Shown here: positions 1 to 64,000 of the stretch, one piece after another
How the letters are laid out: every line of letters starts with the position of its first letter
Position numbering within the stretch: the first letter of the stretch is position 1
Source: Amycolatopsis sp. FDAARGOS 1241
Lineage (GTDB): Bacteria; Actinomycetota; Actinomycetes; Mycobacteriales; Pseudonocardiaceae
DNA: 64,000 nucleotides
Direction: 5' to 3'
Assembly (NCBI RefSeq): GCF_016889705.1
Contig: NZ_CP069526.1
Location: forward strand, 7,771,001-7,835,000
Translations under genes and position numbers: made by a program
Notes under the pieces: generated by a model
What the model saw: the letters and a program-made list of their open reading frames with translations, nothing else
What the model was told of the DNA's origin: nothing
Databases searched by the model: none

Positions 1-1444
1 TCCCCGCCGGCCGCGGCGGCTCACCGTTCGACGGTTTCGCGAGCCGTTGCTGCGAAGGCAGGAGCGGAGCAATCGCCTGCCGCGTGTCCCCCACCTCGAT
101 CTGCTCGTAGACCCCCATCGACACCTCCGAGCCGTACCACTGCAACAGGAACGCCACCCCGCTGCCACCGATGACCACGCCGAACAGCGCCAGCGGGATC
201 ACGATGGCCTGCACCAGGCTGCGCCGCACGTCGCGGCGCACCAGTTCCAGCTCGCGCGCCGACTCCGACTGCCCCATCTCGTCGGTGCCGGACTCGTCCT
301 CGGGCACCGGCGCCGCGTCGTGCGGCAGCGTCGCCACGAGCTCGAAGCCGCCCCGCGCGTCGGGCCCGGCCCGCAGCGTCCCGCCGACCAGCCGGACGCG
401 CTCACGTAGCCCGATCAGCCCGCGGCGGCCCGACGTGCCCGGCAACGGGCCCGCGGGCGGCGGCGCGTTGACCACGCGCAGCTCAGTGGCTTTGGGAGAG
501 CTCAGCACCCGCACGGTCACCGCCGCACCGGGCGCGTGCTTGGCGACGTTCGTCAGCGCTTCCTGCAGCACGCGGTACGCCGCCCGCGCGACCATCGGCG
601 GCGCCGCCGCGAGACCGGCCACCTGCGACTCGATCAGCAGCCCCGACGCTCGCGCCCGCCCGATCAGCTCTCCCAGGTCACCCTGCACGGGCTCGACGGG
701 CGCCGCGTCCTCGCGCAGCACGCCGATGATCTCGCGCAGGCGCTCGGTCGCCGTCGCCGCGCTCTCCCTCAGCTCAGAAGCCGCGGCGCGCTGGACGTCG
801 TCCAGGCCACCGGCCACCTCGAGCGCCGCCGCGCGCACGGCGATCAGGCTCAGCTCGTGGCCCAGCGAATCGTGCATGTCGCTGGCGATCCGCGCGCGCT
901 CGCGCAGCCGCGCCTGGTCAGCGACGAGCCGCTGGCGGCTCTCCATCTCCTCCGCCCGCCGCCAGCCGGCCCGGGCCAGCTCCCGCCGCAGCCGGACGTG
1001 CCGGCCGAGCAGCCACGGCGCCACCGCCGCGAACGCGAGCACCCCGAGCATCGCCCCCCACGCCCCGAACCCCGCCGACGGCAGCAGCAGCGCCACCGGC
1101 AGACCGGCCAGCGCGATGCCCGTGCCCGCGAGCAAAGCCACGCGCACCTGCGTCAGCCGCAGCCCGGTGAGGTACCCCACGATGACCATGAGGAAGACCT
1201 CCCACACGGCCACGCGCCCGCCCCAGCCGAACGCCACCACCACGGCCGTGCACATGGTCACGACCAGCGAGACCGCCGGCAGCCTGCGGCTCGCCGCGAC
1301 CGCGACCGTCACGGCGACGAAGCCGAAGATCAGCTCCCAGTGGTCGGGGTTGTTCGACGCGTCGATCCCCACGACCAGGCACAGGAAGATCCAGAGCAGG
1401 ACGTCGAGCACCACGCGCCACCTGCGTCTGGCCACCCCCTTCAT
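1..1444 (-). CDS. Sensor histidine kinase (NarL-type partner), C-terminus cut by window edge
   Basis: Membrane sensor kinase of the HisKA_3 type that autophosphorylates and passes phosphate to a NarL/FixJ regulator, which should lie beyond the left edge. Translation from ATG at 1444 gives an N-terminal half of hydrophobic helices, then a phosphoacceptor box with DMHDSLGHELSL, then an ATPase domain with EALTNVAKHAPG (N box) and GRRGLIGLRERV (G box). The frame stays open to base 1, so the gene is partial. Oddly, after the ATPase domain comes a charged linker and one more hydrophobic helix (about bases 145-225, IVIPLALFGVV...GVAFLLQW) followed by at least 35 residues. A membrane segment behind the ATPase domain is unusual for this family. 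The signal is unknown. Family call is firm; the start is supported only by position. Confidence 0.85.
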   Translation of the reverse strand, partial: MKGVARRRWRVVLDVLLWIFLCLVVGIDASNNPDHWELIFGFVAVTVAVAASRRLPAVSLVVTMCTAVVVAFGWGGRVAVWEVFLMVIVGYLTGLRLTQVRVALLAGTGIALAGLPVALLLPSAGFGAWGAMLGVLAFAAVAPWLLGRHVRLRRELARAGWRRAEEMESRQRLVADQARLRERARIASDMHDSLGHELSLIAVRAAALEVAGGLDDVQRAAASELRESAATATERLREIIGVLREDAAPVEPVQGDLGELIGRARASGLLIESQVAGLAAAPPMVARAAYRVLQEALTNVAKHAPGAAVTVRVLSSPKATELRVVNAPPPAGPLPGTSGRRGLIGLRERVRLVGGTLRAGPDARGGFELVATLPHDAAPVPEDESGTDEMGQSESARELELVRRDVRRSLVQAIVIPLALFGVVIGGSGVAFLLQWYGSEVSMGVYEQIEVGDTRQAIAPLLPSQQRLAKPSNGEPPRPAG

Positions 1445-1518
1445 GCCGCTGACGCTACAAGGGCCCGCGTGGCGGCCACCACTGTCGAAAGTCAAGGCCT
1501 GGGGCAAAATGGCTGACC

Positions 1519-1728
1519 ATGGCTGAGCGCACACTCGCCGAGCAGCTCGGCGGCCCGCTGCCCGAGGGCATCGAAGCCCTGCCCGAGGACGCCCGGCGCG
1601 ACCTCGCCGCCGCCCTGCGCGACGCGCGGCACCGGCAGGCCAAGGCCCTCGCGCGAGCGGGTGAGGAAGGCCTGAAGTACGTGCCCGCGCTGCTGCGCGG
1701 CGCCGTCCGCAAAGCGGTGGGCCTGTGA
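1519..1728 (+). CDS. Small conserved-type hypothetical protein
   Basis: A 69-residue, strongly charged, Ala/Arg/Glu-rich protein with no membrane segment and no motif I recognise. It is predicted to be mostly helical. Its stop overlaps the GTG start of the next gene by four bases (GTGA), so the two are almost certainly translated together. The ATG at 1519 is the only sensible start. It is divergent from the sensor kinase gene, with 74 bp between the starts. Function unknown; coding status rests on the coupled overlap and the codon pattern (G/C in third position). Confidence 0.6.
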   Translation: MAERTLAEQLGGPLPEGIEALPEDARRDLAAALRDARHRQAKALARAGEEGLKYVPALLRGAVRKAVGL

Positions 1729-2453
1729 ACCCGGAGATCCTCAAGCTCGCGCGCGTGCTCGACGTCGAACCGGCGCGGCTGGCCTACCTGGGCGACGTGG
1801 ACCCGGCCGACCTGCAGCTGTTCCGCGAACAGGTCACGACCACGCTGTTCGACGCGAACCTCGTGGTGCTCGAACGCATGGCGCTGGCCAGCCGCCTGCT
1901 GCCCGCGCCGGTGGTCGCGAAGATCGCCGAGAAGGTGTTCGGCCCGCTGTTGTGCGCGCGGATCGCCGGGCTGGTCGACGTCTCACGCGGGGTCGACGTC
2001 GCGAAGCGGCTGCCGCCGAAATTCCTCGCCTCGGTGGCCGCGGAGCTGGACCCGCGGCGCGCGACGTCGATCATCACGCGCATCCCGATCGACACGGTGG
2101 TCGCGGTGGCCGGCGAGCTCACGCGGCGGGAGGACTGGATCACGCTCGGCCGGTTCGTCGGGCACCTGCCGGACCCGACTGTGCGGCGCAGCCTCGACGT
2201 GCTGGACGATGCCGCGCTGCTGCGGACCGCGTACGTGCTCGACGACAAGAGCCGCATCGACCACGTGCTGGGGCTGCTGCCCGCCGGCCGGCTGCCGCGG
2301 CTGATCCGCGCGGCCGGCGCCGACGAGTCGTTGTGGGAGCCGGCGCTCGACGTGCTGGCGCATCTGGGAAAAGCTCGCCGAGAAGCGGTGCTCCCGCTGC
2401 TCGACGAGCTTCCTGGCGAACTGCGCTCGCGCGCTCAGGCGACAATCAAGTAG
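1725..2453 (+). CDS. Hypothetical protein with helical-repeat character
   Basis: A 242-residue soluble protein starting at GTG inside the stop of the previous gene. It is mainly alpha-helical with repeated short helix pairs of the kind DxxxAxxIxxRIP and LARVLDV, which recall HEAT-like or MgtE N-domain-like packing; this resemblance is weak and by eye only. No catalytic motif, signal peptide or membrane segment is seen. It is in a two-gene operon with the 69-residue protein. Its last 19 bases overlap the 3' end of the convergent small membrane-protein gene at 2435-2656. Function unknown. Confidence 0.75.
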   Translation: MNPEILKLARVLDVEPARLAYLGDVDPADLQLFREQVTTTLFDANLVVLERMALASRLLPAPVVAKIAEKVFGPLLCARIAGLVDVSRGVDVAKRLPPKFLASVAAELDPRRATSIITRIPIDTVVAVAGELTRREDWITLGRFVGHLPDPTVRRSLDVLDDAALLRTAYVLDDKSRIDHVLGLLPAGRLPRLIRAAGADESLWEPALDVLAHLGKARREAVLPLLDELPGELRSRAQATIK

Positions 2454-2656
2454 ATCCCGTAGCCGACCACCGCCGCGCACACGGCGAAGCACACGATGGA
2501 ACCCGTCAGCTGCACGACGCCGCTGCCGCCGCGCTCGCGGGCCACCTCGCGGCCCGCGAGGCCGCGGACGCCGTAGGCGAACAGCACCGTCAGCACCACC
2601 GCCGCGCCGAGGGCGACGACGAAGACCAGCCCCAGAGAGCCCCAGTCGATGTCCAT
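2435..2656 (-). CDS. Small two-helix membrane protein downstream of PiT transporter
   Basis: A 73-residue protein (start MDIDWGSLGL) with two clear membrane helices, about residues 8-30 and 50-72, joined by a basic loop. It begins 11 bp after the stop of the phosphate transporter gene and on the same strand, so it is the second gene of a pit operon. Small membrane proteins of this kind are often found behind actinobacterial PiT genes; a role as an accessory subunit is inference. The start at 2656 follows a GGGAG-type ribosome site in the end of the transporter gene. The 3' end overlaps the convergent gene by 19 bp. Confidence 0.75.
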   Translation of the reverse strand: MDIDWGSLGLVFVVALGAAVVLTVLFAYGVRGLAGREVARERGGSGVVQLTGSIVCFAVCAAVVGYGIYLIVA

Positions 2657-2667
2657 GTCCCGCTCCC

Positions 2668-3798
2668 TCAGGCCGCGACCGGAGCCGGCTTCGCGGCTTC
2701 GGGCTCGTCGTTGATGTTCGTGGCGGTCACCGGGTTGCGGCGCGAGGTGAGCCAGATGCCCAGCGCCACGAGCACACCGACGCCGCCGACGAGGATCGTG
2801 CCCCAGCTGCCGCGCGTCGAGATCGCCGCGGCGACGGCGCCCACGATCGCGGCGGCCGGCAGCGTGAGCACCCACGCGATGACCATCTTGCCCGCGATGC
2901 CCCAGCGGACCTCGGCGAGCTTGCGGCCGAGACCGGAACCGATGATGCCGCCCGAGGTGACGTGGGTGGTCGAGAGCGCGAAGCCCAGGTGCGACGACGC
3001 GAGGATCACGGCCGCGGAGCTCGTCTCGGCCGCGAAGCCTTGCGGCGTCTGGATTTCGGTGAGCTTCTTGCCCATCGTCTGGATGATGCGCCAGCCGCCG
3101 AGGTAGGTGCCGAGCGCGATCGCCAGGCCGCAGGCGATGATGACCCACAGCGGCGGGTTCGAGCCGGGCGCGAGCGTGCCGCCGGCGATGAGCGTGAGGG
3201 TGATGACACCCATGGTCTTCTGCGCGTCGTTGGTGCCGTGCGCGAGCGACACGAGGCTGGCCGAGAGGACCTGGCCGGTCTTGAAGCTGCTGCGGACGAC
3301 GCCGTCCTTCGCCGTCGCAGTGATCCGGTAGGTGAGGAACGTGCCGACGAGCGCCACTAGCCCGGCGACGATCGGCGAAGCGACCGCGGGGATCAGCACC
3401 TTCTCGACGACCTTGCCGAAGTGCACGGCGTCCGCGCCCGACGCGATCCACGTCGCGCCGATCAGACCGCCGAACAGCGCGTGCGAAGAACTCGACGGCA
3501 GCCCGACGAGCCACGTGACGAGGTTCCAGATGATCGCGCCGACGAGCCCGGCGAAGATCACCACCGGCGTCACCTTCGTGTCATCCACGATGCCACCGGA
3601 AATCGTCTTCGCGACCTCGATCGACAGAAAAGCCCCGACGAGGTTCAGCACGGCCGAAATGGCGACGGCGATTCTCGGTTTGAGGGCTCCCGTCGCGATC
3701 GAGGTGGCCATCGCGTTGGCCGTGTCGTGGAACCCGTTGGTGAAGTCGAAGGCAAGCGCCGCGACGATCACCACCAGGACGATCAAGGAAAAGTCCAT
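2668..3798 (-). CDS. pit: PiT-family inorganic phosphate transporter (copy 1)
   Basis: Low-affinity, cation-coupled phosphate uptake across the cytoplasmic membrane. The 376-residue protein has the two PiT signature regions: FDFTNGFHDTANAMAT near the N-terminus and SLAHGTNDAQKTMGVI in the second half, and the GLPSSSSHALFGGLIG and PLSTTH-like (ALSTTHVTSGGIIG) motifs, plus about ten membrane helices. I place the start at ATG 3798 (MDFSLIVL) because GGAG lies 8 bases upstream; a longer upstream extension in frame has no support. It forms an operon with the 73-residue protein. A PhoP-type direct repeat lies upstream at 3878-3899. A close paralogue of the same length is at 58726-59856. Confidence 0.95.
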   Translation of the reverse strand: MDFSLIVLVVIVAALAFDFTNGFHDTANAMATSIATGALKPRIAVAISAVLNLVGAFLSIEVAKTISGGIVDDTKVTPVVIFAGLVGAIIWNLVTWLVGLPSSSSHALFGGLIGATWIASGADAVHFGKVVEKVLIPAVASPIVAGLVALVGTFLTYRITATAKDGVVRSSFKTGQVLSASLVSLAHGTNDAQKTMGVITLTLIAGGTLAPGSNPPLWVIIACGLAIALGTYLGGWRIIQTMGKKLTEIQTPQGFAAETSSAAVILASSHLGFALSTTHVTSGGIIGSGLGRKLAEVRWGIAGKMVIAWVLTLPAAAIVGAVAAAISTRGSWGTILVGGVGVLVALGIWLTSRRNPVTATNINDEPEAAKPAPVAA

Positions 3799-3877
3799 GG
3801 GCTTTCTCCAGCTCGGTGGTCGTGCCATTTTGACGCTACCGATCAACCGAGGGAGCGCTGATCTCGTCGCAATGGCC

Positions 3878-3899
3878 AGTGCTTGAACTCTGAGTGAAC
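3878..3899 (-). promoter_or_regulatory. Putative PHO box (PhoP operator) upstream of pit copy 1
   Basis: Read on the minus strand the sequence is GTTCACTCAGA followed by GTTCAAGCAC, i.e. two GTTCA-type units exactly 11 bases apart, the architecture of actinobacterial PhoP direct repeat units. It lies about 80 bp before the pit start. A single perfect GTTCACC unit on the plus strand (3931-3937) lies close by. Phosphate control is inference from the motif. Confidence 0.55.
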
Positions 3900-4116
3900 G
3901 AGGGAACTGATGGGCAGACCCTTTTCCCGCGTTCACCTGGTGATCAGCGAACCGTTGGCACGGGGGCTCATTTCCGATTTGCCCGTTTCGCTTTGTTTAG
4001 TGCATTCGCACCGTCACGGTAGGGCCGGCCCCACCCCGAACACGGCGGCTCAGCCCAGTGCCCTTTCCCGCTTTCCCTGCGACGGTGGGGCTTTCCGCAG
4101 TGAAAGGGGCCCCGTG

Positions 4117-6831
4117 ATGACCGGTCCGTACCACCCTCGCGGCGCCGGCTCTCCGCCGGAGACCGGCGGGATTCTCAGCTTTGGCGCGGAATCCGGCGCC
4201 CCGGAACCGAATTCCGCGACGACCGCGTTCGCGGGCGGCGGAAACCGGCTTGCCGGTCACGCACCCACCTCCGGCGGAAGCCGTCTACCCATCCTCTCGA
4301 GAGAAGACAGCGCCATGGAGGCGCCTGGGCCTTCGGACGAAATGGCGGGCGTTGCCGCCTCCGACCCGCAAAGCGACGACGGCGCCGGAAACCCGCGCGC
4401 CGGTCACGCGCCCGCCCCCGGCGCGAGTGGCCCTCCCGCCCTCACGAGACAAAGCAGCGCAGACGATGCACTTCGACCTTCGGATAGAACCTCGGGCGTT
4501 GCCGCCTCCGGCCCGCAAGGCGACGACAACGGCGCGAATCCGCGGGCCGGACACGCACCCGCAATCGCCGCAAGCGATCCACCCACCGTGACAAGGCGAA
4601 GCAGCACAGGCGACACACTTCGACCTTCAGGTGAAACGGCGGACACCGGCCCGCGCGGCGACGGCAACGCCGCGAACCCACACGCCTGGCACCCACGCGC
4701 AATCGGCCGAAGCAATCCACCCACCACCACAAGACGAAGCAGCACAGCCGACACACTTCGACCTTCGGTCGAAACGGCCGACACCGGCCCGCGAAGCGAC
4801 AGCAACGGCGGGAATCCGCGGGCCGGACACGCACTCACCATTGGCGGAAGCGGTCCACCGACCCTCACGAGACGAAGCGCAGGGGATGCACCTCGACCTT
4901 CAGGTAAAACAGCGGACACCGGCCCGCGCGGCGACGGCAGCGCCACGAACCCGCGCGCCGGACACCCACCCGCAATCGATCCACCCACCACCACTACACG
5001 AAGCAGCACAGGCGACGCACCTCGACCTTCGCGCAAAACAGCCGACACCGGCCCGCGCGGCGACGGCAACGCCACGAACCCACACGCCGGGCACCCACGC
5101 GCAATCGGCCGAAGCGATCCACCCACCCCCACAAAACGAAGCAGCACAGCCGACGCACCTCGACCTTCAGATGAAGCGGCGGACGCCGACCAACCAGGCG
5201 ACGGCGACGGCGGGAATCCGCGGGCCGGTCACGCGCCCGCATCCGGTGCAAGCGATCCGCTGACCCTCACGAGACGAAGCGCAAAGGATGCACTTCGACC
5301 TTCAGGTAAAACGGCGGACACCGGCCCGCGCGGCGACGGCAGCGCCACGAACCCGCTTCCCGCCGCCGGTAGTGGCGGGAAGCGGCGTCCGGGTGCGCCG
5401 GCGGGCGCCGGTCGGGGCCGTGGTTGGGGGTGGGCTCTGGTCGTCGCGGTGGTGTCCGGGGTGCTGGTGCACTTCGGGTTGGGGTTCGAGCCCGTGGCGG
5501 TGCTGGCGTGGGTCGCGCCGTTCCCGGTGTTGGTGGTGGCGCCGAGAGTGGGGGCGGGGGCGGCGGCCACGACCGCGTTCCTCGCGTACTTCGGTGGCAG
5601 CGCGGGGAGTTGGAGCTACTTCCTGCACTCGCAGTCGATCCCCTTGCCTGCGGCAGTGGCGATCTTGGTGGGGTCGCCGGTGTTGTTCGCGGCGGCGGTG
5701 GCGCTGTTCCGGCGACTCGTGCGCGTCGGGCGGCCTGTGCTCGCCGCCGTGGCGACGCCCGCGCTGTGGACGGCCGCGCTGTACGTCGTCGCGGTGATGA
5801 ACCCGTTCGGAGTGATGGGAACGTTCGTGACGAGCCAGGGTGACGAGCCTGCCGTCCTGCGCGTGGCGTCCGTGACCGGTGGGTGGGGCGTCGAGTACCT
5901 CGTGCTGCTGGCCCCGGCCGCGCTCGCGGCGGCGCTGGCGCCCGGAGTCTGCTTGGCCGCGCGCGCCGGCATCACCGCGGTGACGGCGGCGGCCGTCGCC
6001 GGAACCCTCGCCTGGGGCGCGCAGCCGCCGGCCGCCGCGACGGACCACGTGCGCGTCGCCGTCGTCGCGCGCAGCGAGCCGAACTGGGCACCGGACCCGG
6101 GCACTCCCGCCGGGCAGCGCGTGCTCCGGTCCTATGTGGACGCGCTTCACGCGCTTCCACCCGACGTCCGCATCGCCGTGCTCCCCGAGGGCGCCTTCGG
6201 CACCGACCGAGCGCGGCTGGCGAACCTGACCAGTCCCCTCGCGGAGGTCGCCCGCACCAAGAACCTGCACATCGTCACCGGCGCGATCGTCGAGGACCCG
6301 CAGCACACCTACAACACCGCACTCGACGTGCCCCCGGCGGGCCCGGTCGTCGAATACCACAAGTGGCGCAACGGCTCCTCCCCCATCACATCCGGCCACG
6401 ACCTCCCTTACCTCACCGGGCGGCCGATCGGCCTCGAGGTCTGCATGGACGTCAACGGCCCCTCCCCCACCCTCGACTACGGACGCGCCGGCACAGGCCT
6501 GCTCCTCATTCCCGCCTCCGACGAAGACGCCGATGGCTGGCAGCACAGCCGCACCGCCCTGCTCCGCGGCGTCGAGAGCGGCACCGCGGTGGCCTGGAGC
6601 GCCGCCCGCGGCGCCCCCACCCTCAGCGACGGCACCGGCCACATCCTCGCCCAGACCCGCACCGGTCGGACCCCGATGGCCACCGCCTTCGCCGACGTCC
6701 CCCTCGGCTCCGGCCGCACCCCCTACACCCGCTTCGGCGACTGGTTCGCGTGGCTCTGCGCCCTCATCGCGTTGGCCGGCCTCGCGTCCACGGTCCGCCG
6801 CACGCGCCGCCCGGACAGCCGAACGCCGTAG
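4117..6831 (+). CDS. Apolipoprotein N-acyltransferase-like membrane nitrilase with long repeat N-terminus
   Basis: Member of the Lnt / carbon-nitrogen hydrolase family, which moves an acyl chain onto the N-terminal cysteine of lipoproteins. From about residue 432 there is a multi-helix membrane domain (starts WGWALVVAVVSGVLVHFGLG), then a nitrilase domain with a plausible triad: E691 in LPEGAFG, K749 in EYHKW, C776 in LEVCMDVN, and a last C-terminal helix. The first ~430 residues are instead a hydrophilic array of eight 43-49-residue repeats rich in Pro, Arg, Asp and Thr, absent from usual Lnt proteins (about 500-550 residues). Start ATG 4117 (preceded by GTG 4114) is chosen because GAAAGGGG sits 7 bases upstream. 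Whether it is a true Lnt or a relative with another substrate is open. Confidence 0.8.
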   Translation: MTGPYHPRGAGSPPETGGILSFGAESGAPEPNSATTAFAGGGNRLAGHAPTSGGSRLPILSREDSAMEAPGPSDEMAGVAASDPQSDDGAGNPRAGHAPAPGASGPPALTRQSSADDALRPSDRTSGVAASGPQGDDNGANPRAGHAPAIAASDPPTVTRRSSTGDTLRPSGETADTGPRGDGNAANPHAWHPRAIGRSNPPTTTRRSSTADTLRPSVETADTGPRSDSNGGNPRAGHALTIGGSGPPTLTRRSAGDAPRPSGKTADTGPRGDGSATNPRAGHPPAIDPPTTTTRSSTGDAPRPSRKTADTGPRGDGNATNPHAGHPRAIGRSDPPTPTKRSSTADAPRPSDEAADADQPGDGDGGNPRAGHAPASGASDPLTLTRRSAKDALRPSGKTADTGPRGDGSATNPLPAAGSGGKRRPGAPAGAGRGRGWGWALVVAVVSGVLVHFGLGFEPVAVLAWVAPFPVLVVAPRVGAGAAATTAFLAYFGGSAGSWSYFLHSQSIPLPAAVAILVGSPVLFAAAVALFRRLVRVGRPVLAAVATPALWTAALYVVAVMNPFGVMGTFVTSQGDEPAVLRVASVTGGWGVEYLVLLAPAALAAALAPGVCLAARAGITAVTAAAVAGTLAWGAQPPAAATDHVRVAVVARSEPNWAPDPGTPAGQRVLRSYVDALHALPPDVRIAVLPEGAFGTDRARLANLTSPLAEVARTKNLHIVTGAIVEDPQHTYNTALDVPPAGPVVEYHKWRNGSSPITSGHDLPYLTGRPIGLEVCMDVNGPSPTLDYGRAGTGLLLIPASDEDADGWQHSRTALLRGVESGTAVAWSAARGAPTLSDGTGHILAQTRTGRTPMATAFADVPLGSGRTPYTRFGDWFAWLCALIALAGLASTVRRTRRPDSRTP
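4243..5353 (+). repeat. In-frame tandem repeat array, eight units of about 138 bp
   Basis: Eight degenerate units of 43-49 codons encode variants of NPRAGHAPAI..DPPT.TRRSS.D.LRPS..TADTGPRGDG. The unit is 138 bp where intact; changes in length are multiples of three, so the frame is kept. The region is T-poor on the plus strand and open in several frames. It is wholly inside the Lnt-like gene. Confidence 0.85.
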
Positions 6832-7381
6832 GGCCGTGCCAGGCGCCCGCACCTCCAGCTGGCGGGCCTCCGCACCACACGCCGCGGCACGGCGCCGGCC
6901 GACCCCACAACATGCCGGACCAACCGCCCGCGTGGCCACCAACGGACCGCCGCACGGCCCGCCCGGGCGGCCACTCAGCGAACCGCCGCACGGGCCGCCC
7001 GCATACCCGCACCAGCCGGCGCCGCACAGCACCGGACCAGCCGACCGCACAGCCACACCGGAGTACCGCGCCGCCCGCCAAGAACACACACCAGCCAGCA
7101 GCCCAGAGCAGCGGACCAACCCGCCCGCGCTGCCACGCACCGGACGCCACGCCGCACCGCCACAGACCCACATCGGAGCACCGCGCCAAGGCGCCCGTAT
7201 ACCAGCACCGGCCAGCCACGCCGAGCGCCGAGCAGCCGCACAATGGAGCACGGCGCTGGACGCCCGCAACCCGCGCCGATCAACCACTCACGCGACCACA
7301 CGCCCGGAGCGCCGCACCGCCCGCCCAGGCCGCGTCGGTCCACTCCTGCTCGAACACCTGTCAGCACCCGGCTGATCCGCG
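6832..7381. other. 550-bp gene-free stretch, nearly devoid of T on the plus strand
   Basis: No frame has a credible start, ribosome site or recognisable protein. By hand count T makes up only about 17 of 480 bases in 6841-7320, while C and A are abundant; many CCGCAC and CACCGG words recur without a fixed period. It lies between the convergent ends of the Lnt-like gene and hutI. It may be eroded low-complexity coding DNA. Confidence 0.6.
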
Positions 7382-8527
7382 TCAGCGCATCCGCTCACCC
7401 CGCCTCCACACCGCGTGCGTGAGCGGCACCCCGGGCCGGTACGCGAGGTGCGTCACCGAAGGCGCCTCCAGCACGTGCACGTCAGCCCGCGCGCCCGGCC
7501 GCAGGTAGCCGACGTCGTCGCGCCGCAACGCCCGCGCACCGCCGGCCGTGGCCGACCACACGGCCTCGTCCACGGTCATCCGCATCTGCAGCACCGCTGT
7601 CGTCACGCAGAACGCCATCGACGTCGTGTACGAGCTGCCCGGGTTCGCGTTGCTGGCCAACGCGACCGTCGCGCCCGCCTGGAGCAACCGCCGCGCCGGC
7701 GCCAGCGCCTGCCGGGTCGACAGATCGCACGCGGGCAACAGGGTCGCCACCGTTCCCGACGCCGCCAGCGCCTCGACGTCCTCGCCACTGAGGTACGTGC
7801 AGTGATCCACGCTCGCCGCGCCCAGCTCCACCGCGAGCCGCACGCCGGGTCCCTCGCCCAGCTGGTTGCCGTGCACCCGCAACCCGAGCCCCCGCTCCGC
7901 CGCCGCCTTGAGCACCCGCGCCGACTGTGCCTCGTCGAACGCGCCCGTCTCGCAGAACACGTCGGCCCACCGCACATGCGGCGCCACCGCGGCCAGCATC
8001 TCGCCGCAGACCAGGTCTACATAGGACTCCGCGTCCGCGCCCGGCGGCACGAGGTGCGCCCCGAGGTAGGTGACCTCGTCGGCCACCTCCGCCGCGATCC
8101 GCGCCGAACGAGCCTCGTCCTCGACAGTCAGCCCGTACCCGGTTTTGGTCTCCAGGCACGTCGTCCCCTGCGCGGCCGCCTCCTCGACGTGCCGGCGCAG
8201 GTTCGCCGCCAGCTGCTCGTCGGACGCTTCCCGCGTCGCCCCGACCGTGACGGCGATTCCGCCCGCGGTGTAGGGCTTTCCGGCCATGCGCGCTTCGAAC
8301 TCCGCCGTGCGGTCGCCCGCGAACACGAGGTGCGTGTGGCTGTCCACCCACCCCGGCAGCACGGCCCGCCCCTCGACATCCACCCGCTCGTCCGCGGCCG
8401 GCGCCTTCGCGGCCGGCCCGGCCCACGCGACGACGCCGTCGTCGAGCACCAGCGCCGCGTCGGACAGCTTGCCCAGTTCGGCGTCGTTGGTGGTGAGCTC
8501 ACCGATTCCCGTGATCAGAACTGCCAC
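7382..8527 (-). CDS. hutI: Imidazolonepropionase
   Basis: Third step of histidine degradation: hydrolysis of imidazolone-5-propionate to N-formimidoyl-L-glutamate in the cytoplasm. The 381-residue amidohydrolase has the metal motif [12 protein letters not shown], the substrate loop [20 protein letters not shown] and a late [14 protein letters not shown] motif. The family usually has Asp where this protein has the first Asn of SNANPG, and HADQ where it has HGNQ; I think this is typical of an actinobacterial clade but it should be noted. Start GTG 8527 overlaps the end of hutF by 13 bases, the last gene of the hut operon. Length is slightly short of the usual 390-410. Confidence 0.92.
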
Positions 8528-9819
8528 AGCGCCTCGATCTCCTCGGCCAGTACGGTTTCCGGTCGCTCCACGAGCACGTGACAGCCCTCGCGCACCACGT
8601 CCCGGCCCGCGACGACCACGTGCCGCACGTCCGCGGCCCCGGCGGCGAACACCACCCCCGACGGCTCGATCCCCGCCGTGCGCACGGAATCCAGCGCCAC
8701 TGTCACCAGGTCCGCCCCGGCGCCGACCGCCAGCCGCCCCACCTCCGGCCACCCGACGGACGCGTGGTCCGTGCCCGCCGCGAGCAGCTCCCCGGCCGTG
8801 AACCGGCCGCGTTCCTCGCTCGCCAGCCGGTCGTCGAGCTCCAGCGCGCGGGTTTCCTCGAAGGCGTCGACCACGGCGTTGCTGTCGCTGCCGACGCCGA
8901 GCCGCACACCCGCGTCGAGCAGCTGCCGCGCGGGCCCGATGCCGTCGCCGAGGTCGCGTTCGGTCGTCGGGCAGAAGCACGCGGCCGCCCGCGCGTCGCC
9001 GAGCCACTTGACGTCCTGGTCGGTCAGGTGCGTCGCGTGCACCGCGACCAGCCGTTCACCCAGCACGCCGTGGTGCTGCAGCAGAACAGTCGGCGTGCAG
9101 CCGTAGGCCGCCTCGCACTGCTCGTTCTCCGCCCGCTGCTCGGACAGGTGGATGTGCAGCGGCCGCCCGGCCGGCACCGCCGCGTCGACCGTCGGCAGGT
9201 CGGCACCCGGCACCGCGCGCACGGAATGGATCGCCCCGCCGACGCGGAACAACTCGTCCTCCGCCAGCGCCGCAACCCGCGTAGCCCACTGCTGCGCCGA
9301 ACCGTCGGAAAACCGCTGCTGCACCTCGTCCGGCGGCACACCGATGCCGCCCGCGAGGTAACACGTGTCTAGCAACGTCAGTCGAAGGCCGGCTTCGCGC
9401 GCGGCCTCGCGCAACGCTTCGCCCATCGCGTTGGGCGAGGCGTACGGCCGTCCGCCCGGCGCGTGGTGCAGGTAGTGGAACTCGCCGACGCTGGTGTAGC
9501 CGGCGAGCACCATCTCCGCGTAGACGCCCCGCGCGAGCCGGTAGTAGGCGTCCGGGTCCAGCCGTGCGGCGAGCGAGTACATGCGCTCGCGCCACGTCCA
9601 GAACGTGCCACGCTCGTGGTGCGTCCGGCCCCGCAGCGCACGGTGGAACGCGTGCGAATGGCCGTTGGCGAACCCCGGCAGCGTCAGCCCCGCGAGGACG
9701 GTACCGGACCGGGGTGACCCCGCCGTGACCGACGTGATCAGCCCATCACGCACCTGCACCAGCACGCCGTCCGCGATCCCGTCGGGCAGCCACGCCCGTT
9801 CGCACCAGTACGTGGTCAT
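8515..9819 (-). CDS. hutF: Formimidoylglutamate deiminase
   Basis: Converts N-formimidoyl-L-glutamate to N-formyl-L-glutamate and ammonia, the deiminase branch of histidine breakdown. The 434-residue amidohydrolase shows [16 protein letters not shown] near the N-terminus (metal site), [20 protein letters not shown] and [11 protein letters not shown] (metal-binding Asp), all as expected of HutF. The ATG at 9819 overlaps the previous stop as ATGA. It sits between the M20 amidohydrolase gene and hutI. The HutF route yields formylglutamate, so a deformylase is still needed; no HutG is present here. Confidence 0.93.
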
Positions 9820-11012
9820 CCCGCCAGCCGTTCCAGCACCTCGGCCAGCGCCCGCGCGCCGGCCTCCACGTCGCCGGCCTCGGCGAACTCCTCCGGAGAG
9901 TGGCTGATGCCCGTGGGATTGCGCACGTACAGCATCCCGGCCGGCACGAACCCGGCCAGGATCGCCGCGTCGTGGCCCGCGCCCGTGGGCAGCTCCGGCA
10001 CGCCGCCGAGCCATTCCCCCAGGTTGCGCCGAAGGCGCTCGTCGAATACGACGTCGTCGGAGTACGACTCGCGCGCGACGGTCAGCTCACAGCCCTCTGC
10101 CTCGGCAGCCGCGCGGGCAGCCTGGGTGATGGCCTCGACCAGCTCAGGCGTGACCGTGCCCGGCACCCGCGCGTCGAGCCACAGGTCCACGGTGGACGCG
10201 ATGACGTTCGTGCCACCGGGGGTCGGCACCAGCCGGCCGACGGTCGCCCGCGCGTCGGGTCGCGCCTTCGCCAGCCGCCGCACGGCGACCACGGTCTCGG
10301 CCGCCGGCAGCATTGGGTCCACGCGGTCGGCGATCAGCGTCGCGCCGGCGTGGTTTCCCTGCCCGGTGAAGGAGAACCGCCACCGTCCGTGGGCGATCAC
10401 CGTGCTGCCGACCGCCACCGGCGAACCCAGGTCGATCAGCCCTCGGCCCTGCTCCACGTGCAGCTCCAGGAACCGCCCGATGAGCCCCAGCCGGTCGGGC
10501 TCCGCGCCGATCCGGTCCACGTCGAGACCGGACTTCGCGGCCGCCTCCCAGAACGTGACCCCGTCCGGGTCGCGCAGCGCCCGCGCCCGGTCCGCGGTGA
10601 TGGTGCCCGTCAGCAGCCGCGAGCCGAGACACGGCACCCCGAACCGGCCGCCTTCCTCCTCGGCGAACACGACCACCGCGAACGGCTTGGCGGGCCGGAA
10701 GCCCTTGGCCTGCAACGCCTCCACGGCCGCCAGAGCGCTCGTCACGCCGAGCGGCCCGTCGAACGCGCCGCCGCCCGGCACCGAGTCGAGGTGGCTGCCG
10801 GTCACCACAGCGTCCGGCCCCGGTGCGCCCCACCAGGCCCACATGTTGCCGTTGCGATCGGTCTCCACGGCCAGGCCCAGCCGCTCCGCCCGTTCGACGA
10901 ACCACGCGCGCAGGTCGTGCTCGGGAGCGTCGAACGCGTGCCGGGAGTAGCCGCCGCGCCTCCCGTCGCGCCCGACGCCGGCGATCTCGTCGAGCAGCCC
11001 GGAGGCCGTCAC
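9816..11012 (-). CDS. M20-family amidohydrolase (allantoate amidohydrolase-like), probable formylglutamate-processing enzyme
   Basis: Zn-dependent M20 hydrolase of the AllC/hydantoinase type, 398 residues. Metal and catalytic motifs are visible: [19 protein letters not shown] (metal His/Asp), [10 protein letters not shown] (catalytic Glu pair), [11 protein letters not shown] (metal His), and the dimer-region [14 protein letters not shown]. Sequence alone suggests allantoate or N-carbamoyl amino acid hydrolysis. Context says otherwise: it is locked between hutU and hutF by four-base overlaps (GTGA at 11012, ATGA at 9819), and the operon lacks HutG. I infer that it removes formyl or carbamoyl groups in histidine breakdown, likely N-formylglutamate. 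Similar gene order is known to me from Streptomyces hut loci. Confidence 0.85.
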
Positions 11013-12661
11013 GCGTTGTCCCGCATGGGGATCCGCACGCCGCGCTCGTCGGCGATCTCGGTGGCGTGGTCGTAACCGGCGTCCACGTGCCGGATCACGC
11101 CCATGCCCGGATCGTTGGTCAGCACCCGCTCGAGCTTCTGCACGGCCAGCGGCGTGCCGTCGGCGACGGTCACCTGGCCCGCGTGGATCGAGCGGCCCAT
11201 GCCGACGCCGCCGCCGTGGTGGATCGACACCCAGCTCGCGCCCGACGCGGTGTTGACCAGCGCGTTGAGCAGCGGCCAGTCGGCGATCGCGTCGGAGCCA
11301 TCGGCCATGCCTTCGGTCTCGCGGTACGGCGACGCGACGCTGCCGGAATCGAGGTGGTCGCGCCCGATGACCACGGGGGCCTTCAGCTCACCGCGGGCCA
11401 CCATCTCGTTGAACCGCAGGCCCGCGAGGTGGCGTTCGCCGTAGCCGAGCCAGCAGATCCGCGCCGGCAGCCCCTGGAACGCCACGCGCTCGCCGGCCAG
11501 CTTGATCCAGCGCGCCAGCGACTCGTTCTCCGGGAACAGCTCGAGCATCGCGCGGTCGGTCGCCGCGATGTCCTCGGGGTCGCCCGAGAGCGCCGCCCAG
11601 CGGAACGGGCCGTTGCCCTCACAGAACAGCGGGCGGAGGTAGGCGGGCACGAAGCCCGGGAAGTCGAACGCGCGCTCGCAGCCGCCGAGCTTCGCCTCGC
11701 CGCGCAGGGAGTTGCCGTAGTCGAAGACCTCGGCGCCGGCGTCGAGGAAGCCGAGCATGGCGTTGACGTGGTCGGCCATGGCCTCGCGCGCCCGGTCGGT
11801 GAACTCGTCGGGTTTCTTGGCCGCGTAGTCGTGCCAGTCGTCCACGCTCACGCCCTTGGGCAGGTAGGACAGCGGGTCGTGCGCCGAGGTCTGGTCGGTC
11901 ACGATGTCCACCTCGACGCCGCGGCGCAGCAGCTCCGGGAGCACCTCCGCGGCGTTGCCCACCACGGCCACCGACAGCGGCCGCCGCTCCTTCTTCGCGG
12001 CGGTGACGCGGCGGATCGCGTCGTCGAGGTCGTCGGCCACTTCGTCGAGGTAACGCGTTTCCACGCGGCGGTGCGCGCGCTGCGGGTCGCACTCGACGAC
12101 CAGGGCCACCCCGTCGTTCATCGTCACCGCGAGCGGCTGGGCCCCGCCCATGCCACCCAGTCCGGCGGTGACGGTGAGCGTGCCGCGCAAGTTACCCCCG
12201 AAGCGCTTCTTGGCCACGGCGGCGAACGTCTCGTAGGTGCCCTGCAGGATGCCCTGCGTGCCGATGTAGATCCACGAACCGGCCGTCATCTGGCCGTACA
12301 TCGTGAGGCCCTGCTGCTCCAAGCGGCGGAACTCGGGCCAGGTCGCCCAGTCGCCCACGAGGTTCGAGTTCGCGATCAGCACGCGCGGCGCCCACTCGTG
12401 CGTGCGGAACACCCCGACCGGCTTGCCCGACTGGACGAGCAGCGTCTCGTCGTTGTCCAAAGTGGTCAGTTCACGCGTGATCGCGTCGAAGCTCGCCCAG
12501 TTGCGCGCGGCCTTGCCGGTACCGCCGTAGACGACCAGGTCCTCCGGCCGCTCGGCGACCTCGGGGTCGAGGTTGTTGTGGAACATGCGCAGCGCGGCTT
12601 CGGTCTGCCACGACTTCGCGGTCAGCTGCGTGCCGCGCGCGGCGCGGACGGTGCGGGACAT
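11009..12661 (-). CDS. hutU: Urocanate hydratase (urocanase)
   Basis: NAD-dependent hydration of urocanate to imidazolone-5-propionate, second step of histidine degradation. The 550-residue protein has typical length and motifs: [30 protein letters not shown], the dinucleotide-binding [23 protein letters not shown] [12 protein letters not shown], and the C-terminal [18 protein letters not shown]. Its ATG lies 2 bp after the hutH stop and its stop overlaps the GTG of the amidohydrolase gene, so it is the second gene of the five-gene operon. Confidence 0.96.
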
Positions 12662-12663
12662 TG

Positions 12664-14199
12664 TCAGACCTCCAGACGGGCGGCGGCCAGGACGGCGCCG
12701 GAGCGGACGAGTTCTTCGGCAGCCGCGATCTCGGGCGCCAGGTGACGGTCGGGGCCGGGGCCCGCGACCTTCGTGCGGAGCAGGTCACGCACCGCGCCGG
12801 TGACCGGCGAAGGTTCGAGCGGTGCGCGGAAGTCGAGCGCACGGGCGGCGGTGAGCAGCTCGATCGCCAGCACCGTCGTCAGGCCGTCGACGGCCTTGCG
12901 CAGCTTCCGGGCCGCAGACCAGCCCATGGAGACGTGGTCCTCCTGCATCGCGCTGCTCGGGATGGAGTCGACCGACGCGGGCACCGCGAGCCGCTTGAGC
13001 TCGCTGACCACGGCGGCCTGCGTGTACTGGGCGATCATGTGCCCGGAGTCGACCCCCGGGTCGTGGGCCAGGAACGGCGGCAGGCCGTGGGAACGCGCCT
13101 TGTCGAGCATCCGGTCGGTGCGCCGCTCGGCCATGCTGGCGACGTCGGCGACCGGCACTGCGAGGAAGTCCAGTACGTACGCCACGGGTGCGCCGTGGAA
13201 GTTGCCGTTGGACTCGACCCGCCCGTCGGCCAGCACCACGGGGTTGTCCACAGCGGACCGCAGCTCGCGGTCGGCGACGAGTTCAGCGTGAGCGAGCGTG
13301 TCGCGCGCGGCGCCGTGGACCTGCGGAGCGCATCGCAGCGAGTACGCGTCTTGCACGCGGTTGCAGTCGGGCCCGCGGTGGCTCTCCACGATCTTCGACC
13401 CCTGCAGCGCGGCGAACATCCGCGCCGCGCTCGTCGCCTGCCCGGGATGCGGCCGCAGCGCCTGCAGGTCCGCGGCGAACGCCCGGTCGGTGCCCAGCAG
13501 CGCTTCGACGCTCATCGCCGCGATGAGGTCGGCGATGTCCAGCAGCCGGTGCAGGTCGGCGGCCGCGAGCAGCAGCATGCCGAGCATGCCGTCGGTGCCG
13601 TTGGTGAGCGCCAGGCCTTCCTTCTCGGCCAGCACGACGGGCGTGACGCCGGCCGCCTCCAGTGCCTCGGCGGCGGGTTTGCGTACGCCGTCGTGGTCGA
13701 CCTCGCCCTCGCCCATCAGCGCGAGCGCGACCGCAGCGAGCGGTGCGAGGTCACCCGAGCAGCCGAGTGATCCGTACTCGTGGACGACGGGAGTGATCCC
13801 CGCGTTGAGCAGGGCCGCAAGCGCTTGCGCCGTCTCCGGGCGCACGCCCGTGTACCCGCTGGCGAGCGTCCGCAGGCGCAGCAGCATCAACGCGCGGACG
13901 ACCTCGGTCTCCACCGCGGGCCCCGCGCCCGCCGCGTGCGAGCGGATCAGGCTGCGTTGCAACGCGGTGCGGCTCTCCACGGGGATGTGCCGCGTGGCGA
14001 GCGCGCCGAAGCCCGTGGAGACGCCGTACGTGGGCGAAGTCGCGTGCGCGAGGTCCTCGATGTGCTGGCGAGTAGCGGCGAGGTTCTTCTCGGCCGCCTC
14101 GGCGAGCCCGACGGGTGTGTGTCCGCGGACGACGCCGACGACCTCGGCCGCGGTCATCGGCTTCGAGCCCAAGAGCACTGGTTCCGGCATGTCAGCCAT
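12664..14199 (-). CDS. hutH: Histidine ammonia-lyase
   Basis: Deaminates L-histidine to trans-urocanate, the first step of the pathway. The 511-residue protein has YGVSTGFG (residues 58-65) and the MIO prosthetic-group tripeptide in [12 protein letters not shown], here C147-S148-G149 rather than the common Ala-Ser-Gly; as I recall, Cys-Ser-Gly is normal for streptomycete-type enzymes. [11 protein letters not shown] and [12 protein letters not shown] are also conserved. Start could be ATG 14199 (MADMPEP) or 14190 (MPEP); neither has a good ribosome site. It heads the hut operon and faces the IclR gene across about 130 bp. Confidence 0.95.
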
Positions 14200-14245
14200 T
14201 GGACAACGATCAGCGGCCCCGGCGGGAGGCCGAAGTTCGCGGCAG

Positions 14246-14263
14246 TGTCTGGTATCCAAGACA
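14246..14263. promoter_or_regulatory. Putative IclR operator between hutH and iclR
   Basis: An imperfect 18-bp inverted repeat, TGTCTGGTATCCAAGACA, with five outer bases matching perfectly (TGTCT/AGACA). It is the best dyad in the 131-bp divergent intergenic region and lies close to the hutH start side. Use as the operator of the adjacent IclR-type regulator is inference. Confidence 0.4.
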
Positions 14264-14330
14264 AGACGAGGTTGAAGGCGTCGGTGCCTGGCACGAGTGT
14301 CCCGCTCGTGCACCCTCGGGAGGGAGCCAG

Positions 14331-15137
14331 GTGAGCAGTTCGGACGTTCCCGCGCTCCGCCACGGCCTCGCCGTGCTGCGGCTGCTCGCGCGCCACGCCG
14401 GCCCCGTCTCCGCGGCCACCGTGGCCCGCGACCTGCACCTGCCGCGCTCGACGACCTACCACCTGCTCAACGAGCTCACCGCCGCGGGCTTCGTCGCCCA
14501 CCTGCCCGCCGAACGGCGCTACGGCCTCGGCATCGCCGCGTTCGAGCTCGGCTCGGCCTACCTGCGGCACGACCCGCTCGAACGGCTGGCCGCCCCGCTC
14601 CTGCGCAAGCTCGTGGACCGCGTCGGCCACACCGCCCACCTGGGCGTGCTGCACGGCAACGAATCCCTGTACCTGATCAAGGAACGCCCCGCCCGCCCCG
14701 AAACCCTCGTGACGGACGTCGGGGTCCGCCTGCCGGCGCAGCTCACCGCGTCGGGCCGCGCGATCCTGCGCCACCTGCCCGCGGCACACGTCCGCGCGCT
14801 GTTCCCGACGGCCGGCTCGTTCGTGCTGCGGACCAGCCGCGGACCCGATTCACTGGCCGCCCTGCGCCGCACGCTGGCGGCGGAACAGCGGCTCGGCTGG
14901 TCGGTCGAGGACGGCCACGTGACCGACGGGTTCGCCTCCGTCGCGGCCCCGGTGTTCGACCACGGCGCCCGCCCGATGGCGTCGATCTCCGTGACGCTGC
15001 GCCATCTCTGCCCCAACGGCAGCCCCGACGGCAGCGCCGGCGACGGCCCGTGCGGCGAGACGTTCCCGGACTTCGCCGCGGCCGTCGCGGAAGCAGCCGC
15101 CGAACTGACCGGCCGCATCGGCGGCAAGACCCCCTGA
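14331..15137 (+). CDS. IclR-family transcriptional regulator, probable hut regulator
   Basis: A 268-residue regulator with an N-terminal winged helix-turn-helix (about residues 12-65, VARDLHLPRSTTYHLLNELT as recognition region) and the C-terminal IclR effector domain (GHTAHLGVLHGNESLYLIKE, LTASGRAILRHLP, ASVAAPVFDHG). Start GTG 14331 has GGGAGG seven bases upstream. It is divergent from the hut operon, so control of histidine use, with histidine or urocanate as ligand, is the likely role. It is unlike the GntR-type HutC of proteobacteria. It ends at a strong shared terminator. Confidence 0.88.
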   Translation: MSSSDVPALRHGLAVLRLLARHAGPVSAATVARDLHLPRSTTYHLLNELTAAGFVAHLPAERRYGLGIAAFELGSAYLRHDPLERLAAPLLRKLVDRVGHTAHLGVLHGNESLYLIKERPARPETLVTDVGVRLPAQLTASGRAILRHLPAAHVRALFPTAGSFVLRTSRGPDSLAALRRTLAAEQRLGWSVEDGHVTDGFASVAAPVFDHGARPMASISVTLRHLCPNGSPDGSAGDGPCGETFPDFAAAVAEAAAELTGRIGGKTP

Positions 15138-15146
15138 CCGACGAAA

Positions 15147-15191
15147 CCGGCCCGCTCCGCCGCCCTGGTCGAGGACGGCGGAGCGGGCCGG
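15147..15191. terminator. Bidirectional hairpin terminator between iclR and ggt
   Basis: A perfect 16-bp stem (15147-15162 with 15176-15191) and a 13-base loop, located between two convergent genes. No long T-run follows on either strand, so it would be an actinomycete-style hairpin terminator. Confidence 0.7.
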
Positions 15192-15204
15192 TCGAACGAG
15201 CGGC

Positions 15205-17007
15205 TCAGCGGTGCGTGGAAACCACCATCGCCGAGGTACCGCCCCGGCGGACGGGTTCACCGGCCGCGAGGATCTTGCCGCCGCGCTCGAATTCGAGCCC
15301 GGCCGCGACGCCGATCGAACCAACGTTGGTGAAGCTCTGGCCCAGCGCCTGCAGTCCCGCCGTGGTCGGCTGCGCGAGGAACGCCGGCTCCGCGTCACTC
15401 GTCTTGGCGTTGCGCTGCGAAGCGCGCGGCGCGGCGATCGCGTCCGGCAGGCCCATCCCGAAGTCGAGCCGGTTGACCAGGACCTGCAGCACCGTCGTGA
15501 TGATCGTGGCGCCGCCCGGCGAACCGACCGCGAGCACCGGCTTGCCGTCCTTGAGCACGATCGTCGGCGACATGCTCGACCGCGGCCGCTTGCCCGGGGC
15601 CGGCAGGTTGGGGTCGGGCGCGGTGCCCTGCGTCGGCGCGAAGTTGAAATCCGTGAGCTCGTTGTTGAGCAGGAAGCCGCGGCCGGACACGGTGATGCCA
15701 CTACCCGCGAGCTGCTCGATCGTGTTCGTATACGACACGACGTTGCCCTGCTTGTCGCTCACCACGAAGTGGTTGGTGTGCTGCTCGTTGCTGTCCGACG
15801 ACGCAGCCGTGCCCGTCTCGCACCCACCACCCGTGGAGTACGGGTCACCGGGCGCAACCGGGCTCAACCCCGCTTTGTCCGGGTCGATCTGGCACGCGCG
15901 CGTGGCCGCGAACTGCTTCGACAGCAGCTGCTGCTGCGGCACTTTCACGTAGCGGGAGTCGCCGATGTAGCGGTTGCGGTCGGCGAAGGCGAGCCGGCTC
16001 GCCTCCAGGTAGTGGTGCAGCGCCTGCACCCGGTCCATCTTGGACAGGTCGAAGTTGCCCAGGATGTTCAGCGATTCCCCCACCGTGATGCCACCGCTGG
16101 AGGAGGGCGCCATGCCGTAGACGTCGTAACCGCGGTAGTTCACGTGCGTCGGCGACCCGTCGAGAGCACCGTAGGCCCGCAGGTCCGACAGCTGCATCGG
16201 GCCGGGGATCGACTTGATCGGCGCGCCCTGCGCCAATGGCGGGTTCTGCACCGTTTTTACCAGGTCACGGCCGACGGAACCGCCGTAGAGCGCCCCGATG
16301 CCCTGGTGGCTGATCTGGCGGTAGGTCTCGGCGAGGTCCGGGTTGCGGAACACCGAACCGACCTTCGGCGCCTCGCCGCCCGGCAGGAACAGCGCGGCGC
16401 TGGGCGCGAAGTGCGACAGCTTGTCCTTGAGCGAGGTGGTCTGGTCGGCGAACGTCTGGTTCACCACGAACCCGCGGTCCGCGACCTGCACGGCGGGCCG
16501 CAGGTCGTCGGCGAGGCTGAACTTGCCCCACCTCTGCAGCGCGCGCTGCCACGTGGCGACCATGCCGGGCACGCCGACGGACTTGCCGCTCTCGACGGCG
16601 GTCTCGAACGCGTACGGCTGCCCGGTGGCGGGATCGATGAACATGTCGGGCTTGTCCGCCGCCGGCGTGGTCTCGCGGCCGTCGATGGTCGAGATCCGCT
16701 TGGTCTTCGCGTCGTAGTAGACGAAGTACCCGCCACCGCCGGGCCCGGCGACGTACGGGTCGGTGACCCCGAGTGTGGCGGCGACCGCGACGGCGGCGTC
16801 GGCGGCGGTCCCGCCCCGGCGCAGGACGTCGATGCCGGCCTGCGTGGATTCGACGGTGTCCGACACGACCGCCCCGCCGTAGCCCTCGGCGACCGGTTGC
16901 TTGTCCGCGGTACCCGGGTGGGCCGAGGCCGCCGGCGCGGCAGCGGCCACCAGCCCCACGGTCAGCCCCGCGGACAGCAGGGCGGTGAGTGTTCGACGTC
17001 GGCTCAT
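15205..17007 (-). CDS. ggt: Secreted gamma-glutamyltransferase
   Basis: Exported Ntn-hydrolase that splits gamma-glutamyl bonds of glutathione-like or poly-gamma-glutamyl substrates. The 600-residue precursor has a signal peptide (MSRRR, hydrophobic core to about residue 28, cleavage after ASA). The expected self-cleavage and nucleophile Thr is Thr411 in EQHTNHFVVSD; GPGGGGYFV, the PSSSGG motif (MAPSSSGGITVGE) and RPRSSMSPTIV also match. ATG 17007 has AAAGGGAG just upstream; a longer frame upstream is not credible since it would hide the signal peptide. Glutathione is not expected in actinobacteria, so scavenging of external gamma-glutamyl peptides is the likely role. Confidence 0.93.
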   Translation of the reverse strand: MSRRRTLTALLSAGLTVGLVAAAAPAASAHPGTADKQPVAEGYGGAVVSDTVESTQAGIDVLRRGGTAADAAVAVAATLGVTDPYVAGPGGGGYFVYYDAKTKRISTIDGRETTPAADKPDMFIDPATGQPYAFETAVESGKSVGVPGMVATWQRALQRWGKFSLADDLRPAVQVADRGFVVNQTFADQTTSLKDKLSHFAPSAALFLPGGEAPKVGSVFRNPDLAETYRQISHQGIGALYGGSVGRDLVKTVQNPPLAQGAPIKSIPGPMQLSDLRAYGALDGSPTHVNYRGYDVYGMAPSSSGGITVGESLNILGNFDLSKMDRVQALHHYLEASRLAFADRNRYIGDSRYVKVPQQQLLSKQFAATRACQIDPDKAGLSPVAPGDPYSTGGGCETGTAASSDSNEQHTNHFVVSDKQGNVVSYTNTIEQLAGSGITVSGRGFLLNNELTDFNFAPTQGTAPDPNLPAPGKRPRSSMSPTIVLKDGKPVLAVGSPGGATIITTVLQVLVNRLDFGMGLPDAIAAPRASQRNAKTSDAEPAFLAQPTTAGLQALGQSFTNVGSIGVAAGLEFERGGKILAAGEPVRRGGTSAMVVSTHR

Positions 17008-17171
17008 TGCACTCCCTTTCTCAGACCTGCGACGGTCTTCCGGGACTCCCGGCGAGGGGCAGCGCACGCCGTTCGCTCGCCGATGAGCATGTGACGGGAG
17101 GTTTACCACCGGTGAGCTCACACAGGAAGCCGTCTTGAGCCGGATTTAGGGTGGTTGCTCCGGACGCCCGA

Positions 17172-18401
17172 TCAGCCCTGCTCGACCGCGCGCCAGCGCG
17201 CACCGATCGTCGCCGCGATCACCGCGCCGATCGACAGCACGACGGCGAAGACCGCCATCGCCGCGGCGAGACCGGCGGAGGCGAGGGTGATGCTGAACAG
17301 GATCGGCGGCAGGCCCATGCCGAGGTAGGCGATCACGAAGAACATGGCCAGCACACCGGCGCGCGCGTGCGGTACCGCCACCGAGTGCGTTCGCCCGACG
17401 CCGCCCTTGAACAGCGCCCCACAGCCGGCGCCGGCCAGCACGAGTGCGAGCAGGTACAGCCACAGCAGCGGGTGGACCAGTGAAACCACCACGAGGGCCA
17501 GCCCGATCGGCGCCACGACCATGCCGGTGACGAGCGTCTGCCCCACGCTGAACGACCACAGCAGCAGCAACCCCAGCGCTGACGCGCCGAACATGAGGAA
17601 CGGCGCGAACCCGGCCATGAAGTGCGAACCGAGGTGCAGCTCGTCCTGCAGCATCTTCGCGCCCATCGCGCTGAGCAGCCCCAGGATGGCGAAGGAGAAG
17701 AACGCGGCGCCCGACGCGGCGCTGAAGCCGAGGTGCCCGCGGTGCACGAGCGAGAACCGGCTCTTCGCACCCGTGCGCCGTTCGAGCGTTTCCGGTGTGA
17801 CGAGCACGAGTCCGAGGCACAGCAGGAGTGCCAAGCCGAACCCGGCCTGTGTGATCAGCAGCGGATCGGTGCTCCACTGCGCCACGCACCCGGCGACCAG
17901 CGGGCCGAGGGCGAGCCCACCGAGCGTCGCCATGGTCGACACCACGGCGGGCAGCGGCGACGACGCGTGGTGCGGCCGGGCGTGGTCGTGGAGGTCGTGC
18001 AGGTAGACGGTGGCGGTCGAGGCCATGAGCCCGGTGCTGATGCCGTTGAGGAAGCGGCCCAGCAGCAGGCCCGGCAGCTCCGGCCACAGCGCGAGCGTGA
18101 CCGACGCGACGATCGCGACGACCAGCGAGGACGCGGTCACGACGCGGCGGCCGAACAGATCGGACAGGTGCCCGAAGCACGCGAACGCGACGCTCGCGCC
18201 GATCACCATCATCGCGAAGGCGACCGTGAGCATGGTGGTGCTGAAGCCGTCGTGCGCCGCATACAGCGGCCACAGCGGGGTGGGAGCGGTGCCGAACGCC
18301 ATGAGGATCGTGAAGGCCACCGCGGCGAACCAGAAACCCGTTCGGTGCGAGACCTCCAGCCGGCCGCGAGGGACCGCTTCCGGGGCGGGGACCACAGTCA
18401 T
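17172..18401 (-). CDS. Major facilitator superfamily transporter
   Basis: A 409-residue membrane protein with twelve hydrophobic segments and the MFS loop 2-3 motif as FGHLSDLFGRRVV. It starts GTAPTPLWPLYAAHDGFS, a pattern of drug or small-molecule exporters. ATG 18401 is chosen because AAGGAG lies 8 bases upstream. It is transcribed away from a LysR regulator 100 bp away, which most likely controls it. Substrate unknown; multidrug or metabolite export is a guess from the family. Confidence 0.9.
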   Translation of the reverse strand: MTVVPAPEAVPRGRLEVSHRTGFWFAAVAFTILMAFGTAPTPLWPLYAAHDGFSTTMLTVAFAMMVIGASVAFACFGHLSDLFGRRVVTASSLVVAIVASVTLALWPELPGLLLGRFLNGISTGLMASTATVYLHDLHDHARPHHASSPLPAVVSTMATLGGLALGPLVAGCVAQWSTDPLLITQAGFGLALLLCLGLVLVTPETLERRTGAKSRFSLVHRGHLGFSAASGAAFFSFAILGLLSAMGAKMLQDELHLGSHFMAGFAPFLMFGASALGLLLLWSFSVGQTLVTGMVVAPIGLALVVVSLVHPLLWLYLLALVLAGAGCGALFKGGVGRTHSVAVPHARAGVLAMFFVIAYLGMGLPPILFSITLASAGLAAAMAVFAVVLSIGAVIAATIGARWRAVEQG

Positions 18402-18501
18402 TTTGCGAACTCCTTTCTCCTTTCGAGTATTGGCTCGACGGTCAGTCACGTAAAGTGATGGTTTTTGCTATTGGTCAGCATCGTTTGTGATGATGGGGCC
18501 C

Positions 18502-19401
18502 GTGGAACTTCGCCATCTGCAGTACTTCGTGACCGTGGCCGAGGAGCAGAGCTTCACGCGCGCCGCGGCCCGGTTGCACGTGGTCCAGTCCGGGGTGTCC
18601 GCGACGGTGCGCGCGCTGGAGAGGGAGCTCGGCTCGGCCCTGTTCGACCGGTCGGGCAAGCGGGTCGTGCTGACCGCCGCCGGGCACGCGCTGCTGCCCG
18701 AAGCCCGTGCGGCGCTGGCCGCGGTGCGCGCCGGGGAAAGCGCCGTACGCGCGAGCTGCGGCGGCCTGAGCGGGACGCTCGACGTCGGCGCCATCACCGC
18801 CGCGCTGCTGATCGACTTTCCCGCCCTGGTCGGCGCCTTCCACGCGCAGTGGCCGGACGTCGCCATCCGGCTGCGGCTCTCGTCGACCGGTTCGGCGGGC
18901 CTCGCGCAGAGCCTGCTGGCCGGTGAACTGGACGTCGCGTTCCTGTCCGTGGTCCGGCGCCTGCCGGCGGGCCTGACGGCGCGTCCGCTCGCGTCATACC
19001 CGCTCGTGCTGCTCGTGCCCGACGGCCACCGGCTGGCCGGGCGCAGACAGGTCCGCCTGCACGAACTCGCCGAGGAGCCCTTCGTCGACTTCCCCCTCGG
19101 CTCCGGCCTGCGCGACCTCGCCGACACCGTCTTCGCCGGCGCCGGCGTCCGGCGGCGCGTGACGGTGGAATCAGCCGACCTCGCCTCCACGGCTGCCTTC
19201 GTGGGTCACGGCCTCGGCCTGGCCCTCGTTCCGGAGTTCGCCGCCCGCGACGCGCCCGGCACGCGGCCCGTGCGGCCCGCCGATCAGGTGCCGGACTGGA
19301 CGCTCTCCGTGGCCACCTCATCCCGCCGCCCCCCGACCGCGGAGCTGCGCGCCCTACTCGACCTCACCGACACCCACCGCCCCACCCAGCCGACCCCCTG
19401 A
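18502..19401 (+). CDS. LysR-family transcriptional regulator
   Basis: A 299-residue LTTR with the usual N-terminal helix-turn-helix (VELRHLQYFVTVAEEQSFTRAAARLHVVQSGVSATVRALE region, residues 1-40) and a periplasmic-binding-protein-like effector domain. I place the start at GTG 18502 because the family begins directly at (M/V)ELRHL; in-frame GTG 18487 and ATG 18490/18493 are alternatives that add 3-5 residues. It is divergent from the MFS transporter and probably regulates it in response to the transported compound. Confidence 0.9.
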   Translation: MELRHLQYFVTVAEEQSFTRAAARLHVVQSGVSATVRALERELGSALFDRSGKRVVLTAAGHALLPEARAALAAVRAGESAVRASCGGLSGTLDVGAITAALLIDFPALVGAFHAQWPDVAIRLRLSSTGSAGLAQSLLAGELDVAFLSVVRRLPAGLTARPLASYPLVLLVPDGHRLAGRRQVRLHELAEEPFVDFPLGSGLRDLADTVFAGAGVRRRVTVESADLASTAAFVGHGLGLALVPEFAARDAPGTRPVRPADQVPDWTLSVATSSRRPPTAELRALLDLTDTHRPTQPTP

Positions 19402-19530
19402 CCAACCGGCACCGACCCACCCCCCTCACCAACCGGCACCGACCTCACCAACGCACCCACCGCGATGGGGGTCCGGGGCCCCTCCCCGGGCGGGGTGTGG
19501 GGGCCGCGCCCCCACAAAGAGTCCCGACAC

Positions 19531-19568
19531 AAGAAAACCGGCTCACGCTCCCAGTGAGCATGAGCCGG
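19531..19568 (-). terminator. Intrinsic terminator of ssrA
   Basis: Minus-strand hairpin with an 8-bp outer stem CCGGCTCA/TGAGCCGG and further inner pairing, followed by TTTTCTT (19531-19537). It begins 6 bases after the tmRNA 3' end. Confidence 0.85.
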
Positions 19569-19574
19569 CCATTC

Positions 19575-19946
19575 TTGTGGAGGTGCCGGGAATTGAACCC
19601 GGGTCCTCTGGCGCCTTGACAGGGCTTCTCCGTGCGCAGTCCACTCTGTCTCTACTCGGCCCCTCCAGTCACGTGAACAAGCTGGAGTGACGGGCCCAGC
19701 CGCTGTTTGCTTCCCAACCAGGCCCCGCGGCCGGGACTGGCGGTAAGCCTCCTAGCTGATGCCGGCGACCGGGTCGGAGGCGAACCCGGGCCGACAGACT
19801 CGCTCGCTACTCAGGCAGCAAGAGCGAAGTCGCGCTGGCTATTGGCCTTGGCGCTTATTGGTTTGCGATGACGCTTGCGGTGGTCTCTCGCCTGCACCGA
19901 CACGCTTCCCCTGACTCAACGTCCAAAGTCGAAACCGTTCACCCCC
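19575..19946 (-). ncRNA. ssrA: Transfer-messenger RNA (tmRNA)
   Basis: Ribosome-rescue RNA that acts with SmpB (gene at 25263). The 5' end GGGGGTGAACGG and the 3' half GGTTCAATTCCCGGCACCTCC form the tRNA-like acceptor and T arm. The tag reading frame ends at GCCTGA and spells A-K-A-N-S-Q-R-D-F-A-L-A-A from the probable resume codon GCC, close to the actinobacterial ...QRD(Y/F)ALAA tags. About 372 nt, the usual length. The 3' CCA does not appear to be genome-encoded (sequence after the stem is ACAA). Confidence 0.95.
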
Positions 19947-20112
19947 TTGTAGGTGGTACACAACTTGTTCATCATAACGCCCACGGCAACCGGGTTGATT
20001 CCCGGCGGGGTGGGGCCGGCCCTACCCCGGAGATGCCCGCGCACCCCATTCTTCCGGGGCGGGGGCCGGAGCGAAGCTGAGCAGGTCAACCGCCCTGCGA
20101 AGGAGCCCCGCC

Positions 20113-20799
20113 ATGGTCACCGTGTCCGCTGCGAAGAGGCGCAACCCGCCGTTCGGTGGATCACTCGCGTACTTGCTGCTCAACCTGCCGCTTGGCATCC
20201 TCGCCATCACGCTCATCACGGTCCTGTCCTCGGCGGGGCTGGGCACGGCCGTGGTGTGGCTGGGGCTGCCCCTGCTGGGTCTGCTGGTGCTGCTCGCCCG
20301 TGGCGGCGGCCGGCTGGAGCGGGCGCGCGTGTTCGCGCTGCTCGACACCTACATCGACAGCCCGTACCTGCCGCTTCCGCCGAGCGGCCAGCGCGCCCGC
20401 TGGGTGACCCGGGTCAAGGACGGCGCCACCTGGCGCGACCTCGCCTACTTCGTCCTGCTGTTCCCGGCGGCGCTGGTGGAGTTCGTGCTGGTCGTGACGT
20501 TCTGGGCCGTGAGCCTGGCGCTGGTCGCGTTGCCGATCTACTACCGCTTCCTGCCGGAGGGTGCCTGGTTCTTCCCGGGATACGATGTGCGGTGGTTCAC
20601 CGTTGACACGACGGTGGCCGCGCTGCCGTGGGCGGCGCTGGGGGTGCTGTTCGCCGCTTTGTCCGTGGCGCTGACCAGGGGGCTGGCGGCGGTGCACGGC
20701 GGGCTCGCCGTGGCGTTGCTGCGGCCCACCGTCTCCCAGCGCCGGCGCATGGAGCGCTCGTGGCAGGAGATCGACGGGATGAGCGCGGTGACCGGATGA
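20113..20799 (+). CDS. Membrane sensor-domain protein without kinase domain
   Basis: A 228-residue protein made of the four-helix membrane 'sensor' domain that usually sits at the N-terminus of actinobacterial HisKA_3 kinases (pattern GLGTAVVWLGLPLL, then DGATWRDLAYFVLLFPAALVEF). Here it stands alone. The next gene encodes a complete kinase with its own copy of the same domain, and the stop and start overlap as ATGA. It may pair with that kinase as a non-catalytic sensor subunit; this is inference. Ribosome site GAAGGAG lies before ATG 20113. Confidence 0.82.
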   Translation: MVTVSAAKRRNPPFGGSLAYLLLNLPLGILAITLITVLSSAGLGTAVVWLGLPLLGLLVLLARGGGRLERARVFALLDTYIDSPYLPLPPSGQRARWVTRVKDGATWRDLAYFVLLFPAALVEFVLVVTFWAVSLALVALPIYYRFLPEGAWFFPGYDVRWFTVDTTVAALPWAALGVLFAALSVALTRGLAAVHGGLAVALLRPTVSQRRRMERSWQEIDGMSAVTG

Positions 20800-21929
20800 C
20801 CACGGAGCAGCAGCTGCCGGAGCATCCCCGGCCGAACCCGGCGCGCACGATCGTCTACATGATCACGAGCTTCGTGTTCCGGCTCGTGCAGTTCGTGCTC
20901 ATCGTGGTCGGCGCGACGGTCGGCGTCGGCACCGTCGTGGTGTGGGTCGGGTTCCCGATCCTGCTCGCCACCACCGGCTTCGTCCGCTGGTCGGGCGACG
21001 TCGAACGCCGCTGGACGCGCAAGATGCTGCGGACGCCGCTCACGCCCGTCGAACGCCTGCCGCTGGAGGGCCAGTCGCTGACGCGCCGCTGGCTCACCCG
21101 CCTCACCGACCCGACGACGTGGCGGGACCTGGCCTACCTGATGATCGCGTTCCCGCTGGCCGTCGCGGAGCTGCCGGTCGCGATCGCGTCGATCGCGCTG
21201 CTGCCGATGGCGATCTGGGTGACACCGTGGCTGGGCTGGCTCCACGGCAACCTCGCGCTCTCGCTGCTGGGCCCGAACCGCACGAAGAAGCTTGAGGCGA
21301 AGGCCGAGCACCTGCAGGCGTCGCGAGCACGAGGGGTCGACGCGGCGGAAGCCGAACGCCGCCGCATCGAACGCGACCTGCACGACGGCGCGCAGCAGCG
21401 GCTCGTCGCCGTCGCGATGAGCCTGGGCCGCGCGAAGTCGAAGTTCGACAACGACCCCGACGCCGTGCGCGACCTCATCCACGAAGCCCACTCCGACGCT
21501 AAGCTCGCCGTCTCCGAGCTGCGCGACCTCGCCCGCGGTATCTACCCCGCCGTGCTCGGCGACCGCGGCCTCGACGCGGCACTGTCGGCGCAGGCGGCGA
21601 AGTCGCCGATCCCCGTCGACGTCCGGGTCGACGTCGAGCCGCGCCCGCCGGCCGCGGTCGAGACCACGGCGTACTTCATCGTCGGCGAGACGCTCACCAA
21701 CATCGCCAAGCACTCCGGCGCCACGGAGGCCGTGGTGAAGGTCTGGCGCAGCGAGACTCACGTGATCGTCGAGATCACCGACAACGGCCACGGCGGCGCC
21801 GAGGTGTGCCCGGGCGGCGGGCTCGCCGGCCTGGCCGACCGCGCGGCGACGATCGACGGGGTCATCACCGTGGTGAGTCCGGTCGGCGGCCCGACGGTGA
21901 TCCGGGCGGACCTGCCGTGCCAGTGGTGA
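20796..21929 (+). CDS. Two-component sensor histidine kinase (HisKA_3)
   Basis: A 377-residue kinase with an N-terminal membrane sensor domain (TTWRDLAYLMIAFPLAVAEL; residues ~20-160), a phosphoacceptor helix with ERDLHDGAQQRLVAVAMSLG, and an ATPase domain (GETLTNIAKHSGA N box, ITDNGHGG, GGGLAGLADR G box). The ATG at 20796 overlaps the stop of the sensor-domain gene. A NarL-type regulator follows after 55 bp, so the trio forms a signalling operon. It resembles cell-envelope stress kinases of actinobacteria by architecture only. Confidence 0.92.
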   Translation: MTTEQQLPEHPRPNPARTIVYMITSFVFRLVQFVLIVVGATVGVGTVVVWVGFPILLATTGFVRWSGDVERRWTRKMLRTPLTPVERLPLEGQSLTRRWLTRLTDPTTWRDLAYLMIAFPLAVAELPVAIASIALLPMAIWVTPWLGWLHGNLALSLLGPNRTKKLEAKAEHLQASRARGVDAAEAERRRIERDLHDGAQQRLVAVAMSLGRAKSKFDNDPDAVRDLIHEAHSDAKLAVSELRDLARGIYPAVLGDRGLDAALSAQAAKSPIPVDVRVDVEPRPPAAVETTAYFIVGETLTNIAKHSGATEAVVKVWRSETHVIVEITDNGHGGAEVCPGGGLAGLADRAATIDGVITVVSPVGGPTVIRADLPCQW

Positions 21930-21934
21930 CCCGT

Positions 21935-21970
21935 TCGTGAGTGAATAGCCCCGGAGGACTTCACTCACGA
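21935..21970. repeat. Perfect 11-bp inverted repeat between kinase and regulator genes
   Basis: TCGTGAGTGAA at 21935-21945 and its exact complement at 21960-21970 enclose a 14-base loop. It fills most of the gap between the two coding regions of one operon. It could be a transcript hairpin setting regulator level or a member of a dispersed palindromic repeat family. Confidence 0.65.
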
Positions 21971-21984
21971 GCCTGGGGGGCCTG

Positions 21985-22626
21985 ATGCGGGTAGTTATCG
22001 CCGAAGACGCCGTGCTGCTGCGGGCAGGGGTCACGCGCCTGCTCGCCGACGAGGGCATCGAAACCGCCGCCGCCGTCGACAACGGTGACGACCTGCTCGG
22101 CGCGGTCACCGAGCACCGGCCCGACCTCGCGATCGTCGACGTGCGGATGCCGCCGACGTTCACCGACGAGGGTCTGCGCGCTGCGCTCGCCGCGCGCCAG
22201 GCCGTCCCCGGCCTGCCCGTGTTGGTTCTTTCGCAGTACGTCGAGGAGAGCTACGCAGTAGAGCTGCTCTCCGGTGGGGCCGGCGGCGTCGGCTACCTGC
22301 TCAAGGAGCGCGTCGCCGACGTCGCGGAATTCCTCGACGCCGTGCGCCGTGTCGCGAACGGCGGGACGGCGATCGACCCGGACGTGATCGCGCAGTTGAT
22401 GGCACGCGGGCGCCGCAACCCGCTCGACTCGCTCACCGCGCGCGAATCGGAAGTGCTCGGCCTGATGGCGCAAGGTCTGTCCAACACGGCGATCGCCAAC
22501 TCACTCGTGGTTTCGCACGGCGCCGTGGAAAAGCACATCGGCAACATCTTTTCCAAGCTCGGCCTCGAAGCGAGCGCGGAGGAACATCGGCGGGTCCGCG
22601 CGGTTCTGACGTACCTGGGCCGCTGA
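21985..22626 (+). CDS. NarL/FixJ-family response regulator
   Basis: A 213-residue regulator with an N-terminal receiver domain (acidic patch EDAVLLR, phosphoacceptor Asp in LAIVDVRMPP, conserved Lys in YLLKERV) and a C-terminal LuxR helix-turn-helix (LTARESEVLGLMAQGLSNTAIANSLVVSHGAVEKH, roughly residues 150-185). It is the cognate partner of the kinase just upstream. Targets are unknown; autoregulation of the operon is likely for the type. Confidence 0.93.
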   Translation: MRVVIAEDAVLLRAGVTRLLADEGIETAAAVDNGDDLLGAVTEHRPDLAIVDVRMPPTFTDEGLRAALAARQAVPGLPVLVLSQYVEESYAVELLSGGAGGVGYLLKERVADVAEFLDAVRRVANGGTAIDPDVIAQLMARGRRNPLDSLTARESEVLGLMAQGLSNTAIANSLVVSHGAVEKHIGNIFSKLGLEASAEEHRRVRAVLTYLGR

Positions 22627-22689
22627 CGAGATCACGGTCACCCGTTCTGGCGGCAGCACGCACGCGAGAGCCTCACCTACGATGGACGG

Positions 22690-22947
22690 ATGTCTGGTGA
22701 GGAGTACCCGGTGACCGACCGCAGTGTGCGCTTCTTCGGCGGCCCGCTCGACGGCCGGGTACAGGAACTCACCGACCAGGAACCGGTTCCGGGCACGATC
22801 GTGCGCCACATCCACTTGCACGGCGGCCCGAAGATCGAGACGTTGTACGAACTCGGCCTGACCGAGCACGGGTGGGAGTACCGCGTGAGCGCGACGACGC
22901 ACACCGAACCCACGCACTCCGAATCGGAGCCCGACGGCCTGAGGTAG
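22690..22947 (+). CDS. Small hypothetical protein
   Basis: An 85-residue soluble protein with a compact core, VRFFGGPLDGRVQEL...GTIVRHIHLH...TLYELGLTEHGWEYRV, and a disordered acidic tail. The FFGGPLDG pattern is seen in short actinobacterial and phage-type proteins of unknown function. ATG 22690 is used; GTG 22711 is a possible shorter start. It stands alone between the regulator and the acyltransferase. Confidence 0.65.
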   Translation: MSGEEYPVTDRSVRFFGGPLDGRVQELTDQEPVPGTIVRHIHLHGGPKIETLYELGLTEHGWEYRVSATTHTEPTHSESEPDGLR

Positions 22948-23042
22948 GGACAACCCCCGTACCGGCCGAGGGCTCAACCCGAGGTCGAACTCGGCGGCTC
23001 ACCCCGCTGTTTCCGCAGGCCGGAGCGGCCAGCCTGGACAGC

Positions 23043-24380
23043 ATGACGACGAGCCAGCTGCGGGTCAGCACAGCGGCCTTGAAACCCGGCCGGGACAAGT
23101 TCCTCGACGTGGTCAGGGCGGGCGCGATCCTGGCGGTGATCACGCAGCACTGGGTGATGCCGGTGCTCTCCTACTCCCACGGCACCCTCGCGACCGGCAA
23201 CGCGCTGGCGACGCCCGGCTGGTGGACGGTGACGTGGCTTTCCCAGGTCATGCCACTCGTGTTCTTCGCCGGCGGCGCGGCGAACCTGATCTCCTTGCGC
23301 CGAGCCGAATCGTCGCGGGCGTGGCTCGCGGCGCGCGTGCGGCGCCTGCTGGTGCCGGTGCTTCCGCTGCTCGCCGTCTGGCTCGTGGTGCCGGATCTGT
23401 TGCAGGGCTTGGGGATTCCGCCGCAGCCCGGGCAGATCGCGAGCTCGATCGCGGCGCAGCTGCTGTGGTTCCTCTCGGTGTACGTGCTCACGGTGCTGCT
23501 CACGCCGGTGATGGTCGCGGCGCACCGCCGCTGGGGCCTGAAGGTGCCGCTGGTGATGGCGGTGGCCGGCGCGCTCGTCGACGTCGCGCGCTTCGCCGAC
23601 CTCGGGCTGATCGGGTACGTCAACGCGGTGTTCGTGTGGGTCGCGGTGCACCAGCTCGGGTTCGCCTACGTGGAGGGCAAACTGGGCGAGCTGACGCACC
23701 GCGGGGCGCTGGCGCTGTCCGCTGCCGGCTTCGGGGTGACGGCGCTGCTGGTCGCGTTCGGCCCTTACCCCGCCAGCATGATCGGCATGCCGGGCGCGCC
23801 CGTGTCGAACATGAGCCCGCCGACCGTGCTGCTGCTGTTCCTCGCCGTCGGTCAGCTGGGTCTGCTGCTGGCGTTCCGCCCGCAGCTCACCGCGCTGGCC
23901 GCCCGGCCGCACTTCGGCACCGTGCTGAGTTGGCTGGGTGCGCGGTTCATGAGCGTGTACCTGTGGCACATGCCGGCGTTGATCGCGGTCTCCGGCGTGA
24001 CGGTGCTCGGCCTCGGGTACGTGACGCCCGCGCCCGGTTCGGTGCTGTGGCTCGTGATGGCGCCCGCGTGGTTCGCGCTCTGCGCCGCCGTGCTCCTGGT
24101 GCTGCTGCGGCTGTTCGCCCGCTTCGAGCTGCAGCGCGACGACGTGGTGGTCACCGCCCGCACGCCGCAGCTGGTGCTGGCCGGCCTGCTCGCGTCCGGT
24201 GGGCTGCTCGGCTTGGCGGCGCACGGGTTCCAGCCGCTGAGCGTCGCCTTCGCCCACGGCCCGATCCCGTGGGTCGCGCTGCTCGCCGCCGGGTTCGCGC
24301 TCGCCGGCCGCCAGGTATCCGTGACGCCGCTGCTCGACCGGGCCGTGACGGTGGCCGAGACGGCGCGGGTCAAACGCTGA
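23043..24380 (+). CDS. Acyltransferase 3 family membrane protein
   Basis: A 445-residue protein with about ten membrane helices of the acyltransferase-3 (OafA/NolL-like) family, which acetylates surface sugars or lipids. Visible features: FLDVVRAGAILAVITQHWVMP (family motif with catalytic-type His), VFFAGGAANLISLRR, and RRLLVPVLPL after it. ATG 23043 begins the soluble leader MTTSQLRV. Its last 11 bases overlap the convergent amidohydrolase gene. Substrate unknown. Confidence 0.88.
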   Translation: MTTSQLRVSTAALKPGRDKFLDVVRAGAILAVITQHWVMPVLSYSHGTLATGNALATPGWWTVTWLSQVMPLVFFAGGAANLISLRRAESSRAWLAARVRRLLVPVLPLLAVWLVVPDLLQGLGIPPQPGQIASSIAAQLLWFLSVYVLTVLLTPVMVAAHRRWGLKVPLVMAVAGALVDVARFADLGLIGYVNAVFVWVAVHQLGFAYVEGKLGELTHRGALALSAAGFGVTALLVAFGPYPASMIGMPGAPVSNMSPPTVLLLFLAVGQLGLLLAFRPQLTALAARPHFGTVLSWLGARFMSVYLWHMPALIAVSGVTVLGLGYVTPAPGSVLWLVMAPAWFALCAAVLLVLLRLFARFELQRDDVVVTARTPQLVLAGLLASGGLLGLAAHGFQPLSVAFAHGPIPWVALLAAGFALAGRQVSVTPLLDRAVTVAETARVKR

Positions 24381-25266
24381 GGAGCTTCGCGGGGGTGTCG
24401 TGCAGCACGGCCCGCAGGAACGGCTCGCCCAGGCGGTCGTCGGTTGCCCAGCCGGCGATCGCCTGCAGCTGCGTGGCGTAGGAGTACGGGATGTTCGGGA
24501 AGTCCGTGCCGAGCACCACGCGGTCGGCGAAGTCGGCGAGGCGCGCCGTCCAGTCGGCCGGCAGCGGTGACATCTTCTGCGCGAACGGCACACCGACCAT
24601 CGTGGTGTCGATGTGCACGCGCGGGAAACGCGCCATCAGTTCGAACGCGCTCGTGAACTCGGGCATCGCGGCGTGGGCCAGCACAGCCGTGAGGTCCGGG
24701 TGCCGCTCGAGGACCTCGGCGAACACGTTCAGGCCCGTGAAGTCGCCCCGAAGCGGGCCGTGTCCACAGTGGACGACAACCGGCACGCCCGCGTCGGCCA
24801 GCGAACCCCAGACGGGCTTCAGCAGGTCGTCGCGCGGGTCATAGGCGCCGACCTGCACGTGGGCTTTGAAGCACCGCGCACCCGCCCGCAGGGCCTCGTC
24901 CACTGAGGACGCCGCGGCCGGCTCGGGGTAGAACGTGCCCGTCGGCACCGCTTCGGGAACCTGCTCGGCGAACTCCAGCACCCACGACGTGAGCCACTCC
25001 GCCATGCCCGGTTTGTGCGGGTAGACGAGCGGTGCGAACTTCTTCACACCCAGCTCGCGCAGCGTCCGCACGCGTTCGGCCTCCGGCGTGCGGTAGTGCA
25101 CGGGCCATTCGGTGCCGTAGTGCTCCTGCGCGCGGTCGAAGTAGGCCCAGACCTTGTCCATGACCGGCTTCGGGAGGAAATGCACGTGGATGTCGACGAG
25201 CCCGTCGAGACCGAGGGAGGCGGTCCACCGCGCGACGTCGGCGTCCGAAGCGGGGCCCGGCGTCAC
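24370..25266 (-). CDS. Amidohydrolase-2 family metal-dependent hydrolase
   Basis: A 298-residue TIM-barrel hydrolase or decarboxylase. Motifs: [10 protein letters not shown] (metal HxH), [15 protein letters not shown] (carboxylate Lys region), [17 protein letters not shown] and [12 protein letters not shown] (metal Asp). Start GTG 25266 overlaps the smpB stop (GTGA), so it is the last gene of the prfB-ftsEX-smpB cluster. Substrate is not evident; family members act on cyclic amides, carboxymuconate-type acids and similar compounds. Confidence 0.88.
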
Positions 25267-25745
25267 TCCGTGAACCGGCCCTTCAGCGCCCGCCCCATCG
25301 CGCGGCTGATGTCGCGGTCGGCGTCGCGCTTGGCCAGCGACTGGCGCTTGTCGTAGGCCTTCTTGCCCTTGGCCAGCGCGATCTCGACCTTGACCTTGCC
25401 GTCCTTGAAGTACATCGACAGCGGCACGAGCGAGAGACCGCTTTCCTTGGTCTTGCCGATGAGCCGCTCGATCTCCCGCCGGTGCAGCAGCAGCTTCCGA
25501 GTGCGCCGCGGCATGTGGTTGGTCCACGTGCCCTGCGTGTACTCCGGGATGTGCACGTTGCGCAGCCACACCTCGCCGTCGTCGACCGTCGCGAACGCGT
25601 CGACGAGCGAAGCCTTGCCGGCCCGAAGGCTCTTCACCTCCGTGCCCTGGAGCACGAGTCCTGCTTCGTAGGTGTCCAGGATGGAGTAATCGTGCCGAGC
25701 CTTGCGGTTCGACGCGATGACCTTCTGACCACGTTCCTTGGGCAT
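25263..25745 (-). CDS. smpB: SsrA-binding protein SmpB
   Basis: Binds tmRNA and brings it to stalled ribosomes. The 160-residue protein has the family signature [49 protein letters not shown], and a basic tail ending KGRFTE. Length is typical. The start ATG 25745 reads MPKERGQKV. Its partner RNA, ssrA, lies 5.3 kb to the left on the same strand. It lies 50 bp after ftsX, as is usual in actinobacteria. Confidence 0.97.
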
Positions 25746-25795
25746 GTGACCACTCTACGTGATTCCCGGGCCGCGAGCAGGTGCTTATCGGCCCG

Positions 25796-26689
25796 CTAGT
25801 GGCGGACGTACAGGCGGAGCGTGACGTAACCCGTGATCGCCGAGATGACCACCGACACCGCCAACAGGATCGGGGCCACCGGGAACAGCAGCTCCAGCGT
25901 CGTGATCTGCGGGAAGACCTCACCCGTGAGCACGGAGTCGAGGAAGGAGAGCTTGGCGACCAGCAGGAAGACGATGCCGAGCACCGCACCGACCACGCCG
26001 GCGACCACCGCCTCCAGGAGGAACGGTAGCTGGGTGTACCACCGGGTGGCGCCGACGAGCCGCATGATGCCGACCTCCGTGCGCCGGGTGAACGCGGACA
26101 CCTGGATCGTGTTCGCGATCAGCAGCAGGGCGGCGATGGCCATGATGAGCGCTATCCCGAACGCGATGTTGCGGATGCCGTTGAACACGTTGAACACGCG
26201 GTCGAGGAACTTCTTCTGGTCGTCGACCTTGCGCACGCCCGGCTTGCCCGAGTACTCGGCGATGATCGCCGCGCTGCGGTCCGGGTCCTTCAGCTTGACC
26301 TGCAGCGACGCCGGCAGCGCTTCCGGGCCGGTGAGCTCGAGCAGCTCGGGCTGGCTCGCGAAGATCTTCTTGAACCGGTCGTAGGCCTGGTCGCGGTTCT
26401 CGAACACGACCGACTCGACACCCGGGTTGCTCTGCAGCGACTGGCGCAGGCCGCTGCAGAGCGGCTGCGAGCAGTTCTTGTCGTTGGCGCTGATGTCCTC
26501 GACGAGGCTGACCTGCACCTCGACCTCGGCGAGGAAGTTCGCCTTCATCTTGTCGATCGTCCGCACGGCCAGCAGGCCACCGCCGAGCATGGCGAGGGAG
26601 ACTGCCGTGGTGAGGATCATCGCGATGGTCATCGTGACGTTCCGGCGCAAACCGGTGAGGACCTCGCTGAAGACGAAACTGGCACGCAT
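25796..26689 (-). CDS. ftsX: Cell division ABC transporter permease FtsX
   Basis: Membrane partner of FtsE that activates peptidoglycan hydrolases at the division site. The 297-residue protein has one N-terminal helix, a large extracellular loop with two Cys near CSQPLCSG, and three further helices in the MacB/FtsX fold (IGIMRLVGATRWYTQLPFLLEA as the coupling-helix region). It follows ftsE after 65 bp and precedes smpB. Length and topology are standard. Confidence 0.96.
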   Translation of the reverse strand: MRASFVFSEVLTGLRRNVTMTIAMILTTAVSLAMLGGGLLAVRTIDKMKANFLAEVEVQVSLVEDISANDKNCSQPLCSGLRQSLQSNPGVESVVFENRDQAYDRFKKIFASQPELLELTGPEALPASLQVKLKDPDRSAAIIAEYSGKPGVRKVDDQKKFLDRVFNVFNGIRNIAFGIALIMAIAALLLIANTIQVSAFTRRTEVGIMRLVGATRWYTQLPFLLEAVVAGVVGAVLGIVFLLVAKLSFLDSVLTGEVFPQITTLELLFPVAPILLAVSVVISAITGYVTLRLYVRH

Positions 26690-26754
26690 CGCAGGTACTT
26701 GTCCCTTGTTGGGTCGGGGCTGTCGGGGAGGGCGGGCGGCTGGGTCAGCTCGGG

Positions 26755-27444
26755 TCAGCGACCGATGCCGTACACCCCGCGGGCGTCATCACGGATCACG
26801 CGGCCGAGCTGCAGCTCGACGACCCGGCGCCGCATCGAGTCCACGATGGAGTGGTCGTGGGTGGCCATCAGCACGGTGGTGCCGGTGCGGTTGATGCGCT
26901 CCAGCAGCAGCATGATGTCCTGGCTGGTGTCCGGGTCCAGGTTCCCGGTCGGCTCGTCGGCCAGCAGCACCAGCGGCCGGTTCACGAACGCGCGCGCGAT
27001 CGCCACGCGCTGCTGTTCACCACCGGAGAGCTCGTTGGGCAGGCGGTCGGCCTTGCCCTCCAGACCCACGAGCTCGAGCACCTCCGGCACGACCTTCTTG
27101 ATGGTGTTGCGCGGCTTGCCGATGACCTCGAGCGCGAACGCGACGTTCTCGGCCACGGTCTTGTTGGCCAGCAAGCGGAAGTCCTGGAACACGCAGCCGA
27201 TCGTCTGGCGCAGGCGGGGGACCCTGCGCCGGGCGAGCTTGGCGACGTCGAAGTTGGACACCATCACGCGGCCCTTGGTGGGCACCTCTTCCCGCAGCAG
27301 CAGCCGCAGGAACGTCGACTTCCCGGAACCCGACGGGCCGATGAGGAAGACGAACTCACCCTTGCCGACGTCGACCGACACCCGTTCGAGAGCGGGACGG
27401 GTCGAGGTCTTGTAGACCTTGGAAACCTCTTCGAGCCGGATCAC
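26755..27444 (-). CDS. ftsE: Cell division ATP-binding protein FtsE
   Basis: Cytoplasmic ATPase of the FtsEX complex, 229 residues. Walker A is GPSGSGKST, the signature [15 protein letters not shown], Walker [13 protein letters not shown], and the H-loop ATHDHSI. Start is GTG 27444 ([11 protein letters not shown]). Cotranscription with prfB upstream (154-bp gap) and ftsX downstream is probable. Confidence 0.97.
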
Positions 27445-27598
27445 GGTTCGGCATACTACCCATGACTCTCGTTAAGCCTGGGTTGCCCGTGCCCTCATGC
27501 GACGAGGGACTCCCGTCGTCGCCGAGCGTGGCGTTCGCCGCGCCGGGCGGTAGCGGAAGCCCCTCGTCCGAAGGTTTCGCAGGTCTGTCGAAAGTGGA

Positions 27599-28702
27599 TC
27601 AGGCGACCGCGGCCTGCTTGCGCCAGCGGATGCCGGCTTCGAGGAAGTCGTCGATCTCCCCGTCGAGCACGGCGCTCGGGTTGCCGACCTCGTGCTCGGT
27701 CCGCAAGTCCTTGACCATCTGGTACGGGTGCAGCACGTAGTTGCGCATCTGGTTGCCCCAGCTGGAGCCGCCGTCCTTGAGCGCGTCCATCTCCGCGCGC
27801 TCCTCCTCCTTCTTGCGCTGCAGCAGCCGCGCCTGGAGGACCTTCATCGCCGCCGCCTTGTTCTGCAGCTGCGACTTCTCGTTCTGGCAGGAGACGACGA
27901 TGTTCGTCGGGATGTGCGTGATGCGCACCGCGGAGTCGGTGGTGTTCACGCTCTGTCCACCGGGGCCCGACGAACGGTAGACATCGACTCGGATGTCCTT
28001 CTCCGGGATGTCGACGTGGTCGACCTCCTCGACCTCCGGCAGTACCTCGACGTGGGCGAACGACGTCTGGCGCCGGCTCTGGTTGTCGAACGGCGAGATC
28101 CGCACCAGCCGGTGGGTGCCCTGCTCGACCGAGAGGGTGCCGTAGGCGTAGGAGGCGCTCACCTTGAACGTCGCCGACTTGATGCCCGCCTCTTCGGCGT
28201 AGGAGATGTCGTAGACGTCGGTGGGGTACCCGTGGCGCTCGGCCCAGCGCAGGTACATGCGCAGCAGCATCTCGGCCCAGTCGGCCGCGTCGACGCCGCC
28301 GGCTTCCGCGCGGATGGTGACGACGGCGTTGCGGTCGTCGTACTCACCGGACAGCAGCGTGCGGACCTCGAGCGCGTCGATGTCCTTGCCGAGGCCCGTG
28401 AGGTCACCCTCGGCCTCCTGCACGCTGCCGGCGTCACCCTCGGCCTCGGCCAGCTCGTAGAGCACGCCGATGTCGTCGAGGCGCTGGCGCAGCTCCGAGA
28501 CGCGCCGGAGCTCGCTCTGGCGGTGCGACAGCTGGCTCGTGACCTTCTGCGCCTCCTCCGGGTTGTCCCAGAGGGTGGGGCTGGACGCCTGCTGCTCGAG
28601 CTCCGCGACCTGCGCACGCAGCGCATCGAGGTCCATCACCGACTCGATCTGCGTCAGCTTGCCGGACAGGTCCTTGAGGGCCGCATCGAACTCATCACTC
28701 AC
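27599..28702 (-). CDS. prfB: Peptide chain release factor 2
   Basis: Recognises UGA and UAA and triggers peptide release. The 367-residue protein has the SPF specificity motif in [16 protein letters not shown] and the catalytic GGQ in [14 protein letters not shown]. The reading frame is continuous, with no in-frame UGA and no programmed +1 frameshift site, as is usual in actinobacteria. I place the start at GTG 28702 (VSDEFDAAL); an ATG at 28729 adds nine hydrophobic residues and is less likely. Confidence 0.96.
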
Positions 28703-28765
28703 GATGTCCAAGGTTACGGCAAAACCCACGACCGGTTGCGCACCGGTCGTGGGCTGCGGCGGGCG

Positions 28766-29266
28766 TCAGGCCTGCGGGATCGCGTCGAGCAGCTTCAGCG
28801 CGGCCTTGGCCTGCGCCTGCGCGAACTCGGCGACGGCCTTCGCGTACGGGCCGTCGGCACCCTTCGTGGCGGCCTTGGCCTCGTCGAGCTGGCCCTGGTA
28901 GGTGCTGCGGGCGGCATCGAGCAGCGTCGAACGCTGCTTCGCCGTCAGCGAACCGGCGTGCACGAGCCGCAGGATGAGCGGGCTGCGCAGGTGGTCGGGG
29001 CCGGCCTCGGACGTGAGCCACGTCTTGAAGGCCTTCTTGCCCGCCGCGGTGAGCACGTACTGCTGGCTCGAGCGCGGACCCTGCTTGCCCAGCCGGACGA
29101 GGCCCTCCTTGGACAACGCCGGGAGCTCGCGGTAGACCTGGCTGCGGGTGACACTGAAGAAGGCGCCGAAGCGCTCGTCGGCGCCCGCGACCAGCTGCCC
29201 ACCCGTGGCGGGACCGTCGTGGAGGAGACCGAGCAGAGCGGCGGCTGTTGCATTCAATTCGGACAC
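28766..29266 (-). CDS. PadR-family transcriptional regulator
   Basis: A 166-residue regulator with the PadR winged helix (LNATAAALLGLLHDGPATGGQL ... SVTRSQVYRELPALSKEGLVRLG) and a C-terminal helical dimer domain (PLILRLVHAGSLTAKQR). GTG 29266 starts exactly at the domain; in-frame GTG 29302 would add twelve charged residues and has a slightly better GAGG site, so the start is uncertain. It is transcribed alone towards prfB. Regulated genes are not evident. Confidence 0.87.
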   Translation of the reverse strand: MSELNATAAALLGLLHDGPATGGQLVAGADERFGAFFSVTRSQVYRELPALSKEGLVRLGKQGPRSSQQYVLTAAGKKAFKTWLTSEAGPDHLRSPLILRLVHAGSLTAKQRSTLLDAARSTYQGQLDEAKAATKGADGPYAKAVAEFAQAQAKAALKLLDAIPQA

Positions 29267-29483
29267 ACCCCTACGTTCCCACTTCTTCGGCGGTATGTCC
29301 ACAGTGGCCTCGGGATCTGTCCATTGTGGCTAGTGTTATCCCCTCGTTCGGCCCAATCCGGAAGCAGGTCCACTGTGGACCTGGACACGCTCCGCAACCG
29401 GACGGGCGCCCGTTCCGGCGCAAAACGACCAGGGCGCCGGAGCGCAACCACCACCTGAGCGAATCGGCAGGTCAGAGCACGAA

Positions 29484-29520
29484 AAAGCCCGGCTTGCACT
29501 GTGTGCAAACCGGGCTTTTC
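29484..29520 (-). terminator. Terminator of initiator tRNA copy 1
   Basis: On the minus strand AAAGCCCGG...CCGGGCTTTTT with inner TTGCA/TGCAA pairing, starting a few bases after the tRNA 3' end. Confidence 0.85.
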
Positions 29521-29524
29521 GCAG

Positions 29525-29598
29525 TAGCGGGGACAGGATTTGAACCTGCGACCTCTGGGTTATGAGCCCAGCGAGCTACCGAGCTGCTCCACCCCGCG
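29525..29598 (-). tRNA. tRNA-fMet (CAT anticodon), copy 1
   Basis: A 74-nt initiator tRNA. The first base is C with no pair at the top of the acceptor stem, the anticodon stem has three G-C pairs (GGG CTCATAA CCC), and the T loop reads GGTTCAAATCC; these mark an initiator rather than an elongator Met tRNA. CCA is not complete in the DNA. The 74 bases are identical to copy 2 at 33453-33526. Confidence 0.96.
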
Positions 29599-29652
29599 TC
29601 GTGTGTAAATAGACTAACAGCAGGGGTCCAGGGGTTATTCCGGGACCCCCCG

Positions 29653-30267
29653 TTAACCCTCAAGCGCACCGTCTACCTGCGACGATGCCGCCTCGGCCCA
29701 CTGCCGGGCCCCGCCCAGCACCATCGCGAGGCCATCGGAGAACCCGGCTTCGACATCGCGGGAGATCGCGGCACCCTCGTCGTCCGGGCCGTAGCGTTCG
29801 TCCCGCTCACCGGGCCGCGGGTACACGGCCTGCTCTTCGATGGTGAACCCGATCACGAAGCTGTAAACGGTGAACGACACGCACGCCGCCAGCGTGCCGT
29901 CGAGCCCGGCGTCGATCAGGTCCTGCAGCGGCCGCGGGCCGAGCAGCGCAGGTCGTCGAGGTAGGTACCCGAGAAGACCTTCGCGCCGTCACGGTAGGCC
30001 AGCAAGGTACGGCGCCATCCTGACCTGGTGTTCGAGGGCCTGCCACGGGTCGAGCCCGTCGGGTGGCAGGCGGTCGGCCACGGCGTCGGCGAGCATCTGC
30101 GTGGCCATCCGGTCGAGCAGCTCCTGCTTGTTCTTCAGGTGCCAGTACAGCACCGGCGCCTTGACGCCGAGGTCGCCGGCGATCAGCCGCAGGGTCAGCC
30201 CGTTCAGGCCCACCTCGTTGAGCAGGCGTAACCCCGAGCGCGCGATTTCTTGCCTGGTCAGGGCCAT
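29653..30267 (-). pseudogene. Frameshifted TetR-family (TetR_C class) repressor
   Basis: The N-terminal part from ATG 30267 (MALTRQEIARSGLRLLNEVG...VLYWHLKNKQELLDRM) is a clear TetR helix-turn-helix with AGGAGG five bases upstream. It stops early after YLAGLP. Homology-like sequence continues in the next frame (LLAYRDGAKVFSGTYLDD) and then in a third (PLQDLIDAGLDG...SFTVYSFVIGFTIEEQAVY), so at least two frameshifts are present. The intact form would be about 205 residues. It is divergent from a broken monooxygenase gene, the usual arrangement of a drug-sensing repressor and a modifying enzyme. Confidence 0.85.
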
Positions 30268-30288
30268 GGCGTCCTCCTGGCTCGACAA

Positions 30289-30338
30289 TTTATCGATGTT
30301 AAAGGGACGTGGCGGCAGGTCAACTTAACAACGTTAAG
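30289..30338. promoter_or_regulatory. Remaining TetR-type operators
   Basis: A perfect inverted repeat CTTAACAACGTTAAG at 30324-30338 and a weaker one TTTATCGATGTTAAA at 30289-30303 lie between the divergent broken repressor and monooxygenase genes. They resemble tet-type operators. They are intact although both genes are not. Confidence 0.6.
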
Positions 30339-30346
30339 GAGTGGCT

Positions 30347-31617
30347 GTGAACGAGCCGCACGCCGATGTCGTCGTGGCGGCTGCCGCGGGTCAGCGCCGT
30401 GGTGGTGGAACGGCTGCCCGAGCGCATCGGCTGTCGAAGGCGCTGAACCTGCAATCAGGAACCGCGGAGGTGCCCGACCTGCGGATCGCTGTCGAGAGCG
30501 GAGGAACGCGCGTTCGCCACCGTCCAGGAGGGACACTTCACGGTCATCCCCGTGAGCTACGCCGCACCCGTACCAGCTCGGCATCCCGCCGGCGCGGGTC
30601 GACGACCTGCTCGAGGAGCGGTTCGTCGAGCTGGGCGGCAAGGTACTGCGCGGGCACGAGCTGGTCTCCCTCACCCAGGACGACGAGGGAGTGCGGGCCA
30701 TGGCCGGAGAGGTGGTCCGTGGCCGCAGCACCGTCCGCAGGCTGCTGGGCGTGCCGTTCGAAGGCGACGACGGCAGCGGCTACGGCGTGGTGGCCGACAT
30801 CGTCGCGGGCCGCGGGCCGGACGGCGCGGCCGCTGCGTGGACGTCGGTGCGCGGCAGGGTCCGCTCCGCCGCCCGACGGGCTTCTGCGGGCTCATCCCGC
30901 TCGACGAGCCACTGCTGTACCGCCTCACCCTCGGCGACCGCGCGCACCGGCCCGCGAACTTCCGCAGCCCCGTCCCCGCCGACGAGGTGCACACGGCTGT
31001 CGCCGCCACGTACGGCCCGGTGACGATCAAGGAGATCAGCTGGCTGTCCCGCTTCTCCGACGCAGCCCGCTACCGCACCGGCCGCGCCCTGCTGGCCGGC
31101 GACGCGGCCCACATCCACTTCCCCGCCGGCGGCCAGGGCTTGGACCTCGACGTCCAGGACGCGATGAACCTGGGCTGGCAGCTCGCCGCGGCCATTCGCG
31201 GGGACACTTCCGTGCTCGACACCTACGAGCCGGAACGGCACACCGTCGGCGCCGGGGTGCTGGAGAACGTCGCCGCCCAGAACGGCCTCATCTCCCGGTC
31301 GACGTCGAGCCGCGCGGTGCGCGCCCTCTTCACGACGCCGGCCGACCTGCCCGACGTGTCCCGCCACCTGTCCGGTCTGGTCTGCGGTCTCGCCGTCCGC
31401 TACCCGGGCCCCGGCGGCGCCCACCCGTTGACCGGCACGCGCCTGCCCGGCTTCCCCTTACCGGGCGGCTCTCGGGCCAGCACGCTCTTCCACTCGAACC
31501 ACCACGTCCTCTTCGGCACTCCGACGCTGACCTGCCCCCGGCCCACTGTCCACAGCGGACCTTCCCGCTTTACCCTTCCTGGCGGCCGCCGCCCTGGTCC
31601 GCCCGGACGGCTAGTTC
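30347..31617 (+). pseudogene. Broken FAD-dependent monooxygenase (aromatic hydroxylase type)
   Basis: Starts at GTG 30347 after AAGGAG (30336-30341). The first residues VNEPHADVVV fit the FAD-binding strand, but the GxGxxG segment is deleted and the frame shifts within 60 codons; pieces such as VVERLPERIG, SKALNLQSGTAEV, PPARVDDLLEERFVELGG lie in different frames. The second half is readable in one frame and carries the flavin motif ALLAGDAAHIHFPAGGQGL followed by DAMNLGWQLAAAI. The C-terminus is also worn. Related to polyketide or antibiotic hydroxylases. Divergent from the broken TetR gene. Confidence 0.85.
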
Positions 31618-31624
31618 TCCTGGC

Positions 31625-32585
31625 TCACTTCACGATGACGGGCAACGACTCGAACCCTCGCAGCGTCACCGTGTGCGCCCATACCGGCTCCCCCGCCGCC
31701 GTCAACCGGGGCACGCGCCGGGCGAGTTCACGCAACACCGTCCGCCCTTCCAGCCGCGCCAACGGCGCGCCGAGGCAGAAGTGCGCACCGTGCCCGAACG
31801 ACAGGTGCCGCGCTCGGCGGCGAGGTCGAACACCCCGGGGTCCCGGAACGCCCGCGGATCCCGGTTGGCTGCCCCGATCAGCACCACGGTCTGCGTTCCC
31901 GCCGTCAGCTCGACACCGCCCACGACGGTGTCGACGAGCGCGGTGCGCAGCGTGAGCTGGATCGGCGAGTCGTACCGCAGGACTTCCTCGACCGCTGCCT
32001 CGGCGAGTGACCCGTCGCGGCTCAACACCGCGTACTGCTCGGGTTGCGCAGGAACGCGAGCACCCCGTTCCCGATGAGGTCCGTCGTCGTCTCGTGCCCG
32101 GCGATCAGCAACAGCGTCAACGTGACCAGCAGCTCGCCCTCGCTGAGCACGTCCCCCCGGTCGGACACCGCGACCAGCTCGGACAGCAGATCCTCTCCCG
32201 GCTTCCAGCGCCGCTGCTCGGCCAGTTCCCGGAAGTAGGCGTTGAACTCGCGCCTCGCCGAGGCCGCTCGCTCCACCGCTTCCGGTGGCAGCAGGAACGC
32301 CGGATCCGACGCCCGCGCCATCGCGGCCGACCACGCGCCGAACCGTTCCCGGTCCGCGACCGGGACGCCCAGCAGCTCCGCGATCACCGTCACCGGCAAC
32401 GCAACCGCCAGCTCTCCCATCAGCTCGGCCTCGCCGGCGTCGAGCGCGCGATCGATCGACTCCCCGACCAACCCCTCGACGCGCGCCTTGAGCCCCTCCA
32501 CCACGCGCGGCGTGAACGCCTTCGCCACCAGCCGTCGCAACCGCGTGTGGTCCGGCGGGTTCAGGAACGCCAGCGCGCGCACCAC
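31625..32585 (-). pseudogene. Broken cytochrome P450
   Basis: The N-terminal ~80 residues are missing. From 32585 the frame reads LNPPDHTRLRRLV, the I-helix [12 protein letters not shown], then shifts near 32025; the next frame holds [11 protein letters not shown] (ExxR region) and AANRDPRAF, and a second shift near 31815 leads to the haem loop [18 protein letters not shown] and a natural end at 31625. All landmarks of a bacterial CYP are there but in three frames. It is a relic next to the broken monooxygenase, perhaps from the same cluster. Confidence 0.85.
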
Positions 32586-33400
32586 CCGCCCCTGTCAATC
32601 CACCGGCTGCCCCGGTTCGCCCGCCGCCACCAGTTCCGGCTCCGGGTGACCGAACCCGGCACCCTTCAGGACGGCTTCCGCCTCACTGAACCCCAGTCCA
32701 CCACAAGGCCCTCAGCGCTCCTGACCACGGGCCCGCGCTCGCGCCGCTCCTCATAAACCCCGCACCGGCCCTCATTGCCCTGCCGCGCCACCAACTCCAC
32801 CACCGCAACCACGCCACTTCCCCCTTCGCCCCCGCCACCCAGCCCCACACACCACTGTGGAGCCCAAACCGCAGGCTGCCGCACGCAAATCTCACCACCC
32901 AACACAACCCACCCCGGGGGTCCAGGGGGCGAATCCCCTCCCGGCGGACGCCGGGGGGTCGACCCCCGAAGAAATGCGGAAGACGCCCCTCACTTGCCCT
33001 TCCACAAACCGCAGCCAGAGCCTCCCACCCACCACCGCACGCAGGAGCCACCGGGGGTTCGACCCCCGAAGAAATTCGGAAGAGGGCCCTTGCTTGCGCT
33101 TTCCGCAAACCGCAGCCCACCTCTCCCACCCACTACGGCACGCAACGCTCACCAGCCAACGCAACCCACCTTGGGGGGTCCAGGGGGGGCGAAGCCCCTC
33201 CTGGCGGGGGCCCGGGGGTTCGACCCCCGAAGAAATTCGGAAGAGGGCCCTTGCTTGCGCTTTCCGCAAACCGCAGCCCACCTCTCCCACCCACTACGGC
33301 ACGCAACGCTCACCAGCCAACGCAACCCACCTTGGGGGGTCCAGGGGGGGCGAAGCCCCTCCTGGCGGGGGCCCGGGGGTTCGACGCCCGAAGAAAATGC
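32586..33400. other. About 800 bp without a gene, holding a tandem array
   Basis: No coding region is supported. 32600-32900 is C-rich, low-complexity DNA. The rest is the 161-bp repeat array described separately. Apparent long frames in it arise from the repeats and lack starts with ribosome sites. Confidence 0.7.
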
Positions 33401-33420
33401 GAAAGAGGGCCTTTGCTTGC
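32905..33420 (+). repeat. Tandem repeat array, 161-bp period
   Basis: The landmark TTCGACCCCCGAAGAAATTCGG recurs (in parts) at 33061, 33222 and 33383, giving an exact 161-bp period between three units; a shorter, diverged unit has the landmark at 32961 (100 bp away). Each unit contains GGGGGTCCAGGGGG-type and CGAAGCCCCTCCTGG-type G/C blocks and ends in GAGGGCCCTTGCTTGCGC, which matches one arm of the terminator of the adjacent tRNA. Confidence 0.85.
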
Positions 33421-33444
33421 GCATTATGCAAGCAAAGGCCCTCT
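33401..33444 (-). terminator. Terminator of initiator tRNA copy 2
   Basis: A perfect 17-bp stem (33404-33420 with 33428-33444) and 7-base loop, 8 bases after the tRNA, followed on the minus strand by TTTC and more T-rich sequence. Confidence 0.85.
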
Positions 33445-33452
33445 GCACTCTG

Positions 33453-33526
33453 TAGCGGGGACAGGATTTGAACCTGCGACCTCTGGGTTATGAGCCCAGC
33501 GAGCTACCGAGCTGCTCCACCCCGCG
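33453..33526 (-). tRNA. tRNA-fMet (CAT anticodon), copy 2
   Basis: Identical over 74 bases to the copy at 29525-29598, including the unpaired first base and the three G-C pairs of the anticodon stem. The identity extends a few bases on both sides (GTAGCGGGG and the CGCGTCG 5' flank), but terminators differ. Confidence 0.96.
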
Positions 33527-33595
33527 TCGGTGACACCTACCTTACGCCCCGGTTTCTCGTGGGTGCAAAGCAGGTGCCCCTTCGCGTAAGCGACG

Positions 33596-36500
33596 TCACC
33601 CGCCGGGCTGTTGGGGTGTTCCGCTGCCGGCCGGTGGGGGGCTCGCCTTGGCCGATTCGTACTCCTTCGCCGCGGCGTCCAGGGCGGCGAGTGCCGCGCC
33701 CTGGTCGGCGAAGTTGCCCGACTGCTGGGCGGCTTTGAGCTTCGCCAGCGCGGACTGGATGTCCGTCACTGCCTTGTCGAGTGCCTGGTTGCTGCCGCCC
33801 GAGTTGGGCGGGGGTGTGGTTGTCGTGGGGTTGGCGGGTGACGCCGGGGTGGTCGGTTTCGTCGAAGCCGGTGGTGCCCCTTCGACCGGTGTGGTCGCCG
33901 CGGCGCCGGTGCCCTTGCCGAACACCTGGTCCAGTGCCTCGTTGAGCGTCGGTGCGTAGCCGACTTGCGAGCCGAACGACACGAGCACGCGGGCCAGCTG
34001 CGGGTAGCTCAGCTGGTTGCGCTGTCTGATGTACACGGGTTCGACGTAGAGGAACCCGTCGGCGACCGGCAGCGTGATCATGTTGCCGTAGATCGGGACC
34101 ACGTTGGGGTTGTTGAGCAGGGTCCGGTCGGAAGCGACCTGCTGGTCGCTCTGGAATCTGTTTTGGACTTGTACCGGCCCGTCCACCTGGTTCGAACCGC
34201 TGGCCGGGGGTAGCCGGAGCACTCGGATGGTGCCGTAGTCTTGCGCATCGGACGAGACCGACATCCACGACGCGAGGTACTGCCGTTGCAGACCGGTGAG
34301 CCCGCTGGTCAGCTGGAACGTCGGCGTGCCTTCGCCCGCTGCGTCGGCGAGGACGTAGTAGCCGGGTTGGTTCGCGACGTTCGCGGCCGCCGTGGTGGCG
34401 CTGCCGTCTTCCGTCGGGTCCTGGGGGACGCTCCAGAAGGCCTGCTGCGCGTAGAACTCCTGGGGGCTGTCCACGTGGTAGCGGGCGAGGAGCTCACGCT
34501 GGATCTTGAAGAGGTCCTCGGGGTAGCGGAAGTGCGCCCGCAGGTCGGGTGAGATGTCCGCGCTCGGCTTCACCAGGCCCGGGAACACCTTCTCCCACGC
34601 GTTGAGGACGGGTTCCTTGTCGTCGATCGAGTACAGGGTGACCGTGCCGTTGAACGCGTCGACGGTCGCCTTCACCGAGTTGCGGATGTAGTTGATCGAG
34701 TTGTTGGCCTGCTTGGTGACTCCGTTGAGCGAGTCGTTGGTGGCCTCGCCGAGCTGCGTCTGCTGCGCGTACGGGTAGTTGTTGAGCGTGGTGTAGCCGT
34801 CGACGATCCAGACGATCTTGCCGTCGACGACCGCGGGGTACGGGTCACCGTCGAGCGTCAGCCACGGCGCGACCTTGCTGACGCGGTCGCGGGGGTCGCG
34901 GTTGTACATGATCTTCGAACCGTCGCCGATGGCGTCGGAGAACAGGATGTTGCGCTCGCCGTACTCGGCCGCGAACGCGAGCCGGTTGAACCAGTTGCTG
35001 AGCGGGACGCCGCCCGAGCCGGTGTAGAGGTAGTTGCGCTGGCTGTCGGTGTCGTACTCGCCGGGCGCCTTGCCCGGTGTGCCGCCGACGATCGCGTAGT
35101 CGTTCTCGTTGGCCAGCTCGCCGTAGTAGATGCGCGGCTGGTCGACGCGGATGCCGGGCTTGCCACCGACGGAACCGGCGCCGGTGGGGTTGGTCGTGTC
35201 GCTCGTGGTGGCGATCGGGTAGCCGCCGCCGGTGTTCGAGTCGGACACGTCCGTCACGGCGCGGTCGATGGTGTTGGCCGGCGCGGCGACGAACCCGTTG
35301 CCGTGGGTGTAGACGAGGTGCTTGTTGATCCAGTTGGTCTGGTTGCCGGTCAGCCCGTCGGTCTTCATCTCCTTGGCGGCCACGATGTAGTCCTGCGTGG
35401 TGCCGTTGAGGGTGTAGCGGTCGATGTCGAGCTTCGCCGGGAAGCCGTAGAAGTTCTCGCGGCCGACGCGCTGGGTGAAGGTGTCGCTCAGCACGTTCGG
35501 GTCGAGCAGCCGGATGTTGGACACGGTGCCGGTGTCGGCCTTCACCGCGTCGGACGTCGCCGTGTTCTTGCCCGGGTAGTTCTCGTACTTCACGTTCTGC
35601 AGCCCGAACGCCGAGCGCGTCGCGTCCATGTTCCGCTGGATCGAGGTGGCTTCCTTGTCGTTCGCGTTCGGCTTCACCGAGAACTGGTCGAGGATCGCGG
35701 GCCACGCGACGCCGATCAGCACGCCCGACAGGATCAGCAGCACGAGCGCGATCGCCGGCAGTTGCAGGTTGCGCAGGAACGCGCCGGCGAAGAACGCGAC
35801 GGCGCAGATCACGCAGATGCACAGCAGGATCAGCTTCGCCGGCAGCACCGCGTTGAGGTCGGTGTACGTGGCGCCGTTGAACAGCGGCATGTCGCGATCG
35901 GAGAGCAGCAGGTTGTAGCGGTCGAAGAAGTACTCGACGGCCTTCAGCAGCACGAAGAGGCCAACGGTGATCGCGAGCTGCGCGCGCGCCGGGCCCGACA
36001 GCTGGCCGCCGCGGCCGGCGAGGCGGATGCCACCGAAGATGTAGTGGGCGATCAGCGCGCCGAAGAACGAGATGACGACCGTGATGAACAGCCAGCCGAG
36101 CAGCCAGTTCACGAACGGCATGTCGAACGCGTAGAAGCCGATGTCGAGCCCGAACTGGGGGTCCTTCTGCCCGAACGACGTGCCGTTGAGGAACAGCTGC
36201 ACCAGCTGCCAGTCGCCCATCGCCGACGCACCGGAGATGAGGCCGGTGATCAGCGGGATGCCGATGCCGAACAGGCGGATGCGGGCGACGATCATCGAGC
36301 GGTAGCGCGACAGCGGGTCGTCGCTGCCCGAGACGGGCACGAACACCGGGCGCGTCCGGTACGCGATGATCAGGCTGACCGCGAGCGTGCCGCCCACGAG
36401 GAGCCCGACGGCCACGAAGAGGACTATCCGGGTGAGGATCTCCGTCGTGAACACCTGGCGCGCGTGGACCTCGCCGAACCACAACCAGTCGACGTAGGTG

Positions 36501-36607
36501 TCGAGGAGCCTGACGCCCAGCAGCAGCGCCAGCACGATCACCGCGGCGACGATGAGGAGGATCCGGCTGCGGCGGGACAGCTTCAGGCTCACGGGCCTAG
36601 ACGCCAC
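33596..36607 (-). CDS. UPF0182 family membrane protein (COG1615)
   Basis: A large 1003-residue protein of unknown function conserved across actinobacteria (Rv3193c type). The first ~330 residues hold seven or so membrane helices (LLIVAAVIVLALLLGVRLLDTYVDWLWFGEV at the start, with the family pattern DWLWFGEV). A large extracytoplasmic domain follows (DPxDRVSKVAPWLTLDGDPYPAVVDGKIVW region), then a Pro/Thr-rich linker and a short coiled tail (DIQSALAKLKAAQQSG). ATG 36607 is preceded by GCGTTGCCGT with only a weak site. It is divergent from the PPA1309 gene. Length is normal for the family. Confidence 0.93.
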   Translation of the reverse strand: MASRPVSLKLSRRSRILLIVAAVIVLALLLGVRLLDTYVDWLWFGEVHARQVFTTEILTRIVLFVAVGLLVGGTLAVSLIIAYRTRPVFVPVSGSDDPLSRYRSMIVARIRLFGIGIPLITGLISGASAMGDWQLVQLFLNGTSFGQKDPQFGLDIGFYAFDMPFVNWLLGWLFITVVISFFGALIAHYIFGGIRLAGRGGQLSGPARAQLAITVGLFVLLKAVEYFFDRYNLLLSDRDMPLFNGATYTDLNAVLPAKLILLCICVICAVAFFAGAFLRNLQLPAIALVLLILSGVLIGVAWPAILDQFSVKPNANDKEATSIQRNMDATRSAFGLQNVKYENYPGKNTATSDAVKADTGTVSNIRLLDPNVLSDTFTQRVGRENFYGFPAKLDIDRYTLNGTTQDYIVAAKEMKTDGLTGNQTNWINKHLVYTHGNGFVAAPANTIDRAVTDVSDSNTGGGYPIATTSDTTNPTGAGSVGGKPGIRVDQPRIYYGELANENDYAIVGGTPGKAPGEYDTDSQRNYLYTGSGGVPLSNWFNRLAFAAEYGERNILFSDAIGDGSKIMYNRDPRDRVSKVAPWLTLDGDPYPAVVDGKIVWIVDGYTTLNNYPYAQQTQLGEATNDSLNGVTKQANNSINYIRNSVKATVDAFNGTVTLYSIDDKEPVLNAWEKVFPGLVKPSADISPDLRAHFRYPEDLFKIQRELLARYHVDSPQEFYAQQAFWSVPQDPTEDGSATTAAANVANQPGYYVLADAAGEGTPTFQLTSGLTGLQRQYLASWMSVSSDAQDYGTIRVLRLPPASGSNQVDGPVQVQNRFQSDQQVASDRTLLNNPNVVPIYGNMITLPVADGFLYVEPVYIRQRNQLSYPQLARVLVSFGSQVGYAPTLNEALDQVFGKGTGAAATTPVEGAPPASTKPTTPASPANPTTTTPPPNSGGSNQALDKAVTDIQSALAKLKAAQQSGNFADQGAALAALDAAAKEYESAKASPPPAGSGTPQQPGG

Positions 36608-36754
36608 GGCAACGCTCCTGTCTTCGTGAACACGATCGCGGGGACGCGGACGTCCCTTGACGGTTTAACTCTACGGATGGCTTCCCGAGTTCCCGGGACC
36701 GCCCAAACCGGACGTCGGACGACGCCGTGCGGGGCGGCCTGCGACGATGTCGCC

Positions 36755-37312
36755 ATGCTTCCGACCGATCCGCCCGCCGCCAACCCCGTCGCCGGCCTGG
36801 CCCGGGAAGTCGAAGAGTTCGTCGCCTCCGGCGGCTGGGACCAGCCGCCGCAGCTGTTCGCGCTGGTGCCCACCGCGGCGCTGCTCGACGAGCAGCCCGA
36901 GCTGGCCGGCCAGCTCGACCGCGCGAACCCGCTGACGCCCGTGGCGCAGGAGGCGCTGCCCGAGGGAGACCTCGCCGAGTCGCTGGGGCGGATCGCCTGG
37001 CCCGAGATCGTGGTGGGCTGCGCGCTCGCGCAGGAGATCATCGTGCTGCCACCCGACGTCGAGGCCGAGCTCGAAGGCGTCGCCGAGGCCGACGCCGAGC
37101 GCCTGCGCCGCGCGGCCGCCGACCACCCGCGGCGCACCGAAGCGCGGCTCGTGGCGGCGGTGCTGCGCGAAGGCGATGTGGCGTGCGTGATGCGGTTGCG
37201 CGGTGCGCGGCCGGACGAGCCGGGTGACGCCGACGCGCTGGACGAGATCGTCGAGAGCCCGGACCTCGCACCCAACCTGCTCGAAGCGCTGAAGACGACG
37301 CTGCTGCCCTGA
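36755..37312 (+). CDS. PPA1309-family protein
   Basis: A 185-residue soluble protein of an actinobacterial family of unknown function. The pattern is typical: VEEFVASGGWDQPPQLFALVPTAALL, then LAESLGRIAWPEIVVGCALAQEIIVLP and HPRRTEARLVAAVLREGDVACVMRLRG. It lies between the UPF0182 and YlbL genes as in mycobacteria and streptomycetes. ATG 36755 is the natural start. No catalytic residues are evident. Confidence 0.88.
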   Translation: MLPTDPPAANPVAGLAREVEEFVASGGWDQPPQLFALVPTAALLDEQPELAGQLDRANPLTPVAQEALPEGDLAESLGRIAWPEIVVGCALAQEIIVLPPDVEAELEGVAEADAERLRRAAADHPRRTEARLVAAVLREGDVACVMRLRGARPDEPGDADALDEIVESPDLAPNLLEALKTTLLP

Positions 37313-37380
37313 GCCGCCACGAGCCGGGGGCCTCCGCATGGGGGCCTCCGGATCCGGGCGGGTGCTGGCACGGTGGGTCC

Positions 37381-38502
37381 TCAGCAGTGCGTGGTGGGCC
37401 GGCCGGCCTTGAGGTTCTGGAGCTGGGTCAGCGCATCGTCCAGAGTGGACACCTTGATCAAGTTGAGCCCGTCGGGCACGGCCGATTTCGCTTCGGCGCA
37501 GTTGTGCGCGGGCACGAGGAAGTCGGTGGCCCCCGCCTCGCGCGCGCCGACGACCTTGAACGAGATGCCGCCGATCGGGCCGACCTCGCCCGTCTCGCTG
37601 ATCTCGCCCGTGCCCGCGATGTGGCGGCCGGCGGCGAGGTTGCTGTCGGGCTGCCCGGGCGGGGTGAGGCGGTCGATGATCGCCAGCGTGAACATCAGGC
37701 CTGCCGACGGGCCGCCGACGTCCTGCAGGGAGATGTTGACGTCGAACGGCGCCTGCGCGTGGTCGACGGCCGTCAGGCCCATGAAGCCCTGGGTGCGGTC
37801 GGAGCGCTGGGCGAGCGTGATCGGGACGGTGCGCTGGGGCTGCCCGTCGGACTGGAAAGTGACCTGCACGGTCTGCCCGGGCTTGGTACCGGTGAGCGCG
37901 GCCGCGACGTCGGCGGCCTCCTTCACCGGCTTGCCGTTGACCGTGACGAGTTTGTCGCCGGGCGCGAGCACGTGGTCGGCGGGGCTGCCGGACACGATCT
38001 CCTTGGCGACGACCTCCACCGGGTAGCCGAGGCGGCGCAGGGCGGCGACCTGGGCGTTGCTCTGCGAGTCCTGCAGCTGCTGGATGTTCTCCTGCTTGAC
38101 CTGCTCGTTGGTCTCGCCGGGCCGGTAGTACTCCTCGCGCGGCGCGAGGGCGTAGCGGCCACTGGCCCAGAGGCCGAGCGCGGTGAAGAGGTTGATCCCG
38201 TCGTTGAGCGACACGGTCGTCATGCGCAGTTCGCCGTTGGTCTGGAACGTCTGGTGGCCCTTGACCTGGATCACCTCGTTGCCCGCGGCGTCGCGACCGA
38301 GCGTGTCGTACGTGGGTCCGGGACTGATGGCCACGTACGGCACCTGGACCAGGAAACCGGCTACGACGAACACCAGGAACAGCGCTCCGCTGACCAGCAG
38401 GGTCCAGCCGCGGCGGGTCATCCGCCGCTCTTCGCGGGCCGGTTCCCTCGACGGCTCGGTCCGGCTGTTCGCGGTCGCGGTCTCCTCGTCGGGTTTGGTC
38501 AC
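37381..38502 (-). CDS. Membrane-anchored PDZ / Lon-type S16 protease (YlbL family)
   Basis: A 373-residue extracytoplasmic protease (Rv3194c type). One N-terminal anchor (WTLLVSGALFLVFVVAGFLV, residues ~32-52) is followed by a PDZ domain (VVAKEIVSGSPADHVLAPGDKLVTVNGKPV) and an S16 domain with catalytic Ser in DVGGPSAGLMF and Lys in GGISFKVVGAREAG. The 27 residues before the anchor are charged and cytoplasmic. Start is GTG 38502. It is divergent from the DUF2342 gene. Substrate unknown. Confidence 0.93.
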   Translation of the reverse strand: MTKPDEETATANSRTEPSREPAREERRMTRRGWTLLVSGALFLVFVVAGFLVQVPYVAISPGPTYDTLGRDAAGNEVIQVKGHQTFQTNGELRMTTVSLNDGINLFTALGLWASGRYALAPREEYYRPGETNEQVKQENIQQLQDSQSNAQVAALRRLGYPVEVVAKEIVSGSPADHVLAPGDKLVTVNGKPVKEAADVAAALTGTKPGQTVQVTFQSDGQPQRTVPITLAQRSDRTQGFMGLTAVDHAQAPFDVNISLQDVGGPSAGLMFTLAIIDRLTPPGQPDSNLAAGRHIAGTGEISETGEVGPIGGISFKVVGAREAGATDFLVPAHNCAEAKSAVPDGLNLIKVSTLDDALTQLQNLKAGRPTTHC

Positions 38503-38591
38503 GAGCGACAGCGTACGGTGACCGTGTTCGCTTCCCGGTGAAGGCCATGGTTGACGCGCTGGGAGAGGCCCTACCCGCGTACGGTGGACGT

Positions 38592-40016
38592 ATGAGCAAA
38601 CCCCCGTTCGGTTTCGGACCGCCCGATCCCGACAGACGAGGCGACAACGACCCGGAGCAGCCGTCCGGCGCCGAGGCGTTCAACCAGCTCGGGCAGATGC
38701 TGAGCCAGCTGGGCCAGATGCTCAGCCAGGCGGGCTCCTCCAGCGGGCCGGTGAACTACGACCTGGCGAAACAGATCGCGCTCCAGAACCTCAGCGGTTC
38801 GGAGGACGCGAAGATCGGCTTCACCTCGTCCACCGGCGACTCGTCGACGGCCGTGCGCGACGCCGCCCACCTCGCCGAGCTGTGGCTCGACGCGGCGACG
38901 ATCCTGCCGGCCGGCGCGACCACCACCGTCGCGTGGTCGGCGCGCACCTGGGTCGAGAAGACGCTGCCGACGTGGCAGCGGCTCTGCGATCCCGTCGCGC
39001 AGCAGGTGTCCGGCGCGTGGATGCAGGCGCTGCCCGAGGAGGCCAAGCAGGCCGCCGGGCCGCTGCTGGCGATGATGGGGCAGATGGGCGGGATGGCCTT
39101 CGGCTCCCAGCTCGGCAACGCGCTCGCGCAGCTCGCCCAGGAGGTGCTGACGTCCACGGAGGTCGGCTTGCCGCTGGGCCCGGCCAACACTTCGGCACTG
39201 CTGCCCGCGAACATCGAGAAGTTCACCGAGGGGCTCGAGGTGCCGAGCAGCGAGGTGGTCGTGTTCCTCGCCGCGCGCGAAGCCGCCCACCAGCGTCTGT
39301 TCGCCCACGTGCCGTGGCTGCGCCAGCGCCTGCTGGCGACAGTCGAGGAGTTCGCGCGCGGGATCACCGTCGACACGTCGGCGCTCGAGTCGCTGGCCGG
39401 CCAGATCGACCCGGCCAACCCGGCGAGCATCGAAGAAGCCATGTCCTCGGGCCTGCTCGAGCCGAAGACCACGCCCGAGCAGGAGTCGGCGCTGAAGCGC
39501 CTCGAGACCCTGCTCGCCCTCGTCGAAGGCTGGGTCGACGTCGTGGTCGCCGAGGCCATCGGCGACCGGCTGCCCGGCGCCGGCGCCCTGCGCGAGACGC
39601 TCCGCCGCCGTCGCGCAACGGGCGGCCCCGCAGAGCAGACTTTCGCAACGCTCGTGGGCCTCGAACTGCGTCCCCGTCGGATGCGCGCCGCGTCTTCCTT
39701 GTGGAAGCTCGTGGGCGACCGCCACGGTATGGAGAAGCGCGACGGTCTCTGGTCTCACCCGGACCTCATGCCGACCGCGGAGGACCTCGACGAGCCCCTC
39801 GACTTCGCCGACCGCCTCGGCGACGTCCCGGTCCTCGGCGACGACTTCGACCCCATCGCCGAGCTGGAACGGACCCAGAAGCGCGAAGCCGACGCCACTT
39901 CCGGCTCGGCTGCCGAGTCCGGCACCGACTCCGGTTCCGGCGCTGACTCGGGCTCGGACTCGGAAGCCGCCCCGAAGCCCGACTCGGACGACAAGGGCGA
40001 CTCTCCGTCGTGCTGA
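38592..40016 (+). CDS. DUF2342 zinc-dependent metalloprotease-like protein
   Basis: A 474-residue protein of the DUF2342 family (Rv3195 type). The domain runs from about residue 75 to 410; the metal-site helix reads AREAAHQRLF, i.e. the family's ExxH without the first His of HExxH. A Gln/Met/Leu-rich stretch (LGQMLSQLGQMLSQAG) is near the N-terminus and a Ser/Asp/Gly-rich acidic tail ends in SC. Peptidase activity is predicted, not established to my knowledge. ATG 38592 is divergent from the YlbL gene with 89 bp between. Confidence 0.9.
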   Translation: MSKPPFGFGPPDPDRRGDNDPEQPSGAEAFNQLGQMLSQLGQMLSQAGSSSGPVNYDLAKQIALQNLSGSEDAKIGFTSSTGDSSTAVRDAAHLAELWLDAATILPAGATTTVAWSARTWVEKTLPTWQRLCDPVAQQVSGAWMQALPEEAKQAAGPLLAMMGQMGGMAFGSQLGNALAQLAQEVLTSTEVGLPLGPANTSALLPANIEKFTEGLEVPSSEVVVFLAAREAAHQRLFAHVPWLRQRLLATVEEFARGITVDTSALESLAGQIDPANPASIEEAMSSGLLEPKTTPEQESALKRLETLLALVEGWVDVVVAEAIGDRLPGAGALRETLRRRRATGGPAEQTFATLVGLELRPRRMRAASSLWKLVGDRHGMEKRDGLWSHPDLMPTAEDLDEPLDFADRLGDVPVLGDDFDPIAELERTQKREADATSGSAAESGTDSGSGADSGSDSEAAPKPDSDDKGDSPSC

Positions 40017-40030
40017 CTCTCGGCACCAAC

Positions 40031-40065
40031 CCCGGTCCTCCGCCGTCCCGTGGCGGAGGACCGGG
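40031..40065. terminator. Hairpin terminator between convergent genes
   Basis: A perfect 14-bp stem CCCGGTCCTCCGCC (40031-40044) with 40052-40065 and a 7-base loop, 14 bp after the DUF2342 stop and facing the YgjP-like gene. Confidence 0.75.
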
Positions 40066-40107
40066 TCGGTTCGGCCGTCTACTGCCCGGCTCAACCGGAG
40101 CCCGCGC

Positions 40108-40698
40108 TCAGTCTTCCGCCGATATCCCCCATCCCGCTGCCGCCGACAGGCCCTCCAGGTACCCGATGGCACGCTCCGTCTTCGGGTACCGGTTCACCAA
40201 CGTCCAGAACGCGGCGTCGTGTCCCGGTTCCCGCAGGTGGGCGAGCTCGTGCACCAGCACGTAGTCCAAGACCCACTGCGGCACCCGCTGCAGGCTGTCA
40301 CTGACGCGGATCGTCGCGTCGACCGGGGTGCAGGAGGCCCAGCGGGTGCGCATGGGCGGCACCCAGCGCACGCTCGCGGGTATCGCCCGCGGGTGCACGT
40401 ACTTTGCCGCGAGTAGGGCGCAGCGCGCCAGCAACGCATCGTCCGACGCCTTCGGCGACGCGGGCTTGCGCGGCTCCGGGCGCTGCAGCTTGCGCTCCAT
40501 CTCCGCGACCCAGTGCCGTTCTTCCGCGCGGGACAAGTGTGCCGGGATGAGCACCACGAGGGTGTCGTCTTTCCAGTACGCGGTGACCGTCCGGCGCCGG
40601 CGCGTGCTGCGCCGCACCTCGACCTTGTGTTCAGGAGTGTCCGACGGGGCGTTCGTTCCGCCCCGGCCCCGCAGTGAGGGCATCCGTGCTTCGACCAC
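40108..40698 (-). CDS. YgjP/M48-like zinc metallopeptidase
   Basis: A 196-residue protein with the zinc motif in LVHELAHLREPGHDAAFW (HELAH plus the downstream His of GHDAAFW), preceded by RWASCTPVDATIRVSDSLQRVPQWVLDYV, the standard pattern of the YgjP/DUF45 family. The N-terminal part (VEVRRSTRRRRTVTAYWKDDTLVVLIPAHL) is a small beta domain. Start GTG 40698 or ATG 40683; no ribosome site helps. It is divergent from the RRE/E1-like gene. Family function is unknown, with a role near DNA-protein or peptide turnover suggested by some relatives. Confidence 0.85.
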   Translation of the reverse strand: MVEARMPSLRGRGGTNAPSDTPEHKVEVRRSTRRRRTVTAYWKDDTLVVLIPAHLSRAEERHWVAEMERKLQRPEPRKPASPKASDDALLARCALLAAKYVHPRAIPASVRWVPPMRTRWASCTPVDATIRVSDSLQRVPQWVLDYVLVHELAHLREPGHDAAFWTLVNRYPKTERAIGYLEGLSAAAGWGISAED

Positions 40699-40757
40699 TC
40701 GACAACGGTAAGGCCAGTGACCGACAACTTGGAGCGCCGAAAGGTCACAGCCCCGAG

Positions 40758-40787
40758 TTGTCCACAACTTGCGTGCCCTGTGGATAA
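40758..40787. promoter_or_regulatory. Pair of DnaA-box-like sites
   Basis: TTGTCCACAA at about 40758-40767 and, inverted, TGTGGATAA at 40779-40787, within the divergent gap between the YgjP-like and RRE/E1-like genes. Both match actinobacterial DnaA boxes (TTGTCCACA, TTATCCACA). Confidence 0.5.
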
Positions 40788-40837
40788 CTCGCGCTTTTGA
40801 GGCCGTACAACGCCGAGTGAGTGTCAAGCTGATCATC

Positions 40838-41875
40838 ATGACCTTGTCCACCGTTCCACCGCCGGACGTCTTGCTGCCGGCCTACCCGACGCTCCTCCAG
40901 GGCCTCCACGTGCTGGAACGCGGCGGCGGCGAAATCCAGATCGGTCTCGACCCGCGCCACGGCGTCGTGGCCGGCCGGCTCGAGCCGAGCGTGGTCGAGC
41001 TCGTGCGCCGGCTCGACGGCAGGCGCCACCTCGACACCCTGCTCGCCGAGAGCGAACACCTCGACCAGCTGCGGCTGCTGCTCAAGCAGCTCACCGCGCT
41101 GGGTCTCGTCACGGAAGCACCCACGCCCACCGCGAAGCGCGTCGAGACCGGCTTCTGGTCCCTGCGCGCCCGCCACCACCAGACCGCGCTCACCGAACGG
41201 CGGCGGCAGAGCCTGGTGACCGTCCGCGGCGATGGCCGGATCGCCGTGGCCGTCGCCGTGCTGCTGGCCAACGCGGGCATCGGGCACATCGACGTCCGCG
41301 CGTCCGGCACGGTCGGGGAAGCCGACCTCGGTTCCGGCCTCACCACGGCGGAACTGGGCGTGCCGCACAGGCGAGCGGTGCTGAACGTGCTGGCTCGCGT
41401 CGCGCCCGACGTCACCACCGGCCGCAACCACCACCGCACCCCCGACGTCGTGATACTCACCGATGCCCTGGTTCCGGCGCCGGAGCTGGTGGCCGAACTC
41501 GTCGACGCCGGCGTCCCGCACCTGCCCGCGAAGGTCCGCGACGGCACGCCGATCGTGGGCCCGCTGGTCGTTCCCGGCCGCAGCGCCTGCCTGCGGTGCT
41601 GCGACCTGCACCGCACCGACCTGGACGCGGCTTGGCCGCGGCTCGCGAGCCAGCTCGTGGACGTCGACCAGCGGCCCGATCTGGGGGCCGTGCAGTCGTG
41701 CGCCGCGCTGGCCGTCGCGCAGGCGCTGCGCGTGCTGTCGCCGAGCACCGAACCGCCGCCGAGCTGGAACAGCACCATGGAGCTCGACGCGTTCGAGGGC
41801 CGCCTGCGCCACCGGTACTGGGAGCCCCACCCGGACTGCGATTGCGGCGCCCCCGCGCCGCCTCCGGAGACGTAG
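40838..41875 (+). CDS. E1/ThiF-like protein with N-terminal PqqD-type RRE domain (TOMM leader-binding type)
   Basis: A 345-residue protein (Rv3196 type). Residues ~15-95 (GVVAGRLEPSVVELVRRLDG ... LRLLLKQLTALGLVTEA) fit a PqqD-like winged helix that binds RiPP leader peptides. The rest is an E1/ThiF-like Rossmann domain with a degenerate nucleotide loop (VRGDGRIAVAVAVLLANAGI) and two Cys pairs, CLRCCDLH and DCDCGA, likely a structural zinc site. Such proteins bring substrate peptides to YcaO enzymes, but no YcaO or precursor is seen here. ATG 40838 is used; GTG 40817 is possible. An ABC1 kinase gene follows after 54 bp. Confidence 0.8.
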   Translation: MTLSTVPPPDVLLPAYPTLLQGLHVLERGGGEIQIGLDPRHGVVAGRLEPSVVELVRRLDGRRHLDTLLAESEHLDQLRLLLKQLTALGLVTEAPTPTAKRVETGFWSLRARHHQTALTERRRQSLVTVRGDGRIAVAVAVLLANAGIGHIDVRASGTVGEADLGSGLTTAELGVPHRRAVLNVLARVAPDVTTGRNHHRTPDVVILTDALVPAPELVAELVDAGVPHLPAKVRDGTPIVGPLVVPGRSACLRCCDLHRTDLDAAWPRLASQLVDVDQRPDLGAVQSCAALAVAQALRVLSPSTEPPPSWNSTMELDAFEGRLRHRYWEPHPDCDCGAPAPPPET

Positions 41876-41929
41876 CCCACACCCACCGGCGGGCTGCGGC
41901 GGACAAGGTCACCAAGGCAGAATCGCAGG

Positions 41930-43264
41930 GTGACCGATTCCGCCGCAGACCGCGAATCAGCCCTGCCGCGACGAGGTGCCGCGCGCACCGCGAAGCTGGC
42001 CAGTATCCCGCTCGGGATCGCCGGACGCGCCGTCGGCGGGTGGGGCAAGCGGCTCGCCGGGCAGAGCGCGGACCAGGTCAGCGCGACACTGTCGGCGAAG
42101 GCCGCAGAGCAGCTGTTCGAGGTGCTGGGCACGCTCAAGGGCGGCGCCATGAAGTTCGGCCAGGCGCTGAGCGTGTTCGAGGCCGCCGTGCCTGACGACA
42201 TGGCCCAGCCGTACCGCGAAGCACTGACGAAGCTGCAGTCGGCCGCCCCGCCGATGTCGGCGCAGCAGACGCGCCGCGTGCTCGCCCAGCAGCTCGGGCG
42301 GTCGTGGGAAGGCCGGTTCGCCCACTTCGACGACGTCCCCGCGGCGGCGGCGAGCATCGGCCAGGTCCACCGCGCGACCTGGCACGACGGCCGCGAGGTC
42401 GCCGTCAAGGTCCAGTACCCGGGTGCCGACGAGGCGCTGCGAAGCGACCTGCGGCAGCTGCAGCGGTTCAGCCGGCTGTTCCAGGCGTTCGTGCCCGGCA
42501 CGGACGTGAAGCCGCTGCTCGCCGAGCTGGCCGAGCGCATGGACGAGGAGCTCGACTACCTCAACGAGGCCGACAACCAGCGTGCCTTCGTGAAGGCCTT
42601 CGAGGGCGACCCGGAGTTCCTGATCCCGCGGGTGGTGGCGAGCGCGCCGAAGGTCGTGATCACCGAGTGGGTCACGGGCACCCCGCTGGCCAAGGTCATC
42701 TCCGGCGGCGACCGCGAGATCCGCAACCTCGCCGGCCGGCTGCTCATGGAGTTCCACTACTCGTCGCCGGCCCGGGCGCACCTGCTGCACTCCGACCCGC
42801 ACCCCGGCAACTTCATGGTCACCGACGACGGCCGCCTGTGTGTGCTGGACTTCGGCGGCGTCGCGAAGCTGCCCCACGGCATCCCGCGGCACCTGGGCGA
42901 GATGACCCGGCTGGCACTCGACGGCGACTCCGCCGATCTCATGCGGCTGCTACGGGAGAACGGCTTCGTCCGCGCGGAGTCCGACCTCTCCGCCGACGAG
43001 GTGCTCGCGTACCTGGCGCCGTTCACGGAGCCGCTGGCCACGCCGACGTTCCACTTCACGCGCCGCTGGATGCAGAAGCAGGCCGGCCGCGTCGGCGACA
43101 CCCGCGGCAGCGATTTCCGCGTCGGCCGGTCGCTGAACCTGCCGCCCGAGTACCTGATGATCCACCGGGTCACCGCCGGGTCCACGGGCATCCTCTGCCA
43201 GCTCGACGCCGAAGTGCCCGCGCGCGGGATCGTGGAGCGCTGGCAGCCCGGGTTCGCGCACTGA
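41930..43264 (+). CDS. ABC1/UbiB-family atypical protein kinase
   Basis: A 444-residue protein (Rv3197 type) of the COQ8/UbiB family. The KxGQ motif is GAMKFGQALS, the Ala-rich nucleotide loop AAAASIGQVHRA, the ion-pair Lys in VAVKVQYPG, the catalytic HSDPHPGNF and the metal DFGG. No membrane tail is present, unlike quinone-linked UbiB. In mycobacteria this gene belongs to the WhiB7 regulon and has been linked to macrolide tolerance (from memory). It follows the RRE/E1-like gene and probably shares its transcript. GTG 41930 start, weak ribosome site. Confidence 0.93.
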   Translation: MTDSAADRESALPRRGAARTAKLASIPLGIAGRAVGGWGKRLAGQSADQVSATLSAKAAEQLFEVLGTLKGGAMKFGQALSVFEAAVPDDMAQPYREALTKLQSAAPPMSAQQTRRVLAQQLGRSWEGRFAHFDDVPAAAASIGQVHRATWHDGREVAVKVQYPGADEALRSDLRQLQRFSRLFQAFVPGTDVKPLLAELAERMDEELDYLNEADNQRAFVKAFEGDPEFLIPRVVASAPKVVITEWVTGTPLAKVISGGDREIRNLAGRLLMEFHYSSPARAHLLHSDPHPGNFMVTDDGRLCVLDFGGVAKLPHGIPRHLGEMTRLALDGDSADLMRLLRENGFVRAESDLSADEVLAYLAPFTEPLATPTFHFTRRWMQKQAGRVGDTRGSDFRVGRSLNLPPEYLMIHRVTAGSTGILCQLDAEVPARGIVERWQPGFAH

Positions 43265-43265
43265 G

Positions 43266-43316
43266 TTGTCCACAGGCTCCGGCGTTTCAGACGCCGCCGA
43301 GCGGGAGTTATCCACA
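43266..43316. promoter_or_regulatory. Two DnaA-box-like sites after the ABC1 gene
   Basis: TTGTCCACA at 43266-43274 and TTATCCACA at 43308-43316, same orientation, in the 100-bp gap before the next gene. Confidence 0.5.
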
Positions 43317-43366
43317 GATTCGCCAAGCCGGTTCCACTCGGATGGCCGAGCGGCCATCCTCGAACC

Positions 43367-44317
43367 ATGACGACTACGACAAGCACCCGCGCCGTTGCGT
43401 TGAGTGATTTGAGCGCGTTCGCCTCCGCCGCCGGCGTGATCGACTTGAAGCGGTTGCGCAGCGCGGGGGTCTCGAACCGAAGAGCCGCACGGCTGGCCCG
43501 GCCGGGCGGACCGTGGCGTCGCGTGTACCCCGGCGTGTTCCTGATCCAGGACAAACCGCCGACCCGATTACAGCTGCTGCACGCGACGATCGCCCGCTAC
43601 GGCCCCACGGCCGTGATCACGGGAGCGGACGCGCTGCGGGCCCACGGCGTCGCGCACCCGTGCACCGACGAGATCCACCTGCTCCTGCCGCACTACCGCC
43701 GCCCGGGCTCCGAACACGGCGTGCTCACCTCCCGCACGGCCCGCCTGCCCGAGCCCGTGGTGATCAACGGCCTGCCCTACACGAGCCCCGCGCGCGCCGC
43801 CCTCGACCTGGCTCGCCGCGAGATGGACCCGGCCGCCGTCGAGCGCCTCGTGACGCTCCCCTTGCTCTGGGGGCTGTGCGACCGCGCCGAGCTCGTGACC
43901 GAGCTCGACGCCGGCAACCAGCGCGGCTCCGCGACCGTCCGCGCGGTGCTCCGCGCGCTCGACGACCACGAGACCTTCGCCCACGGCCACGCCCTCCGCA
44001 TCCTCCGCGAGACGCCCCTGCCGGCCCCGCAGTGGAACGTCTCGGTCTGCGACCGCCGCGGCCGCCGCATCGGCACCGCCGACGCGTGGTGGGACGAGGT
44101 CGGCCTCGCCTGGCGCTACCGCACCGCCGCCGGCCCCACCGACTTCAGCCACCTCGCGCTCACCGCCACGGGCACGGTCCTGATGCGCTGCACCCCCCAG
44201 CAACTGCACGACACCCCGAAGGGCGTCGCCCGCGAACTGGTACGCGCGTACACCCAGGCGGCCCGCACCCCGCGCCCGAAGGTCCACGCCGTGTACCGCT
44301 CGGGAACGGCCGCGTAG
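43367..44317 (+). CDS. Hypothetical protein with AbiEi-type N-terminal domain
   Basis: A 316-residue soluble protein of a family common in actinobacteria. The N-terminal part (LKRLRSAGVSNRRAARLARPGGPWRRVYPGVFL) is a winged-helix module like those of AbiEi antitoxins, and the middle reads VITGADALRAHGVAHPCTDEIHLLLPH. The C-terminal part (GTADAWWDEVGLAWRYR) recalls a DUF559/endonuclease-like fold lacking an obvious catalytic set. No toxin gene is next to it, so a toxin-antitoxin role is not supported. ATG 43367. Confidence 0.75.
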   Translation: MTTTTSTRAVALSDLSAFASAAGVIDLKRLRSAGVSNRRAARLARPGGPWRRVYPGVFLIQDKPPTRLQLLHATIARYGPTAVITGADALRAHGVAHPCTDEIHLLLPHYRRPGSEHGVLTSRTARLPEPVVINGLPYTSPARAALDLARREMDPAAVERLVTLPLLWGLCDRAELVTELDAGNQRGSATVRAVLRALDDHETFAHGHALRILRETPLPAPQWNVSVCDRRGRRIGTADAWWDEVGLAWRYRTAAGPTDFSHLALTATGTVLMRCTPQQLHDTPKGVARELVRAYTQAARTPRPKVHAVYRSGTAA

Positions 44318-44665
44318 CCGTGGCGCCCCGCTCCCCGGTACCCCACCGGTCGCTCCGGACGGTTGCCGCGCGCCCGGCGTGCTGCGGACGGGCGCGTGCT
44401 GCTGGCCAACCACAAGCCGTCCGCACGTGCGCCGCTGCGGTCGAGCAAGCCGGTCGACTGACCACACGCAGCTAACCGGTTAACACCGGTCGGGTACGCC
44501 GCTCGCCGGGCCGACCGCCCACCGGCGTGCGTCGCCTCGTGGCCTGCGCGTGCCGGTGGGCGGTCGGCCCGTGGGCGGCGGGGCGTGAGCCGCGGTGATC
44601 GTGCGGGTTGCCCGCGGTGGGGTCGGAGCGTCAGGTGGAGAAAGTGAGGTCGGCACCGGGAAAGA
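44318..44665. other. 348-bp intergenic region between convergent genes
   Basis: No coding sequence is supported. It holds the large hairpin at 44507-44571 and a small palindromic patch AACCGGTTAACACCGGT near 44475. Confidence 0.6.
44507..44571. terminator. Perfect 20-bp inverted repeat, probable bidirectional terminator
   Basis: CGGGCCGACCGCCCACCGGC at 44507-44526 is exactly complementary to 44552-44571 with a 25-base loop. Located between convergent genes. Confidence 0.65.
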
Positions 44666-44848
44666 TCACCAGTATTCGTCGGGGAGTTTGGCTTCGATGT
44701 CGCGGACGTGGTCGCGGACGCAGTTCGGGCAGAGCCAGCGTTCGCGGCCGTCCTCCTTGGTGGAGACCCAGGAGAGGAGGGCCAGGGGGTCGGGCTCGCC
44801 GGAGCGGGTGCGGCTGCAGCGGGAGCACGTGGCGTCGGGGGCGGTCAC
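44666..44848 (-). CDS. Small zinc-ribbon protein
   Basis: A 60-residue protein with two Cys pairs, CSRC (residues ~8-11) and CPNC (~40-43), spaced as in a zinc ribbon, plus Trp-rich contacts (LLSWVSTKEDGRERWLCPNC). Start GTG 44848 overlaps the stop of the methyltransferase gene upstream (GTGA), so the two are coupled. Similar tiny proteins are widespread in actinobacteria without a known role. Confidence 0.75.
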   Translation of the reverse strand: MTAPDATCSRCSRTRSGEPDPLALLSWVSTKEDGRERWLCPNCVRDHVRDIEAKLPDEYW

Positions 44849-46329
44849 GGGCGCCGTCCACAGTGGACGGTTTTCGCGCCGGTGAGATAAAGGTCACGAC
44901 GGGCGGCGAGGTGGTGGGGGCCGTCCGGGTCGAGCAGGGAGGTCAGGGTTTCGCGATCGTCCGGCGTGAGGTGCTCGCCGCCGAACTCGAAGATGCGGGT
45001 GATGCGGTGGACGACGTAACCCGCCAGCATCGCGGGCCCGGGCGAGGGGTGGTGTACGAGCGCGCCGAACGAGTCGACGTCGGTGAGGCCGGCGTGCTCC
45101 AGTGCTGCAGACCAGCCGTATGGCATCGCGACCGCACCCTCGATGCCTTCGCGCATACCGATGAACCACTCGGCCTGCGCTGCCAGCAGCCGATCTTCGA
45201 GCCCCGGTCGGCCGATACCCAAATCCCAAGGCAGGCAACGAAAATCCAGCCCACCCTCGGCGAGCGCCACCAGCCCGCCCGCCTTGGCGACCTGCGCGAG
45301 AGTCCCCACGGCCGCCTGCTGATCCGGCAAATGGTGCACCACGCGCGACGCCCACACCAGGTCTGCCGCCGGCAAGGACTCCGGGAGCGCCGCATCGGCG
45401 AGGTCACCAAGCACGGTCCGCACCTCGACGCGCCCAGCACCGGCTGAGCCGGCGCCAGCCGCGGACACCAGGCCGGATCCGGAGTCGGCCACACCCGTGC
45501 CAGCCGAACCGGCAGGCGCGTTCCCGGCGTCGGTGTCGAAGCCCTCGGCCACACCCGTAGCAGCCGAACCGGCAAACGCGTCCTCGCCGCTGGCACCAAC
45601 CCCCTCAGCCACACCCGTGCCAGCCGACCCGGCAAACGCGTTCCCGGCGTCGGCGCCAAATTCCTCGGCCACACCCGTGGCAGCCGAACCGGCAGGCGCG
45701 TTCCCGGCGTCGGTGTCGGAGCCCTTAGTCACATCCGTCGCAGCCGACCCGGCAAACGCGTCCTCAGCCCCGGCATCAAGCCTGCCGACCTCAGCCGCCC
45801 CGGCCGAACCGGTAGGTGCGCTCCCAGAGCCGGCGCCAACCCCCTTGGCCACGCCAGTCGCGGCCGAATCGGGAGGCGCGACCGCGTCCGTAGAGCCAAC
45901 CCCGTCGACCGCACCCGTCGCAACAGAACCAGCAGGCGCAATCCCAGCGCCAGAACCGACCCCCGCCGCGCCGACTGCGGATGTGGCAACAGAACCGGTA
46001 GCCGAAGGGCCGCCCTCCACGGCAGCCTTGACCGTTTTCTCGGCTACGGCGAGCAGTCTCGGCGTCGCGTCGACTAGGACGAGGGTGCCGCCGCCGTGGG
46101 AGGCCAGGGCGCGGGCGAAGTGGGTGCTCATTCCGCCGGCGCCGCAGCCGAGGTCGACGATCGTGGCGCCGCGCGGGAGGGCCGCGACGAGGCGGCGGGC
46201 GATCGCCGACTGGGCGCCGGCGTCGAGGGTGTCGGCCGTGCGGAGCTGGGTGAGCCGGTCGGCCCAGTCGATGTGGTCGTGGGTGTGGCTGCGGGAATGG
46301 CTGTGCTTGTGAGCGGACACAACCCTCAT
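44845..46329 (-). CDS. SAM-dependent methyltransferase with ~190-residue repeat insertion
   Basis: A 494-residue class I methyltransferase. Motif I is VDLGCGAGGMSTHFA (residue ~58), motif II LVLVDATPRLLAVAEKT, and after residue 300 motif III/IV VRTVLGDLADAALPE, AADLVWASRVVHHL. Between motif II and III, residues ~107-300 are an Ala/Gly/Ser/Val array of 20-residue repeats (AGSAATGVAEGFDTDAGNAP type) that interrupts the Rossmann fold. The N-terminus is His-rich (HKHSHSRSHTHDH), a possible metal-binding tail. Without the insert it would be about 300 residues, the usual size. Substrate unknown. Coupled to the zinc-ribbon gene. Confidence 0.85.
   Translation of the reverse strand: MRVVSAHKHSHSRSHTHDHIDWADRLTQLRTADTLDAGAQSAIARRLVAALPRGATIVDLGCGAGGMSTHFARALASHGGGTLVLVDATPRLLAVAEKTVKAAVEGGPSATGSVATSAVGAAGVGSGAGIAPAGSVATGAVDGVGSTDAVAPPDSAATGVAKGVGAGSGSAPTGSAGAAEVGRLDAGAEDAFAGSAATDVTKGSDTDAGNAPAGSAATGVAEEFGADAGNAFAGSAGTGVAEGVGASGEDAFAGSAATGVAEGFDTDAGNAPAGSAGTGVADSGSGLVSAAGAGSAGAGRVEVRTVLGDLADAALPESLPAADLVWASRVVHHLPDQQAAVGTLAQVAKAGGLVALAEGGLDFRCLPWDLGIGRPGLEDRLLAAQAEWFIGMREGIEGAVAMPYGWSAALEHAGLTDVDSFGALVHHPSPGPAMLAGYVVHRITRIFEFGGEHLTPDDRETLTSLLDPDGPHHLAARRDLYLTGAKTVHCGRRP
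45488..46007 (-). repeat. In-frame minisatellite, exact 60-bp period
   Basis: GCCACACCCGT.GCAGCCGA.CCGGCA..CGCGT (plus strand) recurs every 60 bases from 45488 to about 45910, more worn to about 46007; eight to nine units. The best copies (45488, 45548, 45608, 45668) differ at few sites. The unit is 20 codons, so the frame is kept. Confidence 0.88.
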
Positions 46330-46391
46330 TCAACACCCGGCCGTCGCCGCTGAAATGGCGGCCGCGCGGTGAACTCCGTGCAAATTCGAGG

Positions 46392-46432
46392 AAAAAGCCG
46401 GAGAGCCGGCCACCGAAGTGACCGGCCCTCCG
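46392..46432 (-). terminator. Terminator of the whiB7 operon
   Basis: Minus-strand hairpin GGAGGGCCGGTCAC - TTCG - GTGGCCGGCTCTCC with small mismatches, followed by GGCTTTTT. It lies directly after the 85-residue gene. Confidence 0.75.
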
Positions 46433-46438
46433 TGCGCA

Positions 46439-46696
46439 TCAGTCCTGGAACCGGCGCGACCGGTCGGCCGCCCACCGGGCGACGCGGGCCCACCGGCGCG
46501 CGGCGCGTGCGCGACGCCAAGGGCGTTGCCCTTGCACTGCTTCCTCCAGATCCCGTATTCGGGCCCTGGACAGTTCTTCGTGAAGCAACATTTCGCTGGT
46601 CTCCTGAGTGTCGTTCTGCTGTGGAAGCGGCTGCGCGCGATCCGGTTCGCGGGTGCGCGCCTCGTAATCGCGGATGGTGATCAGCTCGACGGTCAT
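46439..46696 (-). CDS. Small protein translationally coupled to whiB7
   Basis: An 85-residue protein whose ATG overlaps the whiB7 stop (ATGA). It has an acidic-to-mixed N-terminal half (MTVELITIRDYEARTREPD), a Glu-rich helix (ETSEMLLHEELSRARIRDLEEA) that could form a coiled coil, and a very basic C-terminus (RPWRRARAARRWARVARWAADRSRRFQD). The basic tail suggests nucleic acid or ribosome contact. A terminator follows at once, so whiB7 and this gene form the whole transcript. Function unknown. Confidence 0.7.
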   Translation of the reverse strand: MTVELITIRDYEARTREPDRAQPLPQQNDTQETSEMLLHEELSRARIRDLEEAVQGQRPWRRARAARRWARVARWAADRSRRFQD

Positions 46697-47037
46697 GCGG
46701 CGGCGCTCCCGGCAGCGGCAGCGGGCTCGAGTGCGGCGTTCTTGCGCGGACGGCCACGAGGCCGCTTCCGCGCGATGACGACACCGCGCTCGAAGATCTC
46801 GCCACCCCAGACCCCCCACGGCTCACGCCGGGCAAGGGCACCCGCGAGGCAGGCCTCGCGGACGGGGCAGTCGGCGCACAGGGACTTGGCGCGCTCGAGC
46901 TCGGCCGGCGACTCGGCGAACCAGAGGTCTGCGTCGCGGGAACGGCAGGGCAGCTCGAGCTCGGGGGCGGCGACCCCGTCGAGCAGGTCGCCGATACCGA
47001 GGTCGAACCCCTCGGCGAAGGCGATGGCGGACGACAT
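46693..47037 (-). CDS. whiB7: WhiB7 redox-type transcription factor, antibiotic-stress regulator
   Basis: Wbl protein that binds the primary sigma factor and activates intrinsic resistance genes on ribosome stress. The 114-residue protein has the four Fe-S cysteines C31, C54, C57, C63, the turn GVWGGE (75-80), and an AT-hook KRPRGRPRK (91-99) that is diagnostic of WhiB7 among Wbl proteins. ATG 47037 has AGAGGAG seven bases upstream; upstream in-frame ATGs lie before that site. A long leader with uORF and attenuator precedes it. The neighbours uvrD2 and the ABC1 kinase match the mycobacterial locus. Confidence 0.95.
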   Translation of the reverse strand: MSSAIAFAEGFDLGIGDLLDGVAAPELELPCRSRDADLWFAESPAELERAKSLCADCPVREACLAGALARREPWGVWGGEIFERGVVIARKRPRGRPRKNAALEPAAAAGSAAA

Positions 47038-47117
47038 TTCCGTGCTCCTCTTCATCGTTGCGGTGGTTTTCGAACTGTCGATCGAACTGGACAACTTGTT
47101 CCTCGGGTTGTGCAGCC

Positions 47118-47166
47118 AAAAAACACGAAGGCCGCGGATCCGGTTACCGGTTCCGCGGCCTTCGTG
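47118..47166 (-). terminator. Intrinsic terminator (attenuator) in the whiB7 leader
   Basis: Minus strand: a perfect 14-bp stem CACGAAGGCCGCGG (47153-47166 pairing with 47124-47137), 15-base loop, then T6 (47118-47123). It lies 81 bp upstream of the whiB7 start and inside its leader, so it must be passed for expression. A smaller hairpin TCCTGAC-CTA-GTCAGGA sits just upstream at about 47177-47193, overlapping the end of the uORF. Confidence 0.88.
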
Positions 47167-47186
47167 AGCCTCGTGTCCTGACTAGG

Positions 47187-47447
47187 TCAGGAACTTCGCT
47201 CCCGTAGCGACAACGGAACACGGAACTGCTTGATGGTCGGCAGATCGACATCGACCTGCGGGTACGCGCCAACGAAGGCAGCGTTGGCCAGGGTGACCTC
47301 GACCGAGGCCCACGTACGCTCGTCGACCCGGCGAACTCCACCGAGGTGAGCACTCGTGGACACACCGGTGCCCTGGCGCGAAGCGGGAATGAGTCCGCAG
47401 CCGGACAGACCGGTGCCAGGGTTCGTGAGCGTCATGTTGCAGATCAT
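47187..47447 (-). CDS. Candidate leader ORF (uORF) of whiB7
   Basis: An 86-codon frame from ATG 47447 (MICNMTLTNPGTGL) to TGA at 47187, ending 20 bases before the attenuator stem. AAAGGTGG lies about 10 bases upstream of the ATG. An in-frame ATG at 47507 would give 106 codons. No homology is recognised; the arrangement uORF-then-terminator matches known ribosome-mediated attenuation of whiB7 genes. Which start is used, and whether a shorter frame acts instead, is not settled by the sequence. Confidence 0.5.
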   Translation of the reverse strand: MICNMTLTNPGTGLSGCGLIPASRQGTGVSTSAHLGGVRRVDERTWASVEVTLANAAFVGAYPQVDVDLPTIKQFRVPLSLRERSS

Positions 47448-47545
47448 TTCACCGGCACCACCTTTCGCTGTCCGGACGTTGCCGCACCGGGCGGCACTCG
47501 TCAACATGGATCCCCAGACCGGGCTCTTCCCACCCGGGTACGTGC

Positions 47546-47582
47546 AGGTTATTGCCCCTGCGAGACGGGGGCAACTCATTTT
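47546..47582 (-). promoter_or_regulatory. WhiB7-autoregulated promoter
   Basis: Minus strand: AAAAT (47578-47582), three bases, TTGCCC as -35 (47569-47574), 17-base spacer, TAACCT as -10 (47546-47551). The AT-rich tract three bases upstream of -35 is the known WhiB7-SigA promoter signature. Predicted transcript start near 47539, giving a leader of about 500 nt. Confidence 0.8.
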
Positions 47583-47657
47583 CCCGAAAACTCGCCGAAG
47601 CTACGAAGATCGCGTTGGAGCAGCGGGTTCGCCGCATCGATCAGGGTGCGGACGCGG

Positions 47658-49748
47658 TCAAGACCGCATCGTCGAGCGGACCACGTCGAGCACCTCCGCG
47701 CCGAAGCGTTCGAGCTTCGTCGCGCCGATGCCGGAGATCGACACGAGCGCTCCGTCGTCGGTCGGTCGCTGTTCGGCGATCGCCATCAGCGTCGCGTCCG
47801 TGAACACCACGAACGCCGGCACCTTCAGCTCCCGCGAACGCTCACCACGCCACGTCTTCAGCTTCTCGAGGAGTTCTTCGTCCACTGTGGACGGGCACTT
47901 CGAGCACCGTCCCAGCTTCACCTCCATCGTCTGCAGCAGCGGCCCGCCGCAAAGCCGGCAACGCGCGACCTTCGTGCCCGCCGGCGACGCCTGGTGTGAC
48001 CGCGCGACGCGGGCCGCCGGGTGGTCCTCCGGGATCAACCCGTAGAGGAACCGGCTGCGCCGCCGGTTGCGCCGGCCGCCCGGGGTGCGCGACAGCGACC
48101 ACGACAGCGACAGGTGCTCGCGCGCCCGCGTGACGCCGACGTAGAACAGCCGGCGCTCCTCTTCGATGGCCGCGTCGTCGCCGTCGGCGTGGAGGATCGG
48201 CATCGTGCCCTCGGACAGGCCGACGAGGAACACCGCATCCCACTCCAGGCCCTTCGCCGCGTGCAGCGACGCCAGCGTGACCCCCTCGACCGTCGGCGGG
48301 TGCTGGGCCGCCGCGCGCTGGTCGAGTTCGGCGACCAGCCGCGGGAGGTCGGCGTCCTCGACGGCCGCCGAAAGCTCCTCGGCCAGCTCCACCAGCGCGA
48401 GCAGCGCGTCCCACCGCTCCTTCGCCGCGCCGCCCGCCGGCGGCTGCTCGGTGAGGCCGACGCGCGCGAGCACCGAGCGGACTGTCGTGACCAGGTCAGC
48501 CCCGGCGGGATCGCCGGACGCGACGCGCAGCGCCGACATCGCCTGCCGCACCTCGGCGCGCGCGAAGAACCGTTCGCCGCCGCGGACGAGGTACGGGATG
48601 CCGGCTTCGGTGAGCGCCTGCTCGTAAGCCTCCGACTGCGCGTTGACGCGGAACAGCACCGCGATCTCGCTCGCCGCCACTCCCCCGTCGAGCAGCTCGC
48701 GCACGCGCCGCGCGACGGCCGAGGCCTCCGCGGACTCGTCGTCGTACTCGGCGAACCGCGGCTCTGGCCCGGACTGCCGCTGGCCGACGAGCTTCAGCCG
48801 CGAGCCCGCCGGTCGCCCGCGCGCGGCGCCGATCACCCGGTTCGCGAGCGCGACGACCTCGGGTGTCGACCGGTAGTCGCGCTCGAGACGCACGACGGTG
48901 GCCTCGGGGAAGCGCCGCGTGAACTCCAGCAGCGGTCGCGGCGAAGCGCCGCCGAACGAGTAGATGGTCTGGTTCGCGTCGCCGACGACGGTGAGGTCGT
49001 CGCGGCCGCCGAGCCACGCGTCGAGCAGCCGCTGCTGCAACGGCGTGACGTCCTGGTACTCGTCGACCACGAAGCAGCGATAGCGGTCGCGGAACTCCGT
49101 CGCGACGGCCTCGTGCTCTTCGAGTACTGCCGTGGTGTGCAGCAGGAGGTCGTCGAAGTCGAGGACCTGCGCGGAATTCTTGAGCTCTTCGTACAGCCGG
49201 TAGACCTGCGCGACCTGGGCGACCGGCGCCGGGGTGTCGCGCTGCGTGCGCGCCGCGACGGCCGGGTAGTCGTCCGGCGACACGAGCGACGCCTTGCTCC
49301 ACTCGATCTCGCTCGCGAGGTCGCGCAGCACCTCGACCTCCGTGCTCAGCCGCGCGCGCTGGGCGGCCTGCGCGACGAGCCGCATTTTGTTGTCGACGAG
49401 GTCCCACGGCCGGTCGCCGACCACGCGCGGCCAGAAGTAGCGCAGCTGCCGGCGCGCGGCGGCGTGGAACGTGAGCGCCTGCGCGGCGTCGACGCCCAGA
49501 CCGCGCAGCCGCGTGCGCATCTCGCCCGCCGCGCGCGCGGTGAACGTGACGGCGAGCACCTGCCCGGCCGCGACGTGACCCGACCTGACCAGGTGCGCGA
49601 TGCGGTGGGTGATCGTTCGCGTCTTGCCCGTCCCGGCGCCGGCGAGGACGCAGACGGGTCCGCGCGGCGCGGCGGCGGCGGCACGTTGCTCGGGGTCGAG
49701 CCCGTCCAGGAGGCTCGGACGGCTCTTCGGAGACGATGCGCTTGCCAC
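47658..49748 (-). CDS. uvrD2: ATP-dependent DNA helicase UvrD2
   Basis: Superfamily I 3'-5' helicase, 696 residues. Walker [14 protein letters not shown], motif Ia [11 protein letters not shown], motif [11 protein letters not shown], motif [16 protein letters not shown], motif [14 protein letters not shown], motif [15 protein letters not shown]. The C-terminal part has the four-Cys element CRLCGG...CSKC and an HRDC domain ([20 protein letters not shown] ... ISGIG), the UvrD2 hallmark. I place the start at GTG 49748 (VASASSPKS), with GAGG eight bases upstream. Divergent from the DUF4191 gene. Confidence 0.95.
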
Positions 49749-49812
49749 CCCGCGATCCTCGCAGAGGGGGCCGACGGATTCGTGGCAGGGCACGCGGCCG
49801 TATCCTGGTTAA

Positions 49813-50541
49813 ATGGCGGGTAAGCAGGACAAGGAAGCGGCCAAGCAGGCCAAGGCGGAGAAGCGCGCGGCAGGCAAGGCCCGGCGCGGTCAGCTCTTCG
49901 AGGCGTTCAAGATGCAACGCCGCGAAGACCCGATGCTGATTCCTTGGATGGTCGGCTCCATCGTGGTCGTCGCCGGCCTGCTGTTCGGCGTCGGGTTCAT
50001 CTTCAACATGCAGTGGGCGCTGCTGCCGCTGGGCATCGTCCTCGGGGTACTGCTCGCCGTGATCATCTTCGGCCGCCGCGTGCAGAAGACGGTGTACACG
50101 AAGGCCGACGGCCAGCCCGGCGCGGGCGCCTGGGCGCTGGAGAACATGCGTGGCAGCTGGCGCGTGACACCCACCGTCGCCGCGACGACACAGCTCGACG
50201 CCGTGCACCGCGTGCTGGGCGCGCCCGGCGTGATCCTCGTGGCGGAGGGTGTGCCGCACCGCGTGAAGACCCTGCTGGCGCAGGAGAAGAAGCGCGTGTC
50301 GCGCCTCATCGGCGACACCCCGATCTACGACTTCACCATCGGCAACGACGCCAACGAGGTGCCGCTCAAGAAGCTGCAGAGCACGCTGATGAAGCTGCCC
50401 CGTAACCTCAAGCCCCCGCAGGTCGACGCTCTCGAGGCCAAGCTCGCCGCCCTCGGCAACCGCGGCGCGGCCATGCCCAAGGGCCCCATGCCTGCGGGCG
50501 CGAAGATGCGCAACGTGCAGCGGACGATCCGCCGACGCTGA
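49813..50541 (+). CDS. DUF4191 family membrane protein
   Basis: A 242-residue protein (Rv2219 type). A Lys/Ala-rich cytoplasmic start (KQDKEAAKQAKAEKRA) is followed by two membrane helices (IPWMVGSIVVVAGLLFGVGFIF and WALLPLGIVLGVLLAVIIFG, residues ~43-92) and a soluble domain (GVILVAEGVPHRVKTLLAQEKKRVSRLIGDTPIYDF). In mycobacteria it lies directly before an RDD gene and glnA1; here an IS30 relic separates them. Function unknown. ATG 49813. Confidence 0.92.
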   Translation: MAGKQDKEAAKQAKAEKRAAGKARRGQLFEAFKMQRREDPMLIPWMVGSIVVVAGLLFGVGFIFNMQWALLPLGIVLGVLLAVIIFGRRVQKTVYTKADGQPGAGAWALENMRGSWRVTPTVAATTQLDAVHRVLGAPGVILVAEGVPHRVKTLLAQEKKRVSRLIGDTPIYDFTIGNDANEVPLKKLQSTLMKLPRNLKPPQVDALEAKLAALGNRGAAMPKGPMPAGAKMRNVQRTIRRR

Positions 50542-50566
50542 GCTGAGGTTTCCGCCGCTTTCGAAG

Positions 50567-50598
50567 AGGCCTCCGGGGTTGGTTCCCCGGGGGCCTTT
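50567..50598 (+). terminator. Intrinsic terminator after DUF4191 gene
   Basis: AGGCCTCCGGGG - TTGGTT - CCCCGGGGGCC followed by TTTT, 26 bp after the stop. Confidence 0.8.
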
Positions 50599-50659
50599 TG
50601 GTGTCGGGGGTGGCTGTGGTGGCTTGGTTTCGGGGCTCCGGGTGGCCTGCGGACGGAAG

Positions 50660-50690
50660 CTGTCCACAGCGTCAGCGAGTTGTGGACAAC
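50660..50690. promoter_or_regulatory. Pair of DnaA-box-like sites
   Basis: CTGTCCACA at 50660-50668 and the inverted TTGTGGACAA at 50680-50689 (with flanks, GAGTTG..CAACTC) in non-coding DNA. Confidence 0.45.
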
Positions 50691-50771
50691 TCAGCGCTCA
50701 AGTCGGCCTGACCACGGGTTTTGCCGGGGGCGGCCGATAGAATGGACGTGGGGACGCCCCCCTTGGGAGGG

Positions 50772-50841
50772 CGGGGGCTGCGTCCCGGCGGGGGCTGCGT
50801 CCCGGCGGGGGCTGCGTCCCGGCGACGGCTGCGTCCCGGCG
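50772..50841 (+). repeat. 17-bp tandem repeat, about four copies
   Basis: GGGGCTGCGTCCCGGCG repeats head to tail, three copies near perfect and a fourth with ACGG for GGGG. It lies at the left border of the IS30 relic. Confidence 0.8.
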
Positions 50842-50899
50842 AAGGTCGCGATCGAGCCTCGGGTAGTGGATCTCGAGATCCTGATCGGTGTGGCCGGGC

Positions 50900-51640
50900 T
50901 GTGCGGGAGGAACGAAGGACCTGCGGTGCGCTGGGGAGCTCGGGTCCAGGCATTTGGGCACCAGGAAAGCGGGCCGCCGGGTCGGGATCACGGCCGGAGG
51001 GCGAAACGCTCGCGGGCCGCTGCGGCGCCGACGGTTCCGGCATCGGTGTCGTCGCGGTTCCTTGAGCCTGCACGAGCGGATCCTGATCGCCGACCGGGGT
51101 CTGTCAGCTCGGGAGCATCACTGCGGGCGATCGCCGCCTGGCTGCGGCGTGCGGTCTCCACGATCACCCGGGAGCCGCACCGCAACCGGCAACCCGATGG
51201 CAACAACGCCCAGCCGCATGCCGCCCATCAGCTGGCCACCGATCTGGAGCCGCGGCGGTCGTTCACGATGGGCCAGCAGCTGCTGGAGTCCGCAGCAGAT
51301 CATCCGCTGCCTGCGCTTTGATCGCCCTGATGGCCCGGACCGGCACGTGACCTGCGAACCGATCTACCCCGCCCTCTACCGTCCAGGCCCGAGGTGGCCA
51401 GCTGGCTGACTGGAGGATCGCGCGCCGGCCCCGCACGCGCGCGGATCAGCCGCGAGCGTAGATGCGATCGAGACGCTGATCGGCGACGAGCAGGACATCG
51501 CCGCCGCCGAACTCGAGCGCGACCGCAGCCGAACGCATGACACAGTGACTCACCACCGATCAGCAATCGTGGTGCAACCAACGCTGGAAACCGCCGGCGG
51601 GCGAAGCTGTGTCCCGGCAAGGCGAAGACACGCGAGAACC
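50900..51640 (+). pseudogene. Degraded IS30-family transposase
   Basis: Fragments in shifting frames match the IS30 N-terminal region: SLHERILIADRG near 51060, then in another frame SLRAIAAWLRRAVSTITRE and RNRQPDG near 51115-51200, and a later piece EPIYPALYRPG near 51360 that resembles the family's HETIYxALYxQGRG. No complete DDE set or terminal inverted repeat is visible. Base composition is less GC-rich than its surroundings. It is an old insertion between DUF4191 and RDD genes. Confidence 0.75.
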
Positions 51641-51691
51641 CAGCAACAACCAGACCAGCCGAACGGCCGGCCACCGAAGCCAGGGCAGAAC

Positions 51692-52165
51692 TCAGCGCAT
51701 CCGGATGACGACAGTGCCGGTCACCCGGTCCAGCCAGCTACGCCCGTCCGCGTTCCGCACCAGAGCCGGCACGATCACGATGGTCAGGACCATCCGCACG
51801 ATCGCCCGCCAGGGCCCCACCATCGAGCCCCCGTCGAGGCGGGCGACGCGGATGCCGGTGGCCGCCATGCCGGCGGTGAAGCCGAAGAAGGTCACCGGGA
51901 CGGTCGTGATGACGGCCCACACGACGCCGGCCCACCAGTTGAACGTCTGCATGGCCGCGACGTCCTGCAGGTCGTAGCGGACGAAGAGCGTGGTGATGAG
52001 GCCGGCGACCACCAGGTCGACCACGAGGCCCAGCAGGCGCGAGCCGAAGCCCGCGACGGAGCCGACGCCGGATTCGGGCAGGCCGAACGCTTCACCGGGC
52101 CACTTGGGCGCGGTCTGACCGCCGGTGCCGGTGCCCGGCAGCCACTCGCCCGTCCATCTCGCCAC
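51692..52165 (-). CDS. RDD family membrane protein
   Basis: A 157-residue protein (Rv2219A type) with an N-terminal soluble stretch, then the RDD core: GFGSRLLGLVVDLVVAGLITTLFV, WWAGVVWAVITTVPVTFFGFTAGM, and ARLDGG..GPWRAIVRMVLTIVIVPALV; three helices. Start GTG 52165 (VARWTGEWLPG) fits relatives; an upstream extension is not credible. It is divergent from glnA and shares the control region with the GlnR-type sites. Function unknown; some RDD proteins act in ion exchange. Confidence 0.88.
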   Translation of the reverse strand: MARWTGEWLPGTGTGGQTAPKWPGEAFGLPESGVGSVAGFGSRLLGLVVDLVVAGLITTLFVRYDLQDVAAMQTFNWWAGVVWAVITTVPVTFFGFTAGMAATGIRVARLDGGSMVGPWRAIVRMVLTIVIVPALVRNADGRSWLDRVTGTVVIRMR

Positions 52166-52232
52166 CCGTCCAGGGTATGCCGGTGGCGTGGGACACATCC
52201 GCCCTGGTCGGATAGGGGTGGCGCGCCACCCG

Positions 52233-52270
52233 TTAACACCGGCGAAACACACGGGTGACGGTCGGGCAAC
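52233..52270. promoter_or_regulatory. Putative GlnR operator upstream of glnA
   Basis: Four half-sites in perfect 11-bp phase: TTAAC (52233-52237), GAAAC (52244-52248), GTGAC (52255-52259), GCAAC (52266-52270), each separated by six bases. This matches the actinobacterial GlnR box (nTnAC-n6-GaAAC) twice over, with one mismatch in the last half-site. It lies 70 bp before glnA. Confidence 0.75.
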
Positions 52271-52339
52271 ACCGCGCTCTTAGCGTGAGCCGAAGAGAGT
52301 AAAGCCGAGCGAGCTCTATCGAAGAAGGAGTCACCGAGG

Positions 52340-53764
<1,425 letters not shown>

Positions 53765-53860
53765 TCGGCGCGGGGCTCCGACCAGGCGGTTCGCCGGTCA
53801 GAGCCCCGGCCAGGCCGGCACCGGGCCGTGACGGCCGGCGGGTGGCGGCCCGCAAGACAC

Positions 53861-53906
53861 GGGACGGCGGTCGAGGGGAAAACCCCGACCGCCGTCCCGA
53901 TTTTTT
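53861..53906 (+). terminator. Strong intrinsic terminator after glnA
   Basis: GGGACGGCGGTCG(A)GGGG and its complement (53883-53898) with an AAAA loop and T6 at 53901-53906, 97 bp after the glnA stop. Confidence 0.9.
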
Positions 53907-53922
53907 GTGGATTCGGCGGTCG

Positions 53923-54539
53923 TCAGATCCGCTCGGCAAGCGGGCTTGGCCTGGACCGGACAGTTCGCCGAGGGTGTCGCCACGTCCGGCGAGGGCCATG
54001 AGCAGGGCTTCGCCTGGACCGCGTAGTTCGGGTCCGGAACCGCGGGACCAGTCGAGGTCGGTGGCGACGAGCGTGAGGCCGCGCGCCCGTTGGGGTGCGC
54101 CGATCGGCGGCGCGGTCAATGCCAGCCGCAACGCGGTTCGCAGGCGGTCACCGGGTATCTCGCGGGACAGGGCGAGTGGGCGGCGGATGTCCTGCTGATG
54201 AATCATCGCGTCCAGGAGCGCGGTCATGCCGCTGCGCGCGGCGGTCAGCCCGCGGGGCCGCTGGTGCGTCCGCAGCAGATCGATCAGTTCGCGTCGGCTG
54301 CGGGAGTACCCACGGATAACGATCTCGTGGGTCTCGCTGAGGGTGAACCCGCGGCAGGCGAACCGCTTGACGGCGCCCGCCCAGCTCAGTTCCTCGTAGC
54401 TAACCCACACGGTTAAGTCACCACACAGGCTCGGCGCCCCCTGCCGGGGAGTCAGCGTCTCGAGGCAACCGGCGAAGTCGCCGCGTTCCTGCATGGCCAT
54501 GGTCATCACGTCGGCCGCACTCGGCTCTTGGCTGGTCAC
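53923..54539 (-). pseudogene. Maleylpyruvate isomerase/mycothiol-dependent family protein, probably degraded
   Basis: From GTG 54539 the frame reads as a TIGR03083/MDMPI protein: AADVMTMAMQERGDFAGCLETL, APSLCGDLTVW, and MTALLDAMIHQQDIRRPL. Compared with the family, the segment after LCGDLTV (normally RDVVAHL, with a metal His) is missing. The frame then runs without stop through the glnA terminator into glnA antisense to 53688, whereas a +1 frame gives SPLAERI and a stop at 53923, like a normal family end. I therefore judge it decayed (small deletion plus 3' frameshift), but an intact odd protein is possible. Confidence 0.55.
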
Positions 54540-54621
54540 CCGGGCACCTCCACCAACCTCCGGATCCGCGTTCAGCGAGGCCCGAGCCTCTCACGGGAGA
54601 CCGACAGTGCACAGACGCGCG

Positions 54622-55257
54622 CTAATCCGCGGCAGGCGCTCGCGCGATGACAACGCCGCCCGGCACGCGATCGTCCGGGTTGAGCAGGATCTCCGCCTCG
54701 ATCGTGAAACCCGCGTCGCGCAGGAGGGCGGAGACGACGGCCGGCGTGCGGCGGTGGATGTGGACGTGCATGGGGTGGCCGCCGTAGCCGGAGGTCTTGA
54801 GCGTGGTCTCGGTGCCGACGTGGAAGCCGATCGGCACCACGCCACGCGGCCGCAGCACGCGCCGGAACCCGGCCAGCACACCGGGCACCGCGCAGTCCGG
54901 CACGTGGATCATCGACCAGAACGCGAGGACGCCGGACACCGACGCCGCGCGGAGCGTCAAATCCGTCATCGACCCCACCTCGAACCGCACGCCCGGCTGG
55001 GCGCGGCGGGCGTACGCGATCATCTCCGGCGACAAGTCGATCCCGAACGCGTCCACCCCCAGGCCGTGCAGGTGGGCCGTGACCCAGCCCGGTCCGCAGC
55101 CAATGTCGGCGACCGGCCCTGAGCCTGCCAGCTCCGCGAAGAGGCCCAGCACGGCCCGCAGGTACGGCTCGTCGTCCAGCCGGTCGCGGAGCTGCCCGGC
55201 GTAGGCCGCGGCGACCGTGTCGTAGGAGGTGCGGGTGCTCGCCAGCCAGGGTTTCAT
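54622..55257 (-). CDS. SAM-dependent methyltransferase
   Basis: A 211-residue class I methyltransferase with motif I VADIGCGPGWVTAHL, the acidic motif II FGIDLSPEMIAYAR, VSGVLAFWSMIHVP (motif IV) and LRPRGVVPIGFHVG. The start ATG 55257 shares one base with the stop of the thioesterase gene (TGATG), so they are coupled. ATG reads MKPWLASTRTSYDTVA, typical of small-molecule methyltransferases of this type. Substrate unknown. Confidence 0.9.
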   Translation of the reverse strand: MKPWLASTRTSYDTVAAAYAGQLRDRLDDEPYLRAVLGLFAELAGSGPVADIGCGPGWVTAHLHGLGVDAFGIDLSPEMIAYARRAQPGVRFEVGSMTDLTLRAASVSGVLAFWSMIHVPDCAVPGVLAGFRRVLRPRGVVPIGFHVGTETTLKTSGYGGHPMHVHIHRRTPAVVSALLRDAGFTIEAEILLNPDDRVPGGVVIARAPAAD

Positions 55258-55685
55258 CACTCGGCCGTCGACAGGACTTTGAGGTTCAGACCGGCGCGCT
55301 CGAAGTGGCCGCGCGGGTCCTCGACGAGCTTGCGCCGCACCAGGTCCATGAGGCCGACCGTGCACGTGATCTCCGCCGACAGGGTGCCGTCGAGCTTCAC
55401 GATGCGGGAGGTCATCCAGAAGACCTTGCCGTCGCCGAAGCTGGCGTCGCACGATACGTCGACGACGTCGCCGCCGCGCAGTTCGCGGCGGTAGACGATG
55501 TGGGACTCCAGCAGGACCGGCGCGAGGTTCTGGTCGCGCAGCCGCGCGTCGCCCGCGGATTCGAAGAGCTCGATGCGCGAAACCTCGCCGTAGGAGTGGT
55601 AGACGGCGTGGTTCAGGTGCCCCAGCGAGTCGAGTTCGTAGTGGCGCACCTTGATGCGGGTGCGAAACGGTTCACGATCGGTCAC
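55257..55685 (-). CDS. Acyl-CoA thioesterase, hotdog fold
   Basis: A 142-residue 4-hydroxybenzoyl-CoA-thioesterase-type hotdog protein. VRHYELDSLGHLNHAVYHSYGEVSRIELF holds the catalytic-type Asp and the conserved HLNHAVY motif. It cleaves acyl-CoA or acyl-ACP thioesters in this family. It starts at GTG 55685, 9 bp after glnE, and is coupled to the methyltransferase. A tail of about 25 residues follows the fold. Confidence 0.9.
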   Translation of the reverse strand: MTDREPFRTRIKVRHYELDSLGHLNHAVYHSYGEVSRIELFESAGDARLRDQNLAPVLLESHIVYRRELRGGDVVDVSCDASFGDGKVFWMTSRIVKLDGTLSAEITCTVGLMDLVRRKLVEDPRGHFERAGLNLKVLSTAE

Positions 55686-55694
55686 GAGCCCACT

Positions 55695-58670
55695 CTAGGT
55701 CTCGTAGAACAGCTCCTCGACCACAGCGTGCGCGCGCCGCGTCACGCGCCGGTAGCTGTCGAGGAACTCGCCCGGGTCGTCGTCCACGGTGTAGCCGAAC
55801 ACGCGCGCCACGGCGGCGAGGTCACGGCCCGAGCCGGGCACCTCGTCGACGGCCTTGCCGCGCACGAGCATCCCGGCGTTGCGCACGCGCGTGGCGAGCA
55901 ACCACGCCTCGCGCAAGGAATCCACCGACTCCGCGGGTGCGATTCCCGTGTCCGCCAACGCGGTGAGCGCGTCGAGTGTCGACGTCGTGCGCAGGCTCGG
56001 TTCTTCGTGCGCGTGCTGCAACTGCAGCAGTTGCACGGTCCACTCCACGTCCGCGAGCCCGCCGCGACCCAGTTTGGTGTGGCGCGTCGGGTCGGCACCA
56101 CGCGGCAGCCGCTCGGTTTCCACGCGAGCCTTGATGCGCCGGATCTCGCGCGCCTGCGTCGCGTCGAGGCCGCCTCCGGGGTAGCGGATCGGATCGATCA
56201 CCGCGATGAACCGCTCACCCAGATCCTCGTCGCCGGCGACGAACCGCGCGCGCAGCAACGCCTGCGCTTCCCAGATTTCGCCCCAGCGCTGGTAATAGGC
56301 GCGGTAGGAGTCGAGTGTGCGCACGAGCGGTCCGCTGCGTCCCTCCGGCCGCAGGTCCGCGTCGACGAGCAGCGCCGGGTCGGAGCTCGGCGCGCCCAGC
56401 ATCTTCCGCACGGTCTCGGCGACCGACGAAGCGAACTTGACCGCGTCCGAGTCCGAGACGCCTTCGGCCGGCTCGCAGACGAACAGCACGTCCGCGTCCG
56501 AGCCGTACCCGAGTTCCGCGCCGCCAAGACGCCCCATGCCGATCACGGCGACGGTCGCCGGCGTGCGGCCCAGTTGCGCCTGACGCTGCCGGTACGCCGC
56601 GGCGAGCGCGCCCTGCAGCACGGCCACCCACACGCTGGAGAGGGCTTCGCACACGGCCGGCACGTCCAGCATCCCCAGCAGATCCGCGCACGCGACGCGC
56701 AGGAGTTCGTGGCGCCGCAGCGAACGCGCGGCCGCCACCGCCGCGTTCAGGCCCGGTTGCCGGCGCACGGCCGCGCGCAGCGAGGTCGCCACTTCGGCCG
56801 GCTTGCGACCGGTGAGCCTCGCCGGATCACCCAGCAGCTGCAGCACTTCCGGCGCGCGCACGAGCAAGTCGGGCACGAGGTGCGACGTGCCGAGCAGGAA
56901 CGCGAGCCGTTCCACGACCGTGCCCTCGTCGCGCAGCACCCGCAGGTACCACGGAGTGTCTTCCAGCGCCTCGGAAACCTTGCGGTAGGAGAGCAGCCCG
57001 CCGTCGGGATCCGGGGTGTCGGCGAGGAAGTCCAGCAGCACCGGCAGCAGCGCCTGCTGGATCGCCGCGCGCCGCGAAACGCCCGCAGTGAGCGCCTTGA
57101 TGTGCTGCAGCGCGCCTTCCGGCGCCGCGTAGCCGAGTGCGGCGAGCCGGCTCGCGGCCTGTTTCGTGGTGAGCCGCAACGCTTCCGTCGGCACGTTCGC
57201 CACGGATTGCAGCAGCGGACGGTAGAAGACCTTCTCGTGCAGCCGCCGGATGCCCTGCGCGTGGCGGCGGAACTCGGCGAGCAGCTCCTCGCCCTGGCTG
57301 CGGCCGCGCGTGGCCTTGATGCCGCACGCACGGGCCAGGACGCGCAGCTCAGCGGTGTCCGTCGCTTCGGGAAACAGGTGCGTGCGCCGCAGCCGGCGCA
57401 ATTGCAACCGGTGCTCGACGGTACGCAGGAACTCGTACGACGTCCCCATCTCCGCCGCGTCCGCGCGGCCGACGTACCCGCCTTCGCCCAGCGCTTCCAG
57501 TGCATCCATTGTGGACGGTGAGCGCAGCTCGGGGTCGACGCGGCCGTGCACGAGTTGCAGCAGCTGCACGGCGAATTCCACGTCGCGCAATCCACCACGG
57601 CCCAGCTTCAGCTCGCGTTCGGCGTATTCGGCGCTCACGTGGTCCTCCACGCGCCGGCGCATCTGCTGCACCTCGGTGACGAAGTTCTCGCGGTCGGCGG
57701 CCGACCACACCATGGGCGCGACCATCTCCGCGTACTGGCGGCCCAGCTCGGCGTCGCCCGCGACGGGCCGCGCCTTGAGCAGCGCCTGGAATTCCCAGGT
57801 CTTCGCCCACTTCCGGTAGTACGCCGTGTGGCCCTCGAGTGTGCGCACGAGCGCGCCGCTCTTGCCCTCGGGCCGCAGCGCCGCGTCGACTTCGAAGCAC
57901 GCCTGCCCGACCACGCGCATCATCGTGCTGGCCAGCCGCGTCGCGACGGCGAGGTCGCCGGCACCGACGAAGATCACGTCGACGTCGCTGACGTAGTTGA
58001 GCTCGCGCCCGCCCGTTTTACCCATCGCGATCACGGACAGCGCGCCTTCGGCCGACGCGCCGACCTCCGCTTCGGCCACGGCGACGCCCGCTTTCAGGGT
58101 GGCCTCGGCCAGCAGTGTGAGCTGGCTCGCGACTTCCTTGAACGACGGGTGGTCCAGGCCGGCCTCCACGAGGTGCCCGAGGTCGGCCGCCGCGATGCCG
58201 AGCAGCAGCCGCCGGTACGCCGTGCGCAGCGCCTGTTCGGCGCGGTTGCCGGTGAGGTAGGTGCCGTCGTCCTGGCGCAGGTCCTCGAGCAGCCGGTCGG
58301 TGAATTGGTCGGGGACGGTGCAGCGGTGGTCGGCGAGGCAGCGCCACTCGCCGGGGTTGGCGGCGAGGAAGTCGCCGAGCGCGGTCGACGTGCCGAGCAC
58401 CGAGACGAGCCGGCCGCGGAACGTCCGGTTCTCCCTGAGGGTGCGGTCCAGGTCGTGCCAGAGCGCCTCGTCGGCTTCACGGATGCGGTCGATCGTCTGC
58501 AGCGCGAGGTCGGGATCCGCGGCGCGCGACAGGGCGGCGAGCACGTCGGTGACGCCGTCGACCGGTCCCGCGGCGTCCCACCAGCCCGCCGCGCGCAACT
58601 GGGCGTCGGCCCGGGTGTCGGTGAAGCCGTACCTGGCCGCCGATGCGGCGGTCCGCGCGCGCTCTGCCAT
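55695..58670 (-). CDS. glnE: Bifunctional glutamine synthetase adenylyltransferase / adenylyl-removing enzyme
   Basis: Adds or removes AMP on the Tyr of GlnA. The 991-residue protein carries two nucleotidyltransferase halves: GKTGGRELNYVSDVDVIF (removal domain) and GMGRLGGAELGYGSDADVLF (transfer domain), each with GxxDxD-type metal sites and followed by RLGRGGLxDVEF/W motifs. Length is standard for actinobacteria. I use ATG 58670 (MAERARTAAS); GTG 58679 is an in-frame alternative. It lies between the pit copy 2 and thioesterase genes, 2 kb from glnA, as in mycobacteria. Confidence 0.97.
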   Translation of the reverse strand: MAERARTAASAARYGFTDTRADAQLRAAGWWDAAGPVDGVTDVLAALSRAADPDLALQTIDRIREADEALWHDLDRTLRENRTFRGRLVSVLGTSTALGDFLAANPGEWRCLADHRCTVPDQFTDRLLEDLRQDDGTYLTGNRAEQALRTAYRRLLLGIAAADLGHLVEAGLDHPSFKEVASQLTLLAEATLKAGVAVAEAEVGASAEGALSVIAMGKTGGRELNYVSDVDVIFVGAGDLAVATRLASTMMRVVGQACFEVDAALRPEGKSGALVRTLEGHTAYYRKWAKTWEFQALLKARPVAGDAELGRQYAEMVAPMVWSAADRENFVTEVQQMRRRVEDHVSAEYAERELKLGRGGLRDVEFAVQLLQLVHGRVDPELRSPSTMDALEALGEGGYVGRADAAEMGTSYEFLRTVEHRLQLRRLRRTHLFPEATDTAELRVLARACGIKATRGRSQGEELLAEFRRHAQGIRRLHEKVFYRPLLQSVANVPTEALRLTTKQAASRLAALGYAAPEGALQHIKALTAGVSRRAAIQQALLPVLLDFLADTPDPDGGLLSYRKVSEALEDTPWYLRVLRDEGTVVERLAFLLGTSHLVPDLLVRAPEVLQLLGDPARLTGRKPAEVATSLRAAVRRQPGLNAAVAAARSLRRHELLRVACADLLGMLDVPAVCEALSSVWVAVLQGALAAAYRQRQAQLGRTPATVAVIGMGRLGGAELGYGSDADVLFVCEPAEGVSDSDAVKFASSVAETVRKMLGAPSSDPALLVDADLRPEGRSGPLVRTLDSYRAYYQRWGEIWEAQALLRARFVAGDEDLGERFIAVIDPIRYPGGGLDATQAREIRRIKARVETERLPRGADPTRHTKLGRGGLADVEWTVQLLQLQHAHEEPSLRTTSTLDALTALADTGIAPAESVDSLREAWLLATRVRNAGMLVRGKAVDEVPGSGRDLAAVARVFGYTVDDDPGEFLDSYRRVTRRAHAVVEELFYET

Positions 58671-58725
58671 CTCCCTCACCGTAGCCGGATCCGCTGCGAG
58701 TGGGCAGCCGGGCACGCGTTCGGCG

Positions 58726-59856
58726 TCAGGCTGCGAGGCGATCGGGTTCCGTGTCGGCGGCCATCGGCTCGGGAACGTGGAAGCTGTGCGCGGTGACGGG
58801 CTTGCGGCGCGAGAGCAGGTAGATGCCGATGCCGATCGCGATGCCGGCCACGCCGACGCCGATCGTGCCGGCAGTGCCGAGCGATGCGAGCTTGCCTGCC
58901 GCGGCTCCGACGAGCGCGGCTGCCGGCAATGTGAAGAGCCACGCGATGACCATCCGGCCCGCCATGCCCCAGCGCACCGGCGCCTCGTGCCGGCCGACGC
59001 CGGAGCCGATGATGCCGCCCGAACACACGTGCGTGGTCGAGAGCGGGAAGCCGAGGTGCGAGGACAGCAGGATCACGGCCGCGCTGCTCGTCTGCGCCGC
59101 GAAACCCTGCGGGCCTTCGATGTCGGTCAGGCCCTTGCCGAGGGTGTGGGTGATGCGCCAGCCGCCGAGGTACGTGCCGAGGGCGAGCGCGGACGCGGCG
59201 CTGATGATGACCCACACCGGCGGCGCGGAGCCCGTCGGCAAGGTGCCTGCGGTGACCAGCACGAGGGTGATGACGCCCATGGTCTTCTGGGCGTCGTTGG
59301 TGCCGTGCGCGAGCGAGACCAGGGACGCCGACACGATCTGGCCGATGCGGAACCCGCGCCCGCCGCGCTTGCGCACGAACACCTTGTAGACGACGTACGT
59401 GACGGCGGCCGCCACGACTCCGGCGATCACGGGCGACGCGGCGGCCGGCACGAGGACCTTGTCGACGATCTTGCCGAAGTGGACGGAGTCCGCGCCCGCC
59501 GAAACCCAGGTGGCGCCGATGAGACCGCCGAACAGTGCGTGGGACGAGCTCGACGGCAGGCCGACGTACCACGTGACGAGGTTCCACACGATCGCGCCGA
59601 CGAGCCCGCCGAACACGATGGCGGGCCCGATCTTCGTATCGTCGACGAGCCCGCTGGAGATCGTCTTGGCGACTTCGACGGACAGGAAAGCGCCGACGAG
59701 GTTGAGCACCGCGGAGATCGCGACCGCGATTCTCGGCCTCAGCGCACCGGTGGCGATCGAGGTCGCCATCGCGTTGGCCGTGTCGTGGAAGCCGTTGGTG
59801 AAATCGAATACGAGAGCGGTGACGATGACGACGACGACCAGCAGCGAGGGGTCCAC
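58726..59856 (-). CDS. PiT-family inorganic phosphate transporter (copy 2)
   Basis: A 376-residue membrane transporter, same length and close in sequence to the copy at 2668-3798. FDFTNGFHDTANAMAT, GLPSSSSHALFGGLIGATW, SLAHGTNDAQKTMGVI and FPLSTTHVCSGGIIGSG are all present. Start GTG 59856 (VDPSLLVVVV). No partner gene for a small membrane protein follows, unlike copy 1, and no clear PHO box is seen upstream, so it may be the constitutive system. It lies 55 bp before glnE on the same strand. Confidence 0.95.
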   Translation of the reverse strand: MDPSLLVVVVIVTALVFDFTNGFHDTANAMATSIATGALRPRIAVAISAVLNLVGAFLSVEVAKTISSGLVDDTKIGPAIVFGGLVGAIVWNLVTWYVGLPSSSSHALFGGLIGATWVSAGADSVHFGKIVDKVLVPAAASPVIAGVVAAAVTYVVYKVFVRKRGGRGFRIGQIVSASLVSLAHGTNDAQKTMGVITLVLVTAGTLPTGSAPPVWVIISAASALALGTYLGGWRITHTLGKGLTDIEGPQGFAAQTSSAAVILLSSHLGFPLSTTHVCSGGIIGSGVGRHEAPVRWGMAGRMVIAWLFTLPAAALVGAAAGKLASLGTAGTIGVGVAGIAIGIGIYLLSRRKPVTAHSFHVPEPMAADTEPDRLAA

Positions 59857-59950
59857 CCCGACCTCCGAACCCTACGGAAACACCCCTCGCAAGGTACCTG
59901 ACCTATCGAGTGAATCGTCAACGCTGCGTTAGTGATCAGGACATCATTCG

Positions 59951-60700
59951 TTAAGCGAGCGGCAACGTGTGTTGATTTTCCGGCGCAGTTGCCAGCTCCC
60001 CGGCCGCCAATCGGACGAACCGGTGAGCGAACGGCCGCCAGGTCTCGGCGATGTCCTCGTGCACTGAGATCAACTTCTCCGGCGCCAGCGCCCCCGGACG
60101 GATGAGCTCCGCCATGTCGGGCTCGTCCTCGGCCCAGCGGCGCACGAGGTCGGGGGTCGTCTCGATGTGGAACTGGACACCGTAGACGCAGCGGCGCAGC
60201 CGGTACGCCTGGTTCTGGTACAGCGGCGCAGATGCGAGCAGCTCGGCGCCGGGCGGAAGGCGTTTGACGACGTCGTTGTGGAACTGGATCACGTCCTGCA
60301 TCAGCGGCAGGTCGGCGAACAGCGGGTCGGTCCAGGCGGCGTCCTTCTTGGAGACGAGTGAGGGCCCGACCTCGGGCCCGTCCTCGCCGACCGCGACCTG
60401 ACCGCCGGTGGCCGCCGCGAGTAGCTGGGCGCCGAGGCAGATGCCGAGCGTCGGCAGTTGCTTTCCGGCGGCCTGGCCGAGGAGTTTGCGAACGTCGGCG
60501 AGCCACGGGTGGTGCTCGTCGTCGAGCGCGCCCATGCCGCCGCCGAGGCAGATGACGCCCGCGTAGCCGTCGAGGTCCGCCGGCAGTTCCCGCGCGGGCG
60601 GCAACCGCACGTCGAGCTCGGCGCCGGCTTCGGTCAGCCAGTCACCGAGCGGGCCGAGGGGGTCGCCGGCGTCGGGTTGGATGATCAGCAGACGTGTCAC
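59951..60700 (-). CDS. Class I glutamine amidotransferase
   Basis: A 249-residue GATase-1 protein of the GuaA-like stand-alone type. The nucleophile elbow is LGICLGAQLLA, the catalytic His is in YGVQFHIET with Glu two residues on, and VICLGGGMGALDDE forms the oxyanion region. It may hydrolyse glutamine or a gamma-glutamyl amine for an unknown partner. Start GTG 60700 overlaps the stop of the rhodanese gene (GTGA). Confidence 0.9.
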   Translation of the reverse strand: MTRLLIIQPDAGDPLGPLGDWLTEAGAELDVRLPPARELPADLDGYAGVICLGGGMGALDDEHHPWLADVRKLLGQAAGKQLPTLGICLGAQLLAAATGGQVAVGEDGPEVGPSLVSKKDAAWTDPLFADLPLMQDVIQFHNDVVKRLPPGAELLASAPLYQNQAYRLRRCVYGVQFHIETTPDLVRRWAEDEPDMAELIRPGALAPEKLISVHEDIAETWRPFAHRFVRLAAGELATAPENQHTLPLA

Positions 60701-61119
60701 GCCTCCAGGGTACGGACCGGTGTGATGGTCTCGACGGGGTAGCCGCTCGCCTGCCAGGTGGTGATGCCGCCGGAGAGGCGCTTCGCCGTGAAGCCGAGGG
60801 CGGACAGGCGGAGCGCGCCCTGGGTGGCGGCGTTGCAGTGAATGCTTTCGCAGTAGCAGACGTAGACGAGGTTCCGGTCGAGTTCGCGGGCGGTGTCCTC
60901 GGTGACTTCGCAGTACGGCAGGTTGATCGCGCCGGGGATCCGCGCGCATTCGTAGGCTTCGGCGCCGCGGCACTCCACGAGCACGTACCCGTCGGTGCGG
61001 CCCTCGGCGAGGTCCTGCGCGAGATCGACGGGATCGACTTCGAAGCCGAGCTCGCGCCCGAAGTACGTGACGGCTTCAGCAGAGGTGGGAGTGGAGAACT
61101 GGAGGATGCGAGGTGTCAT
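60697..61119 (-). CDS. Rhodanese-like sulfurtransferase
   Basis: A 140-residue single rhodanese domain (VLVECRGAEAYECARIPGAINLP) with the active-site loop CYCESIHCNAATQGALRL; the catalytic Cys is probably the one of YCES. Such forms bind or move sulfane sulfur. It is divergent from an Lrp/AsnC regulator gene and coupled to the amidotransferase. ATG 61119 begins MTPRILQFST. An upstream in-frame extension has no support. Confidence 0.88.
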   Translation of the reverse strand: MTPRILQFSTPTSAEAVTYFGRELGFEVDPVDLAQDLAEGRTDGYVLVECRGAEAYECARIPGAINLPYCEVTEDTARELDRNLVYVCYCESIHCNAATQGALRLSALGFTAKRLSGGITTWQASGYPVETITPVRTLEA

Positions 61120-61228
61120 GCCGTTAATCGTCGTCGGGCAGGGGTGCGGATCACAGAGCCGGATCCAGGTGATCGGGTCGGATAGCCTGGGATTCCCTCG
61201 TTCGGACTGCGCTTCGCCGGGAGTTTCT

Positions 61229-61708
61229 GTGGACGTCTTGCATGACCGCTCCGGGAACTTCGCGGGAGACCTGGACGCCACCGACTGGCACTTGCTCGAA
61301 CTCCTCCAGGCCGACGGGCGCCTCACCTACTCCGAACTAGGCCGCCGCGTGTCCCTCTCCGCTCCGGCCGTGACGGAACGCGTGCGCCGCCTTGAGCAAC
61401 GCGGCATCATCACGGGCTACTCGGCACAGGTCGACGCGACAAAACTGGGCCTGCCGATCGAAGCGGTGGTCCGCGTCCGGGTTCGCAGCCTCGACGAACC
61501 GCGCTTCCGCTCGACCGTCCTGCCGCTGCCCGAGGTCACCTCCGCCGACCACATCACGGGCGACGAGCGCTGGCTCCTGCGCGTGCGCTGCCGCACCACG
61601 GGCGAGCTCGAGACGTTCGTCGAGCGGGCCCAGCGCTACGGCGAGACGACGACCGCGCTGGTCTTCTCGTCCCCCGTGGTGCGCCGGCCGATCACCCCAC
61701 CACACTGA
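61229..61708 (+). CDS. Lrp/AsnC-family transcriptional regulator
   Basis: A 159-residue regulator with the AsnC helix-turn-helix (LDATDWHLLELLQADGRLTYSELGRRVSLSAPAVTERVRRLEQRGII) and the C-terminal RAM domain (VVRVRVRSLDEPRF, ITGDERWLLRVRC). Start GTG 61229 (VDVLHDRSG), no strong ribosome site. It is divergent from the rhodanese gene and probably controls it, perhaps in response to cysteine or another sulfur-containing amino acid. Confidence 0.9.
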   Translation: MDVLHDRSGNFAGDLDATDWHLLELLQADGRLTYSELGRRVSLSAPAVTERVRRLEQRGIITGYSAQVDATKLGLPIEAVVRVRVRSLDEPRFRSTVLPLPEVTSADHITGDERWLLRVRCRTTGELETFVERAQRYGETTTALVFSSPVVRRPITPPH

Positions 61709-61751
61709 CGACGCCGACCAGCCGACCGCCGGGAAACGGTGGCGAATGGAG

Positions 61752-61791
61752 AAAGGCCCCGGGAGAACCATACGGTTCTCGACCGGGGCCT
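61752..61791 (-). terminator. Terminator of the rRNA operon
   Basis: Minus strand AGGCCCCGG..GAGAACC-GTAT-GGTTCTC..CCGGGGCCTTTC, 13 bases after the 5S gene; also convergent with the Lrp gene. Confidence 0.85.
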
Positions 61792-61804
61792 GACTCGAGG
61801 TAAC

Positions 61805-61922
61805 GTTCGGCGGCGTCCTACTCTCCCACAACCCTTCGGTTGCAGTACCATCGGCGCTACCAGGCTTAGCTTCCGGGTTCGGAATGGGACCGGGCGTTTC
61901 CCTGGCGCTATAACCACCGAAA
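61805..61922 (-). rRNA. 5S ribosomal RNA
   Basis: About 118 nt. Begins GTTTCGGTGGTTATAGCG and ends CGCCGCCGAAC on the minus strand, with the conserved CCCATTCCGAACCCGGAAG loop. Downstream of 23S in the same operon; spacer 61923-62004 has no tRNA. Confidence 0.96.
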
Positions 61923-62004
61923 CACTACGAAACAACACACACCATGTTTGTTTCCACACGGTGTGGTGTTTCAGAGCTGTAGAGTGGATGCGTAACATCT
62001 TCGT

Positions 62005-64000
<1,996 letters not shown>

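Follow-up and report, generated by a model that had tools for sequence, protein, structure and literature searches.

As reportedly described by Burian and Thompson in 2018 and by Lee, Lee and Roe in 2022, the whiB7/wblC leader of Streptomyces and of mycobacteria is an attenuator. The trp and his leaders, attenuators that work through the position of a ribosome, are rich in the amino acid that they sense. Attenuation of whiB7/wblC by an upstream open reading frame (uORF), together with a response to starvation, has been published, as described in passages of PMC11550727, PMC12421871, PMC13236596, PMC4128351, PMC13393426, PMC7157823 and PMC10727445. An AT-rich site adjoining the −35 element is given as the rule for WhiB7 promoters in a passage of PMC7157823, and passages of PMC13236596 and PMC10727445 cite an alanine response in mycobacteria.

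Judged by its sequence, the whiB7 locus of Amycolatopsis sp. FDAARGOS 1241 described here is a ribosome-controlled transcription attenuator of this known whiB7/wblC kind. It lies in a stretch of 64,000 nucleotides, referred to here as the window. Near-complete amino-acid coverage, read from uORF translations, extends class-wide outside the mycobacteria, was repeated in a second set of loci and looks new; the literature surveyed (titles, abstract beginnings and passages) gives no description of amino-acid coverage of a whiB7 uORF, and key primary papers could contain one.

Loci and cassette calling

The comparison used 271 loci, repeats included (L202 is the same as L001), drawn from named genomes and from the genus, family, order and class to which the window belongs. 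A cassette of terminator and uORF was called at 239 of these and at 34 of 40 fresh loci, by simple scripts for which an uncalled cassette is not proof of absence. The loci dropped from the first set comprised 24 with no called terminator, 4 with no called uORF, 3 with a uORF longer than 130 codons and 1 that was too short; from the fresh set, 3 had no terminator, 1 had no uORF and 2 had a uORF outside 40–130 codons. Non-redundant sets were made by thinning on the overlap of three-residue words, which also handles repeated genomes. uORFs shorter than 40 codons were left out of these sets and kept in the group counts. The trimmed and halves tests with n = 137 excluded mycobacterial uORFs, which were kept in the set of 139, the fresh set and the pooled set of 154.

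Promoter, whiB7 and neighbouring genes

The promoter, whiB7 and its upstream neighbour comprise the following features.

47578..47582, minus strand: AAAAT tract, predicted WhiB7-type activator site, 3 bases upstream of the −35
47569..47574, minus strand: −35 element TTGCCC, its TTGC conserved in the genus alignment
47546..47551, minus strand: −10 element TAACCT after a 17-base spacer; predicted transcription start near 47539
46693..47037, minus strand: whiB7, 114 amino acids (Pfam Whib, E 2.6e-16), with four invariant cysteines, EPWGVWGGE and a C-terminal RPRGRPRK
47045..47050, minus strand: whiB7 ribosome site GAGGAG, from sequence
47658..49793, minus strand: uvrD2-like gene for a UvrD-type helicase with an HRDC domain (Pfam/NCBIfam), the upstream neighbour

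An earlier reading made from the letters alone (the sequence-only reading) had described a promoter here, and it was found as described on the minus strand: AAAAT (47582–47578), GAG, TTGCCC (47574–47569), the 17-base spacer and TAACCT (47551–47546). An AT-rich site thereby adjoins the −35 of the whiB7 promoter. The pattern AAAW-N3-5-TTG-N19-21-TAnnnT occurs upstream of the uORF at 195 of the 239 loci, against 0.1 expected from letter shuffles.

Located between the −35 and −10 is a perfect 7-base inverted repeat, TTGCCCC-N9-GGGGCAA (47574–47552), which is also perfect in L014 with its bases changed. As an operator this repeat was rejected, its arms matching no better than swapped arms among 161 distinct of 222 promoters (2.73 versus 2.70, z 0.4).

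The whiB7 start at 47037 was likewise correctly placed by that reading and has a good ribosome site, GAGGAG, 7 bases upstream. Mostly invariant among 12 aligned relatives are the four cysteines, EPWGVWGGE and RPRGRPRK, and a match to whiB7 with E 3.4e-30 or better was found in 58 of the 60 genomes searched (its own included), with weak matches in the other two. The product has the WhiB domain, the four cysteines and a C-terminal AT-hook of a WhiB7 ortholog, with uvrD2 adjoining; the AT-hook and the uvrD2 neighbourhood we take to be marks of WhiB7. Of 311 fetched loci, 267 have the C-terminal stretch of UvrD2. An 85-codon open reading frame (46439–46696, minus strand), which has no Pfam or NCBIfam match, overlaps whiB7 at its end by ATGA.

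The upstream open reading frame

Between the promoter and whiB7 lies the uORF with the following features.

47187..47447, minus strand: uORF of 86 codons and TGA, with all 20 amino acids represented even when the last 12 codons are left off
47456..47464, minus strand: uORF ribosome site AAGGTGGTG, agreeing with AAGGAGGTG at 8 of 9 positions, 8 bases before the ATG
47403..47417, minus strand: in-frame motif GGCACCGGTCTGTCC (GTGLS), first copy
47358..47372, minus strand: in-frame motif GGCACCGGTGTGTCC (GTGVS), second copy

As had been reported from the letters, the frame closes at the TGA at 47189–47187 and is open from the ATG at 47507 (106 codons) or the ATG at 47447 (86 codons). The 86-codon start appears likelier, because the genus alignment has an ATG or GTG at this place throughout and AAGGTGGTG lies eight bases upstream in the window; relatives carry a AAGGAGGTG-like ribosome site. 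The 106-codon start was rejected: it is kept in frame by no relative shown, and in L009 and L014 an ATG near there meets an immediate stop.

Aligned for the genus were the leaders of the window and of 35 same-genus genomes, and in all 36 the frame closes at the corresponding TGA. The cassette caller passed 35 of the 36, the exception being L021 (G019), which has about 88 extra bases within the terminator loop; both arms are present, and its relative L020 lacks the extra bases. Across the 35 Amycolatopsis cassettes the uORF frame is free of stops in 35, the +1 frame in none, the +2 frame in 13 and the antisense frame in 29.

The uORF spans 79–100 codons at the 35 Amycolatopsis loci and has a median of 81 residues after the start among 139 non-redundant uORFs of the class, across which it stops about 15–35 bases before the terminator. 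The sequence-only reading had proposed the length and sequence of this uORF as new. The length was discarded as a novelty, as it overlaps those of relatives and lengths like 86 codons are usual in the order and class; the sequence is indeed particular to the genus, and the notable feature is instead its amino-acid coverage.

Over 113 overlapping pairs of the 35 loci, picked at 3–22% divergence, dN/dS is 0.54 for the uORF as a whole and 0.46 for its middle. Silent change drops from a pS of 0.161 for the whole to 0.018 for the final 13 codons, a sign that the RNA is constrained in this part. That reading had also proposed aligning the leaders to see whether the uORF or only the hairpins are conserved; both are, with the last 13 codons frozen in DNA, the frame kept and the middle variable. 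The two in-frame motif copies share the form GGCACCGGT[C/G]TGTCC. With up to 3 mismatches allowed, the GTG[LV]S motif is found at 116 of the 239 loci, against 7.5 expected from codon shuffles, and 156 of its 158 occurrences are in frame 0.

Terminator and antiterminator

At and beyond the end of the uORF are two structures that share sequence, the terminator and a predicted antiterminator.

47124..47166, minus strand: Rho-independent terminator hairpin, from fold and covariation
47118..47123, minus strand: T6 tract of the terminator, from sequence
47198..47226, minus strand: antiterminator 5′ strand, within the last uORF codons, from fold and conserved pairing
47173..47194, minus strand: antiterminator apical hairpin, holding the uORF stop (47189–47187), from fold and the doubly changed pairs of helix 5
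47143..47169, minus strand: antiterminator 3′ strand, common to the terminator 5′ arm, from fold and conserved pairing

The gap from the uORF stop to the terminator hairpin is 20 bases, as had been claimed, and the small hairpin claimed at the stop is CCTGAC-CTA-GTCAGG. The terminator hairpin and its T6 are also present, but the "perfect 14-bp" stem in fact consists of 15 bp and, beyond a 1×1 mismatch, a further 4 bp. In erm-type translation attenuators the leader sequesters the gene's ribosome site and does not terminate transcription; at this locus the whiB7 ribosome site comes 67 bases after the T6. Over 46 nt (47165–47120) the terminator folds with −36.5 kcal/mol (z −8.1 against 200 shuffles). 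In 30 family leaders 95.2% of its cells are paired, with 6 doubly changed cells, a number that none of 500 shuffles reaches.

A predicted antiterminator exists in which the last 12 or so uORF codons pair with the terminator 5′ arm, the stop hairpin forming the tip; the search for a competing fold suggested by the sequence-only reading was thus answered, with pairing conserved in energy and place. The segment 47264–47142 folds with −52.7 kcal/mol (z −3.55), giving a long stem before the terminator 3′ arm is made. In 139 leaders, pairing between the terminator arm and the 45 nt at the end of the uORF has a mean energy of −25.2 kcal/mol, compared with −20.0 for codon-shuffled uORFs (mean z −1.37), a result that depends in part on the restriction to the uORF end, picked after a search of the whole uORF. 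Other windows of the same uORF pair with the arm at −20.4 kcal/mol, and the upstream strand ends 0–14 nt before the stop in 128 of the 139. In the unrestricted search of the whole uORF (113 loci) the best partner is often elsewhere, with a mean z of −0.73 and 38% of loci below −1.

In 30 aligned leaders, 75.3% of antiterminator cells are paired, against 28–40% when slid, and three doubly changed pairs fall in helix 5. Overall there are 7 doubly changed pairs, equalled by 224 of 500 shuffles, and a covariation score reached by 20 of 500. Owing to this modest covariation, the antiterminator is rested more on pairing energy and position. Found at this locus, then, are a uORF with a ribosome site just before a Rho-independent terminator and a putative antiterminator sharing uORF and terminator sequence. 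No Rfam family matches the leader at the gathering score; two weak sub-threshold matches have E values of 0.19 and 0.99.

Amino-acid coverage of the uORF

No single residue occurs more than 9 times in the 86 codons of the window uORF. Taken alone, its holding all 20 amino acids is weak evidence, because random peptides this long reach all 20 in about 8–10% of cases. The 139 non-redundant uORFs average 18.81 distinct residues, with 17.63 expected from pooled composition, and 40% of them hold all 20, with 8% expected. In the pooled non-redundant set, 60 of 154 hold all 20, compared with 12.5 expected. Coverage is not in excess when this DNA is translated in frame +1, in frame +2 or antisense. 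Serving as a further control are 149 segments of 84 amino acids from coding sequences, taken from 34 mechanically called, GC3-filtered open reading frames of the window, some of which are perhaps not genes; 2 of the 149 hold all 20. Residue counts vary less than chance would give: their median dispersion is 0.58 in 55 very dissimilar uORFs, as against 1.02, 0.87 and 0.82 in the other frames and 1.55 in protein segments. The last 12 codons are those that a ribosome would need to cover for the gene to stay off; without them the excess holds (z 12.7 in the count test), all 20 residues being present in 38 of 137 uORFs with 4.7% expected.

Counted by group, without thinning, all 20 amino acids are present in 22 of 35 uORFs of Amycolatopsis, 24 of 59 from others of the family, 6 of 19 from other families of the order, 7 of 7 from genus g87 (genomes of 5.8–9.7 Mb, probably Streptomyces) and 19 of 48 others from the class search (among which L213, L218 and L224 are order members). 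None of the 17 from Mycobacterium has all 20, 10 of these being named and 7 assigned from group and likeness. Coverage is a tendency: 94 of the 154 uORFs lack at least one residue, most often W or C. The rare residues W, C and Y usually occur once each per uORF, and their positions vary. In 58 dissimilar uORFs, sole residues fall in the four quarters 5, 17, 9 and 4 times for W and 8, 10, 11 and 6 times for Y. Distinct codons have no excess beyond that of the amino acids (36.24 versus 36.09 in 34 fresh uORFs), which suggests that coverage is counted in amino acids and not in codons.

The mycobacterial uORFs (L144, L151, L155, L160, L168 and others) are short, with a median of 61 residues, and rich in alanine; 16 of the 17 have no cysteine. 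The three-residue pattern R/K-X-R/K is enriched in the uORFs with or without their last 16 residues.

Common descent and replication

Shared ancestry inflates the simple count test, and the weight is therefore carried by a test in which the halves of uORFs are swapped. The inflation is seen in the UvrD2 tails, whose count excess falls with thinning from z 7.2 (loose cut, 148 kept) to 4.3 (middle cut, 79) and 1.0 (strict cut, 20). In the uORFs the count excess persists, with z 7.5 in 58 dissimilar and z 4.3 in 15 very dissimilar uORFs.

Across the 154 pooled uORFs, mycobacteria kept, the two true halves of a uORF together hold 18.77 distinct residues, against 18.20 when halves are swapped (z 9.1); in the 58 very dissimilar uORFs z is 6.7. 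For the twelve rarer residues the halves compensate for one another, with an odds ratio of 0.29 compared with 1.00 (s.d. 0.12) after permutation (137 non-mycobacterial uORFs). This compensation is absent from the UvrD2 tails (z −1.7 to −0.9) and from frames +1 and +2 (z −3.9 and −1.2).

The replication drew on 40 unused loci, half of them further species of sampled family genera, with the same caller and with expectations from the first set. Its 34 uORFs average 18.59 distinct residues, compared with 17.54 expected (z 5.0); 10 hold all 20, compared with 2.4 expected, and the halves test gives z 4.5. The 13 uORFs unlike the first set give z 2.9 and, in the halves test, z 2.8, with four holding all 20 compared with 0.6 expected. 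In the replication, frames +1 and +2 remain at z −0.4 to 1.0.

Proposed mechanism and alternatives

The attenuation reading of the locus has good support from anatomy and conservation, and the sequence-only interpretation as a whole is partly supported. The best explanation, and in our judgement a likely one, is an attenuator whose long uORF would act as a detector for the whole amino-acid alphabet. To the parts, the frame conservation, the antiterminator pairing and the coverage, all read from sequence, we add by inference an occupancy logic, autoactivation and selection of the coverage for wider sensing. When translation is good, the leading ribosome would read the 86-codon uORF to its stop, where it would cover the antiterminator strand and the tip hairpin, so that the terminator forms and whiB7 stays untranscribed. 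A ribosome lagging or stopping before about codon 74 would leave the strand free, and it would pair with the 5′ arm of the terminator while the 3′ arm is still to be made. With the antiterminator formed, RNA polymerase would read on, and WhiB7 would amplify its own promoter through the AAAAT tract. In its simplest reading this would be a race between the leading ribosome, which has to arrive at the stop, and the synthesis of the terminator arm. As the uORF tends to retain one or more codons for almost all of the amino acids, any shortage of a charged tRNA or any slowing drug could delay the ribosome. We lean towards the view that the whiB7 leader peptide is a pangram by selection, its sequence changing fast while every amino acid stays represented ahead of the decision point, that it would thereby be a general monitor of translation, and that mycobacteria switched to an alanine-weighted version.

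One alternative is an ordinary attenuator in which the uORF is a long translated spacer, its variety coming from shared descent and composition. We consider it unlikely. In its favour are the excess over multinomial expectation in UvrD2 tails when relatives are kept, at the loosest cut, and the W and Y that often stand at corresponding places in Amycolatopsis. It fits poorly with the compensation between halves, strong in uORFs and absent from UvrD2 tails and other frames, with the excess that persists in the 58 and 15 very dissimilar uORFs, and with single rare residues that shift position. The small-protein reading, by which the uORF product would have a function of its own, is very improbable: the overall dN/dS and the recurrent in-frame GTG[LV]S motif are what it would lead one to expect, but nothing in Pfam or NCBIfam matches the uORF at E 0.001, its sequence and length turn over widely, and RNA pairing explains its best-conserved part, where the DNA itself is frozen.

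Variety might also serve drug sensing and not amino-acid sensing, by offering many peptide contexts that arrest ribosomes under different antibiotics, a possibility that we regard as doubtful. The enriched R/K-X-R/K is a macrolide arrest context, present 1.29 times per uORF, compared with 0.83 expected (z 7.1, n = 139), and 1.33 times compared with 0.98 in the strict set (z 3.3, n = 55). Adjacent R/K pairs are enriched too, more weakly and in the larger set only (z 2.6), so that enrichment is not peculiar to the spaced form; PP motifs show none (0.47 versus 0.53). That whiB7 attenuation answers antibiotics, as stated in a passage of the review PMC11550727, agrees with drug sensing, but drug sensing alone would leave unexplained why W, C and Y occur once each in a uORF. 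Contexts for drug arrest may instead add to the amino-acid coverage, as a second layer compatible with the whole-alphabet detector.

Comparison with known attenuators

If the uORF does sample the whole alphabet, the breadth of the response over unrelated antibiotics and amino-acid starvation would have a simple cause. The length of the uORF and the drift of its sequence would then be explained, and the idea could be tested codon by codon. The design rule would be the opposite of that of trp-type leaders, and the mycobacterial version would not be typical.

One uORF that answers several classes of ribosome-targeting drugs, like the whiB7 uORF, is toiL of topAI, as described in passages of PMC12121999, where ribosome stalling within the whiB7 uORF is said not to have been tested. 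With the ilvB1NC attenuator (passages of PMC13236596) the locus would have in common that the position of a ribosome in the leader decides between terminator and antiterminator. It differs from ilvB1NC and from the trp and his leaders, which are devoted to one or a few amino acids, in that the window uORF holds all 20, the rarest once or twice. The enrichment in one amino acid that marks a single-amino-acid attenuator is thus absent from the window uORF, and the alanine-rich mycobacterial uORFs come nearer to it, fitting the published alanine-starvation response. With the whiB7/wblC attenuator, as described in passages of PMC11550727, PMC10727445, PMC13393426 and PMC4128351, the locus shares a putatively WhiB7-activated promoter, a long leader, a uORF ending just before a Rho-independent terminator and a predicted antiterminator made of uORF and terminator sequence. 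From the known whiB7/wblC leaders it differs in its genus-specific uORF sequence, the mycobacterial uORFs found here being shorter and alanine-rich.
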